From positions 1 through 64,000 of the forward strand of contig JAJZUC010000008.1 of NCBI GenBank assembly GCA_021847245.1: a DNA stretch of 64,000 nucleotides. The letters are read 5' to 3'. This DNA is from Deltaproteobacteria bacterium (GTDB taxonomy: Bacteria; Desulfobacterota; Desulfuromonadia; Geobacterales; Geobacteraceae). Below, piece after piece: positions 1-64,000 of this stretch (position 1 is its first letter; each line of letters begins with the position of its first letter). Under the pieces are notes generated by a model. The model was not told where the DNA came from and made no database searches. It saw nothing but the letters and a program-made list of their open reading frames with translations. A program made the translations under genes and the position numbers.

Positions 1-101
1 CCCGATAGCTTCATACCCGGCCGTTACCAGCCACGCATGTATCGGTAGGTTACTGTTGATGGGACAACAGGTTTTCTCTTGTTGCCAAGGAAAACAATCA
101 T

Positions 102-3029
102 TTATGCGACTTCAAGTCGCACCTCCAGGGTATAGGCGAGCTGAGCCTCCTGGATCGGCGAAGAGGTGAGATACCAGTATCGGCAGGGACGGACTTCCCC
201 GTAAGTCATGCGGTGTATGTCGGCGGTGTTTACGCGCCGGATTCTCCCTTCCCCCTGTTCGGCCAACCTGGTGTTGTCGGAGTAGTCGTACCAGCAGAGG
301 TTGTTGAACTGGCTGAGGTTGAGTCCGGTCGCTACCCGGTGATATGAGGCGATGACGACTTGGGCGGTGGTCTTTTCGAACCACGCCGTCAGTCTTTCGG
401 GAGCTACCGAGTCGGGAAGAACGTCGATAGACACACCGGGAACGCTGTCGGCGATGATCCGCCTGAGCGGCCCGCGCATGTCGATCTTCTGCGTGTTCCC
501 GGTGTAGACCAGGAGCCGTTCTCCCCATGTCTCGACCAGACGGACGATGTTGACCAGCTCGCTTTCCTTATCGAGCAGTTCATCGACCGGCCGTCGCAAC
601 AATGTGCCGAGGAGTTCGCCACGCAGGCGGATTTCGTCGTCCGCGTGCCTGAAGGTGTCGGACACCCGCAGGAAGGCGGCCGTTCTTACGCTTGCGACCG
701 GTATTCTGTCCTCGATCGGCAGTTCCGCATTGTCTATGATCTTGTCGATGGTCCTCATGCACTCTTCCACTTCCGCATGAGGGGCGCATTTGATGACTTC
801 CCGTTCGACGGGGGGTAGGTCGTCGAAATCCTCCGAGTCCACGTTCACGAAGTTCGGCAGGGTGTAGACCAGGGCAGCCGGCGAGATCCCCGCCGTGTCG
901 TAGGTCTGCACCTTTTCCGAATCACGGTGGCGGTTTCTCTCGTCGCTTTTCCTGACCTCCTTATAGGCGCCGAACCGCGCCTGGAAGTCGGTGGCGGACT
1001 TCATATCCCATCCCGCCTCCCGCATCTGCACCGGATTTACCCCCCAGAGCAGGTTGTAGAGGCTCTTCGCCATGCCGTTCGTGACGGTCGCGGTGAGACA
1101 GAGAACCCGTCTGGCGGAGGCCGCCAGGCGGATGAACGCCGTCCCCTGATTGCTCATCAGGTTTGCCGCGTTGTGTGCCTCGTCGAATATGGCGAGGTCG
1201 AAGGGTATCCGCTTGAGGAAGCGGATGTAGGGAAGCTGTTTGTTGTGTGATTTCACCTCCGTTGACGCGCCGTTCCTCTCGATGTCGGCGATCCACTGCC
1301 GGTAGCGAAGGCGCGGCCGTTTGTTCTCCGGCACGTATGTGTAGAGGACGTCGCCGCAGACGGGGCAGTGTTCCTTGCTCCCCCTGCTGATCCTCTTCAC
1401 CTCGGCCGAGCAACTGAGGCAGGCGTCGGTATATTTGATCCCTTCTTTCGTTTTCACCCGGGCGAGCTTCGTGACGGGCACGAAGTCCGGGTGCATGCGG
1501 AGACGGGTGTAGGCGATGAGATAGAGACCCTTCGGCCTGGAGCGGGCGAGTTCCCGCAACCGTTGCCAGGAGTCGATCACGTGGACGGCGAAGCCCTCGT
1601 TTTCGTACTCCTTCACCATCTGGGGGACGAGCTGCGGTTCCGTCACCATGATCGATCTCTTGGCGCCGGCGAGATACTTTACCGCCTTCGACATCCAGGT
1701 TTTCCCCGTTCCGGTGTTGGCCCGGATGCCGATCCCCTTCCTCCCTGAAGCAAACGCCTTCATGACCGCCTTTACAGCCTCCCGCTGGGGGGCCTTCAGG
1801 CCGATCTCCTTCAGTTCGGACGCGAGATATTCCTCGTCCCGGCCGATCTCGTGAAGGGGTTTGTAGATGGTGGTGAGCTTCTTGAGGAGGATGGTGGACA
1901 GCTGGGAATTGAGCTCCACGTAGTCTAAGCCGAGTTCCCGGGCGGCTTTCACCTCGCCCGTCCTGTCCATGAGGAAGGTCTCTACGGTCGGTTTGTGGAT
2001 GACAGTCGTCGTCTTGGTGCCGTTGTCGTCGTAATCCTCGAACGTCTCCGGCTTTTCGACGAGCATGTACTTGGCCAGGTAGTGGACGCCGTTTATGGCG
2101 ACGCTCTCGATCTGGCTGTTCATGGCGGCAAGCTGGACGGCATGGGCCGTTCTGAGGGTGGATACGGGCTGAATGCTGGTGTCGTAGCTGGCCGGATACT
2201 CCTTGTCCAGCATCACCGTTATCGCCTTGTCCAGCCTCTCTTCGCACTCCAGGTAGAACCCTGAAAGGTCCCGGCACTGGAGCATGGGCCTGGTCTTGAT
2301 CCCGCCTGCCTCGACCTCGATGAGGATCGGATTTTCGGCCTGGGTCAGGATCAGGTCCTCCCCGGTGTTGTCCAGGTTGTCGTAGTTGTGATAGTAGGGT
2401 GACCGGTAAGAGGTCGTTTCGTTGCTGACATTCTTCCGCAGGAATATGACCAGCTGCCTGAAAGCCCCGTATTCCTCCGATCTGTACGCATACCGGTAGG
2501 TGAAGCTTCCCCGCAGGAGTTCGATCATCTTCCCCTTGAGCTCGTATTCCGGGATGATCAGGACCATGACCCCCCGCTTGGAAACCATGGGGGCGGCCTT
2601 TTCGACCCAGGAGACGAGCTCTCCGCCGTTCCTGTTGTAAGGCGGATTCAGGAGGAGAATGTCGAACGACCCGGTGTTGGTGGTGTCGAAGAACGACGTG
2701 TTGAGTTTCTGATCGGTGCCGCGGATTTTCCTGAAGCGCTCCGCGTCCAGTTCCACCGCGAAAGAGGCGACGGCCGTGTTCTTGGCGCTCGATCCGGTGG
2801 CGGCCTGTTTGGCATGGCGGACCATGCTCGACAGGAAAGCCCCTTCACCGGCGCACGGGTCGAAGATGGTGACCATCTTCTCGTGGACGCTCGTCCGGTC
2901 CCAGCCGAAACTTATGCTGACGACCTTTCTGACCAGCTCCACGTCGCGCGGGAAGGTGGGATAGAACCCCTTCGCCAGCTCGTTTCCCTTTGTGCGGGAG
3001 TGGTTGTTGATTTTTTCAGTGAATTCCAT
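102..3029 (-). CDS. Methyltransferase-helicase fusion of a mobile element
   Basis: A protein of about 975 aa with two enzymatic halves. Residues ~60-200 look like an adenine-type SAM-dependent methyltransferase (motif I DPCAGEGAF, motif IV NPPY). Residues ~430-960 look like an SF2/SNF2 helicase (Walker A ANTGTGKT, DEAH-type box FDEAHN, motif III-like LTATVT). A CxxC pair in the middle (CLSCSAEV, CPVCGD) suggests a zinc-binding insert. I choose the ATG at 3029 because GAGGAGCGG lies just upstream, not the longer ORF-track start. It probably modifies and remodels the element's DNA during transfer or replication; that role is inferred. It is last in the minus-strand gene group seen here, and the element may continue left of the window. 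Confidence 0.75.
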   Translation of the reverse strand: MEFTEKINNHSRTKGNELAKGFYPTFPRDVELVRKVVSISFGWDRTSVHEKMVTIFDPCAGEGAFLSSMVRHAKQAATGSSAKNTAVASFAVELDAERFRKIRGTDQKLNTSFFDTTNTGSFDILLLNPPYNRNGGELVSWVEKAAPMVSKRGVMVLIIPEYELKGKMIELLRGSFTYRYAYRSEEYGAFRQLVIFLRKNVSNETTSYRSPYYHNYDNLDNTGEDLILTQAENPILIEVEAGGIKTRPMLQCRDLSGFYLECEERLDKAITVMLDKEYPASYDTSIQPVSTLRTAHAVQLAAMNSQIESVAINGVHYLAKYMLVEKPETFEDYDDNGTKTTTVIHKPTVETFLMDRTGEVKAARELGLDYVELNSQLSTILLKKLTTIYKPLHEIGRDEEYLASELKEIGLKAPQREAVKAVMKAFASGRKGIGIRANTGTGKTWMSKAVKYLAGAKRSIMVTEPQLVPQMVKEYENEGFAVHVIDSWQRLRELARSRPKGLYLIAYTRLRMHPDFVPVTKLARVKTKEGIKYTDACLSCSAEVKRISRGSKEHCPVCGDVLYTYVPENKRPRLRYRQWIADIERNGASTEVKSHNKQLPYIRFLKRIPFDLAIFDEAHNAANLMSNQGTAFIRLAASARRVLCLTATVTNGMAKSLYNLLWGVNPVQMREAGWDMKSATDFQARFGAYKEVRKSDERNRHRDSEKVQTYDTAGISPAALVYTLPNFVNVDSEDFDDLPPVEREVIKCAPHAEVEECMRTIDKIIDNAELPIEDRIPVASVRTAAFLRVSDTFRHADDEIRLRGELLGTLLRRPVDELLDKESELVNIVRLVETWGERLLVYTGNTQKIDMRGPLRRIIADSVPGVSIDVLPDSVAPERLTAWFEKTTAQVVIASYHRVATGLNLSQFNNLCWYDYSDNTRLAEQGEGRIRRVNTADIHRMTYGEVRPCRYWYLTSSPIQEAQLAYTLEVRLEVA

Positions 3030-3061
3030 GTCCGCTCCTCGTGAAAGGGGAGGCGGCATGG

Positions 3062-3110
3062 CTATCCCTTTGCGGGGAGGTGACCATGCCACCTACCCCT
3101 TCCGGGATAG
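3062..3110 (-). promoter_or_regulatory. Nested hairpin in leader of the helicase gene
   Basis: On the minus strand CTATCCC pairs with GGGATAG and encloses a second stem, GGGGTAGGTG with CACCTCCCC. It lies about 35 bp before the start codon. Function unknown; compare the leaders at 4833 and 5350. Confidence 0.4.
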
Positions 3111-3116
3111 ATTGTG

Positions 3117-3665
3117 CTACTGCCGAGTTTGTTCCTGTTTCACCTCGACCGAGATGCATGATGCAGGCTCGGGGAAGGCGAACCCGCCGTATCTGATTCG
3201 GTTCCTCACTTCATCGGGAACGTTCTCGATATGGCGGTAGCATTTCTTCGTGCCGATGAGCGGTGTCAGTTCCTCTGCCATGTCGAACAGAGGGAGATAC
3301 CAGTCCCGATGCACGAACTGCTGCTGATCCAGGATGCGGGAGTAGATGCCGAAGCATTCCTCCCGGCTGTTGCCGACGATGAGGCGGCGCTGCCGGCCGG
3401 GAAGGATGTACAGTCCCGAGTAGCCGTTATCGATCTTGCCGATAAGGCTCACGGTACCTCCCACAGCCACGCGGTCTCTTTTCCTGCCGGGGATTTCCAA
3501 CACGGGCGCCTCCCGGTCGTGGAGGATCTGGGCGAAGGCCCTGACCTCCTGGGAGGGGCCGTAGGCGGACAGCAGAACGACGAGTTTGTCGTCTTCCAGG
3601 ATCAGGTTGCTGCAGAAAATGGTGGCCGAAGCACGCTGGCCAATGAGTGAAATGGTGGGTTGCAT
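3117..3665 (-). CDS. Hypothetical protein of the mobile element
   Basis: A 182-aa protein with no family I recognise. It has no signal peptide or membrane segment and looks soluble, with mixed beta-rich sequence. The start at 3665 is chosen because GGGAGGAAACC sits directly before the ATG; the ORF-track start would overlap the neighbouring gene. It lies 32 bp after the RecA-like ATPase gene and before the helicase gene, so a role in processing the element's DNA is plausible but only by position. Confidence 0.55.
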   Translation of the reverse strand: MQPTISLIGQRASATIFCSNLILEDDKLVVLLSAYGPSQEVRAFAQILHDREAPVLEIPGRKRDRVAVGGTVSLIGKIDNGYSGLYILPGRQRRLIVGNSREECFGIYSRILDQQQFVHRDWYLPLFDMAEELTPLIGTKKCYRHIENVPDEVRNRIRYGGFAFPEPASCISVEVKQEQTRQ

Positions 3666-3697
3666 GGTTTCCTCCCGTTCATGGGTCCGGATCGCGG

Positions 3698-4804
3698 TCA
3701 GGCCGCCATCTTGATGACCCACGCCTTGTAGGAGGAACTCCACTTGAAGCCTTTCGTCTTCAGGAACTCCTTGGAGGCGGAGTCTTGATACGACGGAGTG
3801 GCGTAGACCTCTTTGTTGGTTTCGTCCAGTTTGAAGGGGATGCGGCGTGCTGCCAGGATGGCCGTGATGTCGGTAACCGTGCCCGGTGTCCCGTCGCTCT
3901 TCTTCGTTTTCGCTTCCAGGGCCTTGAGTGCGGCGGTCATCCGTTCGGCGGGAATATCCTCGAGTCTGTTCACTCCCAGATAGGCGAGGAACTTGTCCCG
4001 GTCGGCTCCCACTTCACTGATTTTCGCCTCCAGTTCCATCACCTGATCCTGCGTGATAGACTTCGGCCCCGAAGGTTGCTGTTCCTGGGTAGTACCGGCA
4101 TGATTCTGCGCCGACTCTCCCGATTCCAGCCAGGCGCGGATGGAGCTTCCGTGTTCCTCCGTCAACTTCCCGTGGAAACCGTCGAAAATCTCTGTCCGGT
4201 CCTTGCTGGTGGTGGCGATGTGCCGTTCCTGGTCAACATCGAAGACCAGTGTAAATTCAAAGTCCATACCTTCTCTTTGAATGGGCGCCATACCGACCTT
4301 TTTCGGGACTTTCTTGCCTCTCTCGTCATCGACAAGGACGTACTCGGTCTTGCTGCGCATCGTGGCGATAACATGCATCTGCGACTGCAGCATGGCATCG
4401 ACGAGGGAGTTGTGCTTGGGGGTCGCTTCACGCCACCCGGCAAACTTGTTCCCTTTCGCCGATTCGGTCCTCGAGTCAACGAACTCCAGGATACCGCCGG
4501 TCCCTGCCCATGCATGGGAGAGAGAGTCGATGATGATGAGGTCGTAACCCAGCTTTTCCGCCTCCCTGATGCCGCTTATGTACTTCTCGACGGTGAAGGG
4601 GGGCTTGATGACGGCGACGTGGTAGTCGCCCAGGTGGGCGTAGAGTGAAGCGCTTTCGTTCTCCGTATCGAGTACCGCGATTTTTCCGGTGGGGCCGACG
4701 ATCCCGAATGCCAGCTTGAGGGCCGACATGGTTTTGCCGGAGCCCGCCGGGCCGCAGATGCCGATACGTGCTTTCGCTCTCTTTCTGACTGCTTTCTGGA
4801 ACAT
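3698..4804 (-). CDS. RecA-like AAA ATPase, possible Sak4-type recombinase
   Basis: A 368-aa protein. The N-terminal ~220 residues form a RecA-fold NTPase: Walker A GPAGSGKT at ~residue 18 and Walker B LIIIDSLSH. A charged C-terminal tail contains helix-forming segments. The size and its position two genes from SSB match phage and plasmid single-strand annealing ATPases (Sak4-like) or an ATP-binding protein of mobile elements. Which of these cannot be settled by eye. The start at 4804 has AAAGGAG 8 nt upstream. It is preceded by a structured leader that shares sequence with the ssb leader. Confidence 0.65.
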   Translation of the reverse strand: MFQKAVRKRAKARIGICGPAGSGKTMSALKLAFGIVGPTGKIAVLDTENESASLYAHLGDYHVAVIKPPFTVEKYISGIREAEKLGYDLIIIDSLSHAWAGTGGILEFVDSRTESAKGNKFAGWREATPKHNSLVDAMLQSQMHVIATMRSKTEYVLVDDERGKKVPKKVGMAPIQREGMDFEFTLVFDVDQERHIATTSKDRTEIFDGFHGKLTEEHGSSIRAWLESGESAQNHAGTTQEQQPSGPKSITQDQVMELEAKISEVGADRDKFLAYLGVNRLEDIPAERMTAALKALEAKTKKSDGTPGTVTDITAILAARRIPFKLDETNKEVYATPSYQDSASKEFLKTKGFKWSSSYKAWVIKMAA

Positions 4805-4832
4805 GATCTCGATCTCCTTTCTGTGGATTGTA

Positions 4833-4885
4833 CCCGGACAGAGGAGACGGACCACCCCGCAGGGGTCTGTGTCTCCCCTGTCGGG
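4833..4885 (-). promoter_or_regulatory. Structured leader shared with ssb
   Basis: Minus strand: CCCGACAGGGGAGAC pairs with GTCTCCTCTGTCCGGG, enclosing GACCCC-TGC-GGGGTGGTC. The block CCCGACAGGG(G)AGAC recurs in the ssb leader at 5350-5410, so this looks like a homologous cis element. Confidence 0.45.
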
Positions 4886-4922
4886 CTTGTGTTTGGTTTC
4901 GGTCGTTACGGATGGTCAGGGC

Positions 4923-5330
4923 TCAGAAGGGAATTTCGTCTCCTCCGGAAGGCGGCTGGTAGAAGCTGTCCGGTTCCGGGTCGCCTTCGCGTCCGGTTTC
5001 TTTCCTCGACAGCATCTGCATCTTCTCACCGACGATCTCCGTGGTGTAACGGTCCTTGCCTTCCTTGTCCTGCCATTTCCTGGTCTGGAGACGGCCCTCG
5101 ATGTACACCGTCTTGCCCTTTGACAGGTATTCGCCGGCAATTTCAGCCAGACGCCCCCACAGGGTTAGATTGTGCCACTCGGTCCGCTCCTCGGATTCTC
5201 CTGCCTTGTTCTTGAAACGTTCCGACGTCGCCAGAGAGAAACTTGCGACCGCCGTTCCGGATGCCGTGTACCTGACTTCCGGATCCTTGCCCAGATTCCC
5301 TATCAAGAGAACCTTGTTCAAACTTGCCAT
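4923..5330 (-). CDS. ssb: Single-stranded DNA-binding protein
   Basis: A 135-aa SSB. The OB fold is recognisable from [18 protein letters not shown] near the N-terminus through the conserved EWHNLTLWG and [12 protein letters not shown] segments. The C-terminal tip DEIPF is the acidic partner-binding tail. The start at 5330 is set by AAGGAGG; the ORF-track start is 35 codons too long. It presumably protects single-stranded transfer or replication intermediates of the element, next to the RecA-like ATPase. It may be an element-borne paralogue of the host ssb. Confidence 0.93.
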
Positions 5331-5349
5331 GACTGCCTCCTTGCTGGTT

Positions 5350-5410
5350 TCCCGAACGAGAAGACGGTCACCGATCCCGCGCGGGGAGAGGTTTGGTCTC
5401 CCTGTCGGGA
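5350..5410 (-). promoter_or_regulatory. Structured leader upstream of ssb
   Basis: Minus strand: TCCCGACAGGGAGACC begins a leader whose ends pair (TCCCGA with TCGGGA), with an inner GC-rich hairpin CCCCGCGCGGG. It shares CCCGACAGGG(G)AGAC with the leader at 4833. Confidence 0.45.
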
Positions 5411-5457
5411 CAGGTTGAATTCCCGCCGCTTCCAAGGCTTGTCGCGGGTTTTGGGTA

Positions 5458-5493
5458 CAAAAAAACCCGTTCCGGCACGATGTCCGAAACAGG
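5458..5493 (-). terminator. Rho-independent terminator
   Basis: Minus strand: CCTGTTTCGG pairs over 10 bp with CCGGAACGGG, followed by a run of seven T. It ends the transcript coming from 5803 and above, so ssb must have its own promoter. Confidence 0.7.
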
Positions 5494-5802
5494 TCTTTGC
5501 GGGGTTATTATATGAAAAAAGGCACTGTCCGGTTCTGGACGCACCTCTATCGTCGCTGTTTAAAGTCGCCTTTGCCCAAGGTCGACTACCTGGTGCTCGT
5601 CGAGCACGCTGATCTCACCAGGAAAGGGGCGAAAAGCGCGCCTTGTCTTTCCCTGCGTTGCATCCCTGCCGGGGCGTTCAGATCAGGGGCTATCCCTGAA
5701 ATTTGTTCCGGGGTGCGTAACCCAAGCGGAATCTCTTCGTGGAAGAGTGTAAAAATACGAAAATCTTCTGCCACCTTCGTGATGAGGGGTCAAGCCGGCT
5801 TC
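5494..5802. other. Gene-free stretch with palindromes
   Basis: No convincing gene. The 62-aa ORF at 5586-5774 has no ribosome site or recognisable sequence. There is a compact inverted repeat (CGTGCTCGACGAGCACC) inside an outer CCTGGTG/CACCAGG pair near 5588-5622, and GC-rich repeats near 5660-5720. Such clustering would suit an origin or transfer site, but nothing proves it. Confidence 0.3.
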
Positions 5803-6066
5803 CTACGCGAAGGGGTTCTTCACCGTATCAGGCTGTTCCACCTCGGCCTTGTCGGGCAATTCCTCGCCCGTCATGGCCGCGACCACCGAATCGACTATCT
5901 CCTTCAGCTTGGCCGCCTTCTCCAGACCTTCCTTGTCCCGGGTGATGTCGAGGCTACCGTACAGCGACACCCGGTCCAGGCGGTTCTCGATGGTAAGGCC
6001 GTTGATCTGGAGGCACTCCGATTCGTTCTTAAACGGTGCGATGCTGAGATCCTTTTTCCTGCTCAC
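5803..6066 (-). CDS. Small hypothetical protein
   Basis: An 87-aa soluble protein of unknown family with a charged, helical C-terminal half. The GTG start overlaps the TGA of the upstream nuclease gene (GTGA), with GGAGG about 9 nt before it, so the two genes look translationally coupled. It could be a nuclease-associated or immunity-type protein, but the evidence is position only. Confidence 0.55.
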   Translation of the reverse strand: MSRKKDLSIAPFKNESECLQINGLTIENRLDRVSLYGSLDITRDKEGLEKAAKLKEIVDSVVAAMTGEELPDKAEVEQPDTVKNPFA

Positions 6067-6875
6067 CTGTAAGTCCTCCCGTGCCTCTTTCCGCCTCCCC
6101 TGCGCTCCTTCGGTTTGGGAAGCGGCATGATCTCCCTCTTGACGGCCGGCGACATGGAGGGGAAGAAATCGATCCCAGCCATCTGCTCGAGTTCGGCCAC
6201 CGATATGTAGCGCAGATCCGCCTCGGCAGTATTGTTGACCAGGTAGACCCCGGCAGCGTTGCGCTTCGGGCTGTACACGATCTTGTAGATGTGGGTCGGC
6301 ACCAGGACCCGGCGCTTGAGAGCCTTGACGTCGTTGCCGACGAACAGGGGTCCGGTGATGACGTACAGGTTTCCTTCCCGCCTCGCCAGGGTCCTGACCG
6401 CGCTCTCTATCCCGCTCCAGATTCCCCTGTTGTTGGTGCCGTCCTGGGGGACGATGTTGGCGAGGCTGAAGCTCTCATGCTGCGCCTGATCGGTGGACAT
6501 GTCGGCGTTGGGAGACATGTGCCCCCTGTCAAAGCCGCTGCGCGCGTAGTCTGATAGTTCCGCCCGGTCCGACTCCGGCAGCCGCTCTTCGGCGTGGAAC
6601 GTGTCCTTGCGGACCATCCCCCTGGCGGCATCAAGCCTGGACCTGGTGAGATGCTCGGCGGACCAGAGCGGGGTGCGCGTCAGGCCGGAATGGATCACGC
6701 CGAACTCATCGTAGCAGAGTTCCTGGGTCTTTGCCTGCATCTTGGCGTTGATGATGTCCGGCGCCTCGCCTCCGGCGTAATGCTCCCCGCAGGAGGATTT
6801 CATCGCGAAGGACGGAGCGGTGAAAAGCGCCAGGATGAGGGCGGTCACGAGCGTGATCGAAAACCTGCTCTTCAT
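6063..6875 (-). CDS. Secreted DNA/RNA non-specific endonuclease
   Basis: A 270-aa protein of the NUC1/EndA (beta-beta-alpha metal) family. The signature DRGHMSP carries the catalytic histidine, and downstream [10 protein letters not shown] and N-rich WSGIE segments supply the metal-binding asparagine region. An N-terminal signal peptide (MKSRF, hydrophobic core, cut near SFA-MK) sends it out of the cytoplasm. The start at 6875 is supported by CAGGAG. Family members on conjugative elements (EndA/Nuc-like) degrade nucleic acid in the periplasm; here it may limit entry of competing DNA. That role is inference. The C-terminus is very basic. Confidence 0.85.
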
Positions 6876-6910
6876 GGGTTCTCCTGTCGATTCTAATGGG
6901 TATCCGGATT

Positions 6911-7195
6911 TCATGATGTATGGTCGCTCAGAGCGGTACCTGTCACATGATCTGCCTGCAATCTGCGCATAAAATCTTCGGGGGCAATACCATTCCTGCG
7001 CAGGTGTAGAATCAAAGAGACTTCTCCTCGGCTGTATCCCTCGGCATGATAGATCGTGTGATCATTCGGGCAGTAGTATAGAGAGTCAAGCCAGTCTGTA
7101 ACAGCTAATCGATCTTGCCCAGGTATCTGTTCAGGGTTCTCTCTCAACATCGTGCTTAACAAGTTGATCACCTTTGGAACAGCTCCTTCACGCAT
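6911..7195 (-). CDS. Hypothetical protein
   Basis: A 94-aa protein without recognised domain. The ATG overlaps the stop of the upstream gene by 8 nt, so it belongs to a three-gene unit (7719 to 6911). The sequence contains a conserved-looking YYCPNDHTIYHAEGY segment that might hold a metal site (C, H, H). No signal peptide or membrane span. Confidence 0.5.
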   Translation of the reverse strand: MREGAVPKVINLLSTMLRENPEQIPGQDRLAVTDWLDSLYYCPNDHTIYHAEGYSRGEVSLILHLRRNGIAPEDFMRRLQADHVTGTALSDHTS

Positions 7196-7508
7196 GCGAT
7201 CCCCTGCTGCTAATCTTCATGAATGCTTCCATTACAAGCGGCCTGATCAAAGCATTCCGTTCCTGTAGAGAGAGCAATTTATCCACCTTCGACACAATAT
7301 CCAGACCCTGAAGGAATGTATTTTTTGCTTCCCGAAAGACCGGATCAGTTTGATACCAATGAGCTACATAACGCTCGAAGAGTTGTGTCGCTGCGAGATC
7401 TTCATCATCCGTAAGCCCCTCATTGTCGTTCTTTGATTGAAGACGACGAAACTCTTGATCGTCTTCCTCAGTCCAGGTCACTTTGCTAGCGGGATTATTC
7501 GCTGGCAT
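7188..7508 (-). CDS. Hypothetical protein
   Basis: A 106-aa acidic, helical protein of unknown family. The start at 7508 follows GAGGTGGACG, which lies inside the end of the upstream membrane gene, so the genes overlap. No motifs recognised. The mobile-element context gives no clear function. Confidence 0.5.
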   Translation of the reverse strand: MPANNPASKVTWTEEDDQEFRRLQSKNDNEGLTDDEDLAATQLFERYVAHWYQTDPVFREAKNTFLQGLDIVSKVDKLLSLQERNALIRPLVMEAFMKISSRGSHA

Positions 7509-7719
7509 CGTCCACCTCGTATTTTGCTTTGAGAGACGCCACAAACTGCTGCCACGCATACCCGATTATCCAACCGGCCGTCATCCACAGGAACAGATGG
7601 ATGACCCATGTAACACGGACAGGATGGAGTGGTTCCGGTTGGACTCTGCTGACGACATCGAAGGTAACCCCGATTGATGTCACCATGATAGCGATTATAA
7701 AAAGAATGACTCGTTTCAA
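7495..7719 (-). CDS. Small two-span membrane protein
   Basis: A 74-aa protein with two hydrophobic segments (residues ~3-20 and ~36-55) and a charged C-terminal tail. The TTG start at 7719 is supported by GGAG 5 nt upstream. It is first of the three overlapping genes. The family is unknown; small two-span proteins of this kind are common on conjugative elements, but I can assign no role. Confidence 0.5.
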   Translation of the reverse strand: MKRVILFIIAIMVTSIGVTFDVVSRVQPEPLHPVRVTWVIHLFLWMTAGWIIGYAWQQFVASLKAKYEVDDASE

Positions 7720-7827
7720 GAATCTCCGTCAGGCCCTGTTTCAATCATGAAATACGGATACCCAATAAAATGAAACGGCGCACATCATACCATCTTACGG
7801 GGGACAAGTGAAGATCTCCCCGACCTT

Positions 7828-8322
7828 TCAGGCCGACGCCGGCAGCTCAATGCCCTCTTGTACCGAGATGGCCGAGCCGGTCACGCCGGCACCCTTTTTC
7901 TCCGCACCGGCCTTCTTTCCCGGTTGCGCCTCGTCGGCATCCTGGTCGTTTTTGGCCAGCGGGTCGTCAAACCCGCGGGGCGGAATGTATCTGTCTCCAA
8001 GCAGCCTACTTATTTGCGCATTGAGGAGATTGATGTCTCCCTTGATTTTGTCGGACTTCTCAATGATCTCCGCCACTACGGCGAAACTGAGTTTCCTGCT
8101 CCTTCCTGCCTGCAATCTCAGCTTGTGGAGCATGATGTCGTGGGAGTTGAGAAGACCGATGAAATCGAACTGGTCGTAGGTCCGCCGGCTGATGAACGCC
8201 AGGTCGCTACGTTCCGACTTCTTGTGCCGCTCTTCGCGCCATTCCTCAGGGGTAGGGCGGGGTTTCCTCTGTTCCTTTTCGCCGCTTTCGTGTTTCTCTT
8301 GCCCTTTGGTAGACTTGCTCAT
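7828..8322 (-). CDS. Hypothetical charged protein near traH
   Basis: A 164-aa protein with strongly charged, probably disordered ends and a central helical part (residues ~40-110) with heptad-like spacing. No membrane segment. The start has AAGGAG about 9 nt upstream. It lies 22 bp after traH, so it is probably co-transcribed with transfer genes. Family not recognised. Confidence 0.55.
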   Translation of the reverse strand: MSKSTKGQEKHESGEKEQRKPRPTPEEWREERHKKSERSDLAFISRRTYDQFDFIGLLNSHDIMLHKLRLQAGRSRKLSFAVVAEIIEKSDKIKGDINLLNAQISRLLGDRYIPPRGFDDPLAKNDQDADEAQPGKKAGAEKKGAGVTGSAISVQEGIELPASA

Positions 8323-8344
8323 GATTTTCTCTCCTTGAGTGTGG

Positions 8345-9832
8345 TTAGGATTTCCCCAGTGCCCGCCGGGCTACACCCGTCCCGAAGCGCCCCGAGAGTT
8401 CCGCGAATACCGTATCGTCGAATCGTTTCATGTTGAGGACGAGCATTTCCACCGAGTTCACCTCGGTTGCCGCGTTGGCGTAGCTTTGGTGGGCTTCCTG
8501 CAGTAGATGCAGGGTTTTCTCCTCGAGGGTCTGGAGATGCTGGAGCCCTTCACCCAGCAGGGCGATCTGGCATGTCTCGGGGGAGGCTCCCGCCTTGCTC
8601 GTCTGTTGGCTCGACATGATGTTCTTGGCGCTTTCGCTGAGCTGCACCGCCCGGTTGAAGAGGTCGAGGAGCATGTAATAACCGAAGGCCCTGGCGGTGA
8701 CCTCCGAGAGCTTGCCGATGACCTCTCCCTCGGTGTTGGTGGCCGTCGCGTTCTTCAGGATCAGGCCGACCGAGAGGGGGGTGCTCTTCAGGAACGTCTC
8801 TTCGTCGGCGGAAAGAGGCTGCCTTGCCTTGAGCTTGCCGGCGATGGCCTGCATCTGGCCGTTCACGTAGGTCAACAGGTTCTTGTTGGCGTCTGTGATG
8901 TCAGCGCACGCCCCGCCACTGGCCCTCCGTTGAGCAGTGCCGTCGATGAAGGAGCTGAAGCTCTCATTCTTGTCGCAGGGGGGGATGTACTGGGCACGGT
9001 AGGTAGTCCCCGAAGTGGCCGGACTCTGGACCACGACGTCGCCGATGAAGCCCCTGATGAGCTGCACGTAATCGCTGCTCATCCCCCTCTTCGCAGCCAG
9101 GTTCTCCAGGACCGACCCGTCACCGAAAACGGTCCTCACCTCGTCGGGACAGCCCGCCGTGGCGCTGGCTGCCGAAGTCTGGATGGTGCCGGGAGCCATG
9201 GGCTTTGTTCCGCTGGCGGACTTGAGCTCGCTATCGAACAGCTTGCTCACGTCATGGGCCAGGTCTTTCGCCCCGCTGGAAACCAGGAAATCGGTCTGGG
9301 CCGACTTCATCTCCGCCTTCAGGCTGTCGGACATGATGGAGGAGAATGGGCTCGAAGCCGTCGCCACCAGGGCCTTGGCCGCCTTGCAGTCGTTGAGTTG
9401 GAGCGAGTTCAGCCGGTCGGTGATCGCCTCCAGCGTCTTGATGGTGTCCGCCACCTGGGGAGCCAGGGTCTTCAGGGCAATGTCGAAGGCAGCCGCAGGC
9501 GCCGCGGAAAGGATGTTCTGCAGCTTCTGGACGAGATAATCGACGTTCATGAAGGAGAATCCCCCCAGGAAGGCATCGATGCCGCCGCACCCCGACTTGA
9601 GCTGCGGGAGCGACGCGGTGACCAGGTAATCGTTGGAATTGGCCCAGCGGGCAGAGAATCCGCCGCCTGTGTAGTAGCCACGTTTCGCCCCCTCGTAGTA
9701 GCTGGGGGAAGTGCTGCTCTTCTGCTTTATCCAGTCGTCCACCCAGCCCGATCCTGGCGCGGGGCCGGGGAAGGCGGCGAGAGACACGGCCACTGCCGCC
9801 GCGATCAGCTTGGTTCCCTTGCGACGCATCAT
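8345..9832 (-). CDS. traH: TraH-like conjugative pilus assembly protein
   Basis: A 495-aa protein matching the TraH family of F-type type IV secretion. It has an N-terminal signal peptide, then a SGCGGID segment and the FxGxFSFMN...LQ region typical of TraH, with several periplasmic cysteines. TraH acts with TraF and others in outer-membrane pilus assembly. I choose the second ATG of an ATGATG pair (9832), which has AAAGGGG upstream. The F-type genes seen here (traH, traF, traD-like) are only part of a full set; traC, traG, traU, traW and traN are absent from the window. Confidence 0.82.
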   Translation of the reverse strand: MMRRKGTKLIAAAVAVSLAAFPGPAPGSGWVDDWIKQKSSTSPSYYEGAKRGYYTGGGFSARWANSNDYLVTASLPQLKSGCGGIDAFLGGFSFMNVDYLVQKLQNILSAAPAAAFDIALKTLAPQVADTIKTLEAITDRLNSLQLNDCKAAKALVATASSPFSSIMSDSLKAEMKSAQTDFLVSSGAKDLAHDVSKLFDSELKSASGTKPMAPGTIQTSAASATAGCPDEVRTVFGDGSVLENLAAKRGMSSDYVQLIRGFIGDVVVQSPATSGTTYRAQYIPPCDKNESFSSFIDGTAQRRASGGACADITDANKNLLTYVNGQMQAIAGKLKARQPLSADEETFLKSTPLSVGLILKNATATNTEGEVIGKLSEVTARAFGYYMLLDLFNRAVQLSESAKNIMSSQQTSKAGASPETCQIALLGEGLQHLQTLEEKTLHLLQEAHQSYANAATEVNSVEMLVLNMKRFDDTVFAELSGRFGTGVARRALGKS

Positions 9833-9869
9833 GGGTTCAGCCCCTTTCATCCGGTTGTTGAAATGTACA

Positions 9870-10790
9870 TCATGTGACCAGTGCTCCGTGCCGAGTTGTC
9901 AAACCGGCCGGGTTTCCCCTCTTGTAAGGTTGGGTGATCTGGAAATTCAGGTTACCCATTGAAAAGGCCTCGACGCCTCGCAGATATTTGGCGATGTCGA
10001 TCTCTACACCTTTTTCCAATCGCCGTTTATGGGCACTCACCCAGTGAAGGATGGGTCGCCTTCGTCCCGATGCGGTCATGGGCAAGCTTCGGGCGTAAAA
10101 GAGGCTCTGAATCATAGGTTCTTCGATCCCGAAGTGCACCTTTGCATGACCTCTGCTATCCGACAGTTGGAACGGCTCTTCTGTTGTCACCATCCATAAA
10201 TATTTCGTGTCAGCCAGCAAAGAGAGGGCACCAGGGCCATAGTGCGAGCCGGCATATCGGTCGATTCTGAATGCGGCAATCTTGCCGTCCCTAAATTTCG
10301 CAGTGTCAATTGTCAGCCAGACGTCACCATGTGCATCGATGGCGAAGTAGGTGATTTCGATGATAGGGCAAAGCTTGCCGGCCTTCGGCATTTCAACCAC
10401 ATACACCTTGTATATGTAAGCGGGATCCTTGCATTGGCAGACGACCCCTTTCTTGAACCTTCTGACCCGTTTAACGGCGGCATACGAAAACTCCATTCCC
10501 TCACTTGGTTTCACATAAACGCAACCGGACTCCGGCAATTCATCGACATCGAGATCGAACGTGCCCCAGTAGTAATTTCTCTTCGATCCCGGAATATAGA
10601 CACCCTCAGTCAGAGCTTGGAAATGCTCCATATCCTTTCTACCGCAGCCGCCGAATTGCATTGCCTCGACTTTTTCGCCGGGTTTCGGCACCCAGTCGAG
10701 TATTGCCAGCAAACCGGAATAAGCCTTGTCTACCAGTTCTTCGGAATCCAGTATCGACACGCTCTCGCCAATGTAAGGTTTCGCTTTCAA
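9870..10790 (-). CDS. Hypothetical protein between traF and traH
   Basis: A 306-aa soluble protein without a domain I can name. A basic stretch (SGRRRPILHWVSAHKRR) followed by a short conserved-looking VDIAKYLRG-type segment resembles uncharacterised phage and plasmid proteins. A TTG start is taken because AGGAGG stands 6 nt upstream and no ATG fits better. Lower GC content than the flanking tra genes suggests it is a later insertion between traF and traH. Confidence 0.5.
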   Translation of the reverse strand: MKAKPYIGESVSILDSEELVDKAYSGLLAILDWVPKPGEKVEAMQFGGCGRKDMEHFQALTEGVYIPGSKRNYYWGTFDLDVDELPESGCVYVKPSEGMEFSYAAVKRVRRFKKGVVCQCKDPAYIYKVYVVEMPKAGKLCPIIEITYFAIDAHGDVWLTIDTAKFRDGKIAAFRIDRYAGSHYGPGALSLLADTKYLWMVTTEEPFQLSDSRGHAKVHFGIEEPMIQSLFYARSLPMTASGRRRPILHWVSAHKRRLEKGVEIDIAKYLRGVEAFSMGNLNFQITQPYKRGNPAGLTTRHGALVT

Positions 10791-10855
10791 AGCGACCTCC
10801 TTTCAACGGGCTCCTGGCCCGCGCTGGTGTGGCAAATCGTTGTTTCTTCGTCCTT

Positions 10856-11692
10856 CTACTTTTCGTTGGGCGCGGGAGGACGCTTCTTCACGTCGAAACC
10901 TCCTCCCCGCTGGAAATCATAGAGGGAGAATTCCTCCGGTGTGATCTCCCCCTTGAGGAGCCTCACGGCCCGGTAGGTCCTGTCCTCGATCTCGTCGGCG
11001 GAGATCACCCCGGACGACACCGGGAAATAATCCTGGTTCCCCTTCTGGATCAGGACGAGAGTGGGGGTGATCTCCACATGGAATCTCGCGGCGAGTCCCG
11101 GGTTCTCCTGGGTGTTCACCCTCTTCACCACCCACCCGGTCGAGTTGGTGAACCACTCCAGGATCGGCGCCTGCTCTTCGCAGAAGCTGCAGTCCTGCCG
11201 GAAGAAATAGATGAGCGCGAAGTCGTCCCGGTTTTCGCGCAGCTTCCGGCTCTTTTCCTCCCTGATCCGGGATATGCGGCCCAGATTGCCGGGGGTCGTG
11301 ATCGGATAGTCCTTCTTGGTGGACAGTTCCGGGTATTTCTGCCAGACGTACTGGGAGACGTTAGTGAAGGCGAGGGCCTTCTTCCTGGCGATCTCCTGGA
11401 CCTCGTAGTAGTCCCTGACGTTCTCCTCCGACGGGTTCCGCACAGCCTCCTTCTTCAAGCCCTCGGCGAGCTTCTCGAAGTTGTCGGGATGCATGTCCCA
11501 AATCTGCTCGTAGGTATAGGCCCTGAGCCTTGTGGGCCCGGGGCCGGCGTCACGGTTCTTCTCCTTCTCCTCTGCCGCCTTGGGAGGTTCTTTCTCGTAC
11601 CACCACCATCCCTTGCCCGCCTCCGAGTAGTAATCGGCGCTGGCGGTAGCGGCGAAGACGAGGAGCAGGCCGGCGACGATCAGGTTACGCAT
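10856..11692 (-). CDS. traF: TraF-like thioredoxin-fold conjugation protein
   Basis: A 278-aa protein with a signal peptide (cut near ASA-DYY), a helical middle and a C-terminal thioredoxin fold. The redox-type motif CSFC stands at the usual active-site position, so it may be a working disulfide oxidoreductase, unlike F-plasmid TraF which lacks the pair. A cis-proline segment (EITPTLV) supports the fold. In F-type systems TraF works with TraH in pilus assembly. Its ATG overlaps the end of the HD-protein gene by 13 nt, so the ORF-track start upstream is rejected. Confidence 0.83.
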   Translation of the reverse strand: MRNLIVAGLLLVFAATASADYYSEAGKGWWWYEKEPPKAAEEKEKNRDAGPGPTRLRAYTYEQIWDMHPDNFEKLAEGLKKEAVRNPSEENVRDYYEVQEIARKKALAFTNVSQYVWQKYPELSTKKDYPITTPGNLGRISRIREEKSRKLRENRDDFALIYFFRQDCSFCEEQAPILEWFTNSTGWVVKRVNTQENPGLAARFHVEITPTLVLIQKGNQDYFPVSSGVISADEIEDRTYRAVRLLKGEITPEEFSLYDFQRGGGFDVKKRPPAPNEK

Positions 11693-13131
11693 GTGGCGCC
11701 CTCCCTGATCTTCAGCTTGATGTCCGCGACCATCTGTCTCAGCGCCTGTGGTTTCTCGTTCTCCAGGGTCGAAGGGAGTGTGCCGAAGGCCTCGGCCCGG
11801 AACGGTATCAGCAGGACCGAATACCCTTTGCCTCCTTTGGTGACGACGGTTGTCTGTGTCATGTAGTGGCCGCGGCCCATCAGGTCGGTGGCGATGGCGT
11901 TCTTGACCCTGCTCAGTTCCCATACGACGGTGTGGAGCAGGTTCCGTTTCATCTCCTCGTTCGCGTCCGCCAGTTTCACCAGCGGGTCGTGTCCTCCGAT
12001 CCGGTGAATCACCCGCCACAGCGCGTCCTGATTGGCGAAGACCAGGCCGTTTGGCATGGAGACGATATGCCAGCGGCTGCCGGTGGGCGTCTCCTCCAGT
12101 CGATTTACCATCTCTCCGAGAAGTGACAGCACGGTGTCCACGTCGAACCAGGAGGGAAGTTCCAGCGTCGTTGGCGTGAATTTCCCCTCCACCGGAGAGC
12201 CGAGCGGGTGGTCCGTCTTCGGCCTATCCGCATCGGCCGTCACCTGTTCGGCCGGCATCAAGGGAACCCCGACATTTCCGAACGTCGCCAGCTCTTCCGC
12301 CCGCGCGTCATGGTCGCACCGCTTCAACTGCACGGTGAGTTCGTCAGGGGGGGTGATCGCGTGGTGGTTGCCGATGGCGGCGTCCAGCTCCTGCCTGTTG
12401 GGAAGGGAGGCGTACTCTGGTATGCCGCCGAGAACTATCTTGGAAATGACCGGGTGATCCGCGGTGGAGTAATACTTTTTGTGGAAAGACGGAATCTTGC
12501 CAATGTCGTGACCGAGCGCGATGATCAGGCAGTCGGCCAGCATCGCCCCCTTGCCGGCGGTCGCGGCGAATTTACGGGCTACCGCCAGGCTGTGCCTGTA
12601 AAGGGGTATCGTGGCGAGCAGGGAATACGCCTCGGCCCCATACTGGGCATCCGTTTCCGTCACCTTTCCCCCACCGCCCGCGTGTCCCTTGCCGACGACG
12701 GAAGGACAGGTCCCTTCCGCGTCGAGCAGTTTGAGGATCTCAACGATCACCGTCCGGCGGGCCCCTTTCACGAGCCGCTGATTCTCGACCATCGTCCGGT
12801 AGAACCCGGCTATCTCCTCTATGGCGAAGGCAGGGGGCGGTGTGGTCGCCTCGTCCGTGGCGGAAGGAGGCTTGCGCCAGAGCTTTGCCACTTCCGTGAA
12901 CTCGATGACGTCGCCCACCAGCGCGTTGTTCTCGTCCGAGGGGGTTTCGTCTTCTTCGGTCCAGATATGGCTTATCTCCTTGAGGGTGAGTGTCTCCATT
13001 TCGCCGTCCCCCTCTTCGCGGCGTTCCTTCTCCTCGGCGGTCCTTTCGGGTCGAAGGCCGATGAACAGCCTGATCGAGAACAGGATCAAGCCGACCCCGA
13101 TCAATCCGGCGATTAAGGCCAGGGTTTTCAT
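11680..13131 (-). CDS. Membrane-anchored HD-domain conjugation protein
   Basis: A 483-aa protein. One N-terminal membrane span (residues ~4-25) is followed by a charged linker and an HD-type metal site (LYRHSLAVA, then ALGHDIGKI, later GNHHAI). This order is like the N-terminal domain of MobH/TraI_2-type relaxases and of HD hydrolases. A second conserved part (residues ~330-480) is of unknown fold. It sits between the coupling ATPase (ATGA overlap) and traF. A relaxase or a transfer-associated phosphohydrolase are both possible; I cannot see a relaxase catalytic tyrosine. Confidence 0.6.
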   Translation of the reverse strand: MKTLALIAGLIGVGLILFSIRLFIGLRPERTAEEKERREEGDGEMETLTLKEISHIWTEEDETPSDENNALVGDVIEFTEVAKLWRKPPSATDEATTPPPAFAIEEIAGFYRTMVENQRLVKGARRTVIVEILKLLDAEGTCPSVVGKGHAGGGGKVTETDAQYGAEAYSLLATIPLYRHSLAVARKFAATAGKGAMLADCLIIALGHDIGKIPSFHKKYYSTADHPVISKIVLGGIPEYASLPNRQELDAAIGNHHAITPPDELTVQLKRCDHDARAEELATFGNVGVPLMPAEQVTADADRPKTDHPLGSPVEGKFTPTTLELPSWFDVDTVLSLLGEMVNRLEETPTGSRWHIVSMPNGLVFANQDALWRVIHRIGGHDPLVKLADANEEMKRNLLHTVVWELSRVKNAIATDLMGRGHYMTQTTVVTKGGKGYSVLLIPFRAEAFGTLPSTLENEKPQALRQMVADIKLKIREGATCVT

Positions 13132-14501
13132 TTCGAGCTCTCCCTCTGCGCCGACGGCACGTTCAGCGGGGCGGCGGGAAAGTTGATCTTCACCGATGGG
13201 GCTTTCACCATGAGGGTGGTCCCCCTGTATCTCCCCGAATAGGTAAGCATGTAGAACTCCTGCGGCTGCAGGCCGAGAATGTCCTGGACCTTGAGGATGT
13301 CCTGTTCCACTTCGCGGGTCGTGACCTGGTTCGAGCCGAAAATCCCGGTGAGCACGTTTCTCACCCCGAAATGCCGCACCACGTACTCGGAGGTCTCGGC
13401 GTCAGAGCAGCGCATGAATATCTTGGTGTTGGTGTTGTCGAGGATCGACTTCCCGTACTCCTCCCCCACGGCGGCGTATATCTGGTTCACGGACTGGGCG
13501 AAGGCATGCACCATCACATCGGCCGCTCCCGCCTTGGCGAACAGTTCCTCCACGCCCTGGTAGATCAGGCTCTGCGCCTCGTCGATGTAGATCGACAACG
13601 GAGGGGAGACCTTCTGCCTGTTGGAGAGATAGACCCTGCCGACGAATGACTGGATCATGGAGAGGAGTACCTTGCCGAGAGTGGCGGCTGCCTCGCGGGT
13701 GATCAGGGAGCCGGTATGGACGACCAGGATGACCGGCTTTCCCTCCTCCAGCCGGTCGATGAAGCGGTTGCTGTCGGCCTGGCCGATGATTTTGCCGATA
13801 TTGCCGGAGGAAAGCTCCATGAGGCAGGTGCGAAGCGACGAAGAGACCTTCGAGTAGTACTCCTGGGGCGAGTCGAGGATGTCCCTGAACATCCCAGCGA
13901 TCAGGTCCGCCTCCGACATCTCCAGCCGCCGCAGATGGTTCATGGTGTATTCCAGGGAGCTACGGCGGATGCTGTTGCGGATCGTGTCCATGTTCAGGAC
14001 GAGCTTGTGCCCTTCCTCTTTGGCGAGGATGATGTTGCCGGTGATGACGGCGGTGGTGATCTCCTTGGCGATGTTGCGGTAGAACGGCTCCCGCCCTCCC
14101 TGGATGCCCGAGATGATGTGGCCTACCAGCTCGTCGACCATGAAATAGAAGGCCATGGGATCGACCACCGCCGAATACTCGGGGAAAATCGGCGTCACCA
14201 GCATCAGGTCCTTCAGCCGGCCGGACTCCCGGGCCACCTCGAATATCTTGGTGAATATCTGCTGGTCCCCCTTGGGGTCGAAGTAGACCACGCTGTTCCC
14301 CTTGCGGATGTCCTGCTCGATCAGGTTCTCGCAGAGCCGGGTCTTCCCCACGCCGGTGGTTCCGAACACGAACATGTGCCGCCTCCGGAAGGAGTCCGGG
14401 ATCGAGATGGGGACGATCCGTGTCGGCTGCTCCATCCGGACGCCGGTGCCGATGTCGGTGGACGGCTCGTCACCCCTCGCTTTTTTCAGCCACGAAAACA
14501 T
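13128..14501 (-). CDS. TraD/VirD4-type coupling ATPase
   Basis: A 457-aa AAA+ ATPase of the type IV coupling protein/TraM-AAD-binding family. Walker A GTTGVGKT at ~residue 49, Walker B LSIYIDEAQ, and the downstream AQSVNQI and DNTNTKI segments are typical. It is shorter than F TraD and lacks the usual two N-terminal membrane spans, so it may be docked by the membrane-anchored HD protein downstream, whose start overlaps its stop codon. It would hand the DNA-relaxase complex to the secretion channel. Confidence 0.83.
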   Translation of the reverse strand: MFSWLKKARGDEPSTDIGTGVRMEQPTRIVPISIPDSFRRRHMFVFGTTGVGKTRLCENLIEQDIRKGNSVVYFDPKGDQQIFTKIFEVARESGRLKDLMLVTPIFPEYSAVVDPMAFYFMVDELVGHIISGIQGGREPFYRNIAKEITTAVITGNIILAKEEGHKLVLNMDTIRNSIRRSSLEYTMNHLRRLEMSEADLIAGMFRDILDSPQEYYSKVSSSLRTCLMELSSGNIGKIIGQADSNRFIDRLEEGKPVILVVHTGSLITREAAATLGKVLLSMIQSFVGRVYLSNRQKVSPPLSIYIDEAQSLIYQGVEELFAKAGAADVMVHAFAQSVNQIYAAVGEEYGKSILDNTNTKIFMRCSDAETSEYVVRHFGVRNVLTGIFGSNQVTTREVEQDILKVQDILGLQPQEFYMLTYSGRYRGTTLMVKAPSVKINFPAAPLNVPSAQRESSK

Positions 14502-15192
14502 ACAGGTGTTCTCCCAGTTCCTTTCCGACGGTGTTGATGGCGCTCTTGGGAAGACGGACCGGCGTCGCGAGCCTGCTGAACCCTCCGGCGACCCGCCTCT
14601 GGCAAACGATGCCGTCCACTCCCGTGACTTTCTTCAGGAGCAGTTCCGGCAGTTGCGGCGACGTTCGGCTCAGTTGGATGCGGACGCGCGCCGAGTGCCT
14701 GCCGGCCTGGACGGCGTGGACCCGCGTAACGTGAAAAGCCCGCGTGTCGCCGACCCGGTAAAGCCCACGTTCATGCCCGGGCTGGTAAAGTAGCGGGCAT
14801 TCCCCGCTCAGGATCAGGCGCCGGAAGATTTCGTCAATCTCCAGCACGACACGCAACGTCCCACCGGCCTCGATCCTCCCGACGGTGCCGTATATGACCT
14901 GGCCCCGCAGTTCCTGAAGGATCTCCGCCTCGCGCAGGGCCTGCCTCCTTTGCAGTTCCAGTTCGACATTGTGGAGAATGTGGCGCCGGAGTTTCCTCGT
15001 TATGGCATGCAGCGGAACCTCGACCGGCTTTCCGATGCGCGGATAGGCGACGATCTCCAGTCCGTTCTCCGCCCTGACCGAGACGGTTGTGTCGAGGGCA
15101 GCGGACAGGGTTCTGGTTATGGCAAGCTCCACGGCATCGAGCACCTGGTCTTCCGGCAGCCCGTACTTCTGCAGAAGGTCAGCGGTCAGCAC
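14470..15192 (-). CDS. NusA-like S1-domain protein in a conjugation operon
   Basis: About 240 aa, unusual in this setting. Residues ~1-90 follow the NusA N-terminal pattern (GLPEDQVLDAVELAI). Then comes an S1-type beta-barrel (VIYGTVGRIEAG, YRVGDTRAFHVTRVHA) and the NusA-like strand IQLSRTSPQLPELLL ... GIVCQRRVAG. The end retains only the last piece of a KH1-like domain (INTVGKELGEHLYVF). KH2 and acidic repeats are missing. The GTG at 15192 overlaps the upstream stop; an ATG at 15219 is the alternative. Possibly an element-specific transcription factor; this is inferred from pattern similarity alone. Confidence 0.6.
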   Translation of the reverse strand: MLTADLLQKYGLPEDQVLDAVELAITRTLSAALDTTVSVRAENGLEIVAYPRIGKPVEVPLHAITRKLRRHILHNVELELQRRQALREAEILQELRGQVIYGTVGRIEAGGTLRVVLEIDEIFRRLILSGECPLLYQPGHERGLYRVGDTRAFHVTRVHAVQAGRHSARVRIQLSRTSPQLPELLLKKVTGVDGIVCQRRVAGGFSRLATPVRLPKSAINTVGKELGEHLYVFVAEKSEG

Positions 15193-15685
15193 GGCCGAAC
15201 ACCGCCTGCCAGGGTGCATCTTGCGCTACGACCTCGGCCGAGGCCACCTGTCTGATCGGCCGGGTCCCGGCGTGTTCCGACAGAATCCGGAACACCCTTG
15301 CCGCGTAGCGGTCGCGTTTCGACGGGGTGCGGGAGTTGTAGCAGCCGACCGCCTGCCAGGTGTACCCGTAGTCAGAGACGCACTGGGCGAGAATCCATGC
15401 ACCCGCCTTCACGTTCGTGCAGGGATCGCCTAGACCGCTCCAGGTCTTTCCGAGCCGTCCGGCCCAGGAGGAGTTGATCTGCATGAGCCCGAAGTCGTAA
15501 GTGCCGTTGCGGTTCCAGTTCACGGCTCCCGGATCGAAGTTGCTCTCCACTTTGGCGATGCTCCAGAGAAGTTGCGGCGAGACGCCGTAAAGCTCTCCCG
15601 CCTCCTGGAAGCAGAAGGCATGGGCGCTTACTGCGTTTACCGCAAGGCAGAGCATCACCAGGATGAATACCGCCAGTCGGATCAT
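15179..15685 (-). CDS. Conjugation-type lytic transglycosylase
   Basis: A 168-aa protein with a signal peptide (cut near AHA-FC) and an SLT/lysozyme-like fold. The catalytic glutamate sits in IAKVESNFDP, and the GLMQINSSW and VGCYNS motifs of the VirB1/TrbN/IagB group follow. It opens the peptidoglycan for the secretion channel. First gene of the overlapping minus-strand run to traF; its ATG has TTAGGAG upstream. The gene diverges from lexA, with a 113-bp shared control region. Confidence 0.88.
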   Translation of the reverse strand: MIRLAVFILVMLCLAVNAVSAHAFCFQEAGELYGVSPQLLWSIAKVESNFDPGAVNWNRNGTYDFGLMQINSSWAGRLGKTWSGLGDPCTNVKAGAWILAQCVSDYGYTWQAVGCYNSRTPSKRDRYAARVFRILSEHAGTRPIRQVASAEVVAQDAPWQAVFGRADR

Positions 15686-15730
15686 GTTCGTTTTCTCCTA
15701 ACCCTATATCTAGCGGGGGGACAGCTCTCG

Positions 15731-15784
15731 TTGTCTTGACAAGACAAGGCGACCCTGATATATAGTGCTCAAATGGACACTATA
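15731..15784 (+). promoter_or_regulatory. lexA promoter with two palindromic operators
   Basis: TTGACA (15736) and TATATA (15759) stand 17 bp apart. A near-perfect palindrome TTGTCTTG-A-CAAGACAA covers the -35 box. A second inverted repeat, TATAGTG-N10-CACTATA (15761-15784), covers the -10 box. Either could be the LexA operator, and both could also affect the divergent transfer operon. Confidence 0.7.
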
Positions 15785-15798
15785 CGGAGGGGAAGACG

Positions 15799-16401
15799 GT
15801 GACCGACCTCACGGCACGGCAGCAGAAGGTACTGGACTTCATCGCCCGGTTCATCCAGACGAACGGCTACTCGCCGACTCTGCGGGACATTGCTGGCCAC
15901 CTTAACGTCAGCAGCACGTTCGGCGTGAACCGCCACCTCGACGCCCTGGAGAAGAAGGGTTTCATCAGGAGGTCCGGAACGGCGCGGGGGATAGTGCTGG
16001 CCGCGCAGGGGGCGAAATCGGTCCCGCTGCCGATCGTCGGCACCGTCCGCGCGGGTCAGCTCCACCCCGCCATCGAGGACATCCAGGGGTACTTCGCCGT
16101 CGATCAGGGACAGGTAAAGGGTGAGGGGTGCTTTCTTCTGAGGGTGAAAGGGGACTCGATGATCGGGGCGGGGATTTTCGACGGGGACCTCGCCCTGGTC
16201 CGTCCGCAGCCCGTCGCGGAAAACAGGGACACGGTGGTCGTCATGGTCGAGGGAGAGGCCACGCTCAAGTGGTTCTACCGGGAGCGCGACCGCATTCGTC
16301 TCCAGCCGGCCAATCCCAATATGGAGCCGATCATGGTGGGCCCCGACAAGGACGTATCGATTGTCGGCAAGGTCATCGGCATCTACCGGCAGTTGGAGTA
16401 G
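15799..16401 (+). CDS. lexA: LexA-type SOS repressor
   Basis: A 200-aa repressor. The winged helix (residues 1-65) has the LexA pattern SPTLRDIAGHLNVSS. The self-cleavage site RAG lies in GTVRAGQ; catalytic serine is in VKGDSM and lysine in EATLKWF. The GTG start follows GGAGGGG. It heads a plus-strand cassette with a small gene and dinB, so it most likely represses these and itself until DNA damage. Its promoter palindromes differ from the E. coli SOS box. It is probably an element-borne paralogue of a chromosomal LexA. Confidence 0.92.
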   Translation: MTDLTARQQKVLDFIARFIQTNGYSPTLRDIAGHLNVSSTFGVNRHLDALEKKGFIRRSGTARGIVLAAQGAKSVPLPIVGTVRAGQLHPAIEDIQGYFAVDQGQVKGEGCFLLRVKGDSMIGAGIFDGDLALVRPQPVAENRDTVVVMVEGEATLKWFYRERDRIRLQPANPNMEPIMVGPDKDVSIVGKVIGIYRQLE

Positions 16402-16404
16402 GAA

Positions 16405-16650
16405 TTGGAACGGATCAGGGAACAGATACGGATCGCCACCATCTTCACGCCGGGACGCCAGATCAAGCCGGTCTGGTTCGACTGGCACAACAGGAAGCAC
16501 TCGATCCTCCGGACAACCTACTTCTGGAGGGAGAAGGTGGGCGATGCTCTTCTTCTGCACTTTTCGGTGACGGACGGGGAGGCGCTCTACGAGCTGGTCT
16601 ACAACACGAAAGACCAGAGTTGGCTGCTGAACGGCATGGAGGTGAAGTGA
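16405..16650 (+). CDS. Small protein between lexA and dinB
   Basis: An 81-aa protein with an aromatic, beta-rich pattern (PVWFDWHNRKHSI, LLHFSVTDGEALYELVY). It has no cysteine or membrane segment. A TTG start lies 3 bp after lexA, and its TGA overlaps the ATG of dinB (TGATG), so it is tightly coupled with the polymerase. The family is not one I can name with certainty. Its fixed place in the SOS cassette suggests a polymerase-accessory or DNA-binding role, inferred from context. Confidence 0.6.
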   Translation: MERIREQIRIATIFTPGRQIKPVWFDWHNRKHSILRTTYFWREKVGDALLLHFSVTDGEALYELVYNTKDQSWLLNGMEVK

Positions 16651-17882
16651 TGACCGGCCGCGTGATCATGCATCTCGACATCAACAGCTTTTTCGCCTCC
16701 GTCGAACAGGCCGCCAATCCGGAACTGCAGGGCAAGCCCGTTGTCGTCACGGGTTCGCAGCAGCGCACGGTAATCCTGACCGCCAGCTACGAGGCCCGCA
16801 AGTACGGCGTCAAGACCGGCATGATGCTCCACGAGGCCCGTAGGCTGTGCCCGGACGTGATCATGGTGCCGGCCGACAACCGCAAGTACACCCACACCTC
16901 CGCCGAGATCATGAGGATGATGCTGGACTACACCCCTCTCGTTGAGGTGTTCAGCATCGACGAGGCGTTCATGGATCTGACCAATTCCCTGTCGATCTTC
17001 GGAAGCGCCGAAAATGTCGCCTACCTTCTCAAATCCCGGATCAGGCATCGCTTCGACATCACCTGCTCCGTCGGCATCGCACCAAACAAGCTCCTGGCAA
17101 AGCTGGCCTCGGAGATGAAGAAGCCGGACGGCCTGACGACGATCACCCCCGGTGACGTAAGCCGGGTGCTGGAAAACATGCCCATCAAGGAGCTCTGCGG
17201 CATCGGCAGGAAGATGGAGCGACACCTGAACCTCCTGGGGATCAATACCTGCGGTCAGCTGGGAAGATTCCCGGTGGACATCCTGAAGCGGAAGTTCGGC
17301 GTCGTTGGAGAGAGGCTCCACTACATGGGGCTCGGTGTCGACGAATCGCCGGTTGTCCCGGCGGAGGATGCCGACGAGGTGAAATCGGTCGGGCACTCCA
17401 TGACGTTGAGAGAAGACATTACCACCAGGGCCGACATCCTTCGTTTCTTGCTGCAGCTGTCGGAGATGGTCGGGCGGAGGGCGAGGCGCTACGGGGTTGC
17501 CGGCAAGACGATTCACCTCTCGATTCGCTATGCGGACTTCACCACCTTCGGAAAGCAGGAGACCCTCTCCCGTCCCGTGAACCAGAGTGAGGATATCTAC
17601 CGGGGAGCCATCCAGATCCTGGACTCCATCGAACTGGAACAGCCTGTTCGCCTGCTCGGGGTGCGGCTGACGAACCTCTCCTACCGGCAGGATCAGCTGC
17701 CCTTGTTCGAGGAGGAGCGGAGAAAGGCGTTCATGGTACATGCCATGGATAATGTAAACGACCGGTTTGGCGACTTCACGGTGACGTTCGGCAGCTTGCT
17801 AGCAGGTGAGGAAAAGAAAGGCTCGTTCGTTATCTCTCCGGCCTGGCGGCCGGACGGAATCAGGAACGTTACTGTACGCTGA
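16650..17882 (+). CDS. dinB: Y-family DNA polymerase IV
   Basis: A 410-aa error-prone polymerase. The palm has HLDINSFFASVE and the catalytic FSIDEAFMDL; CSVGIAPNKLLAKLAS is typical of DinB. A helix-hairpin-helix thumb (ELCGIGRKM) and little-finger domain follow, and the clamp-binding motif QLPLF lies at ~residue 350. The ATG at 16650 is inside the much longer frame reported by the ORF track; the upstream part of that frame is a lexA shadow. It copies past damage during SOS and could raise mutation rates in the host after transfer. Confidence 0.92.
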   Translation: MTGRVIMHLDINSFFASVEQAANPELQGKPVVVTGSQQRTVILTASYEARKYGVKTGMMLHEARRLCPDVIMVPADNRKYTHTSAEIMRMMLDYTPLVEVFSIDEAFMDLTNSLSIFGSAENVAYLLKSRIRHRFDITCSVGIAPNKLLAKLASEMKKPDGLTTITPGDVSRVLENMPIKELCGIGRKMERHLNLLGINTCGQLGRFPVDILKRKFGVVGERLHYMGLGVDESPVVPAEDADEVKSVGHSMTLREDITTRADILRFLLQLSEMVGRRARRYGVAGKTIHLSIRYADFTTFGKQETLSRPVNQSEDIYRGAIQILDSIELEQPVRLLGVRLTNLSYRQDQLPLFEEERRKAFMVHAMDNVNDRFGDFTVTFGSLLAGEEKKGSFVISPAWRPDGIRNVTVR

Positions 17883-17895
17883 TTTCTCAACGTTG

Positions 17896-17955
17896 TTGAC
17901 TTGTGTTCAATATTTTGGTATGTTCAAAACAAATGAACAAAGAAAATATTGAACA
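17896..17955 (+). promoter_or_regulatory. AbiE promoter with nested inverted repeats
   Basis: TTGACT (17896) and TATGTT (17919) stand 17 bp apart. Four hexamers are nested: TGTTCA-N11-TGTTCA-N7-TGAACA-N10-TGAACA (17904-17955), reaching into the first codons. This is a likely autoregulatory operator for the antitoxin. The same array recurs at 36575 and partly at 60844. Confidence 0.7.
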
Positions 17956-18988
17956 TAATCGGGCAGCGGAAAACGAAGCCGACATCCTTCGGCAGGCGAT
18001 GGAAGCGTTGAAGACGCTCGCTCCCCTGGAATACAAGGCGGAGCCGGTACGCGGCCTTCGTGACGAGGGATACGACTACATTGTTCGGGCAAGGGTTTTC
18101 GGGAAGGAGTTCGTTTGGTGCGTCGAGGTCAAGAACCGGCTTACCAAGGCGGCGGAACTCCAGGCTCTGATCAACAAGGATAAGACGCAGCACCCATTCC
18201 TGCTGGCGACAGGGTACGTCACCCCCGAGGCCGCGACAAGACTGCACGATGGCGGCATCCAGTTCATCGATACGGTTGGAAATGCCTTTGTCAATCAGCC
18301 GCCCCTGTTGATCTTCGTGAAAGGCAACCGGCCGGAAAAGGAAGAAACCGCAGTTCCCGCCGCCCGTCTCTTCAAAGGGGTCGGACTGAAGATCGCCTAC
18401 CTCCTTTTGTGCCGACCGGAACTCGTCGACAGGCCGTATCGCGATCTCGCCGAAATGACGGATGTCGCCTTGGGGACGGTGAACGGCACCATGACCGAAC
18501 TGGTCCAGAAAGGCTTCATCCTCGACATGGGCAAAAAGGGGAAGAAGCTCCTGGACAGGAAGACGCTCTTCGAGCGCTGGATCGCGGCGTATCCCGACTA
18601 TCTCAAGCCGAAACTTTTGCTGGGGCGCTTCCGGGGTGATGGCGACTGGTGGAAGGATATCCAGCTGGACCCCGCCCTCGCCCAGTGGGGGGGAGAGGTT
18701 GCCGCGGCGAAAATGACCGGATACTTGAAGCCGGGTACGGTCACGCTATATGCGGACAAGAACCGTCTGGCCGATCTGGTGATCGCCAACAGGCTGAAAA
18801 AGGACCCGCAGGGCAACGTGGAGATTCTCGAACGGTTCTGGCCGCCGGGAAATGGCTTCGGTGAAGGCGATACCGTGCATCCGATCCTCGTCTATGCCGA
18901 CCTGGCCGCGATAGGCGAACAACGAACAATGGAAACCGCAAGGATGATCTATGAACAATATCTCGATCGATATTTCGGGCAGGATTGA
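17933..18988 (+). CDS. AbiEi-family antitoxin/regulator
   Basis: A 351-aa protein of the type IV antitoxin AbiEi family (long COG4861 type). The N-terminal ~130 residues hold a restriction-like fold (GYDYIVRARV, WCVEVKNR) and the middle a winged helix (RDLAEMTDVALGTVNGTMTELVQKGF) suited to DNA binding. It would repress its own promoter and neutralise the nucleotidyltransferase encoded next. ATG at 17933 is preferred to the ORF-track start because the latter has no ribosome site. The 3' end overlaps the toxin gene by 38 nt. Confidence 0.75.
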   Translation: MNKENIEHNRAAENEADILRQAMEALKTLAPLEYKAEPVRGLRDEGYDYIVRARVFGKEFVWCVEVKNRLTKAAELQALINKDKTQHPFLLATGYVTPEAATRLHDGGIQFIDTVGNAFVNQPPLLIFVKGNRPEKEETAVPAARLFKGVGLKIAYLLLCRPELVDRPYRDLAEMTDVALGTVNGTMTELVQKGFILDMGKKGKKLLDRKTLFERWIAAYPDYLKPKLLLGRFRGDGDWWKDIQLDPALAQWGGEVAAAKMTGYLKPGTVTLYADKNRLADLVIANRLKKDPQGNVEILERFWPPGNGFGEGDTVHPILVYADLAAIGEQRTMETARMIYEQYLDRYFGQD

Positions 18989-19826
18989 CGCCGGGAGGAT
19001 ATTGGTTCTCAGAAGCATCAAGGAAATCGCCGAGGAGCTCGGCATACATTTCTTCGTGGTGGGGGCTTTCGCCCGCGACGTGATATTCGAGCACATCCAC
19101 CGGATTCCCGCTCCCCGAGTGACGGAAGACATCGATATCGGTGTCGAGGTCGCAAGCTGGGAGGAATTCCAGCGTCTGACCGGCGCCCTGATCGACCGCG
19201 GACTTCTCACCGCGACGAAATCCTCTCACCGCTTCATTGCCAGCTCATTTGCTGCCGTGGTCGATATCGTACCCTATGGAGGGATAAGTGGCGAGGCGAA
19301 ACGGATCAGCTGGCCACCTGACCACGACATGATCATGAGCATGCTCGGGTTTGAAGAAGCATATCAATCGGCTTTGAAGGTGCGCCTCAGCAGCGATCCG
19401 CCCCTGGAGATCCTTGTTCCTTCGGTGCCGGCTCTGGCGCTTCTGAAGATCATCTCCTGGGCCGACGCATACCCGAGACGCGAGCGCGATGCCCACGATC
19501 TTCTCTTCATCCTGGAAAACTACGACGCGACCGGCGTTGAGGCGAAACTGTACGAGTCCCATGTACCCCTGCTCACCGAGGAAGAATTCGATTCCCGGCT
19601 CGCTTCCGTTCGGCTGCTCGGGCGGGACATCGCGCAGTTGGGCAGCCCGGAGACGCTAGAGACGGTAGAGGAGATCCTGATCCGCGAAACCGACGAAGAC
19701 CAGGGATTCAGGATGCTCTCCAATATGGTCAAGGGTGCCTCGTTCCAAGGGACCAAGTTCGAGGCCGCTCTGCAACTTCTGAAAAAGCTTTTGCAGGGAA
19801 TTCAAGAGGAAAAGCCAGGGGAGTGA
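18951..19826 (+). CDS. AbiEii-type nucleotidyltransferase toxin
   Basis: A 291-aa protein with a DNA polymerase beta-like nucleotidyltransferase fold: VVGAFARDVIF, then TEDIDIGVEV carrying the metal-binding aspartates, and a later FAAVVDIVPYGG. Family toxins block growth by adding nucleotides to tRNA or other RNA and can abort phage infection. It overlaps the antitoxin gene by 38 nt. The pair sits inside an SOS/repair cluster and may stabilise the element. Confidence 0.75.
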   Translation: MNNISIDISGRIDAGRILVLRSIKEIAEELGIHFFVVGAFARDVIFEHIHRIPAPRVTEDIDIGVEVASWEEFQRLTGALIDRGLLTATKSSHRFIASSFAAVVDIVPYGGISGEAKRISWPPDHDMIMSMLGFEEAYQSALKVRLSSDPPLEILVPSVPALALLKIISWADAYPRRERDAHDLLFILENYDATGVEAKLYESHVPLLTEEEFDSRLASVRLLGRDIAQLGSPETLETVEEILIRETDEDQGFRMLSNMVKGASFQGTKFEAALQLLKKLLQGIQEEKPGE

Positions 19827-19832
19827 GCGGCC

Positions 19833-20501
19833 GTGTGCGGTAGGTTCACAATCATACTGCCGCCGGAGGTGCTGGCTGAAATCTTCGGCCTTTCCGAGTT
19901 ACCCCGGATCGAAGCACGTTACAACATCGCTCCGACGCAGGAAGTAGTCGTAATTCGACAGAATGCCGAAGGTGCGCGGCAGTTGGTGACGATGAAATGG
20001 GGATTGCTTCCTGCGTGGGCAAAGGACCCCCATATCGGCAACAAGTTGATCAACGCCCGATGCGAGACGGTTCACGAAAAGCCGGCATTTCGTCAGGCGA
20101 TCCGTACCCGCCGATGCATTATACCGGCCAGCGGATTCTATGACTGGACACACACTGACAAGAAGATACCTTTCTACGTGAGCATGGCCGACGGATCGCC
20201 GATGGCTTTCGCTGGGATATGGGATTCATGGAAAGCACCAGACGGATCACGGATTGAATCCTTCGCGATTCTCACCACCAATGCCAACAGCTTGATAGCC
20301 CCCATCCATGACAGGATGCCGGTCATCCTGCATCCTGCAGAATTCGATCTCTGGCTCGACCGCGACATCACCGAGCCCGAAAAGCTAACGCGCCTCTACC
20401 ATCCGTACCCTTCGGACCTTCTGAAGGCTTGGCCGGTCTCGTCGCTCGTCAATTCCCCCCGCAACGAAACGCCTGCCTGCATTGAGCAGACTGTTTCATG
20501 A
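19833..20501 (+). CDS. SRAP (YedK/HMCES) abasic-site shield protein
   Basis: A 222-aa SRAP-domain protein. The GTG start puts the catalytic cysteine at position 2 (MCGRFT), which crosslinks to abasic sites in single-stranded DNA. NARCETV and [13 protein letters not shown] are family motifs. It begins 6 bp after the toxin gene, and its TGA overlaps the recD2 start (ATGA), so repair genes are coupled. It fits an SOS-linked operon protecting single-stranded DNA during transfer. Confidence 0.93.
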
Positions 20502-22678
20502 AGACAGCAATCTCTACCGATACTCCCGTTGAACGGCTTGCCGGCTCTGTGGAACGGGTGACCTTCCACAGCGAGGAATCGGGCTTCTGCGTCCTGCGAG
20601 CCAAGGTCAAGGGACACAGGGATCTGGTTACCGTCGTTGGCTCCGCGGCATCTATCACCGCCGGTGAGTTCATCGAGGGTATTGGCGCCTGGCACAACGA
20701 CAGGACTCATGGTCTGCAATTCAAGGCCAGACAGCTGAAGGTTGTCCCTCCCAGCACCGTTGAGGGGATAGAGAAGTATCTCGGTTCCGGAATGGTCAAA
20801 GGCATTGGGCCACATTTTGCCAAGGTTCTGGTGAAAGCCTTCGGGGAAAATGTCTTTACCGTCATCGAGAACGATCCGGAAAAGATGCTTTTACTCCCCG
20901 GCATCGGCAAGAAAAGAGTGGAGAAGATAACTTCTGCCTGGGCCGAACAGAAGGTCATCCGTGAGATCATGGTGTTTCTCCAGTCGCATGGAGTAGGCAC
21001 TGCCCGGGCTGTCCGCATTTACAAAACTTACGGCGACGGAGCTATCATCAAGGTCACCGAGAATCCCTACCGTCTGGCCTTGGACATCCACGGCATCGGT
21101 TTCAAGACCGCGGACGTCATTGCCGGCCGGCTTGGAATTGCCCCGGACTCTCTGATTCGTGCCCAAGCCGGCGTCCGCCATGTCTTGCAGGAAATCTCCA
21201 ACGACGGTCACTGCGCCGCCCCGGTGGAGACTCTGATTGCGGAGTCGGGCAAATTGCTGCAAATCCCAGACGCGATCCTGGAAGAGGCCATCCGCGAAGA
21301 GATCGCCTCGGAGAACTTGGTCAAGGAGGAGATCGAAGGGCGCGAGTGTCTGTTTCTGGCCCCTCTGCACCGTGCTGAGGTCGGGGTGGCGGCGAGCATC
21401 AAGAGAATCCTGGAGGGGCATCCTCCATGGGATGCGATCGACGCGGACAAGGCCATTCCCTGGGTGGAGGGAAAAACCGGCCTGACGCTATCAGCTTCTC
21501 AGGGAGAGGCGGTGAGACTCGCCTTGTCCAGCAAGGTGGTGGTCATTACCGGTGGCCCGGGTGTCGGTAAGACAACGTTGGTCAACAGCATCCTCCAGAT
21601 CGTCCGAGCGAAACAGGTTAACGTCACACTCTGCGCACCCACGGGGCGGGCCGCGAAACGACTTTCCGAATCCACCGGCCTTGAGGCCAAGACCATTCAC
21701 AGGCTGCTCGAGTTCGATCCAAAGTCCTTCGGATTCAAGCGAGGGCGGGACAACCCCCTCGAAACCGACCTGCTGGTAGTGGACGAATCCTCGATGGTGG
21801 ACATCGCCTTGATGAACCGACTGCTGGCCGCTGTTCCCGACAAGGCAGCCCTGATGATAGTCGGCGATGTGGACCAACTCCCCTCTGTAGGGCCAGGAGC
21901 GGTGCTTTCCGACATCATCGATTCCGGCAAAGTTCCAACTGTTCGGCTGACGGAAATTTTCCGGCAGGCGGCGACCTCCCGGATCATTGTCAGCGCTCAC
22001 CGCATCAATAAAGGTGAGATGCCTCTGAAGGCAGAAGGGACTGAACTGTCTGATTTCTATTTCATACCGGCAAACACTCCAGAAGAAATCCACGAGAAAC
22101 TGCTGCAGGTGGTCACGGAACGCATTCCCAAGCGATTTGGCATGCACCCGGTCAAAGATATACAGGTACTCACTCCGATGAACCGTGGGGGCATCGGTGC
22201 CCGGTCTCTAAATGCGGAATTGCAGATGAAGCTGAACGAAAAGGGTGAGCCGAAAATCACTCGCTTCGGGACAACTTTCGCCCCCGGCGACAAGGTGATC
22301 CAGACTGTCAACAACTACGACAAGGAGGTCTTCAACGGCGATATCGGTCAGATCATGGGGATCGACCAGGAGGAAGGCTCTCTGCAGGTTCACTATGACG
22401 GCAGAACTGTCGAGTATGAATTCGGAGAGTTAGATGAGGTATCTCTTGCCTATGCGACGAGCATTCACAAGAGCCAAGGCTCCGAGTACCCCGCTGTCGT
22501 GATCCCCTTGGCAATGCAGCATTATGCCCTTTTGGAGCGAAACCTGATCTACACGGCCGTGACGCGAGGGAAGAAGCTAGTGATCATTATTGGCCAACCT
22601 AAAGCCTTGGTAATGGCTGTGAAAAATCGGAAGTCAACGAGAAGAATGACGAAACTGGCAGTTCGGCTTGTAGAATAA
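20498..22678 (+). CDS. recD2: RecD2-type helicase (ExoV alpha-like)
   Basis: A 726-aa SF1B helicase. The N-terminal ~300 residues contain OB-like and helix-hairpin-helix parts ([21 protein letters not shown]). The helicase core has Walker [11 protein letters not shown], Walker [11 protein letters not shown] and the SH3-containing motif end ([13 protein letters not shown]). Length and layout match RecD2, the RecBC-independent form. It unwinds 5'-3' and works in repair. The gene ends 19 bp before the first comM fragment, so it marks the right edge of module 1. Confidence 0.92.
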
Positions 22679-22697
22679 CCGCAGGCTCAAGAGGAGT

Positions 22698-22767
22698 TGA
22701 GTCTATCCGGGAGCAGCATATCGCCGAGGCGATCCAGTACCGGAGCCTTGACAGGAAGACAGTCTGA
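22698..22767 (+). pseudogene. comM 3' end fragment (copy A)
   Basis: The last ~23 codons of comM only: SIREQHIAEAIQYRSLDRKTV and a stop. It matches the end of copy D at 61800-61870 almost base for base. No start or upstream part is present. It marks the joint between the recD2 block and the groES block. Confidence 0.75.
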
Positions 22768-22913
22768 ACGGCGTACCAGTCAACATCGGCAAGGATCCTT
22801 CTCCGCAGCCCGCCACCTTCGTGAACATATCCCTTCTGCCATACACATCAACCCTCTCGCCTCTACAGCAAGTGAGACAGATCTGAATACGCATTAATTT
22901 TGTTTTGCCCCCC

Positions 22914-22942
22914 TTGATTTTTCTCTCCACCGTTTTTATTTT
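22914..22942 (+). promoter_or_regulatory. groESL promoter
   Basis: TTGATT and TATTTT stand 17 bp apart in an AT-rich stretch. CIRCE lies 8 bp downstream, about where transcription should begin. Confidence 0.6.
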
Positions 22943-22950
22943 TTTAGCGT

Positions 22951-22977
22951 TTAGCACTCATCTATAAGGAGTGCTGA
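22951..22977 (+). promoter_or_regulatory. CIRCE operator (HrcA site)
   Basis: TTAGCACTC-N9-GAGTGCTGA fits the CIRCE inverted repeat (TTAGCACTC-N9-GAGTGCTAA) with one mismatch. It indicates HrcA repression of this groESL copy. Confidence 0.93.
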
Positions 22978-23027
22978 TTTAATTTCACTAACCTCGCAAC
23001 ATCATACGAGGAAAGGAGACCAAAAGC

Positions 23028-23315
23028 ATGAATCTGAGACCGCTGCACGACCGCATCATCGTCAGGAGACTGGAGGAAGAGAACAAAACCGCTGGCGGCA
23101 TCTTCATTCCGGAGACAGCCAAGGAGAAGCCCCAGAAGGGGGAAGTCATCGCTGTCGGAAAAGGTAAGAAGGCCGAGAACGGTAAGGTTACTCCCATTGA
23201 TGTCAAGGTGGGAGACAAGGTCCTGTTCGGCAAGTATGCCGGCACTGAAATAAAGATCGACGGCCAGGAATATCTCATCATGCGTGAGGACGACATCCTG
23301 GGGGTCATGGAGTAA
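23028..23315 (+). CDS. groES: Co-chaperonin GroES
   Basis: A 95-aa Gro[37 protein letters not shown] is the classic N-terminal half with the mobile GroEL-binding loop, and the [15 protein letters not shown] end is canonical. GAAAGGAG precedes the ATG. It is led by a sigma70-type promoter and a CIRCE site. The normally adjacent groEL lies 1.77 kb away because an insertion sequence sits between them. Confidence 0.97.
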
Positions 23316-23339
23316 CGGCAGACCTTCACATTAACCCGA

Positions 23340-25040
23340 ATCCGCAAACCTATAGCGGGCCTACCGGCCGCATGTCAATAACGGGTGGTTTTTGACCCGA
23401 GCAGTCCCTACGGGGGGGCAACTCGCAATGCCGTTTTTTTGAAACGCAAAAAACGGCGCTCTATTTTGCCCTCAGAAGCGTTTTTCTCCGTTTTTTGAGT
23501 GCAAGACGCCTTCGCGAAGGACGTTTCGCTCTTTGACAACCTGGGTTTTCTCTGTTTCCTTCAGCCAATTACCGGCGCAAGGCTAGCAATCCTCGCCTGT
23601 ATCCGATCAGGGCGCAGTTTCTCCATCCACCAGCCGTTCACTTTGAGGATACATTTGCGGGCATGCTCGACCACCACTGCCGCACTGCGCAGCAGATAGT
23701 CCTGGATGGTCTTGATTCTGCGCCGAACCGGCTGCACCCCTTCTGCTGGATTGGCTTCACCGTGCTCATCGCGCCACTGCTGCCCCAGAACAATGAGCAG
23801 ATTGTAAGCCATGGTTCCCAGGCTCAGAAATACTTCATTGACACTGAAAGTCTGCGATGGAAGCCGCTCCAGATCAAGGTCATGCTTGAGTTCCTTGTTC
23901 GCCTCTTCTGCTGCTCCTCGTCCCCGATAGAGCTCAAATGCCCGCTGCGCGCTGACCTCCTTTGGCAGGTTGGTTGCCAGGATATGATAGCGCACATCCT
24001 TGATCAGCAACGGCTGGCCCTTTTCATCTTCGGATTTGATCTGAACACAGAACACGAACCGGCGCGGAGTCTTCCACCCCTCTGGGGTGTACTCGAATTC
24101 GCCAAAGAACTCGCCGCCACAGTTAGTAACCTTAAGGTCCAGAACATCGGCATGCATATTCTGATTGACCATCCGGTCCAGTGCGCCACTGGTGCGGGCC
24201 TTGACGAGATAGTACGCTCCAGCATCCTCGCTGGCCGTGACCGTCTTGATGCTGTAAAGCCCGGCGTCATAGCGCATCAGGAGCTTTTTTCGCTCAATCT
24301 TCTCGGGCAGCAGTTCAACGCATTGCCTGATGAATTCGTCAATGCGCTCGACCGCTTTTTCCCGACCTGGTAACAGCCAGTGGTTGATGCACAAACGCTC
24401 ACGGCCAATGACGGCAAACACGGGTGTGTAGCAAAGCTTGCCGTTGTAGGTGGTTTGCACTCCTTCGCGCTTGGGAGCAAACTGTTCGAAGATGCTTGGG
24501 TCGATGTCGCAGGCAATGTACCCCTCACCCCCTGGTTCTGCCGTGATATTAGCCTGGGATATTATCTTGGCGCCGACTCGTTTGAGACCGGCGATGTGCT
24601 CTTTGCCATACTTCTCCAGATGCATGGCAATCGCACGCTCTTTTGGGAGTTTGCCAAAACCCAGCATCTTTTTGAGCAGCTTCTCTTCTTGGGCCAGCCA
24701 ACTAATGTCGGTGAAGCTTGTCCGACGAAGCGCAATGTTGAGCACCAACGGAACCAAGTGCTCTTCTTCACGGAAACCGAAGTCGATCTTCTTTACCTTC
24801 ACCTCGCTTCGGATTGCCCGAATTAGGTCGAGCCGACGGATCAGGGAGGCGAGCAATTCTAGGCCGGCAACAGACGTCAGCGTCTGGCGGGCTGCGGCAA
24901 ATGTGAAACCCAGGTTGTTTTTCACCATTCGGGTGAGCTCCTTCGCATTAATTGTGCGAAGGATTATAAATGCTTATGCAGCTTCAGCCCAGCTCTTTTG
25001 CGAATTGGGGATTAATGACGATTCCTGACGGCATCCGCAC
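23340..25040. mobile_element. IS1380-family insertion between groES and groEL
   Basis: One full-length transposase gene on the minus strand with ~220 and ~110 bp of flanking non-coding DNA. Exact ends are not resolved: no clear terminal inverted repeat was found. A 7-bp direct repeat ATCCGCA (23340 and 25033) is a weak candidate for the target duplication and could be chance. A stem GCCGTTTTTT/AAAAAACGGC lies inside the left flank. Confidence 0.7.
23561..24928 (-). CDS. IS1380-family DDE transposase
   Basis: A 455-aa transposase of the IS1380 (DDE_Tnp_1, group 1380) family. The segment ELYRGRGAAEEANKELKHDL carries the catalytic glutamate, and the first aspartate stands in GYIACDIDPS. Length is normal and the frame is intact, so the element could still move. 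It runs against groES and groEL, so read-through would be antisense to groES. Confidence 0.9.
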   Translation of the reverse strand: MVKNNLGFTFAAARQTLTSVAGLELLASLIRRLDLIRAIRSEVKVKKIDFGFREEEHLVPLVLNIALRRTSFTDISWLAQEEKLLKKMLGFGKLPKERAIAMHLEKYGKEHIAGLKRVGAKIISQANITAEPGGEGYIACDIDPSIFEQFAPKREGVQTTYNGKLCYTPVFAVIGRERLCINHWLLPGREKAVERIDEFIRQCVELLPEKIERKKLLMRYDAGLYSIKTVTASEDAGAYYLVKARTSGALDRMVNQNMHADVLDLKVTNCGGEFFGEFEYTPEGWKTPRRFVFCVQIKSEDEKGQPLLIKDVRYHILATNLPKEVSAQRAFELYRGRGAAEEANKELKHDLDLERLPSQTFSVNEVFLSLGTMAYNLLIVLGQQWRDEHGEANPAEGVQPVRRRIKTIQDYLLRSAAVVVEHARKCILKVNGWWMEKLRPDRIQARIASLAPVIG

Positions 25041-25064
25041 CGGGAATCGTCACCATAACCATGA

Positions 25065-26714
<1,650 letters not shown>

Positions 26715-26735
26715 GTTCAGTATGCCCTGACGTTG

Positions 26736-26769
26736 ATAGGGGGATGGCGAACGAGCCGTCCCCCTATTT
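26736..26769 (+). terminator. Terminator after groEL
   Basis: ATAGGGGGATGGC pairs with GCCGTCCCCCTAT around a short loop, followed by TTT. A stable hairpin 20 bp past the groEL stop. Confidence 0.75.
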
Positions 26770-26859
26770 ACGTGAAGGCACGAATAATTGATTGCAATCG
26801 ACAACACAGCGGAACGATCATGCAGTTCCAATTTGGACGGAAGATATGGGAGGCAATTC

Positions 26860-28257
26860 ATGAAACGAACGGCAGTACGCTTGTTTTCTACGGTGATGGG
26901 GGTAACGCTACTCGTCTCAAGCTGTTTCGGGACGACCTGGGCAAAGGGACTTGCCCCCGATTTTGTGGAATTGGCCAAGAAACTGAAACCATCCGTTGTC
27001 AATATCAGTACAGCCAAGACGGTAAAGCCACAAACGCAATTCCGGCGCCCTTTCAGCAGCCCCTTTGGCAATGACCCCTTCCAGGATTTCTTTGACCGTT
27101 TCTTCGACAACATGCAGCCTCGCCCGTACAAGCAACGGAGTCTCGGTTCCGGATTCATAATCGACGGAGGTTACATCCTTACCAACAATCATGTGGTGAA
27201 CGGCGCCGACGAGATCAAAATAAAGCTGGCTGACGGTCGTGAATTCAAGGCCGAGGTCAAGGGTCTTGATGAAAAGCTGGATCTGGCGCTGCTCAAGACC
27301 GACGCGAAGGAGGAGTTGCCGACGGCAAAATTGGGTGACAGCGACGCAATACAGGTGGGCGAGTGGGTAATGGCCATCGGCAATCCCTTCGGGCTTGCTG
27401 AAACGGTGACCGCCGGCATCGTCAGCGCCAAGGGCCGGGTGATCGGTAGCGGCCCGTACGATGACTTCATCCAGACCGATGCTTCCATCAACCCCGGCAA
27501 CTCGGGGGGGCCGCTCTTCAATGCCAAAGGGGAGGTGATCGGCATCAACACGGCGATCATTGCCGGCGGCCAGGGAATCGGTTTTGCCATTCCCATCAAC
27601 ATGGCCAAGTCCATCATTCCCCAACTGAGAGATAAGGGGAAGGTGACCCGCGGCTGGCTTGGGGTCTCCATCCAACCTGTTACTCCCGATCTGGCGAAGT
27701 CTTTCGGTCTGAGCAGCGAACAGGGAGCCCTTGTGAGTGAAGTCCTGCCGGAGAGCCCGGCCGAGAAGGCGGGATTTAAGCCTGGTGACATCATTCTGGA
27801 GTTCGATAAAAAAGTAATCCATGAGATGAGCGAACTCCCAAGGGTAGTGGCTGCAACCGATGTGGGCAAAAAGGTCACAGTCAAGATAGTGCGTGACGGC
27901 AAGGAAAAAGAAGTAATTGCTGTCATCGATCGTTTGAAGGATGGCGGTGGGGATGAGCAGGGCGAAGCTGCCCAGGATAAGCTGGGACTCACCGTCAGGG
28001 AGTTGAATAAGGAACTCGCCTCCAGGTTTCAGCTAAAGGAAACAACGGGCGTGGTTGTGACCGAGGTGAAATCGGACGGGCTGGCTCAGGAGGCGGGCAT
28101 CGCCCAAGGAGATATCATCAAGGAGATCGACGGGCAAAAGGTGACCAGCCCGAAGGAATATGAGAAGGCCGTAGCAGCTCACAAGAAAGGTCAGATCATT
28201 CGCTTCCTTCTGAAGCGGGGTGACAGTTCTCTCTTTGTCGCCGCCAAACTCGATTGA
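26860..28257 (+). CDS. DegP/HtrA-type periplasmic serine protease
   Basis: A 465-aa periplasmic protease. The signal sequence (MKRTAVRLF, hydrophobic core) could end in a signal peptidase I site or a lipobox (VSSC). The trypsin-like domain has the triad in NNHVV (His), DLALLK (Asp) and GNSGGPLF (Ser). Two PDZ domains follow (~residues 260-350 and 370-460). The start at 26860 is chosen for GGGAGG and the signal peptide. It degrades or refolds damaged envelope proteins. DegP is a regular member of transmissible heat-resistance loci. Confidence 0.94.
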   Translation: MKRTAVRLFSTVMGVTLLVSSCFGTTWAKGLAPDFVELAKKLKPSVVNISTAKTVKPQTQFRRPFSSPFGNDPFQDFFDRFFDNMQPRPYKQRSLGSGFIIDGGYILTNNHVVNGADEIKIKLADGREFKAEVKGLDEKLDLALLKTDAKEELPTAKLGDSDAIQVGEWVMAIGNPFGLAETVTAGIVSAKGRVIGSGPYDDFIQTDASINPGNSGGPLFNAKGEVIGINTAIIAGGQGIGFAIPINMAKSIIPQLRDKGKVTRGWLGVSIQPVTPDLAKSFGLSSEQGALVSEVLPESPAEKAGFKPGDIILEFDKKVIHEMSELPRVVAATDVGKKVTVKIVRDGKEKEVIAVIDRLKDGGGDEQGEAAQDKLGLTVRELNKELASRFQLKETTGVVVTEVKSDGLAQEAGIAQGDIIKEIDGQKVTSPKEYEKAVAAHKKGQIIRFLLKRGDSSLFVAAKLD

Positions 28258-28288
28258 ATTGACAAATTACCCGCAACCGGAGGATAGA

Positions 28289-28960
28289 ATGCCCAGAATT
28301 ATCATTGTTGCCATGCTCTCCCTGCTCATAGCCATCCCTTCGTTTGCCGCAGAGGGGCCAAAGAATGAGGATGAAAAGACCCTTTATGCCATCGGCTTGA
28401 CGGTTGCCCGGTCTCTGTCGATATTCAACCTGTCTCCTGCCGAGTTGGAGTATGTAAAGCAAGGGATTACGGACGCGGTCGAAGGAAAGAAACCGGAGGT
28501 AGACCTGACCGCTTACACCGGGAAGGTCCAGGAACTCGCCCGTGCGCGCCGCAAGGCCCAGGGAGAGAAAGCTGCTGCAGCAGGTAAGGAGTTCCTGGAG
28601 AAGGCGGCCGGTGAAAAGGGGGCGGTGAAGACCGATTCCGGGATGGTGTACCAGTCCACGAAGGATGGAAATGGCGCCAGTCCGACCGCGACCGATACGG
28701 TAAAAGTCAATTACCGCGGAACTCTCGTCGATGGGAGGGAGTTCGACAGTTCGTACAAGCGGGGCACTCCTGCAGAGTTCCGTCTGGACGGGGTCATAAA
28801 ATGTTGGACCGAAGGGCTGCAAAAAATGAAGGAGGGTGGAAAGGCCCGGTTCGTCTGCCCGGCCACGCTCGCCTACGGCGATGCCGGTGCCGGTGAACTC
28901 ATTCTTCCAGGCTCAACGCTCAACTTCGAGGTAGAACTCCTCGAAGTGAAAAAGAAATAG
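28289..28960 (+). CDS. FKBP-type peptidyl-prolyl isomerase, exported
   Basis: A 223-aa protein. The signal peptide (cut near FAA-EG) is followed by an FKBP N-terminal dimerisation domain (DEKTLYAIGLTVARSL...) and a C-terminal FKBP domain (VKVNYRGTLVDGREFDSSY; CPATLAYGDAGAG). The layout is that of FkpA/Mip. ATG at 28289 follows GGAGG. It lies 31 bp after the htrA gene and is probably co-transcribed, giving a periplasmic chaperone-protease pair. Confidence 0.92.
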   Translation: MPRIIIVAMLSLLIAIPSFAAEGPKNEDEKTLYAIGLTVARSLSIFNLSPAELEYVKQGITDAVEGKKPEVDLTAYTGKVQELARARRKAQGEKAAAAGKEFLEKAAGEKGAVKTDSGMVYQSTKDGNGASPTATDTVKVNYRGTLVDGREFDSSYKRGTPAEFRLDGVIKCWTEGLQKMKEGGKARFVCPATLAYGDAGAGELILPGSTLNFEVELLEVKKK

Positions 28961-29035
28961 GACCGGGGCTCGCATACGGCAATTGGTTAAGGCCGAACTC
29001 GGCCGAATTCACCCTTCCAAAACGAACATTTCATT

Positions 29036-29069
29036 GACGCCTCTATCTGTCGGCACGGATAGAGGCGTC
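29036..29069 (+). terminator. Terminator after FKBP gene
   Basis: GACGCCTCTATC pairs with GGATAGAGGCGTC over 12 bp, followed by a T-rich tract. Confidence 0.65.
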
Positions 29070-29153
29070 TCATCTTTCGATACTCAAACGCAAAGAAATG
29101 AACGCAACGGCACGACTCCCATTGCGCTGAAAGCTTCCATGGTTGGGCAAAAG

Positions 29154-29177
29154 AAAAGGCCGGTCATCCCGGCCTTT
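29154..29177. terminator. Bidirectional terminator between convergent genes
   Basis: AAAAGGCCGG-TCATC-CCGGCCTTT lies between the FKBP and hsp20 genes. The A and T tracts on the two sides allow it to work in both directions. Confidence 0.6.
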
Positions 29178-29200
29178 CCGACATCCCATACTCGCACCGC

Positions 29201-29698
29201 CTACTCGATCGGCACCTTCTTCGTTTTCTCCTTCGCCGCCTCGGTCTTGGGAATGCGCACCTCCAGAACCCCGTCGTGGAAGGATGCCTTCGCCTTGTCG
29301 GGCTGGGTCTCGGCGGGGAGCCGGAGCTTGCGGGTGAACGAGCCGAAGGAACGCTCGAGCCGGTAGAAGTCCTTCCGCTCCACCTTCTCCTCCGCCTTCT
29401 TCTCCCCGGAGATGGTGATGGTGTCGCCGGCGATGTTGACATCGATGTCATCCTTTTTCATCCCCGGCAACTCGGCCTTGAGGACCACGTCCCCTCCCTC
29501 TTCGTAGATATCCACGGACGGAGTCATCTCGCCCATCTCGGGAAACTTGAAGCGCGGCATCCAGGACGGCGCGAAGAAAGGCCGGCGGAAAACGTCCTCG
29601 AACCAGCGCTCCATCTCCTCGAAGGAAGTGGGAAAGCGGGACGGCATCATCTCAGGTTCCCGCTTCGTCATTTCTTTCGATACCTTCTCTGTTGCCAT
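29201..29698 (-). CDS. Hsp20 small heat-shock protein
   Basis: A 165-aa alpha-crystallin-type chaperone. The crystallin domain begins at PSVDIYEEGGDVVLKAELPG and ends with the A-x-x-x-GVLEV strand; the C-terminal tail lacks a clear IxI. The second in-frame ATG (29698) has AAAGGAG at a good distance; the first is too close and the ORF-track start is not credible. It holds unfolding proteins for refolding. First of four different Hsp20 genes in this module. Confidence 0.93.
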   Translation of the reverse strand: MATEKVSKEMTKREPEMMPSRFPTSFEEMERWFEDVFRRPFFAPSWMPRFKFPEMGEMTPSVDIYEEGGDVVLKAELPGMKKDDIDVNIAGDTITISGEKKAEEKVERKDFYRLERSFGSFTRKLRLPAETQPDKAKASFHDGVLEVRIPKTEAAKEKTKKVPIE

Positions 29699-29775
29699 CT
29701 TCATATCTCCTTTCGTGATGTGTTCGCTGCTAACGCCTCCCAGCAGTATGTCACCTCCTTTCTCCCAACCTATCC

Positions 29776-29820
29776 CTCCACCGTTTGGGGATAGTACAGA
29801 GTTCTCCCCAAGCGGTGGAG
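29776..29820 (-). promoter_or_regulatory. Hairpin in the hsp20 leader
   Basis: CTCCACCG and TGGGGA pair with TCCCCA and CGGTGGAG in a 45-nt stem, ~75 nt before the gene. It could be a leader structure or the end of an upstream transcript. It does not cover the ribosome site, so it is not a simple ROSE-type thermometer. Confidence 0.4.
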
Positions 29821-29864
29821 GCAGGATGGGGGGGTCTGTCGGTCGAGGTAACGAGTTAACAAAG

Positions 29865-30059
29865 TTAAAAATCAGGCTTTTCATTCTCCAACAGGAGCTG
29901 CTCCGCGGTGGGGAGGTCCTCCTCAGCCACCTGCACCTGGAGAGGCCCGATCCCCTTCTCCGGCTCGCTGGCAAGGAAATACTCTATTCCCGCTCCCTTG
30001 AGAATCGCCTCCACCCTGGCCAGGTCGGCCGCATCCTTCGGATCGTAAAACTTGACCAT
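29865..30059 (-). CDS. DUF2007-type small protein
   Basis: A 64-aa protein of the DUF2007 (putative prokaryotic signal-transducing) type: [29 protein letters not shown] is the typical beta-alpha start. ATG at 30059 is preceded by GGGAGGTGACACT. These proteins have a ferredoxin-like fold and unknown ligand. It lies upstream of hsp20 on the same strand. Confidence 0.72.
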
Positions 30060-30108
30060 AGTGTCACCTCCCGCAAACTCTTCGCGAAATAATACAATTT
30101 TATCACTT

Positions 30109-30523
30109 ACCCTCAACGCCGGCCAGGTTGTCCCGGGTTACGGCCACGCCATTCTCCGCAAAACCGACCCGCGCTACATGTCACAACGTGAGTTCTGCCT
30201 TAAATCCCCCGGCCTCAAAGACGATCCTCTTTTCAAATTGGTATCAATGATCTTCGAGACTACCCCTGGCGTCCTGACCGAACACGGCAAAGCCAAGAAC
30301 CCCTGGGCGAACGTAGATGCGCAGTCCGGTGTCATCCAGTGGTACTACGGTCTCTGCGAGCGGGACTACTACACCGTCCTGTTCGGTGTCGGCCGAGCTC
30401 TTGGCTGCATGGCCAACATCACCTGGGACCGAGGTCTCGGCTACGCCATCGAGCGTCCCAAGTCCCGTCACCACCGAAATGCTGGAGAAGTGGGCTGCCA
30501 AAGGTGGCCGCAAGCTGGCCTAA
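30109..30523 (+). pseudogene. Citrate synthase 3' fragment, frameshifted
   Basis: About 137 codons of the C-terminal third of a eukaryote-type citrate synthase ([15 protein letters not shown] with the active-site histidine, then [20 protein letters not shown]). A frameshift near 30465 moves the end ([17 protein letters not shown]) into another frame. There is no start or N-terminal part. This citrate synthase type is characteristic of Geobacteraceae. It lies 2.5 kb from the isocitrate dehydrogenase gene, so a TCA gene set may once have been here. Confidence 0.85.
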
Positions 30524-30595
30524 TTGGTTGTATTTTCGTCTTTTATGCAAAAGGCAGCAGCACTTCGTACCGTTTCATTGATTGGCCAGCAAGAA

Positions 30596-31096
30596 TCAAC
30601 TTTCTTCCTCCTTGCCGTGTTCAACGTTCCAGGCTTCTCGTTCGCGCATGAGCCAGTAAACGGCCCCCATGGCCAACAGCGCCACGGCGAGTCCGGCGAT
30701 CTTCCCCGCTTCCAGGGTGTTTACATCCAGAATAATGAACTTGCGGGTCAGCGCCAGCATTGAAATCAACAGCACCGTTTTTACCTGAATGATGCTGTGT
30801 TCCCTTCGTGCAACCGCGATGATCGAGTGCTTGAACTCCATGGCGATCAGAAGGGTCATGATGCCGCCGAAAATGGTCTGGAATACCTCGTGTTTCAACG
30901 GGTCGAACGCCCTGCGGATGAGGAGGCTGATTACATCCTCACCGAGCTTGTAGAGTGCGATAAGAACAATCAGGGAAATGATGATGACAAGAATCTGCGA
31001 AATGATCTGCTCGAAGGCATCATACGGGGCTATCTTCCGCAATTTTCCCTGCCATGACAGATGGTTGGCTTCACTTGATGTCTTGATGTCGCTCAT
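30596..31096 (-). CDS. psiE: PsiE-type membrane protein
   Basis: A 166-aa protein with four hydrophobic spans matching the phosphate-starvation-inducible PsiE family ([23 protein letters not shown] is typical). Function unknown. PsiE is a standard member of the locus of heat resistance (LHR/TLQC) in Enterobacteriaceae and Pseudomonas, which supports reading this region as a proteostasis island. It is third in the cbpA-cbpM-psiE run, 17 bp after cbpM. Confidence 0.85.
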
Positions 31097-31113
31097 AGGT
31101 TCCGTCCCCCGCG

Positions 31114-31422
31114 CTACCGCTCCAGACGTCGTTCAAGCTCATCGATCCGATCGAGTAGTTCCATGACGATGCCAACGGCTTCGAAATTGAGATGAAGATC
31201 ACGCTTCAGACGAAGAGCCTTTCTGACCCTGATGACCGATGTGGGGCTGAATAAGGGTTCACCTGAAACGGATACCGGATCAAGCAGGCCAAAACGGTAC
31301 AGGTGGTGGGCCACCGACGGTTGGCAATCGCAAAGACGGGAAAGCTCTTTCAGCGATATTCCGGGCACGGAGACCATTTCATGTTTTTCCCGGATAATGA
31401 TGTCGAACCGTGATCTGGTCAT
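31114..31422 (-). CDS. cbpM: CbpM-like chaperone modulator
   Basis: A 102-aa MerR-like helix protein of the CbpM family (ISLKELSRLCDCQPSVAHHLYRFGLLDPV, then a C-terminal helix ELLDRIDELERRL). CbpM binds the J-domain of CbpA and limits its DnaK stimulation. It starts 15 bp after cbpA, the usual order. There is no long C-terminal effector domain, so it is not a full MerR regulator. Confidence 0.88.
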   Translation of the reverse strand: MTRSRFDIIIREKHEMVSVPGISLKELSRLCDCQPSVAHHLYRFGLLDPVSVSGEPLFSPTSVIRVRKALRLKRDLHLNFEAVGIVMELLDRIDELERRLER

Positions 31423-31437
31423 GGTTTGTCTATCTCC

Positions 31438-32403
<966 letters not shown>

Positions 32404-32419
32404 CTATTCGCGTCTGTTG

Positions 32420-32575
32420 TTATTCGTCGTCTCCCGGCCACCTGCGCATGCAGTAAATGCATTCAACGACGCCATGCGGAATCGTGTCCCGCAGCGGCTC
32501 CTTGTCGTGTTGCGCTCCACAGCGCTCAGGTACGGGAAAACGGTGTAATGTGTTGTCTTTCACGAAGTAAAGCAT
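32420..32575 (-). CDS. 51-aa cysteine-containing protein
   Basis: Too short for the ORF track. ATG at 32575 follows GGAGGATGAGCC and reads 51 codons: starts MLYFVKDNTLHRFP, ends MRRWPGDDE. C-x3-H and CIYC may form a small zinc site. It lies between the 87-aa gene and cbpA on the same strand with a good ribosome site. Family unknown. Confidence 0.6.
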   Translation of the reverse strand: MLYFVKDNTLHRFPVPERCGAQHDKEPLRDTIPHGVVECIYCMRRWPGDDE

Positions 32576-32586
32576 GGCTCATCCTC

Positions 32587-32850
32587 CTATGACGAATATT
32601 GGGATTGATGAAAACAGGAATACTCTGGCCTTGCCGACAGTGGCACGCTATGTTCGATGGCCGAACTTCCAGGGGTTCTTGCATTGTCGGTTTGGGATGA
32701 CGCAAGAAACTGCATGACCCCCTGAAGGTTACGGAGTCTCTTGAGCAAGACCTCCTTCTCATTGGGTTCAGTCGTTGCTTTGAATCTCTCCTGAAGGGCA
32801 GAGAGATGGTCACTTATCAAGTCGATCGGATTGAATTGGTGTGTTTTCAT
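32587..32850 (-). CDS. Hypothetical small protein upstream of cbpA
   Basis: An 87-aa protein. The first ~55 residues form a charged helical part (LISDHLSALQERF...LKRLRNLQGVMQFL) that may be a coiled coil; the rest looks disordered. GGAAGGAGG lies right before the ATG. First gene of the cbpA-cbpM-psiE run. No family recognised. Confidence 0.6.
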   Translation of the reverse strand: MKTHQFNPIDLISDHLSALQERFKATTEPNEKEVLLKRLRNLQGVMQFLASSQTDNARTPGSSAIEHSVPLSARPEYSCFHQSQYSS

Positions 32851-33018
32851 AAATCCTCCTTCCAGGCAGGAAAGAATGAAAAAAGACCAAACTGTCCAGT
32901 TTGAGAATGGGCTTAGACTGGTTTGTCACCTTAACGCTCCCCTGCCGGCATTGTCGGCGGCGTGTTAGGAAAAGCGGGTAGAAGAAATGCCGGTCCTCCA
33001 GGGGGGGCGCCTGTCACA

Positions 33019-34422
33019 TTACATGTTCTCGATGAGCGCGCTGGCGAACTCGGAGCATTTGAGCAGGGTCGCGCCGGTCATCAGCCGCTCGAAATCGTAG
33101 GTTACCCGTTTCTGGCCGATGGTCTTGTCCATGGCCTTGATGATCAAATCGGCCGCCTCGGGCCATCCTATATAGCGGAGCATCATCTCGCCGGAGAGGA
33201 TGACGGAGCCGGGATTTACCTTGTCGAGGTTGGCATACTTGGGGGCGGTGCCGTGAGTTGCTTCGAAAATGGCGTGACCGGTGACGAAGTTGATGTTGGC
33301 GCCGGGGGCTATGCCGATGCCCCCTGCCTGGGCCGCCACCGCGTCGGAGAGGAAGTCCCCTTCGAGGTTCATGGTGGCGATGACGTCAAACTCCCTGGCG
33401 CGGGTGAGGACCTGCTGCAAGGTAATGTCGGCGATGGAATCCCTGACCATCAGGAGCTTCTTCCACTTCCCGTTGCCGTGGGTCGGCATGAGCTTCAACG
33501 CCTCTTCCACCTCTTTGCGGATATCCTCCTTCTGCTTCGGGGTCATCATGTCGTAGCCCGGCTCGATCATCCTGGCATTGTCCTCGACCGAGAGGGTCGC
33601 GTTCTTTTCCTTGTTGTCGATGATCCAGGACTCGCGCTCGGTGACGATCCGGTCGCGGAACTCCCTTTTGGCGAGCGTATAACCCCAATCCTTGAAAGCC
33701 CCCTCGGTGAACTTCATGATGTTCCCCTTGTGGACAAGAGTAACGGAGCGGCGGTTCTCCTTGAGCGCGTAGACGATCGCAGCGCGGATGAGACGCTCGG
33801 AGCCCTCCCGGGAGATGGGCTTTATGCCGAAGGAAGAGGTTTCCGGGAAGCGGATCTTGGTCACCCCCATCTCCTCGATAAGGAACTTCCTGACCTTTTC
33901 GCATTCCGGGGTGCCGGTCATCCACTCGATGCCGGCGTAGATATCCTCGGTATTCTCCCGGAAAATCACCATGTCCACATCGCATGGGTTTACGACCGGC
34001 GAGGGGACCCCCTTGAACCAGCGAACCGGCCGGAGGCAGACATAGAGGTCAAGCAGTTGGCGTAGGGCCACATTCAGTGAACGAATGCCGCCGCCGATGG
34101 GTGTTGTGAGGGGCCCTTTGATGCCGACCAGGAATTCCCTGTAGGCTTCTACCGTTTCATCCGGGAGCCATGCATTGTCCCCCATTTCGTCCCTGAACAT
34201 GTTGAACGATTTCTCGCCGGCAAATACCTCCATCCAACTGATTTTCTTCTTGCCGCCGTAAGCCTTCTGGACCGCTGCATCGAAAACACGCACGGAAGCC
34301 TTCCAGATGTCGAGGCCTGTTCCGTCCCCTTCAATGAACGGGATGACGGGGTTGTCGGGCACCTGGAGCTTGCCGTCGCTCCCCATGACGATCTTTTCAC
34401 CATCCGGTATTCTGAATGCCAT
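33019..34422 (-). CDS. icd: NADP-type isocitrate dehydrogenase
   Basis: A 467-aa enzyme of the E. coli Icd type, converting isocitrate to 2-oxoglutarate. [10 protein letters not shown] carries the serine that AceK phosphorylates in E. coli, and [13 protein letters not shown] is the substrate signature. [10 protein letters not shown]-like [16 protein letters not shown] supports NADP specificity. The start at 34422 follows AAAGGAG. It lies behind three hsp20 genes on the same strand. It is probably an extra copy carried by the island; a metabolic gene in a chaperone set is unusual. Confidence 0.93.
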
Positions 34423-34635
34423 ACCCTCTCCTTTCAATTATGAAATGGGGTTGTCCGGAACCGTACCCCGGAGATCAAGATATATGGCCTCTTGGCTCAA
34501 TTCCCAAGTGCGGCTGAAAATCGCGGGGCCGCACGTAGCGGCCTCGTACTTTCCGGCTCATGAACATCCTGCATCGTTTCCGCCTACATGCTTCGTTGCA
34601 GCGCTACCAAAGAATCGGATTAAAGCGATTTTCCG

Positions 34636-35034
34636 TCATGCGACCTTGATCTCGATCTTGCGGGGCTTGGCGGCTTCCGTCTTGGGCACCCGCAGGGTCA
34701 GGATGCCATTTGCAAAGTCGGCCTTAGCCTTTTCGTGGTCTAGACTCTCCGGAATCGAGAACTGCCGGTAATAGGAAGCAAGCTCGAACTCCGTGTAAAT
34801 GGGATTGCCGGGCATGCTCTTGGATACCGGTGCGCTGATCGTCAGAATCCCTTTCTCGACATTGACGTCCAAGGTGTCTTTCGAGGCACCGGGAATATCG
34901 GCTGTCAGAGTTAAACCCTCCTCGGTTTCGATGATGTTCACCGCCGGCTTGGTATATTTTTCGCTCGATCTTGTTTCTTCCCGTGCCTGGACGTTTCTTT
35001 CGTCACTTCTTTCAGTCAGACTGTTTGCTCCCAT
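34636..35034 (-). CDS. Hsp20 small heat-shock protein
   Basis: A 132-aa Hsp20. The N-terminal arm is short and the crystallin domain starts at PAVNIIETEEGLTLTADIPG and ends ANGILTLRVPKTEAAKPRKIEIKV, containing the terminal IEI tail motif. GGAGG precedes the ATG. It is third in a run of three hsp20 genes and differs in sequence from the others, so they are not recent duplicates. Confidence 0.93.
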   Translation of the reverse strand: MGANSLTERSDERNVQAREETRSSEKYTKPAVNIIETEEGLTLTADIPGASKDTLDVNVEKGILTISAPVSKSMPGNPIYTEFELASYYRQFSIPESLDHEKAKADFANGILTLRVPKTEAAKPRKIEIKVA

Positions 35035-35084
35035 GATGATGACCTCCTTTTCCTGGGAAATTGATTATGGTGCGTCATTCGTGG

Positions 35085-35534
35085 TCAGGACTGGCTGATG
35101 GCAATCCTCTTGGGCTTGGCATGTTCTGCCTTGGCCAGGGTAATCCTCAAAATGCCGTCGCGATATTCAGCTCTGACTTTGTCGGGATCGATATCGACCG
35201 GCAGTTCCAGGGTGCGGGAGAACTTGCCGGAACCGAGTTCGCTCCGGTGAACGATCTGCCCCTTCTGTTCAACAAAAGGTTTCCTCTCACCACTTATGGA
35301 GATGGTGTTTCTCAGTACCGTGAGGTCCGTGTCTTTGGGATCGACGCCGGGAACCAATGCATCGACATAGACATGGGCTTCGTCTTCACTGAAGTTCACC
35401 AGGGGGAAACGCCTCGTGGTCACCGGCGAAAGGAATGCTGATGCTAATGGACGATATATCCCGACACCACGGAAAGCCTCATCGATCTCCCTTCTCAGAT
35501 TGTCCAGTTCTCTGAAAACATCCCAGCTTGCCAT
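35085..35534 (-). CDS. Hsp20 small heat-shock protein
   Basis: A 149-aa Hsp20 with N-terminal MASWDVFRELDNLRREID, crystallin domain FPLVNFSEDEAHVYVDALVPG to RDGILRITLAKAEHAKP, and a C-terminal RIAIS tail. ATG at 35534 has AGGAGG upstream. Class A-type by sequence pattern; probably forms mixed oligomers with its neighbours, which is known for co-encoded Hsp20 pairs. Confidence 0.93.
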   Translation of the reverse strand: MASWDVFRELDNLRREIDEAFRGVGIYRPLASAFLSPVTTRRFPLVNFSEDEAHVYVDALVPGVDPKDTDLTVLRNTISISGERKPFVEQKGQIVHRSELGSGKFSRTLELPVDIDPDKVRAEYRDGILRITLAKAEHAKPKRIAISQS

Positions 35535-35653
35535 GTGAAGTACCTCCTTTCGAAATTGTGTCGAATTCCGGAACATGAACGTTTTCGGCTTCGTGTTCGA
35601 CCAGGATAGCCCTGCAATCCTGGCTGCCCCAACGCTGAAACTTCGTCGCTCCG

Positions 35654-36208
35654 TCAGGATGTAATGGGAATCCGCTTCGCCTCAGTCCTGGACGTTGCCT
35701 TACGGGGGATGTTCACGGTCAATACCCCTTTGCCGAACTTAGCTCCAATGTTGGCCTGGTCGGCATCGTCGGGAAGGGTAAGCATCCTTTGAAAAGACCC
35801 ATAGGAGCGCTCGACGCGGTAGTAATCCTTCTCCTTCTCTTCCTTTTCCTGTTTCTTCTCCCCCCTGATTCTCAGCGTGTCTCCCTCCAGTTCCAACTGA
35901 ACGTCATTTTCCTCGACTCCCGGAAGCTCCACCGTCACAGTGTATTCCTTTTCGTTTGCGGCGATGTCCATGGTCGGCTTGAGCCATGAGGAGGGGGCCA
36001 AGGATAAAAGAGACCGACCCAAGCTCCTTGAGGAGAAGGGGAAGTCGCGGAAAACATCGTCGAAGACTCGATCAATCTCCCGATGCAGTTGCAGTAGCGG
36101 ACTCCCTTCGGAACTCGGCATCTCCGTCCGCATAACCGGAAGCGACTTCCCTTCCTGTTCCTGCTCCTTCCTGAACCAGTTCCACGGTGCAAGCTTGTTG
36201 ATGTCCAT
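35654..36208 (-). CDS. Hsp20 small heat-shock protein
   Basis: A 184-aa Hsp20 with a long N-terminal arm. The crystallin domain runs from PTMDIAANEKEYTVTVELPG to GKGVLTVNIPRKA, with tail RIPITS. AAAGGAGG precedes the ATG. It is first in the three-gene run, behind a TTGAAA-17-TAAATT promoter. Confidence 0.94.
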   Translation of the reverse strand: MDINKLAPWNWFRKEQEQEGKSLPVMRTEMPSSEGSPLLQLHREIDRVFDDVFRDFPFSSRSLGRSLLSLAPSSWLKPTMDIAANEKEYTVTVELPGVEENDVQLELEGDTLRIRGEKKQEKEEKEKDYYRVERSYGSFQRMLTLPDDADQANIGAKFGKGVLTVNIPRKATSRTEAKRIPITS

Positions 36209-36259
36209 GATTGTTCCTCCTTTCTCTGGCCTAAGCCACTAATAGTATTCCTGTTTCCC

Positions 36260-36288
36260 AATTTAATAACGCCATGTTAAATTTTCAA
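36260..36288 (-). promoter_or_regulatory. hsp20 operon promoter
   Basis: Minus strand: TTGAAA and TAAATT stand 17 bp apart. The -35 region CCCCTTGAAA also fits the sigma32 consensus, but no matching sigma32 -10 is visible. Confidence 0.5.
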
Positions 36289-36414
36289 GGGGAGGGGGAA
36301 TGTCAAAGGAAACAGCTACCAAACAAGAATATGTGAACGTGTTAATTGTGGCAGATGCCTGGGCATTTTCAAGCAAACTCGAAAACCCCGATCTCCTAAT
36401 TTCTACTCTGCCAC

Positions 36415-36515
36415 AGCAGAGTTCTGCAAGCCGAACTCCGGCGGACATCAGTTGTGGAAGTGGTGTCTGAAAAGCTCTGCTACCGGACAGTCTCCATGCG
36501 TGCTTCAAGCGCTTC
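36415..36515 (+). pseudogene. Decayed comM fragment (copy B1)
   Basis: About 100 bp align to copy D through GAAGTTCTGCGAGCCGGATG-like and GTGTCTGAAAAGCTC-like blocks, with many substitutions. No reading frame survives. It lies 220 bp before the better-preserved copy B2. Confidence 0.55.
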
Positions 36516-36574
36516 GTCTTCCTCGGAACACGCGGTCGGCAAGTTACCTTGTGGAAATGTATGTATGACGCTTT

Positions 36575-36627
36575 TGTTCAATGATTTGCATTGTTCAACA
36601 ATTATGAACAATCACTTTTGTTGAACA
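36575..36627. promoter_or_regulatory. Nested TGTTCA/TGAACA operator array
   Basis: TGTTCA-N11-TGTTCA-N7-TGAACA-N11-TGAACA, perfectly symmetric. The same arrangement stands at the AbiE promoter (17904-17955). No intact gene is next to it, so it appears to be a remnant. Confidence 0.6.
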
Positions 36628-36651
36628 TAATGACCATTCTGCGCCCCCCAT

Positions 36652-36736
36652 TTCCTTTCCAAGAAACCGCTCGATTTTTTCAAGGCTCTTCCGAAACGGC
36701 TAGTGCCGTCCGCTCAACCAGTCGGAGAGTTGTCGG
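36652..36736 (-). pseudogene. 3' remnant of an HTH gene
   Basis: Matches the 3' part of the HTH gene at 60950-61015 (GAAACCGCTCGATTTT..., CCGCTCAACCAGTCGG). It is fused directly to comM copy B2; compared with the 61-kb joint, about 570 bp are deleted at a CGGG microhomology. Confidence 0.65.
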
Positions 36737-37018
36737 GTGGAACGGGCGCGGGAGATCCAGTTGGAGCGCTTCAGGGGGACCAAGGTCCACTGCAATGCCC
36801 ATATGACGCCACGCCAGATACGGAAGTTCTGCGAGCCGGATGCCGGCGGCCACCGGTTGCTGGAGATCGTCACCGAGAAGCTCGGCTTCTCGGCTCGCGC
36901 CTATACGCGCATCCTGAAGGTGGCCCGGACTATTACCGATCTGGAAGGGACGGAGAATATCCGGGAGCATATCGCCTAGACGATTCAGTACCGGAGTCTG
37001 GATCGGAAGGCGACCTGA
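36737..37018 (+). pseudogene. comM 3' fragment (copy B2)
   Basis: About 93 codons of ComM's C-terminal domain ([48 protein letters not shown]). A nonsense change (GAG to TAG) cuts it at 36979 and the rest continues to TGA at 37018. Not expressed as a functional ComM. Confidence 0.8.
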
Positions 37019-37058
37019 ATAACTTTCAGTGATAACCGCTGAAGGCACATAAAATATA

Positions 37059-37087
37059 TTGACATTCTGGCGATAAGTATTTTATAA
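37059..37087 (+). promoter_or_regulatory. Promoter of the structured leader RNA
   Basis: TTGACA and TTATAA stand 17 bp apart, a near-consensus sigma70 promoter, about 30 bp before the RNA's first paired bases. Confidence 0.65.
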
Positions 37088-37120
37088 GCTTACGTTATTC
37101 CTCGTTAGCATGAGGCGTTT

Positions 37121-37232
37121 GCACAAACACAGGCTACTGCCCGGAAACGTCGAAAGACGCCAATGGGTAGACCAGGTCTTGCCGGATTAAGGCTTGACTT
37201 AAGGTAGCTGGTCCTATGGGCCTACGTTGTGC
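37121..37232 (+). ncRNA. Structured RNA, three-way junction, class unknown
   Basis: GCACAA pairs with TTGTGC, closing about 112 nt (AGGC/GCCT continues the stem). Inside are two arms: CTGCCC/GGGTAG capped by CGTC-GAAA-GACG, and GACCAG/CTGGTC containing GTC-TT-GCC/GGC-TT-GAC. A GAAA tetraloop and a GGTAGC segment on the other arm could dock, as in c-di-GMP-I aptamers, but the conserved core of that class is not present. With a strong promoter and terminator it resembles a riboswitch or a small RNA. Confidence 0.5.
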
Positions 37233-37279
37233 ATTGCTGAAAATCTACGAGAGGGGAATCACGGCACGCTATCCATCAT

Positions 37280-37305
37280 GCCACGGTTTTCCGTGGCTTT
37301 TTTTA
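37280..37305 (+). terminator. Terminator after the structured RNA
   Basis: GCCACGG-TTTT-CCGTGGC followed by seven T. It lies 48 nt past the RNA's closing stem, a spacing that would permit switching. Confidence 0.85.
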
Positions 37306-37621
37306 TTACTCAAAGTTGAAAGCGAAAGGTGGTGGTGATCCAAATTGGGCAGTCATAGTAGCACCTACTCACTCTCCTCCCACTAATCCAGCGGTAATCA
37401 GTCAAGCATTTTCTCCATTCCCATGCCTTGAAGATTACACGCCGATGGTGTGCGGGTAATTCAGGCGGGGAAGCTCTATTCCTCCCTTACAAGCTCATTT
37501 TATCAATATCTGACGTCACGCGTTTATTTTGCTGTGGTTCGGCACGAGCACGCCTGATGGCGCTGTGCAGACTCACGCCAATGCGTGAGATGCCATTGCG
37601 TTTGGCGTCATGGATGGAACT
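37306..37621. other. Intergenic stretch between RNA and IS
   Basis: No gene that I can support. One minus frame that runs through the IS target site (ends RRARAEPQQNKRVTSDIDKMSL before TAA near 37498) and one plus frame (ending in ATGA over the permease start) are open, but neither has a recognised sequence. A hairpin CTCACGC-CAAT-GCGTGAG lies near 37573. Confidence 0.3.
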
Positions 37622-38934
37622 CACTACTGTCCGGTTAATAGTTGAATAAGTTCAGCTGGTTGCAGTCAGGAGTGTCGGGGTTTTGCTTGAGAGCCTCTGT
37701 AACCAGCGATGAAATGGGCTTTTTCTCGAACAAGTTGACCTCCAGAATCTGTAGAAAAGTGTAGAGCGAACACGGAATGCCCAGCTTCTTTTTCGTGATC
37801 GCCACCAGCAGGTAGATGCACAAGGCAACCCATATCTGGCTCTTTACGGCATTGACCGACGTACCGATGAACGACTTGATTCGCAGGTGCTGCTTGATCC
37901 ACTTAAAGAACAGTTCAACCTGCCAGCGCTGTTTGTAAACCGTGGCTACGGTCTCTGCCGGGATCTCGAAGTTGTTCGTGAGGAACACGAGTCGTTTGTT
38001 CCGCTCTTTGTCAACATAGCTGACCCGGCGCAACCTGTCCGGATATCCTTTTTTCGACTTCTGCGTCACCAGGGTGATGATCTGGTCTGCCCTTACACCC
38101 GCTTCGTTGTCCTTTGGATGGGAATACAGCCGTTTGCATTTCAGGTTATCCTTGGCCCGGACAACGAAGAATGCCCCCTGTTTGTGGATGGAGAAGAGTC
38201 TGGCAAAATCGACATACCCTCTGTCCATCGTGTAGATGGCATCCTTTGCAACCGGCAACTGATCCAGCATCCTGACGTCGTGGACCTTGCCGGTGGTAAT
38301 GGATACCCAGGTCGGAATGGGACCGCGCAGATCAATGAGCGTATGCATCTTGACCGCTGCCTTGGTCTTGCGGAACTCGGCCCACGGGAATAGGGAAAGG
38401 CACAGGTCAATGGTGGTCGAGTCAAAGGCATAGAGCGGTTGAGTAAGCTCAACGGCGATGGCGTCACTCTGATAAAGCCGTTGCGCCATGCCGATTAGCA
38501 CATGACCGAAATCCTGGAAGATGCGCCAGTCTCTGCGCTCGTTCGCATCGGCAAGCGTCGCGCGGGAGACATCACCACGGAAGCCGATGTGGTACAACTT
38601 CTCCTGGTGAGAGTTTAGGCAGGTTTCAATATCCCGCAGGCTCTCGCGCCCTGCCATTTGGGCATATGCCAGGCAGAGGAACTGGTCATAGGTCGAGAAC
38701 TTCTTCTCCCGATATTCGCCACGGTACCGACGGACGCAGAGATTGAATTCGTACCGGGGCAGAAACTGGAGAAGCTGCTTGAAAACGGTTGGTCCGGTGT
38801 GCATTGCTACCCTCCTGGAATGCTAGGAAGGCTACACCCGGAACGAATTCATGTCGAAAAAAGAACAATTGTGTCAAAGAACATTAAGTTCAACAGGTTA
38901 CAGCTGTACAATCAGTTTTTACCGGACAGTAGTG
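37622..38934. mobile_element. IS4-family insertion (ISPepr1-like group)
   Basis: Terminal inverted repeats CACTACTGTCCGG / CCGGACAGTAGTG. They are flanked by the direct repeat GATGGAACT (10 bp if the shared G is counted), a target duplication. The element is complete. It inserted 9 bp before the ATG of the ABC permease. Confidence 0.9.
37635..38804 (-). CDS. IS4-family transposase (DUF4372 type)
   Basis: A 389-aa DDE transposase. The N-terminal DUF4372-like part (FKQLLQFLPRYEFNLCVRRYRG) and the catalytic LYAFDSTTIDLC and TMDRGYVDF blocks are characteristic. YKQRWQVELFFKWIKQHL carries the glutamate (YREK-like). Length and frame are intact, so it is probably active. Confidence 0.92.
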   Translation of the reverse strand: MHTGPTVFKQLLQFLPRYEFNLCVRRYRGEYREKKFSTYDQFLCLAYAQMAGRESLRDIETCLNSHQEKLYHIGFRGDVSRATLADANERRDWRIFQDFGHVLIGMAQRLYQSDAIAVELTQPLYAFDSTTIDLCLSLFPWAEFRKTKAAVKMHTLIDLRGPIPTWVSITTGKVHDVRMLDQLPVAKDAIYTMDRGYVDFARLFSIHKQGAFFVVRAKDNLKCKRLYSHPKDNEAGVRADQIITLVTQKSKKGYPDRLRRVSYVDKERNKRLVFLTNNFEIPAETVATVYKQRWQVELFFKWIKQHLRIKSFIGTSVNAVKSQIWVALCIYLLVAITKKKLGIPCSLYTFLQILEVNLFEKKPISSLVTEALKQNPDTPDCNQLNLFNY

Positions 38935-38943
38935 GATGGAACT

Positions 38944-40668
38944 ATGAAAATCTTGACCGATCAACATCTAAAAATACGTATAAACCTTTGGGACGTGGTG
39001 GCCTTCCTTCTCGTCATGGGCATTGTCACACTTCTGGCATGGGGCAGCCGTCAGATGGCAGCCCCCTACACCCCCGGTGAACAGATTCCACTGTCCCTCG
39101 ATCCCGTCCATCTACCCGTCTATGCGTTGCGTAGCGTACTGCGCATGGCGATTGCCCTGGTCTGTTCCCTGCTGTTTACGTTCAGCTATGCGACGCTGGC
39201 GGCTAAGAGCCGTCGTGCGGAAGCTGTCCTGATCCCTGTCCTCGACATCCTCCAGTCGGTGCCGATCCTTGGCTTTCTTTCAGTCACGGTAACCGGCTTC
39301 ATCGCCATGTTTCCCGGCAGCCTGTTGGGGGTCGAAGCGGCATCGATCTTTGCCATATTCACCTCTCAGGCATGGAACATGGCCTTCAGCTTCTATCAAT
39401 CACTGCGCGTCGTACCCAAGGAGCTTCAGGAGGCATCCATTCTCTTCGGGCTTTCACCCTGGCAGCGGTTCTGGAAGCTGGAAGCCCCGTTTGCTACACC
39501 AAGCCTGATCTGGAACACCATGATGTCGGTCTCCGGCGGCTGGTTTTTCGTGGTTGCCTCAGAAGCCATAACCGTGGGTAAAACTGCCGTGACCCTCCCC
39601 GGAATCGGCTCCTATGTTGCCCAGGCCATCCAGGAAAAGAACCTGCTCGCCATTGCCTGGGCTCTCTGCACCATGCTGGTGGTGATCATGATCTATGACC
39701 AACTCCTGTTCAGACCGCTGGTGGCTTGGGCCGAAAAGTTCAAGTTTGAGCTGACTGAAAGCCAGGACAGCGCCGAGTCATGGGTGCTTCTCCTCTTCAA
39801 ACGGGCCAGGTTCCTCCGTGCTGTTACTGCGGGAATTGGCCATTTGTGGGGATTCATCTCTGATCATCTCCCGAGATTGCCGCGAGCGAAAAAACAGCAC
39901 CGACCACCTTCCCGAACGCTGGAAATTCTGTCAGTCGTGCTCTGGCATGTCTGCCTTTGGGGTGGCATGGCAGCTGGTGTGTGGCTCCTGGTCAGGTTTG
40001 TCGGCAGAGGCGTTGATCACTCTGAAATCATCAGAGTCTTCGGTTTGGGGCTGATCTCCCTGGCGCGGGTCATGATTTTGCTGGTGCTGGCATGTTTTAT
40101 CTGGGTGCCGCTGGGGGTGATCATCGGCCTCAACCCGCGTTGGTCAGCCAAGGTTCAGCCGCTGGCCCAGTTCCTGGCGGCTTTTCCGGCCAACCTCCTT
40201 TTTCCCGTGGCGGTATTCCTGATGGTGCGTTATCGCCTTTCTCCGGAGGTCTGGACCGCACCGCTCCTGATCCTGGGGACCCAATGGTACATCCTCTTCA
40301 ACGTTATCTCCGGGGCCGCAGCCATACCGACCGACTTGCGTGAAGCTGCCCGCAACCTAGGCGTCAATGGCTGGCGACTCTGGCAAAAATTGCTGTTGCC
40401 CGGCATATTCCCAGCCTTGGTGACCGGCTTGATAACTGCTTCCGGAGGCACATGGAACGCCAGCATCGTTGCGGAAGTGGTCAGTTGGGGCGACACCAAG
40501 CTGACGGCTACCGGTCTCGGCTCCTACATCGCCCAATGGACCGAAAAGGGGGACTACCCCCATATTGTTCTTGGGATCGCCGTCATGAGCCTTTATGTGG
40601 TTGCCTTGAACCGCTTTTTCTGGCGCAGGCTTTACACCATGAGCCAGACCAGATTCCGTCTGGATTGA
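38944..40668 (+). CDS. Duplicated ABC permease, NitT/TauT anion type
   Basis: A 574-aa protein with two fused permease halves (~residues 20-260 and 300-570), each about six membrane spans and an EAA-type loop (EASILFGLSPWQRFWKLEAP; EAARNLGVNGWRLWQKLLLP). This is the [18 protein letters not shown] of COG4986, related to nitrate/sulfonate/bicarbonate importers. Substrate is unknown. The start at 38944 is set by homology and the 9-bp IS repeat; native upstream DNA with its promoter and leader RNA has been moved 1.3 kb away by the IS. Confidence 0.85.
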   Translation: MKILTDQHLKIRINLWDVVAFLLVMGIVTLLAWGSRQMAAPYTPGEQIPLSLDPVHLPVYALRSVLRMAIALVCSLLFTFSYATLAAKSRRAEAVLIPVLDILQSVPILGFLSVTVTGFIAMFPGSLLGVEAASIFAIFTSQAWNMAFSFYQSLRVVPKELQEASILFGLSPWQRFWKLEAPFATPSLIWNTMMSVSGGWFFVVASEAITVGKTAVTLPGIGSYVAQAIQEKNLLAIAWALCTMLVVIMIYDQLLFRPLVAWAEKFKFELTESQDSAESWVLLLFKRARFLRAVTAGIGHLWGFISDHLPRLPRAKKQHRPPSRTLEILSVVLWHVCLWGGMAAGVWLLVRFVGRGVDHSEIIRVFGLGLISLARVMILLVLACFIWVPLGVIIGLNPRWSAKVQPLAQFLAAFPANLLFPVAVFLMVRYRLSPEVWTAPLLILGTQWYILFNVISGAAAIPTDLREAARNLGVNGWRLWQKLLLPGIFPALVTGLITASGGTWNASIVAEVVSWGDTKLTATGLGSYIAQWTEKGDYPHIVLGIAVMSLYVVALNRFFWRRLYTMSQTRFRLD

Positions 40669-40680
40669 AAGGAGCTGCAC

Positions 40681-42000
40681 ATGGAAGCATTTCGTACCGA
40701 CAATGCCCTGCTCAGGTTAACAAATATCAAGAAGTCTTACAAAAAGAGCGAAGGAGAGGAACACCTGGTACTTGATGACGTCAATCTCGAGATCAACGAA
40801 GGAGAAATCGTTGCCCTGCTTGGTCGGTCCGGATCGGGCAAGTCCACGCTGCTGCGCATCATTTCTGGCCTTACACGACAAGTTGCCGGCGAGGTGATCT
40901 ACTGCGGCAAACCAGTGAAGGGACCTGTAGACGGCTTGGCCATGGTGTTTCAGACGTTTGCCCTTTTCCCGTGGCTGACGGTACTGGAAAACGTCGAACT
41001 TGGCCTGGAGGCAAAAGGGGTGCCCCAGGAAGAACGGCGGCGCCGGACGTTGGCGGCCATTGACCTGATCGGATTGGATGGATTTGAATCGGCCTACCCC
41101 AAGGAACTGTCCGGCGGCATGCGCCAGCGGGTCGGCTTCGCCCGCGCCCTAGTGGTGGAACCGACCCTGCTTCTGCTGGATGAGGCCTTTTCAGCTTTGG
41201 ATGTACTGACCGCCGAGACACTTCGCACCGACCTGATCGAACTCTGGCATGAGCGGCGGATTCCCACCCGAGGAATACTTCTGGTCTCCCACAATATCGA
41301 GGAAGCGGTCCTCCTGTCAGACCGGATAGCGATTCTGGGGAGCACCCCGGGCCGGGTGGTGGCGGAGATCGACGTATCACTGCCGCACCCCCGCGACCGG
41401 GAGGACCCTGCTTTCCGGCAGATCGTCGATGATATCTACGACCTGATGACCCAGCGTACCCGCGCCGTAGCCGGGAAGGCAGAGGCTGTTCCCCTCTCGC
41501 AACGTCTCCCGGAGGCCCATATCAATCGGTTGGCAGGCCTCATGGAGGCATTGGCGAGGGAGCCGTATAATGGGAGGGCGGACCTGCCGGAACTGGCTGA
41601 TCAGATGGGTTTCGGGGTAGATCACCTATTTCCTCTCCTCGAAGCGTTGGATATCCTTGCTTTCGCCCGCGTCGAGGGAGGGGATGTGGAGCTAACCCCT
41701 TCGGGGAAAAGCTTTGTTGACTCCGATATCTTGCAACGTAAGGAGATCTTTGCGATACATTTGATCAGGCATGTCGGTCTCGTGGCCCATATTCGCCGGG
41801 TGCTTGATGATCGCCCCGGCAACCGTGCCCCAGAAGAACGCTTCTTGCGCGAGCTTGAAGACTTTTTCAGCGAGGAAGAGGCGGAACGGGTACTGCGGGT
41901 GGCTATCGAGTGGGGGCGCTATGCGGAACTCTTCGCATATGACGAGGGGGCTGGCATGCTCAGCCTAGAAAACCCGGTCGGCATTGAAGAGAAGGAGTAG
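40681..42000 (+). CDS. ABC ATPase with AAA-associated C-terminal domain
   Basis: A 439-aa protein. The first ~250 residues form a NitT/TauT-type ATPase (Walker A GRSGSGKST, signature LSGGMRQR, Walker B LLLLDEAFSALD). The C-terminal ~160 residues are the AAA-associated domain (COG4754), a winged-helix-like part found in this transporter type. It starts 12 bp after the permease and has AAGGAG upstream. No solute-binding protein gene is seen nearby, as is common for the [18 protein letters not shown] family. Confidence 0.88.
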   Translation: MEAFRTDNALLRLTNIKKSYKKSEGEEHLVLDDVNLEINEGEIVALLGRSGSGKSTLLRIISGLTRQVAGEVIYCGKPVKGPVDGLAMVFQTFALFPWLTVLENVELGLEAKGVPQEERRRRTLAAIDLIGLDGFESAYPKELSGGMRQRVGFARALVVEPTLLLLDEAFSALDVLTAETLRTDLIELWHERRIPTRGILLVSHNIEEAVLLSDRIAILGSTPGRVVAEIDVSLPHPRDREDPAFRQIVDDIYDLMTQRTRAVAGKAEAVPLSQRLPEAHINRLAGLMEALAREPYNGRADLPELADQMGFGVDHLFPLLEALDILAFARVEGGDVELTPSGKSFVDSDILQRKEIFAIHLIRHVGLVAHIRRVLDDRPGNRAPEERFLRELEDFFSEEEAERVLRVAIEWGRYAELFAYDEGAGMLSLENPVGIEEKE

Positions 42001-42003
42001 CTG

Positions 42004-42920
42004 ATGGTTTCTAAAGAACACGGCCGACAGAAAAAAGGGGGCCGCACGCCTGTCGGTCCTGTCCAACACGATTCTGATGGTTGCCAAGCTTGTTGTCGGT
42101 GTCGTATCCGGATCGGTGTCGATTCTCTCGGAGGCAATCCATTCCGGCATCGACCTGATCGCCGCGGGCATCGCCTGGTACTCCGTCCGTGAATCAGGAA
42201 AACCTGCCGATGATGCCCACCGTTTCGGGCATGGCAAGATCGAGAACGTCGCCGCAACTGTTGAAGCGGTGCTCATCTTCGGTGCGGCGTCTTGCATCAT
42301 CTGGGAAGTCGTTCGTTCATAAACTGCGGTCAGGGGTTGTCGAAGTTGAAAGCCTGGGGTTTGGTGCAACTGTCATGGCCGCTTCCGCCATCGCGAACTA
42401 TTTCGTTTCCCGGCATCTGTTGAATGTGGCGGTCAAGACCGATTCAGTTGCACTTGAAGCCGATGCCATGCATCTGAGAACGGATGTTTACACCTCGGCC
42501 GGGGTTCTCGGCGGACTTGTCGTCATCAAGCTTACCGGCATTACCATGCTTGACCCGATTGTCGCCATTGTAGTTGCCCTGATAATCATAAGGACGGCAT
42601 GGGATCTCAGCAAGACCGTCTTCTTCCATATCCTCGACGTCAAACTTCCGGATGACGAAGAAGCAATGATTCATGACGTGATGAAGCGATACCCATTGCA
42701 GGCTCATCGAATATCACAAACTGCGGACTCGAAAATCCGGCCATATCAGACACATCGACATGCATCTGGTTGTACCGAAGCAAATGACCGTTGAAGCTGG
42801 ACATGCCCTCAGCCACCAGATTACAACGAATATTGAGAGTTGCCTGCCTTACAGTCATATTCTGGTTCATATCGAGCCGTGTCCTGTGGCTGTGAACGAT
42901 GTGCCGTGGAATGCCCAATA
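42004..42920 (+). pseudogene. Cation diffusion facilitator, multiply frameshifted
   Basis: A CzcD/FieF-like cation-efflux gene read in pieces: MVAKLVVGVVSGSVSILSEAIHSGIDL, then EADAMHLRTDVYTSAGVL (metal-site residues), then HIRHIDMHLVVPKQMTVEAGHALSH. At least three frameshifts occur: near an A6G5 tract (~42035), a GTTCGTTC repeat (~42310), and ~42695. Order is otherwise complete, so decay is recent. It starts 3 bp after the ABC ATPase gene. Confidence 0.85.
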
Positions 42921-42929
42921 GTCGTTATG

Positions 42930-43126
42930 GCACCGCTTTCTGCAACGCCCACATGACACAACGGCAGATCAGTAAATACTGCTGTGGGCATCGACTTCTG
43001 GAGGTAGTCACGGAAAAGCAGGGCTATTCCGCCCGGGCGTACACCTGCATCCTGAAAGTGGCGCGGGCGGTCGCGGACTTGAAGGGAACGTATATACGAG
43101 CATATCTACGAGGCGATCCAGTATAG
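42930..43126 (+). pseudogene. comM 3' fragment (copy C)
   Basis: About 65 codons: CNAHMTQRQISKYC, GHRLLEVVTEKQGYSARAYT, LKVARAVADL. The CEPDAG stretch is deleted and the tail is frameshifted. It lies exactly between the efflux pseudogene and nhaA. Confidence 0.75.
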
Positions 43127-43155
43127 GGTTGTAACAGGAAGGCGGTGGACGACAG

Positions 43156-44304
43156 ATGAATAAACGTATCAATCTGCTGAGGGAATTTTCTATCCCTCTC
43201 ATAGTCGGAGTGGTCATTGCCATCCTTTGGACGAACCTCGACTCAGACAGTTACCATCACTTCATCCATGCAAGGCTTCTGGGGCCCCTCAACGTCCATT
43301 TCCTGACCAACGATATTTTCATGGTCTTCTTTTTCGGCATTGCTGCTGCGGAGATAACCCATAGCTGCTTTCCAGGTGGGAATCTCCACCCTCTCGGCAA
43401 GGCGGTAAATCCACTCTTGGCAACTTTCGGAGGAGTTGTCGGCCCGGTTGTAGTGTACTTAACCTTAAACGGTTTCTTCGGATCGCCGGCCCTTGTAAAT
43501 GGTTGGGGCATCCCAACCGCCACCGATATCGCCATTTCGTGGCTCGTCGCGCGACTGGTCTTCGGCAACAGTCATCCGGCGATCGCCTATCTCCTGCTAC
43601 TTGCCATTGCCGACGATGCTATCGGTCTCGCCATTATAGCCATTTTCTACCCCGACCCTTCGCTGCCAATGGAACCCGCTTGGTTGCTCCTAGCTGGCGC
43701 AGGGATGCTGGTTGCCTGGATTCTGCGACGGAATGGGATAAGGAACTACTGGCCCTACCTAATTGCCGGAGGAGGGCTCAATTGGGCAGGGCTTTACGGA
43801 GCGAACCTACATCCTGCCTTGGCTCTAGTAACCATAGTGCCGTTTCTCCCCCATCCTCCGATGGAAAACAAGGGACTCTTTGAAGAGGACCCGAAGGACG
43901 TCTCCACTTTGGCTACGTTCGAGCACGAATGGAAGGTTATTGTCGACTTCGGACTGTTCATGTTCGGCCTGGTTAACGCCGGGGTCAGTCTCTCCTCTGT
44001 AGGCACTGGAACCTGGCTCGTACTCGGTGCGCTCCTTTTCGGCAAGTGCATCGGCATATTCACCTGCGCCTTCTTCGGGCAGAAGCTCGGCTTTTTTCTC
44101 CCGTCAGGGATGAATCGAAGAGACCTCTTCGTTGTGGGGCTCATTGCCGGCATCGGCTTCACGGTGTCACTCTTTATTGCCGACCAAGCGTTTGTCGATA
44201 CGGTTCTTCAGGAAGAAGCGAAGATGGGGGCGCTACTTTCTATAGGCTTATCGGTAATCGCCATCATAGCCGGGAAAATGATGGGCATTAAGAGGTTGCG
44301 CTGA
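43156..44304 (+). CDS. nhaA: Na+/H+ antiporter NhaA
   Basis: A 382-aa NhaA with about 12 membrane spans. PTATDIA and the paired aspartates in AIADDAIGLAIIAIFY mark the ion site; GIGFTVSLFIADQAF is the late conserved span. It exchanges Na+ or Li+ for H+. It is the first gene of the fluoride module but has no fluoride riboswitch of its own. NhaA-type antiporters occur among fluoride-associated genes. Confidence 0.93.
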   Translation: MNKRINLLREFSIPLIVGVVIAILWTNLDSDSYHHFIHARLLGPLNVHFLTNDIFMVFFFGIAAAEITHSCFPGGNLHPLGKAVNPLLATFGGVVGPVVVYLTLNGFFGSPALVNGWGIPTATDIAISWLVARLVFGNSHPAIAYLLLLAIADDAIGLAIIAIFYPDPSLPMEPAWLLLAGAGMLVAWILRRNGIRNYWPYLIAGGGLNWAGLYGANLHPALALVTIVPFLPHPPMENKGLFEEDPKDVSTLATFEHEWKVIVDFGLFMFGLVNAGVSLSSVGTGTWLVLGALLFGKCIGIFTCAFFGQKLGFFLPSGMNRRDLFVVGLIAGIGFTVSLFIADQAFVDTVLQEEAKMGALLSIGLSVIAIIAGKMMGIKRLR

Positions 44305-44399
44305 AGCGAAATATATGACTTCAAAATCGCCATTGTCCTTGCATTTGTAGCATGGTCGACCATCCTCTGCGCCACCTCAGCCCAGATGATCCTAATCGT

Positions 44400-44428
44400 T
44401 TGACAATATTGATTTCTTCGTCTATCCT
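44400..44428 (+). promoter_or_regulatory. Promoter of fluoride riboswitch 1
   Basis: TTGACA-17-TATCCT, 17 bp before the aptamer. Confidence 0.7.
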
Positions 44429-44444
44429 TTGCCACATGAGCTAC

Positions 44445-44522
44445 GGCGATGGAGTTCGCCCTTAACCGCTTCTCTACCGAAGCTGATAACTCCTACCTTA
44501 CAAAACGAGGTAGGAGTTTTTT
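44445..44522 (+). ncRNA. Fluoride riboswitch (crcB motif) 1
   Basis: GGCGATGGAGTTCGCC followed by TAACCGCT and GCTGATAACTCCTACC is the crcB-motif aptamer. AACTCCTACCT then pairs with AGGTAGGAGTT and a T-run, giving a terminator that competes with the aptamer pseudoknot. Fluoride binding should allow read-through into the CPA2 antiporter gene. Confidence 0.95.
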
Positions 44523-44537
44523 ATTTTAGGGGGGATT

Positions 44538-45707
44538 ATGTACGAAGTCTGGGGCCTGGCGGCGCTTTGGCTTGGTTTGGCCCTTGTCGCCACTTTGATT
44601 TCCGTATGGTTCCGCATTGCCACCGCCCTCTCGGAAATCGTGGTCGGTACGGTGGCGCAGCTGATAATCGGGGCACTGATCGGCACGACCATGGGGGCTG
44701 ATCAGCCCTGGATCAAATTCCTCTCCGGCACCGGCGCGATTGTCCTCACCTTTCTGGCCGGTGCCGAGCTTGACCCTGTCGTCTTCCGGGTGCGGTGGAA
44801 GGAGGCCACCGCCATCGGCTTCATCTCCTTCCTTGGCCCCTTTCTCGGTTGCACCGCGATTGCATACTGGCTCCTCGACTGGACGGTGAAGGCGAGCTGG
44901 CTTACCGGGGTCGCCATGTCCACCACCTCGGTGGCGGTGGTCTATGCGGTAATGCTGGAACTGGGGCTGAACCGAACCGACTTCGGTAAAGCGGTGCTGG
45001 CCGCCTGTTTCATCACCGACCTGGCTACGGTCATTGCCCTGGGCCTCATCTTCGCCCCATTCTCCATAAGAACCTTGATCTTCATAGGTGTCGGCATTGT
45101 CCTCTTCCTGATCCTCCCCTGCCTCACCCCTTGGTTCTTCAAACGGTACGGCGGCAGGCCGTCGGAACTGGAGGCGAAGTACCTCCTTCTTATTCTCTTC
45201 GGCCTCGGCTCGCTGGCAACCTGGGCGGAGAGCGAAGCGGTCCTCCCGGCCTACATCGTAGGGATGGTGCTGGCTGGCACGGTAGGAAAGGATCATCTTC
45301 TCATCAGGCGCCTGCGTACGCTGACCTTCGGCCTGCTGACTCCATTCTACTTCATCCGGGCCGGGTCATATGTCTCCATTCCGGCTCTCGTGGCCGCACC
45401 GATACCCTTGCTGGTCATCTTCCTCGGCAAGATGGTGACGAAAATCATCGGCGTCTATCCGGCGACCAAGGCGTACAAATACGCCCAGAAGGAGGGTATA
45501 TATACTACCCTCCTCATGTCCACGGGGCTCACCTTCGGCTCCATCTCGGCCCTCTTTGGCCTCAGTCACGGCATCATTGATCAAACCCAATATTCAATCA
45601 TGATAGCCGCAGTCATCGCCAGCGCCGTGGTGCCGACCATCATCGCCAATGCCTTCTTCATTCCGAAATATCTGTTGCCGAAGCAAGAACCCGAGCCGGT
45701 TGAATAA
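44538..45707 (+). CDS. CPA2-type cation/H+ antiporter under fluoride control
   Basis: A 389-aa membrane protein of the CPA2/KefB-like family with 11-12 spans. The two-halves pattern FLAGAELDPVVFRVRWKEA and TTSVAVVYAVMLELGLNRTDFGKAVLAACFITDLATV is typical; the ion-site aspartate is in FITDLATV. No TrkA-N domain follows. GGGGGGA precedes the ATG 15 bp after riboswitch 1. Such antiporters are known riboswitch partners, perhaps removing H+ or Na+ that enters with HF. Confidence 0.9.
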   Translation: MYEVWGLAALWLGLALVATLISVWFRIATALSEIVVGTVAQLIIGALIGTTMGADQPWIKFLSGTGAIVLTFLAGAELDPVVFRVRWKEATAIGFISFLGPFLGCTAIAYWLLDWTVKASWLTGVAMSTTSVAVVYAVMLELGLNRTDFGKAVLAACFITDLATVIALGLIFAPFSIRTLIFIGVGIVLFLILPCLTPWFFKRYGGRPSELEAKYLLLILFGLGSLATWAESEAVLPAYIVGMVLAGTVGKDHLLIRRLRTLTFGLLTPFYFIRAGSYVSIPALVAAPIPLLVIFLGKMVTKIIGVYPATKAYKYAQKEGIYTTLLMSTGLTFGSISALFGLSHGIIDQTQYSIMIAAVIASAVVPTIIANAFFIPKYLLPKQEPEPVE

Positions 45708-45740
45708 GCTGGGAATATGCATTCCAAAGAGGAGGAGTTT

Positions 45741-46172
45741 ATGCTGACGCTGAAAAAATTACTCGTTGCTTTTGACGGATCACCCAGTTCCTACAAGGCA
45801 TTTGATTTTGCCCTGGAGATGTCGAACCTCTGCCAGGGCGCATCTCATGAGATTTTTGTGCTGGCTGTGGTCCAGCCGCCGGAGCCGGCCGATCTGGTAG
45901 AGATGGACGCCATCATTGAAGCAGGGACGGAACACTACGAAGAACTCTTCAGAGAGTTGCGGCAAAAGGCGGTAGCGGCGGGTTCTATCGTTACCACTGA
46001 AGTTGCCGTAGGCCATCCTGCGGACCAGATCGTCCACTATGCCGCCGAGAAACAGTGCGACATGGTGCTGATTGGCCAACGCGGTAAATCCAGGATGGAA
46101 CAATGGCTGCTCGGCTCCGTATCGAAGCGGGTGGCCTCGTATGCGCACTGTACGGTTACTATCGTAAAATAG
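45741..46172 (+). CDS. Universal stress protein UspA family
   Basis: A 143-aa UspA. KKLLVAFDGSPSSYKAFDFAL and the ATP-binding GQRGKSRMEQWLLGSVSKRV (G-2x-G-9x-G-S) are complete. The start at 45741 has GAGGAGG. It lies 33 bp after the antiporter gene, so it is probably in the same fluoride-controlled transcript. It may signal or modulate transport under stress. Confidence 0.9.
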   Translation: MLTLKKLLVAFDGSPSSYKAFDFALEMSNLCQGASHEIFVLAVVQPPEPADLVEMDAIIEAGTEHYEELFRELRQKAVAAGSIVTTEVAVGHPADQIVHYAAEKQCDMVLIGQRGKSRMEQWLLGSVSKRVASYAHCTVTIVK

Positions 46173-46252
46173 ACCCAACCGAACATTGAGCATGGTCTGA
46201 GAAGCTGGTACGTCTCCACAAACTCTGGAGGACTGAAGGGAGGAAGCAGAAC

Positions 46253-46432
46253 ATGAAATTACAGCAAATCAAGGGAATCGCCAACTCAAGGGGTCTGAAA
46301 ACAGGCAAGATGAAAAAGAGCGAGATCGTCCGGGCTATCCAGGCAGACGAAGGCAATGAACCTTGCTTCGATACCGGCAAATCCGCCGAATGCGGCCAAT
46401 TGAACTGTCTGTGGCGTGAAGAGTGTGGGTAA
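46253..46432 (+). CDS. SAP/Rho-N-like small cysteine protein
   Basis: A 59-aa protein too short for the ORF track. MKLQQIKGIANSRGLKTGKMKKSEIVRAIQ is a SAP/Rho-N type helix-turn-helix for nucleic acids. The tail CFDTGKSAECGQLNCLWREEC has four cysteines that may bind metal. GGGAGG is well placed. The downstream dynamin gene begins inside its last codons. Function unknown. Confidence 0.7.
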   Translation: MKLQQIKGIANSRGLKTGKMKKSEIVRAIQADEGNEPCFDTGKSAECGQLNCLWREECG

Positions 46433-48206
46433 TAGAAACGACACGGGTACCCAGCCGACACCTCTTTATCCAATACTGAAAAGCCTGGCAGCCAGTCTGG
46501 ACGAACTCGTCACAGTTGAAGGCATTGACCGCGACGCCTGCAAAGAACTTAAGGTAAAGCTCACTTCCCACACCTTCAACCTCCTCGTGGTCGGCCAGTT
46601 CAATCGGGGAAAGACCACCCTGATCAACGCGCTCATCGGTCAGGCTCTCCTGCCGGTAGGGGTGATCCCGCTCACCTCCGTGGTCACGGTGCTCTCCTAT
46701 GGTGACGCGCCTATCATCAAGGTCTGCTTTCAGGACGGGCGCTGCGTGGAGACGCCACGGGAAAGCCTCGGCGAGTACGTCACGGAAAAGGGGAACCCGC
46801 ACAACGTGAAGGGGGTGCGGGAAGTGGCAGTTTCCTACCCATCCCCCTGGCTCAAGGGTGGGGTGCGCCTCGTGGACACGCCGGGGATCGGTTCGGTCTA
46901 CAGTCACAACACCGACCTGGCGTACCGGTATCTTCCACAAGCCGATGCCGTGCTCTTCCTCCTCTCGGCCGACCAGCCGGTAAGCCGGGCGGAATGCGAC
47001 TTCCTGCGGGACGTGCGGGAGTATGCACAGAGGATTTTCTTCCTCCTCAACAAGGCCGATTACCTGTCGGAAACCGAGCTGCAGGATGCGGTCGCCTTCG
47101 CACAGACTACCATCGCCGAGGCGATGGGACAGGAGCCCTTCATCGCCCCCATCTCCGCGCGCCTGGCCCTTGAGGGAAAGCTCAACGGCTCGGCGGAGCT
47201 CATGAAAAGAAGCCTTCTCCCCCTCTTTTTCACCACGCTCCACAACTTTCTCCAGAAGGAAAAGGGAGAAGTGCTGGTCTCCTCAGTGGTCAGAAACGTC
47301 CTCCGGATCATCTCCCAGGCCCGCTTCCGCTGCGACCTAGAGCTGAAATCCCTGAGCACTCCCATTGATGAACTGGAGGAGAAAATCCGGATCTTCGAGG
47401 AGAAAAAGCAGGAGGTCATGCTTGCCAGGGAGGAGTACGCCCTCGTGCTTGAGGGAGAGGCCAAGAGGCTGGTTTCGAAGATCGTCGATCCCAACTTAGA
47501 GGTCTTCAAGGCCAACCTGATCCAGCAGGTCGACTCCAGCATCGAAAGGTACTTCACCGAGCATCAGGACCTCCCGGCGCGGAAGCTGAGCGAGGCACTG
47601 GAGCAGGAAATTATCGGGGAAATACGGGAGGCCTTCGACACCTGGCGGTCGGAAGAGGACGAGAAGGTGGGGAGGGTTTTCGATTCGCTCTGCTCGCGGT
47701 TCACTGTACGGATAAACGAAACGGTTGACGAGCTGTTCCGGTTCTCAGCCGAGCTGTTCGCCATCCCCTTCTCCTCTGTACAGGCTGATTCCCTCTGGTC
47801 CGTGGAGTCGGGGTTTTACTACAAATTCTGGAGCGAGCCGGGAAGCCTCAAGATCTTAACCTCATCCGTCATCCTCGCCCTCCCCAGGTTCTTAAGCGAC
47901 CGGTTGATCCTGAAAAGGATGAAGGAGCATGTACAGGAAACGGTCGAGATGCAGTCGGGACGGGTGCGGCATGATTTTGCCGTGCGTCTGGACAAGAGCG
48001 TGCGGGCGTTCCGGCGCGAGATGCTGAGAAGGATCGAAGCGACGGTGGAGAGCATCGAGGCCGCTCTGCAAAAGGGGACGCAGCTGCGGCAGGCCGGTGA
48101 GACAGAGTTCGTGTCCCGCGGCAGGAGCCTTCAGGAGGCGGCGGAGAAGCTGGAGAACATACGGTGGCGGATTATGAAGCTCTCGGAAGAAACCGGTCCG
48201 CATTAG
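46416..48206 (+). CDS. Dynamin-like GTPase
   Basis: A 596-aa bacterial dynamin-family GTPase. P-loop GQFNRGKTTLINALIG, switch DTPGIGSV, and NKAD are present, with T in IPLTSVVTV as G2. The rest is long coiled helices (~residues 290-420 and 510-590), and a hydrophobic patch near 480-500 could touch membrane. The GTG overlaps the small SAP gene by 17 nt. It probably remodels or protects membranes; such genes appear in stress islands. Its tie to fluoride is only by position. Confidence 0.85.
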   Translation: MKSVGNRNDTGTQPTPLYPILKSLAASLDELVTVEGIDRDACKELKVKLTSHTFNLLVVGQFNRGKTTLINALIGQALLPVGVIPLTSVVTVLSYGDAPIIKVCFQDGRCVETPRESLGEYVTEKGNPHNVKGVREVAVSYPSPWLKGGVRLVDTPGIGSVYSHNTDLAYRYLPQADAVLFLLSADQPVSRAECDFLRDVREYAQRIFFLLNKADYLSETELQDAVAFAQTTIAEAMGQEPFIAPISARLALEGKLNGSAELMKRSLLPLFFTTLHNFLQKEKGEVLVSSVVRNVLRIISQARFRCDLELKSLSTPIDELEEKIRIFEEKKQEVMLAREEYALVLEGEAKRLVSKIVDPNLEVFKANLIQQVDSSIERYFTEHQDLPARKLSEALEQEIIGEIREAFDTWRSEEDEKVGRVFDSLCSRFTVRINETVDELFRFSAELFAIPFSSVQADSLWSVESGFYYKFWSEPGSLKILTSSVILALPRFLSDRLILKRMKEHVQETVEMQSGRVRHDFAVRLDKSVRAFRREMLRRIEATVESIEAALQKGTQLRQAGETEFVSRGRSLQEAAEKLENIRWRIMKLSEETGPH

Positions 48207-48255
48207 CCCAATCAATGTATCGAAGTGCGACAATCACCTTCCGTTAACCCTATTC

Positions 48256-48273
48256 ATGTAACTATTGTTACAT
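48256..48273. promoter_or_regulatory. Palindrome ATGTAAC-TATT-GTTACAT
   Basis: A perfect 7-bp inverted repeat with 4-bp spacer in the short gap before the phosphatase-family fragment. It looks like a repressor site; regulator unknown. Confidence 0.4.
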
Positions 48274-48291
48274 ATTTTGCTTGACTGGTAA

Positions 48292-49056
48292 TGGTTCCAC
48301 GACGGTGCCGATGACCGCCGTGCGCAAGCGCAGGTCAGCCTGATCAACGAACTCAGACCTGATGTTTTCCTGATGCAGGAAGCAAAAGGATTCGATGCCA
48401 ATGGTCGCGCATGGTTGTATGACCTGGAGGCAAGCATCGGCATGCGGGGTTTTCTCGCAGTCGCGCCGCGCACGGGGCAAAACCTTGCAATCTTTATCCG
48501 TGCGCCACTGCGACCGGCATCGTTTGATGTTGATGGAGCCAACTTCCATCACGCGCTGGCGACACTCAAGGCGGCATTGCCGGATGGTAGGACAGCGACT
48601 TTCATCACTGTCCATTTGTGTCCCAACGGCGCCGCGGTACGCCGCCGCGAGGCAGCATATCTCGCAGTCCATGCGGCGCCGGATAACCTCACCCTGGTTA
48701 CCGGTGATTTCAACTCGGCTTCGCCACACGATCCGGAGCCGGAGGGCTTCGATGCTTTACCGGCTCAGCATCGCGCCCGTTATCTGGCTGACGATTTGCG
48801 CACCGCCGACCGGAGTGTGCTGGCACACCTTGAAGCAGCGGGCTGGGTGGACATCGGTCATGAGCTGGGCGGGTCAGGCGTACCGACAGTACCTACGGCG
48901 GACTTCATTGGTACTGAATTCGCCGTCATGCGCTGCGACTATCTGCTCGCATCGAAAGCGCTGGCAGACAGGGCAACGTCTTATGAAGTCATTCGTACCC
49001 CGGCAACCGACATGGCTTCCGACCATTACCCGATACTCGCCGAGTTCACGCTCTAG
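48292..49056 (+). pseudogene. Endonuclease/exonuclease/phosphatase-family, 5' truncated
   Basis: About 254 codons of an EEP-fold protein: LMQEAKG (catalytic Glu), TVHLCPN, TGDFNSASP (Asp, Asn) and MASDHYPI (Asp-His). The N-terminal WNV/N strand is missing: the frame is open only from 48292, right after an in-frame TAA, and the palindrome lies before it. ATG 48373 could start a shorter protein. Codon choice is more GC-rich than around it. Confidence 0.6.
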
Positions 49057-49093
49057 CAGTTCAGGAAGAACCTGAAAGGAAAGGCAGGCACAG

Positions 49094-50290
49094 ATGGAAA
49101 AGGAGAGAGCCTATTTCGGTTTCAGCAAGAACGTCTTCTTCACGGGACTGGTCAGTTTCTTCATGGACGTCAGTTCCGAGATGATCTATCCGCTTGTCCC
49201 CCTGTTTCTCGCCAACGTGCTGGGAGTCAACAAATCACTCATCGGCCTGATAGAGGGGATCGCGGAATCCACCGCGAGCCTCCTCAAAGTTTTTTCCGGC
49301 TGGTTTTCCGACCGGATCGGCCGGCGGAAAAACCTGATGGCCATCGGCTACGGCATCTCCACCCTGAGCAGGCCTATCATGGCCACCGCCGGCGTCTGGC
49401 AGCAGGTGCTTGCCTCACGCTTCGTAGACCGCTTGGGGAAGGGTATCCGCACCGCCCCACGGGATGCGATCATCGCCGAATCCGCGGAAACTACCCATCT
49501 GGCCCGCGCTTTCAGCTTCCACCGCTCCATGGACACCATGGGGGCGGTGGTCGGCCCCGCCATCACCCTTTTTCTCCTCGGGCTGTTCAGCAACGACTAC
49601 CGGAAGGTCTTCTGGCTCTCGATGATTCCGGGGGTAGTTGCAGTCATTCTGATCATCCTCTTTATCCAGGAGAAGAAACATCATCCCGCCGCTGACAAGG
49701 AGAAACCGCGGCTGACCCTCAGGCATTTTGACTGGAAGGTGAAGTTCTTCATAGTGATCGCCACCCTGTTCGCCCTGGGGAATTCCAGCGACGCCTTCCT
49801 GATCCTGCGGGCAGAGCAGATAGGCATCCCGACGGTGATGATCCCGGCGGTCTACCTAGTGTTTAATCTCGTCTACTCCCTGTCGGCCATCCCGGCAGGG
49901 ATGGCGGCGGACAGGTTCGGCAAGAAACGGATCATCCTCCTCGGGTTCGTGCTCTTCGCCGGTCTCTATTACGGCTTCGCGGTCGCCGGGAGCACCGCCG
50001 CCATCTGGCTTCTGTTCGCCCTCTACGGCCTGTTCATGGGGCTCACCGAGGGAATACAAAAGGCCTTCCTCGCCACCATTATCCCGCCCGATTTCAAGGC
50101 GACCGCCTTTGGCGTCTACGCCACCGCCGTCGGGCTCGCCATGTTCCCGGCCAGCCTCATCGGCGGCTGGCTCTGGGACCACTTTTCACCAGCCGCCACC
50201 TTCTATTTTGGAGCGGCGACGGCCACATTGTCGGCGCTCTTGTTTATCGTGCTCATGCTTGCCATGGGGAGAACGGCCCAATCTGCTTAA
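49094..50290 (+). CDS. MFS transporter
   Basis: A 398-aa transporter with 12 spans. GWFSDRIGRRKNL is the MFS motif A in loop 2-3, and DRLGKGIRTAPRDAII follows as a conserved loop. GPAITLFLLG (span 5) is present. It resembles MFS proteins often annotated as multidrug or unknown exporters. GGAAAGG precedes the ATG. It lies before riboswitch 2 and may be the last gene of the riboswitch-1 transcript, although the gap at 48.2 kb makes this uncertain. Confidence 0.85.
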   Translation: MEKERAYFGFSKNVFFTGLVSFFMDVSSEMIYPLVPLFLANVLGVNKSLIGLIEGIAESTASLLKVFSGWFSDRIGRRKNLMAIGYGISTLSRPIMATAGVWQQVLASRFVDRLGKGIRTAPRDAIIAESAETTHLARAFSFHRSMDTMGAVVGPAITLFLLGLFSNDYRKVFWLSMIPGVVAVILIILFIQEKKHHPAADKEKPRLTLRHFDWKVKFFIVIATLFALGNSSDAFLILRAEQIGIPTVMIPAVYLVFNLVYSLSAIPAGMAADRFGKKRIILLGFVLFAGLYYGFAVAGSTAAIWLLFALYGLFMGLTEGIQKAFLATIIPPDFKATAFGVYATAVGLAMFPASLIGGWLWDHFSPAATFYFGAATATLSALLFIVLMLAMGRTAQSA

Positions 50291-50328
50291 GGCTATAAAT
50301 AAACTGATGGAATCCACCGTGAATTTTC

Positions 50329-50357
50329 TTGACTCAAGTCGTGTGTTCCGTTATGCT
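50329..50357 (+). promoter_or_regulatory. Promoter of fluoride riboswitch 2
   Basis: TTGACT-17-TATGCT, 20 bp before the aptamer. Confidence 0.65.
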
Positions 50358-50377
50358 TTGCCAAAATAAAATCGAAC

Positions 50378-50457
50378 GGCGATGGAGTTCGCCATAAGCG
50401 CTTCCCCAAAGCTGATGACTCCTACCTTTATTATCAGGGTAGGAGTTTTTTGTTTTT
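50378..50457 (+). ncRNA. Fluoride riboswitch (crcB motif) 2
   Basis: GGCGATGGAGTTCGCC, TAAGCGCT and GCTGATGACTCCTACC match the aptamer. CTCCTACC pairs with GGTAGGAG and a TTTTTTGTTTTT tail as terminator. It should control the ClC gene, but 350 bp separate them. Confidence 0.95.
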
Positions 50458-50807
50458 GGGAGGTCGGATTGCCCGATATCTCTCCATGGTGGCCATGCCC
50501 GTTGAAGTAGCTGCCGGCGCGGCATGTGACTATCCCTTGTAAAAATCCCGGTTTTGCTGTGGGAGCTCTTCTTGCCAGTCAATGGAATTTCTCCACGCTG
50601 TGGCACTCCTCCTCATTACCATTGCTTATCTTGGCAGCACGTATGCCTGTCTTCCGTTTGCGCAGGCGGCGCGGTGCCGCAGAAGCAAGCGCTACTGCGA
50701 GAATGATCAGTGTCGTGCCACATGGCATTTCTGTTGCAAGACTACCCAAGGACTACAGGCACTCGCACTATATGAAACCTTCCCTCACACGGAGCAACCA
50801 TACGCCG
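50458..50807. other. Gap between riboswitch 2 and the ClC gene
   Basis: GGGAGG follows the riboswitch but only a 13-codon frame (TTG, stop) is found behind it. An 85-aa frame at 50582 is not recognisable and has odd composition (Cys-rich). It may be a remnant of a lost gene. Confidence 0.35.
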
Positions 50808-52613
50808 ATGTCGATTGTACGTTCAGCCCTTTCCAGTGAGCGGCCTACCCGTTCCATGCAGAATCTTTCCGAACACTTCCGCATCGCCCGCCACGTCTTC
50901 CTCGTCGCAGCGCCCGTGGGGGCAATCGTCGGCGCTGCCATTGCGGGATACGACTACATCGTCAACGTCCTGCTGTGGGAGCAGTTCACGCACCGGTTCT
51001 CCCCGCTGGTTCTCTGCCTCCTGCCCATCGTCGGCATGCTCATTACCGGCTTGATCCTGACACTCTTTCGCGTCAAGTCTTCGTCAATGGCCGACGAGGT
51101 GGTACTCGCCTACCATCGGCCCGAGACGGGGATAGATTATGGCTCCGCCATCCCGAAGTTCAGCGCGTCCGTCGCGACCATGGGGTTCGGCGGGAGCGCC
51201 GGGATGGAAGGAGCGAGTAAGTGGGTGGGCGGGACCATCGCCTCGTTCCTGCAGTGGCGCATCAACAAGGTGAAAAAGCTGAAGCTGTTCCACGGCAGGG
51301 TCGAGACGACGATGCTGGCCGGTGCCGCTGCAGGGATAGCGGCCATCTTCAAGGCACCGCTGACCGGCGCGATCATGGGGATAGAGTCCCCCTACAAGCA
51401 CGACCTGGCGCACGAATCCCTGATCCACGGCCTGGTGGCGGCATCCACGAGTTATGCGACATTTATCTGTTTCCGTCCTTCCCAGCCGTACTTCCCGGTC
51501 ACCTTCACCTACCACCTCCAGGCGCGGGACCTGTTGCTCTGCATTCCCGTGGGGATTATCGGCGGGCTCCTGTCGCACCTGTTTCTCTGGACGTTGCGGC
51601 GAATCAAGCTGGGCTGGAAGCGCTCCGCCGCTCCCACTATGGTCAAATATCTGGTTGGCGGAATCCTGCTGGCGGCGCTGGCGCTGGCGGGGTTCTTCGT
51701 CGTGAGCGAGCCGGTCACGCTCCAGGCAGGGTTGCCGGTAGCCAATGCGCTTCTCACCGGCAAGTACACGCTCTGGATATGCATCTTCATCCTGTTTGCA
51801 AAGCTCCTCGCCACCGCATTGACGTTCGGCTCCGGCGGAGTGGGCGGTCTTTTCGTCCCTTCCGCCACGATAGGCGCGGCCATGGGGGCAGCCTGCGACC
51901 TGGCGCTGCAGCCGAGCCAGCCGGGGCTGTTCACCCTGGTGGGGATCGCCGCCTTCACCGGCGCGAGCTACAACAGCCTGCTCTTCGCCGCCGTCTTTAT
52001 TGCCGAGGCGACCGGCAGCCCGGCGCTCGTCGTCCCGGGGCTCGTGGCGTCGTGCACTTCCTTCCTGGTTTCGGCCGGCATCTCGAACTCGGAATCGCAG
52101 CGGCACCGGCGGTATAGCGACGAAGCGGTGCTGGCGCGCATGGCGTGCCGCGACTGGATGACCACGCGGATCGTCGTGGCGCACCCGTCCGACCGTCTGG
52201 CGGATTTCATGGAGCGCTCCCTGATAGAGCATCCGTTTCAGGGTCTGCCGGTCGTGGAGCCAAAAACCGGCGGCTTCCTCGGTTTCACGGAACTCAAATC
52301 GCTGAAATCGGTGCCCAGAAGAGACTGGGCAACGACCGAGCTGTCGGAGATCATGGACCACACGGCCCGCACCATCTGCCCGACCCATTCCATGGCAGAG
52401 GCCGAAGCACTGCTGGCAGGGGGACATCATAACTACCTGCCGGTCGTCAACCCCCGTACCGACCAGTTGATAGGAATCCTCTCCGCAACCGATATCCTCC
52501 GCGCCAGGCATCACGCACAACGATTGCTCGAAGAGCAACAATCTCCTAACTTAGGTGAGGTCCGCCTCGTTGCGGTTCCTCACGCTCAGGCAGGCACAGA
52601 AAGGACGGACTGA
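50808..52613 (+). CDS. ClC-type transporter with CBS pair, fluoride-regulated
   Basis: About 600 aa. The membrane domain (~residues 20-430) has the ClC pattern GFGGSAGMEGASKWVGG (in place of GREGP) and GSGGVGGLFVPSATIGA (GxFxP). The tail holds two CBS domains (DWMTTRIVVAHPSDRLADFM, LLAGGHHNYLPVVNPRTDQLIGILSATDIL). Riboswitch 2 upstream argues for F-/H+ antiport; the variant filter residues fit no subgroup I know surely. Start uncertain: ATG 50808, 50772 or 50856; none has a strong ribosome site. Confidence 0.8.
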   Translation: MSIVRSALSSERPTRSMQNLSEHFRIARHVFLVAAPVGAIVGAAIAGYDYIVNVLLWEQFTHRFSPLVLCLLPIVGMLITGLILTLFRVKSSSMADEVVLAYHRPETGIDYGSAIPKFSASVATMGFGGSAGMEGASKWVGGTIASFLQWRINKVKKLKLFHGRVETTMLAGAAAGIAAIFKAPLTGAIMGIESPYKHDLAHESLIHGLVAASTSYATFICFRPSQPYFPVTFTYHLQARDLLLCIPVGIIGGLLSHLFLWTLRRIKLGWKRSAAPTMVKYLVGGILLAALALAGFFVVSEPVTLQAGLPVANALLTGKYTLWICIFILFAKLLATALTFGSGGVGGLFVPSATIGAAMGAACDLALQPSQPGLFTLVGIAAFTGASYNSLLFAAVFIAEATGSPALVVPGLVASCTSFLVSAGISNSESQRHRRYSDEAVLARMACRDWMTTRIVVAHPSDRLADFMERSLIEHPFQGLPVVEPKTGGFLGFTELKSLKSVPRRDWATTELSEIMDHTARTICPTHSMAEAEALLAGGHHNYLPVVNPRTDQLIGILSATDILRARHHAQRLLEEQQSPNLGEVRLVAVPHAQAGTERTD

Positions 52614-53110
52614 TGGACAATTTTCATTCGATGGCATCATTGCACGTTTACCTGAAGCAGGGCGACAACAAGCGTGCCGGCAGTTGGTGGGGGCGCATGT
52701 TCGAGAAGCCTCTCTCCACCCACTTGGTGTATGCGGCGCTGGAGGCGAAGATTACCCACGCCTCCGTTACCATGGGGAGGATTGGCTATACGAAAGGCGC
52801 CAACGCCGTTAGTCACGACAACAGCGACATGCCGATCCAGACGCTTCCGGTCTGCGTTGAACTTGTGGCGCCCAGAAGGATACTGGAGCAGTTCGTTCGC
52901 GATCAGCGCAAGCATCTCGTGGGGACGACGATGATGATGGTCGAAGGAATCCAGATGTCGAGCCTGCACATGACCGAAGTGGACGACGCCATCCGTAAAG
53001 CTCCCCATTCGGTCGAGTATATCACGGCAGGCGACGCAAAAATCCGCATTGATCATGTTCAGATCGAGGAGAAAACCTCTGGGGATGCGAGCGAGAAGAA
53101 CGTTGCCTGA
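52613..53110 (+). CDS. DUF190 protein, divergent long form
   Basis: A 165-aa protein with a PII-like fold pattern of DUF190 (SLHVYLKQGDNK, VTMGRIGYTKGANAVSH, LPVCVELVAPRRILEQF). The tail is longer than usual. Its ATG overlaps the ClC stop (TGATG), so it is coupled with ClC. DUF190 genes are regular neighbours of CrcB, and a second, standard copy lies in the CrcB operon (54332). Confidence 0.75.
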   Translation: MDNFHSMASLHVYLKQGDNKRAGSWWGRMFEKPLSTHLVYAALEAKITHASVTMGRIGYTKGANAVSHDNSDMPIQTLPVCVELVAPRRILEQFVRDQRKHLVGTTMMMVEGIQMSSLHMTEVDDAIRKAPHSVEYITAGDAKIRIDHVQIEEKTSGDASEKNVA

Positions 53111-53192
53111 GGCGGCGGCATCAATCGATATTCTCGAATAACGCGCGGTTCACGTCCCGGCGTTTCCCGCGGTCAATATGGCCTCTGTCGAT

Positions 53193-53221
53193 TTGACATT
53201 GTTCCTGTCCTGGACTAATCT
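53193..53221 (+). promoter_or_regulatory. Promoter of fluoride riboswitch 3
   Basis: TTGACA-17-TAATCT, 17 bp before the aptamer. Confidence 0.7.
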
Positions 53222-53238
53222 TGTCAATAAACCGCTCC

Positions 53239-53319
53239 GGCGATGGAGTTCGCCATTAACCGCTTCGACCTGAAGCTGATGACTCCTACCTTTCATGTGC
53301 GAAGGTAGGAGTTTTTTTT
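53239..53319 (+). ncRNA. Fluoride riboswitch (crcB motif) 3
   Basis: GGCGATGGAGTTCGCC, TTAACCGCT and GCTGATGACTCCTACC match the aptamer. CTCCTACCTT pairs with AAGGTAGGAG and eight T. It controls the HAD-CrcB-DUF190-enolase operon. Confidence 0.96.
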
Positions 53320-53445
53320 ATGCACTGGAATGTTCATATGGCCAGGACGGAAAGCCCCTCAACAGCACTGAACCCTCACCTCAACGAGAACAGCACCCTC
53401 GTGGATGAGATGCGAGCCCTGGTGAGCGGGAAAGAAAAAGAGTGA
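53320..53445 (+). CDS. Possible 41-aa leader peptide or gene remnant
   Basis: An open frame begins at ATG 53320, right after the riboswitch T-run (alternative ATG 53338), and ends HLNENSTLVDEMRALVSGKEKE. No ribosome site stands before either start. The ending looks protein-like, so it may be the tail of a lost gene. Confidence 0.3.
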   Translation: MHWNVHMARTESPSTALNPHLNENSTLVDEMRALVSGKEKE

Positions 53446-53457
53446 CAGGGAGGCGGT

Positions 53458-53928
53458 ATGCTGGAAATCGACATACCCGGCTACGGTTTAGTGGAGGTGG
53501 AGCACCTGGTGTCGGACTTTACCGGGACCCTCTCGGCAGACGGCGGGCTCCTGTCGGGAGCCAGGGAACTGTTGAATCGGATCGCACGGATCGTGAAAGT
53601 ACACGTGGTGACGGCGGATACTTTTGGCACGGCGCGAACGGCGCTTGAAGGGGTGGAATGCACATTGGCCGTCCTCACGGGGGAAGACGTTGATGTGCAG
53701 AAGGAGTGGTTCGTCAGGGACCTCGGCGCGGAACATGTCATCGCCATCGGCAACGGCAACAACGACCGGTTGATGCTCAAGCTGGCGCGGATCGGCATCG
53801 CCGTCAGCGAGAAGGAGGGATGCGCCATAGCCGCCCTGACGAACGCGGACATCCACGTGAATAACATAAGAGACGGGCTCGGGCTTCTCCTCAATCCGCT
53901 GAGACTCAAGGCAACTCTACGATCTTAA
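53458..53928 (+). CDS. HAD-family phosphatase, soluble P-type ATPase-like
   Basis: A 156-aa HAD protein of COG4087 type. The nucleophile motif reads SDFTGTLS (Asp, then T in place of the usual second D), motif II VTADTFG, motif III K-region and GNGNNDRLML with the metal aspartates. No cap domain. GGGAGG precedes the ATG. First intact gene after riboswitch 3. As fluoride inhibits many phosphatases, a spare enzyme is one idea; substrate unknown. Confidence 0.82.
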   Translation: MLEIDIPGYGLVEVEHLVSDFTGTLSADGGLLSGARELLNRIARIVKVHVVTADTFGTARTALEGVECTLAVLTGEDVDVQKEWFVRDLGAEHVIAIGNGNNDRLMLKLARIGIAVSEKEGCAIAALTNADIHVNNIRDGLGLLLNPLRLKATLRS

Positions 53929-53947
53929 AAAAAATGGAGGAACCTGG

Positions 53948-54322
53948 ATGCAGGTGGTGGTGCTTATCGCATTCTTCGGGGCGCTCGGCTGCGTCAGCCG
54001 CTACTATCTGTCGGGGTGGGTCTATAATATTCTCGGCAGGAGCTTCCCCTATGGGACCTTCGCCGTCAACATCCTTGGGGCGTTCATCATCGGCCTCATC
54101 ATGGAGTTCAGCATGCGAAGCACCCTCATCCCGGCAAATCTCCGTACCGGCTTCACCATCGGCTTTCTCGGCGGTCTCACCACCTTTTCCACCTTCAGCT
54201 ATGAGACATTCAGGCTCTTGGAGGAGGGTGAATTCCTTATAGCTTCGACCAACGTCTTGCTAAGCGTCCTCACCTGCCTTCTCTTCACCTGGCTTGGTAT
54301 AATTGCGGCACGTTACCTATAG
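53948..54322 (+). CDS. crcB: Fluoride channel CrcB/Fluc
   Basis: A 124-aa four-span protein. GALGCVSRYYLSGW, GTFAVNILGAFIIG and GFLGGLTTFSTFSYE are the Fluc motifs, with the central T-F-S-T-F pore segment. It works as a dual-topology dimer that passes F- out of the cell. AAATGGAGG precedes the ATG. It sits between the HAD gene and DUF190 gene in riboswitch 3's operon. Confidence 0.97.
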   Translation: MQVVVLIAFFGALGCVSRYYLSGWVYNILGRSFPYGTFAVNILGAFIIGLIMEFSMRSTLIPANLRTGFTIGFLGGLTTFSTFSYETFRLLEEGEFLIASTNVLLSVLTCLLFTWLGIIAARYL

Positions 54323-54331
54323 GAGGTCACC

Positions 54332-55991
<1,660 letters not shown>

Positions 55992-56108
55992 CTTAGGAAA
56001 GAACTGATTTAATGACGATGATCTCCTGTTCTGAGGCTGGAGGTTCGAAGTCACGTGAGCTGATTGTATCGATGGAGCACGAATCGCTGGAAGACAGGAA
56101 TTCCTTCA

Positions 56109-56438
56109 TCAACCGCGGGGACCGAACATGATGATCGCCATCCCGCTCAAGGTGACGGCGGAGCCGAGCAGGTCCCAGCGGTTCGGTTGCACCCCGTCCA
56201 CCAGCCAGAGCCAGGCAAGCGCTGTGGCGACGTAGACCCCGCCGTAGGCCGCATAGACCCGTCCCGCCTCCGCTGAGTGGAGGGTCAGCAGCCAGACGAA
56301 AAGCCCCAGGGAAAGAATGGCCGGCGCCAGCACCCAAGCCGGCGCCCGGTTGTTGAGCCAAAGCCAGGGCAGATAGCAGCCGGCGATTTCCGCCACAGCA
56401 GTTACCATAAACAGGAGCATGACGGAGACTACTCTCAT
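56109..56438 (-). CDS. ynfA: YnfA/UPF0060 membrane protein
   Basis: A 109-aa four-span protein of the UPF0060 family: [38 protein letters not shown] and the final [17 protein letters not shown]. It is related to small multidrug-resistance pumps. Its ATG overlaps the stop of the ATPase gene (ATGA), so it is the last gene of the transport operon. Its role there is unclear. Confidence 0.93.
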
Positions 56439-57589
56439 GAAGGGATACCTTTCCGCGGGAATCCTACGGAATCCGCCGATGGGATTGCCTGCGCCATGTT
56501 GTCGCAGATAAACAGGCTTTCAGCCTTGAGAAAGATGCTGATCGGCACTTCCTCGGCGATGCCGAGTTTGCGGAAGGCATAGTCGGGAACTTCGATCTCG
56601 ATGGCTGGACCGTTGCCGGCGGGCGTAAAGACCACGCAGTGGCTCGCCCCACGCATGAAAAGTTGGGCAACGGTGCCGTGGAGGATATTGTCCCGGCTCC
56701 TGCTCTCCAAACCCGGTCGGATGATCATCACGTTTTCGGCACGAATACCCGCCGTGCGGGAGCTGCCTGGACGAAGGGAGTCGTTGAGTCCGGCTGGGCT
56801 GCGGAGTTTGAGGTCGGTGCCGAGGGAGGGACAGTCCACGGTGATCTCCCGCTCCCCCACATGCGTGACCGTGACGGGAAAGAGATTGCGGATGCCGAAA
56901 TAGCGGGCCACTTCCAGGGAGGCAGGGCGTTCGTATATCTCCCTCACCGGACCGCTCTGCCGAACGATCCCACCCAGGAGCACCGACATGGCATCGCCCA
57001 GGAAAAACGCCTCTTCGGTGTCGTGGGTGACCATGAGGACCGTAAGCCCGTGGTTTTTCTGGAGATCCTTGAGGACAAAGAGAAGCTCCCGCCGTAACCC
57101 CTCATGGAGGGCCGAAAATGGCTCGTCGAGCAGAAGAAAGCGATTTCCGGTGGCCAGCGCCCGAACCAGTGCCACCCGTTGGCGCTCTCCTCCACTCAGG
57201 TTGGCGACGGAGCGGTCGAGGAGGCCCCCAATGCCGACCGACTCCACAAGGCTCGCCACCAGCGCGGCATGGCCGCCGTCGCTGATTCCCCGCACCTTGG
57301 CACCGAAGAGGATATTTTCCCGTACCGACAGGTGGGGGAAGAGCGCCAGGTCCTGCGGCACATAGGATAACCCCCTGGCCTCGATGGGAAGAGTTGTGAT
57401 GTCTCTTCCGTCCAGGAGAATGGAGCCACGGCTCGGGCGCCGGAAGCCGATGATCGACTCAAGGAGCAGGCTCTTGCCGCTTCCCGTGGCGCCGACCACG
57501 GCATGGCACCCGGACGTGGGAACCGTCAGGTTGACCCTGTCCAGGAGAAACCGCCCCGCCGCGACGCTCAGACCCCTTACCTCAAGCAT
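56435..57589 (-). CDS. ABC ATPase, molybdate/tungstate type
   Basis: A 384-aa ATPase: Walker [13 protein letters not shown], signature [16 protein letters not shown], Walker [16 protein letters not shown]-terminal TOBE/MOP-like part (residues ~250-370) is typical of ModC/WtpC/TupC. The gene overlaps the permease by 8 nt. It would drive uptake of an oxyanion with the permease and binding protein below. Confidence 0.87.
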
Positions 57590-58370
57590 TGGACCTCCTA
57601 CCGGTAAGAGCCCGAACTGTCAGGAGGGTGAAGAGGCCGATGGTCGTCAGGATCAGGATCAGGGCCACCGTCCCCTCGATGTTGGCGGTGGAGAGCTGCA
57701 TGAAGATGGCGATGGGGAGGGTTTCGGTGCGCATGGCCATGGTTCCCGCCAGGGTGATGGTGGCGCCGAACTCGCCGACCGCCTTGGCCCAGGTGAGGAT
57801 TGCCGCAGCCATGATTCCCCGCCGGCAGAGGGGAAAGGTGACCCGGGCAAAGGCAAGGGCGGGGGAGGCCCCCAGAGTGCGGGCCACCTCCTCGTAACGC
57901 AGCGGTATTTCATCGAGGGCCGCCTTGATCAACCGGGTGGCTACGCCGGCCGTGGTGACGAACTGGGCCAGGACGACGCCACCGGGAGAGAAGACGATCC
58001 GCGCCACGTTGTCCTGGAACCACTGTCCGGCTGGAGTGGTGAACAAGATGAGGAGCATGGCGCCGAGGGCCGCCGGCGACACGATCATCGGGAGTTCCAG
58101 CATAGTGTCTATGAGCGTCTTGCCGGGGAATTGATGACGCGAAAGGGCATAGGCGGCGGGAAGCCCCACCAGCACCGAGAGGAGCGTAGCCGCCGTGGCA
58201 GCGGTGAGGCTTAGGCGGATGGCGAACCAGGTCCGTTCCGAAAGGATCGCCTCGCTGAAGGCTCCGCCGCGAAAAAAGTAGAAGAGGGTTGCGATCAGTA
58301 CCCCGTAGAGCAGGAAGATGCCGGCTGCGCAGAGGATTGAAAGACGTTTCCAGGTCACTTGCCGCCCCAT
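57582..58370 (-). CDS. ABC permease, molybdate/tungstate type
   Basis: A 262-aa permease with six spans of the ModB/WtpB/CysTW type. The EAA loop reads EVARTLGASPALAFARVTFPL. Start overlaps the binding-protein gene by 16 nt. Specificity is not visible in the permease itself. Confidence 0.88.
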   Translation of the reverse strand: MGRQVTWKRLSILCAAGIFLLYGVLIATLFYFFRGGAFSEAILSERTWFAIRLSLTAATAATLLSVLVGLPAAYALSRHQFPGKTLIDTMLELPMIVSPAALGAMLLILFTTPAGQWFQDNVARIVFSPGGVVLAQFVTTAGVATRLIKAALDEIPLRYEEVARTLGASPALAFARVTFPLCRRGIMAAAILTWAKAVGEFGATITLAGTMAMRTETLPIAIFMQLSTANIEGTVALILILTTIGLFTLLTVRALTGRRSNA

Positions 58371-59224
58371 TCACGGGGCAGGACGTATTCTCCCCCCACC
58401 GGCTTCTTCTCGCCAATCCAGGCACCTGCCTCGGCCGGGGTCATGAAGTAGTGGTATTTCCGGTAAACTGCCTGGCCTTCGGGAGAGATGAGAAATGCGA
58501 TGAACTTGCTGGCCAGGGCCTTGTTTTTCGTGTATGCAGAGACGGCGGCCGGGATATAACCGATGCGGCTTATCTCGTGTTTCTTTAGGGGGATGGTTTC
58601 GATCCGTGCCGGGTCCCAGTGTTCAAAGACGCTCCAGCCTATGACCGCGTCCACTGCTTTGAGTGAGACCGCTGTAGCGGTCTTTTCGCAGCTCTCCGTG
58701 TAGTTGATCAGGTTCTTCCTGAAGGCGGCCTTTTCGGCCGGAGTTAGATGTTTTTCAATGGTTTCCACGGCGTAGAGCCCCACGCAGACCCCCTCGGGGT
58801 TGGCGATGGCCACCCGCAGTCCGGGGCGGGTCAGGTCGCGGAGCGAGCGTATCTTTTTCGGGTTCCCCTTCTGCACGTTTATGGCCTGGACCAGATAGAC
58901 CACATTACGTTCGGTCTCAGGGAAAATCGCCCCCTTCTTTTTCGCCAGCTCCATGAAATCCGAAGAGCCGGGGAAATAGACATCCCCCTGTTTCCCCAGC
59001 ATCATCTGCGAAAGGACATACCCCGACCCGCCGAACACAAGCTCAACCTTTACCCCTGTCTTTTTCTCAAATGCCCGTGCCGCTTCTTCCGTCGCCGGCT
59101 TGCTCGCTGCGCCAGCAAAAACAAGAAGCCTCTCCTCAGCCTGGGATTCCCCCCCGACACCAGCGATAAGAATAGCAGTTACAAGGAAACACACTGCTGC
59201 ACAGACCAACCTGTTCACAACCAT
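58355..59224 (-). CDS. Oxyanion-binding protein, ModA/WtpA-like
   Basis: A 289-aa periplasmic protein. The signal peptide ends near SQA-EE. Then comes LLVFAGAASKPATEEAARAFEKKTGV and FGGSGYVLSQM, the ModA-like anion loops with S/T hydroxyls. ATG 59224 follows AAAGGAG; the ORF-track start is 14 codons too long. Molybdate or tungstate is the likeliest ligand by family; the nearby regulator with a related ligand domain fits this. Confidence 0.85.
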   Translation of the reverse strand: MVVNRLVCAAVCFLVTAILIAGVGGESQAEERLLVFAGAASKPATEEAARAFEKKTGVKVELVFGGSGYVLSQMMLGKQGDVYFPGSSDFMELAKKKGAIFPETERNVVYLVQAINVQKGNPKKIRSLRDLTRPGLRVAIANPEGVCVGLYAVETIEKHLTPAEKAAFRKNLINYTESCEKTATAVSLKAVDAVIGWSVFEHWDPARIETIPLKKHEISRIGYIPAAVSAYTKNKALASKFIAFLISPEGQAVYRKYHYFMTPAEAGAWIGEKKPVGGEYVLPREWGGK

Positions 59225-59718
59225 ACCGCACTCCTTTCGCTTTGATTCCGATTTCCCGACAGGCATTGCTGGCGGTCAAGCGTGTCGCCATAACGAAGCT
59301 CCCCCGTCCCAAACAGCACTTCGTTGTCTGGATGGCTCTTATTGAAGCTTTTCCTGACGATACCAAGGCGACATATTTATGTCATATGCGCCATCATAAT
59401 GTCAATACCCGCTATAAGCACAGTGCATGCCAAGACTTCACTACGCCAAGTGCCCTGAAAATGGGCAGTATCGATGGTCCATGCTGACGCATGATCAGCT
59501 TTGTATCAGCGACATGCGACTGATTTTTAAGCAGATGCCGGAAAAGTCTGCAGGACTCGTCGGTAGAAAATGCGCTGATAGCAGAACGGGAGAAGCGACG
59601 CTGGTCGACTAAAAAAGATGCATAATGCCAAGACAGGAGGATGTTCAAACGGTTTAGTCTTTGCAGGCGGGAGAGAGACATCAGGATTAGAGCTGATTCT
59701 ATCTATAGGATCGGTGAA
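59225..59718. other. Control region and gap upstream of the transport operon
   Basis: About 490 bp with no gene I can support. The 89-aa and 61-aa frames at 59412-59681 overlap each other on both strands and match nothing. The part nearest the operon holds TTGACA (minus, ~59400) and the palindrome at 59370. Confidence 0.4.
59370..59383 (-). promoter_or_regulatory. Palindromic operator GACATA-N2-TATGTC
   Basis: GACATATTTATGTC is a perfect 6-bp inverted repeat in the transport-operon promoter region. Its core CATATTTATG recurs at the start of the regulator gene (60771), so one protein may bind both. Confidence 0.5.
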
Positions 59719-60774
59719 TCACGGCTTTATCAACTCACCCGTATCTTTGACATCGTAACCGGGCAGGTCACCAATTATGCCTCGCAAGGATTTCGACCGG
59801 ACCACTTCAACAAGGGCTCGAACCCGTGAATCTTCCAGAGAAGCCTCCGGAATGCAAAGGTCATATGCTTCCTCGCGGACAGAAATGAATTGCAAGCCGG
59901 CTTCTTCGGATACCAGCCGCAACGAAATTCCCGCATCGGCCCAGCCTGACCGCACGGCTTCAACCACACCCCGATGGTCCCTTGCCACGTGAGCGGGAGC
60001 AGCAGCACCCTGGAGCAATTCATCGAGAACCTGCCTGGCGCCAGACCCCGGTTCCCGGCCTATCCAGCGTACGTCTCCCGCAAGTACCTGATCGACCGTA
60101 TTTAGTCTCAGACCTGGCGCCAGCGCCAGACCTTCCTGCCAGTTTGTCACTCTAAGCAGCCTGAACGGTACGTTGAGAATATCCTTCGCCACTTTGGCAT
60201 TTTTTTCGGGCGTCCGGCTTTCCGCCAAGTGAAGCCCGGCAATGTGCACCAGGCCATCCCGCAGGAGCTGCAGCGATTGACGGCTTGATCTCGGCAGAAC
60301 CAGCATCCGGAAGTCCGTAGTTCTGGCATATTCTGCCGCCAGGAGTCCGATCGCAGGATCACAACAGGCCACTACAAGTGTCTTCATTGGATCGACAATC
60401 GGACTATCGAGCAACCTGCCGTCCCGATAAACACCATCATGGGGCAGCATGCCGAGAGGGGATGGTTCAACAGGAAACAGCAGCAGGTTGCCGTCAATAA
60501 AAGCACGCCAGTAACGGCAGGGCTCGTGGGCCGGTGGCCACGCCCATCTTTCTTTGTCGAGATTATTGAGCTGAAAGATATCCTCAACCCTACAGCTGAA
60601 AATTTTCGCCAGGGACAAGGCAGCCGCTGTGGACGGCACCAGCTTCCCCATTTCGATGGCGCTGACGCCTGTACGCGAGAGTCCCGCCTTCTCGGCCAAC
60701 TCCTGCTGGGACCAGCCCCGCTCCTCTCGGAATTGCTTGATGAGGTTATGTAAAGGAAAATCCTCTTTTGCCAT
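59719..60774 (-). CDS. HTH regulator with periplasmic-binding-like domain
   Basis: A 351-aa regulator. Residues 1-65 are a Xre/Cro HTH (GWSQQELAEKAGLSRTGVSAIEMGKLVPS). Residues ~95-340 are a type 2 periplasmic-binding fold (COG1910), as in molybdate-binding regulators (VVACCDPAIGLLAAEYA, GREPGSGARQVLDELL). ATG 60774; the site GCCATATTTATGAAGCGTATGGC surrounds it, suggesting autoregulation. Likely senses molybdate/tungstate and controls the operon at 59.2-56.1 kb; ligand inferred. Confidence 0.83.
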   Translation of the reverse strand: MAKEDFPLHNLIKQFREERGWSQQELAEKAGLSRTGVSAIEMGKLVPSTAAALSLAKIFSCRVEDIFQLNNLDKERWAWPPAHEPCRYWRAFIDGNLLLFPVEPSPLGMLPHDGVYRDGRLLDSPIVDPMKTLVVACCDPAIGLLAAEYARTTDFRMLVLPRSSRQSLQLLRDGLVHIAGLHLAESRTPEKNAKVAKDILNVPFRLLRVTNWQEGLALAPGLRLNTVDQVLAGDVRWIGREPGSGARQVLDELLQGAAAPAHVARDHRGVVEAVRSGWADAGISLRLVSEEAGLQFISVREEAYDLCIPEASLEDSRVRALVEVVRSKSLRGIIGDLPGYDVKDTGELIKP

Positions 60775-60843
60775 ATTTATGAAGCGTATGGCATTATTCT
60801 GCCACTTGCAAGCCAAAATATCGTTGCGCTCAACAATGCTGTC

Positions 60844-60878
60844 TGTTCACTCGTTTTGAACATATGAAAAATTGAACA
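60844..60878. promoter_or_regulatory. TGTTCA/TGAACA operator (partial array)
   Basis: TGTTCA-N7-TGAACA-N10-TGAACA, the right three quarters of the AbiE array; the expected left TGTTCA is decayed (CGCTCA). It lies between the regulator start and the HTH gene's stop. Confidence 0.55.
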
Positions 60879-61388
60879 TTATTTCATGCTATTCCCTGCC
60901 TGACATGATGGTCCTGTTCTGATATTTTTAACACTTTGCCCTTCCAGAAACCGCTCGATTTTCTCCAGGCTCTTCCGGAACGGCTTGTGTCGTCCGCTCA
61001 ACCAGTCGGAAAGCTGTTCGGGATCGCGCCCCATTGCTTCTCCCAACCGTTCAAGACTCATTCCATGAACCCGTTTGAACCACGCAAGCCGACCGACAGT
61101 GTCGTCAGGGCAATCGAACGGAACATATCCTAGAAAATTAATGATTTTTGGGTTATATTGCAGTTCAGGTTCGACACCGTGCTCCCAGTTCCAGATAGAG
61201 GACTCGGTGACACCGATGATCTCGGCAACCTCACGCTGGAGGAGACTGAGATCCATCCGTTTTTTCCTGATGTGCTCGCCGATGGTGAGGGGATGCTCGG
61301 GATACCAGATAAGCGGCTGTTTTTGCAAGGGAATGGCGATTGAAAACGTATGGCGGCGGGACAGCGAAAAGTAGGAAAAGGTGCACAC
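60879..61388 (-). CDS. HTH DNA-binding protein, DUF-type two-helix-repeat
   Basis: Up to 169 aa. HPLTIGEHIRKKRMDLSLLQREVAEIIGVTESSIWNWEHG is an Xre-type HTH, and a second HTH-like repeat follows ([25 protein letters not shown]). The N-terminus is unclear: the ORF-track ATG at 61388 reads into comM-side DNA, and a TTG at ~61325 may be the true start. It lies back to back with the longest comM fragment. A truncated copy stands at 36652. Confidence 0.65.
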   Translation of the reverse strand: MCTFSYFSLSRRHTFSIAIPLQKQPLIWYPEHPLTIGEHIRKKRMDLSLLQREVAEIIGVTESSIWNWEHGVEPELQYNPKIINFLGYVPFDCPDDTVGRLAWFKRVHGMSLERLGEAMGRDPEQLSDWLSGRHKPFRKSLEKIERFLEGQSVKNIRTGPSCQAGNSMK

Positions 61389-61390
61389 AC

Positions 61391-61870
61391 CCCTGCAAGT
61401 GCGGCCAAAGTGGCGAAAATTCAGCTAGTTGCACCTGCACGCCGCGCGAGATCCACCAGTACCGTTCGAGAATTTCCGGTCCGCTCCTCGACCGGATCGA
61501 CATCCACATCGAGGTGCCGGCGGTGAAGTACCGGGAGTTGGCGGACCGGGCGGAGGGGGAGAGCTCGGCGGAGATCGTCAAGCGGGTGGAACTGGCGCGG
61601 GATATCCAGCTGGAGCGCTTCAAGGGGACGAAGGTCCACTGCAACGCCCACATGGCGTCACGCCAGATCAGGAAGTTCTGCGAGCCGGATGCGGGCGGGC
61701 ATCGGCTCTTGGAGGTAGTTACGGAAAAGCTCGGCTTCTCGGCCCGGGCTTACACCCGCATCCTCAAAGTAGCGCGGACCATCGCCGACCTGGAATGTAC
61801 GGAAAGCATCCGAGAGCAGCATATCGCCGAGGCGATCCAGTATAGGAGCCTGGACCGGAAGTCTATATAG
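61391..61870 (+). pseudogene. comM: comM 3' fragment (copy D, longest)
   Basis: About 158 codons of ComM's C-terminal part, from HPCKCGQSGENSASCTCTPREI through RSRISGPLLDRIDIHIEVPAV (Mg-chelatase C-domain) to the stop. Full ComM has about 500 residues, and the AAA domain is missing. The frame is intact and could be the original chromosomal 3' end, cut off from its 5' part by the insertions. Confidence 0.85.
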
Positions 61871-61994
61871 CCGCCGCCTTTCTTATCCCCCTTTGCCATA
61901 ATTGCCTGTACCATCATTCCCCATTACTTACCCTGCCTTCTATGTCCCCTGTGATCCTCGGGGTTACAAGCGCGAAAAAACAGTTGATAACTTC

Positions 61995-62009
61995 TAGACG
62001 ACCGGTCTA
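61995..62009 (+). promoter_or_regulatory. TetR operator 1
   Basis: TAGACGACCGGTCTA, a near-perfect palindrome 11 bp before the TetR start; identical to the site at 62624. Confidence 0.85.
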
Positions 62010-62019
62010 TTTTATAACC

Positions 62020-62604
62020 ATGGAAAAGAAAGACACAAGAGCCGAAATTATTTCCATTGGCATGGGATTGATCTCCCTTCACGGTTACAACGCCACCGGC
62101 ATCGACATGATACTGAAGCAGGCCGGGGTGCCGAAGGGATCATTTTACTACTACTTCGGCAGCAAGGAGGAGTTCGGTCTGGCAGTAATCGACCACTTTG
62201 CCGAACGCTACGACCAGAAGCTCGACACCTTCCTGAACGACGAGGAGGTGACGCCCCGGAATCGTATCCGCAATTACCTGGAGCACGGGCTGGCAAGTCT
62301 CACCCAGAATCAGTGTTCCAAGGGGTGCCTTATCGGCAATCTCGGGCAGGAGTTGGCCGATCAGAACGAGCGCTTCCGTACCCGACTCGACGAAATTTTC
62401 CGCTCATGGAAGGAGCGTTTTGCTGCCTGTCTGCGTGAAGCGCAACGGGCGGGGGAATTGGCGCCGGACGCCGACCCTGCCGTCATCGCGGGGTTTATTC
62501 TCTCAGGGTGGGAGGGGGCGATCCTCCGGGCCAAGGTGATGAAGTCGCCTCAGCCTCTGCGGGATTTCATCGATACCCTCTTTGTCACGGTGCTGCGGAA
62601 ATAA
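62020..62604 (+). CDS. TetR-family regulator
   Basis: A 194-aa TetR. The HTH (GIDMILKQAGVPKGSFYYYFGSKEEF) is canonical and a C-terminal TetR_C_6-like ligand domain follows (CSKGCLIGNLGQELADQNERFR). ATG 62020 lies just behind a palindromic operator. The same operator stands before the flavoprotein gene, so it very likely represses itself and that gene until an electrophile or oxidant binds, as in NemR/AcuR-like regulators (comparison inferred). Confidence 0.92.
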   Translation: MEKKDTRAEIISIGMGLISLHGYNATGIDMILKQAGVPKGSFYYYFGSKEEFGLAVIDHFAERYDQKLDTFLNDEEVTPRNRIRNYLEHGLASLTQNQCSKGCLIGNLGQELADQNERFRTRLDEIFRSWKERFAACLREAQRAGELAPDADPAVIAGFILSGWEGAILRAKVMKSPQPLRDFIDTLFVTVLRK

Positions 62605-62623
62605 AAAAATTTTGCTCTTTAAC

Positions 62624-62638
62624 TAGACGACCGGTCTA
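62624..62638 (+). promoter_or_regulatory. TetR operator 2
   Basis: TAGACGACCGGTCTA again, 35 bp before the flavoprotein start. Same 15 bp as operator 1. Confidence 0.85.
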
Positions 62639-62672
62639 ATACAAATCTGGTCTACATTACAAAGGAGGAATT

Positions 62673-63308
62673 ATGCAAGTCGTGGCATTCAACGGAAGTC
62701 CCAACAAGGAAGGCAATACGTGGCAGGCGCTGAAGATGGTGACAGCGGAACTTGAAAAGGAGGGGATCGAGACCGAGATCGTACATGTCGGCAACAAGGC
62801 CATAAGAGGCTGTGCTTCTTGTTACCAGTGTGTGAAGAAAAAGAATGAGCAATGTGTGTTGCCTGGTGACGAGGTCAACGAATGGATTCAGAAGATGAAA
62901 CAGGCGGACGGAATCATTCTGGGCTCCCCGGTGCATTTCTCCGCCATCGGCGGGACCATGAAATCGTTTCTAGATCGCGCCTTCTTCGTAACCAGCGTTA
63001 ATGACAGCATGCTCCGCCACAAGATTGGAGCCGCAGTGGTTGCGGTGCGGCGTTCCGGCGGCTTGCCAGCGTTCGACCAGTTGAATAACTTCTTGAACTA
63101 CGCCGAAATGCTGATGCCGACATCAAACTACTGGAACGTGATTCATGGCCGAATTCCGGGTGAAGTGACCCAGGACATGGAGGGAGTACAGATCATGCGG
63201 GTCCTGGGGAAGAACATGGCCTGGCTGATGAAACTGGTGGAACAAGGCAAATGGGCCATCACCCCGCCGCAACGTGAAGCCAAAACGTTCTTCAACTTTA
63301 TTCACTGA
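62673..63308 (+). CDS. Iron-sulfur flavoprotein / NADPH-dependent FMN reductase
   Basis: A 211-aa flavodoxin-fold protein. VVAFNGSPNKEGNT binds FMN phosphate and DGIILGSPVHF is the second flavin loop. CASCYQCVKKKNEQC has the C-x2-C-x2-C-x7-C spacing of the Isf iron-sulfur flavoproteins. AAAGGAGG precedes the ATG. It probably reduces quinones or oxidants and is controlled by the TetR protein next door. Confidence 0.88.
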   Translation: MQVVAFNGSPNKEGNTWQALKMVTAELEKEGIETEIVHVGNKAIRGCASCYQCVKKKNEQCVLPGDEVNEWIQKMKQADGIILGSPVHFSAIGGTMKSFLDRAFFVTSVNDSMLRHKIGAAVVAVRRSGGLPAFDQLNNFLNYAEMLMPTSNYWNVIHGRIPGEVTQDMEGVQIMRVLGKNMAWLMKLVEQGKWAITPPQREAKTFFNFIH

Positions 63309-63333
63309 ATACCAACCAAAAGGAGACAACAGA

Positions 63334-64000
63334 ATGACCGCATTGGGATGGATCGGACTTGGACACATGGGAACTCCCATGGCAATGAACCTGCTGCAGG
63401 CTGGGCACAGGGTGAACGCCTACAACCGCTCCCGCGACAAGGCGACGACGCTGGCGGAGTCAGGGGCTGCCGTACTCGGCTCGCCAAGGGAAATCGTAGA
63501 ACAGTCGGACATAGTGTTCATCATGCTGTCCGACTCATACGCGATACGCTCCGTATTGACTCAGGCCGATGGCGTGCTTGAGGCGGTGACACCGGCTAAG
63601 GTGATCGTGAACATGAGCACCATTGCGCCGGAAGATGCCGTTGCGTTTGCGAAACTGGTGTCCGAAGGAGGCGGGAAGTACGTCGATGCGCCCGTTTCCG
63701 GCTCAGTGGGCGCGGCAAAGGCGGGCCAGTTGGTCATACTGGCCGGCGGAAAAAAGGCCGCGATAGATGCTTGCCAACCTTATTTCGACATTCTCGGCAA
63801 GGAAACCATTCGTTTCGGCGCAACCGGCACGGGGAGCTCGGCAAAATTGGCGATCAATCTCCTGCTGGGCGTCATGGGCCAGGGGATTGGCGAAGCCGTG
63901 CTGCTTGCGGAGAACTCGGGAGTGGATAAGGAGAAATTTCTGGAACTGATTTCAAAATCAGCCCTGAACAGCCCCTTCTTTCAACTGAAAAAGGATATGT
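63334..64000 (+). CDS. Beta-hydroxyacid dehydrogenase family, runs off window
   Basis: The first 222 residues of an NAD(P)-dependent reductase like glyoxylate/succinic semialdehyde reductase. GWIGLGHMGTPMAMNL is the Rossmann loop, VDAPVSGSVGAAKAGQL the substrate motif, and GSSAKLAINLLLG holds the catalytic lysine. Total length is normally ~290, so about 65 residues lie beyond 64000. It starts 25 bp after the flavoprotein gene with AAAGGAG and probably shares its TetR control. Confidence 0.88.
   Translation, partial: MTALGWIGLGHMGTPMAMNLLQAGHRVNAYNRSRDKATTLAESGAAVLGSPREIVEQSDIVFIMLSDSYAIRSVLTQADGVLEAVTPAKVIVNMSTIAPEDAVAFAKLVSEGGGKYVDAPVSGSVGAAKAGQLVILAGGKKAAIDACQPYFDILGKETIRFGATGTGSSAKLAINLLLGVMGQGIGEAVLLAENSGVDKEKFLELISKSALNSPFFQLKKDM

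Follow-up and report, generated by a model that had tools for sequence, protein, structure and literature searches.

The general elongation factor NusG has many specialised paralogues, each serving single operons. Antiterminators of the Q type (i.e. lambda Q and AlpA) bind to a DNA element that lies within the promoter or close to it, and work together with NusA. Among the NusG paralogues (ActX, RfaH, LoaP, TaA and UpxY), ActX is found in plasmid pilus operons, where its function is unknown (PMC7819879), and LoaP antiterminates by antagonising NusA (PMC12691694). The antitermination genes of conjugation operons usually lie at the operon start, as in the pLS20-type plasmids where the conAn system comprises the ConAn1 protein and the conAn2 RNA (PMC8955417). 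No NusA paralogue of conjugative elements, nor one devoted to a single operon, is described in the open-access literature that we searched.

The gene studied here lies in a window of 64,000 nucleotides (i.e. the whole stretch of DNA that was analysed) from a bacterium of the Geobacteraceae. It encodes a NusA-like protein, NusAL, within a conjugation operon on the minus strand that runs in the order transglycosylase, NusAL, TraD, HD protein, TraF, a 306-aa protein and TraH (Table 1). The frame comprises 240 codons from a GTG at 15192 to a stop at 14470, and overlaps its two neighbors, the preceding transglycosylase gene and the following coupling ATPase gene; its limits, neighbors and overlaps are as the original prediction gave them. 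The longest mechanical open reading frame begins at an in-frame ATG (15219) nine codons upstream of the GTG, while the relatives of NusAL begin where the GTG lies, and often have ATG there. Comparison with a 95% identical copy in Geomesophilobacter sediminis gave dN = 0.031 and dS = 0.112 (NG86), and the gene is therefore under purifying selection. The host's ordinary nusA is on another contig (431 bits).

Table 1. Coordinates of NusAL, its domains, the operon genes and the operon-start motif within the window.
Feature	Position	Strand	Basis or remark
NusAL (NusA-like protein), 240 aa, GTG start	14470-15192	-	profile homology, PDB profile matches, Foldseek
NusAL residues 14-40: helix and strand matching NusA NTD alpha2/beta1	15073-15153	-	profile alignment
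NusAL residues 95-175: S1 domain, with NusA-like stretch CPLLYQPGHERGLYRVGD	14668-14910	-	profile alignment
NusAL residues 178-235: KH1 remnant (SRTSPQLPELLL, IVCQRRVAGGF, PKSAINTVGKELGEHL) without GXXG loop	14488-14661	-	alignment
Operon-start motif, here AGCTGTCCCCCCGCTAGATATAGGG	15702-15726	-	just upstream of transglycosylase start codon
Lytic transglycosylase, first gene of operon	15179-15685	-	Pfam SLT, E 6e-22
TraD/VirD4-type coupling ATPase	13128-14501	-	TIGR03743, E 2.5e-47; PF12696
HD-domain protein of transfer operon	11680-13131	-	PF01966
TraF	10856-11662	-	PF13728, E 2e-66
306-aa operon protein between TraF and TraH	9870-10790	-	no family match (Pfam, NCBIfam)
TraH	8345-9850	-	PF06122, E 5e-95
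Operon protein after TraH, conserved there in relatives	7828-8322	-	locus comparison

The single sequence of NusAL gave no match in Pfam, and none by phmmer against the PDB. It scored 14.2 bits (E = 0.016) with the NCBIfam model of NusA, for which the curated cut-off is 253.4 bits. Unrelated S1 proteins (ribosomal S1-type) score as high with this model, so that the match proves nothing alone. Searches with the single sequence were thus either empty or within the noise of S1 proteins, and profile methods were required.

Relatives of NusAL were gathered from genomes of the phylum and the class, and from plasmids, giving a profile of 38 members that was compared with one made from the chromosomal NusA proteins of the same phylum. 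The two aligned with a score of 53.8 (P = 7.6e-7), and the alignment is collinear from residue 1 through the N-terminal domain (NTD) and S1 to the start of KH1. By comparison, the highest of 60 column shuffles scored 21.7, the reversed profile 15.1, the neighboring operon families at most 21.6 and S1 repeats 25.7. The S1 and KH1 section taken alone still matched NusA (P = 8e-6), and the NTD alone did so weakly (P = 0.006). A search of the PDB by hmmsearch with the family profile returned seven NusA chains at E of about 0.01, with the next match at E of at least 1.3; these matches fall in residues 8-42, i.e. they start in the NTD. Ten of 27 members individually match the NusA model TIGR01953, the best with E = 4.2e-5. 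Prediction by AlphaFold from the single sequence gave a mean pLDDT of 48 and was confident in part of the NTD only; the S1-KH1 section predicted with two alignment rows had a mean pLDDT of 32, and was given no weight. Using the low-confidence NusAL model in Foldseek, PDB matches 1-11 were all NusA (best E = 2.4e-5), at low TM-scores of about 0.3. These lines of evidence overlap but agree, and NusAL almost certainly descends from NusA.

The NTD of E. coli NusA comprises a globular head as well as a body (PMC4642336). The body is present in NusAL, aligning from residue 1, while the head (alpha3, beta3 and beta4) is absent, leaving a gap of ~25 residues in the alignment. The NusA proteins of M. 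tuberculosis and P. limnophilus are likewise headless (PMC4642336). In the E. coli protein L27, L31, I43 and V45 are affected by the binding of RNA polymerase (PMC4642336). These align with V21, I25, V37 and V39 of NusAL, in columns that are hydrophobic in about 35-38 of the 38 members, although the conserved positions could also serve the protein core. The NTD is followed by the S1 domain, and then by a KH1 domain of which the family keeps the first strands together with the last helix and strand. The intervening DPVGACVGxxG segment is missing, and the sequence VGACVGxxGSR that is found in NusA is absent from the family. The only G-x-x-G near the end of NusAL is GVDG, which lies ahead of the KH1 strand and outside the position of the loop. 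There is no KH2, the protein stopping after the KH1 remnant. NusAL thus resembles NusA (TIGR01953) in the collinear NTD body, S1 barrel and KH1 start and in its hydrophobic polymerase contact positions; it differs in length (240 aa compared with about 400-500), in lacking the head, the KH GXXG and KH2, in falling far below the curated score, and in being the gene of a mobile element beside a chromosomal nusA. The original prediction of NusA likeness through the NTD and S1 is upheld by the profile comparison and by Foldseek, and the matches are not confined to unrelated S1 proteins. Its description of KH1, of which only the end was thought to remain, was nearly right, the first strands being kept too.

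NusAL was found in 37 of 277 Desulfuromonadia genomes, and in nine genomes of a 395-genome sample of the phylum. There are three copies in the present genome, in three elements. A plasmid collection was searched with three proteins, and the only matches were pSD and pPRO1; both are typed MPF_F, and on both NusAL is annotated as 'hypothetical protein', the family having no match in Pfam. No relatives were found in viral contigs and phages. The gene order transglycosylase-NusAL-TraD-HD-TraF-TraH, which the original prediction had suggested seeking in other elements, recurs in most of those compared, including pSD and pPRO1. Among 41 scorable loci the transglycosylase gene is upstream of NusAL in 35, and TraD is directly downstream in 40, the exception being an interrupted copy. 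NusAL is the first or second gene in nearly all the operons inspected, and in the distant members inspected it opens a NusAL-TraD-HD operon or lies close to its beginning. Judged from its distribution and gene order, NusAL is conserved as a component of conjugative elements of the MPF-F type. Around one distant relative (locus L092, 9342-10079 on the minus strand, genome G603) neither TraD nor transfer genes could be detected in the 19 kb examined, and other mobile elements may thus be served by the family too.

The operon starts of NusAL-bearing elements share a sequence motif, with the 22-bp consensus ACCTKCCCCCC-N5-GATWAT. In 38 non-redundant copies its edges are sharp, the information starting abruptly at ACCT, and neither the -35 region nor the sequence upstream is conserved. 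Whole elements were scanned, and several of their operon starts proved to carry a copy. In pSD a variant form occurs at 13926, 22961, 33766 and 51843, and one of these copies immediately precedes an OmpA-like gene that opens the TraL...TraU (T4SS) operon; in other elements the motif lies before an OmpA-like gene, an actin-like gene or an AlpA-like gene. When the class was searched for the pattern, 38 of 277 genomes contained it, and NusAL is present in 24 of these 38 (Fisher p = 7e-16); the pattern reversed, as a control, was rarely matched. We note that the co-occurrence is expected, because the motif and NusAL are linked on the same elements, and that it is no evidence of NusAL reading the motif. 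Since GATWAT resembles a -10 box we prefer to regard the motif as a shared promoter, possibly an unusual one without a -35 box. Folding had hinted at a conserved RNA hairpin. However, any G-run downstream can pair with the C-tract, and folding was no weaker when halves were swapped between copies (permutation p = 0.64); the hairpin was rejected, and no structured RNA partner was found at the motif.

The NTD of NusA binds the tip helix of the beta flap of RNA polymerase, and a helix of its head contacts the alpha CTD (PMC7171158). We propose that NusAL is a reduced NusA paralogue acting as an element-specific elongation or antitermination factor that docks on RNA polymerase at the site of NusA, a reading to which we give an even chance. 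Without the head and the KH GXXG loop NusAL would be deprived of some of the ability of the host NusA to promote pausing and termination; it should still reach the beta flap, but promote pausing less. NusAL would then replace or compete with NusA on the polymerases transcribing the transfer operons, which as a result would pause and terminate less. Among the NusG paralogues its counterparts would be LoaP and ActX. These two, the precedents for antitermination from operon starts, and the absence of head and GXXG lead us to favor an elongation or antitermination role, and the keeping of the same place in dozens of elements makes a private elongation factor for the DNA transfer genes possible. 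The binding to polymerase, and with it a mechanism acting on elongation, we hold a little more tentatively than the proposal as a whole.

The evidence for an elongation role includes the hydrophobic polymerase-contact columns, the promoter-proximal position of NusAL, and the common motif that marks several operon starts including that of the T4SS. Against it, the number of predicted intrinsic terminators in the operon does not exceed chance (17 terminator-like sites on both strands compared with 15.8 expected), so the idea of a terminator-rich operon is unsupported; there is no covarying hairpin at the motif; and the adjacency to TraD is tighter than a position at the operon start requires. 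The original prediction of a factor for reading through tra genes therefore stands insofar as a NusA-type protein is fixed in a conjugation operon of recurrent order, while the read-through itself gains nothing from the terminators or from RNA covariation. A broader proposal is that NusAL and the operon-start motif together form a dedicated transcription system, in which NusAL, by occupying the beta flap, would confer on the transfer, T4SS and partition operons of the element a processivity or promoter selection of their own. We consider this somewhat unlikely.

The strict adjacency of NusAL and TraD allows a role other than read-through. In the main rival reading the NusA scaffold has been recruited as a nucleic acid-binding adaptor that works with the TraD-type ATPase and the HD protein in loading DNA, with no action on RNA polymerase. 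The frames of NusAL and TraD often overlap, NusAL, TraD and the HD gene remain linked in distant members whose transglycosylase is undetected, and the TraD of this operon has no obvious N-terminal membrane segment, all of which would suit an accessory of the coupling protein. Yet NusAL retains the positions that match the sites where NusA contacts polymerase, the distant member at L092 is without detectable TraD in the 19 kb examined, and NusAL diverges much faster than TraD within the same elements (e.g. 55% compared with 82% identity). We consider this reading rather unlikely. RNA binding is common among S1 proteins, and NusAL could use its S1 domain to bind tra mRNA and control translation or stability. 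Such post-transcriptional regulation would leave the retained NTD and the collinear domain order unexplained, and with no conserved RNA structure at the operon-start motif it appears distinctly improbable.

A role in initiation has also been considered. The NTD of NusA and region 4 of sigma compete for the flap tip (PMC7171158), and by occupying this site NusAL could redirect polymerase to the C-tract promoters of the element. The sharp edges of the motif, with a -10-like box and nothing conserved at -35 or upstream, would fit such a role, as would the 24 genomes common to motif and NusAL. But that overlap is what linkage predicts, the motif is itself only a putative promoter and an ordinary activator could read it, so that we regard redirected initiation as very improbable. 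A generic S1/OB-fold protein owing its NusA likeness to the S1 domain alone might be suspected from the failure of Pfam to find either NusA or an S1 domain and from a single-sequence score that other S1 proteins also reach, but it is scarcely compatible with a match that spans NTD, S1 and KH1 in order, that scores about twice as high as S1 repeats, and that begins in the NTD in the PDB.

Returning to the proposed elongation or antitermination factor, its relation to known systems can be stated. Like the NusG paralogues, NusAL is a paralogue of a general elongation factor; those are of the NusG family whereas NusAL is of the NusA family, and no NGN domain or NusG family was found among its Pfam and NCBIfam matches. 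It shares with conAn the encoding of a factor by the element at the start of a conjugation operon, but no structured RNA element corresponding to conAn2 was found. As with the Q-type antiterminators a sequence motif lies at several operon starts of one element, but no Q-like protein was identified. Specialised paralogues of general elongation factors are thus known as a kind; what is new here is one built on NusA. If the proposal is correct this would be the first operon-specific factor based on NusA and not on NusG. The presence of a conserved, reduced NusA on conjugative elements would mean that mobile DNA has domesticated not only NusG but also the other universal elongation factor of bacteria. 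NusAL would be a natural minimal NusA with which to test the domains responsible for pausing and termination, and might offer a way to study the escape of conjugation genes from Rho- and NusA-dependent silencing.

Some further features were noted. The HD protein was considered as a possible MobH relaxase; TraI_2 does not match it, even when searched against the whole genome. The 306-aa protein has a 99% identical copy in the same place in locus L005, and is undetected at that place in other elements. Divergent from the transfer operon is an SOS-like cassette (15799-22678, plus strand), whose genes were judged from their translations to be LexA-like, a small protein, a DinB-like polymerase, YedK/HMCES-like and RecD2-like. 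LexA-type genes also flank the operon in some relatives, which suggests that transfer may be under SOS control. A partial group II intron catalytic RNA lies at the edge of the window (1-71, minus strand). There is an M-box magnesium riboswitch at 37094-37262 (plus strand), and there are three fluoride riboswitches within 9 kb (44436-44502, 50369-50431 and 53230-53295, plus strand), the last of which is near CrcB-like and enolase genes.
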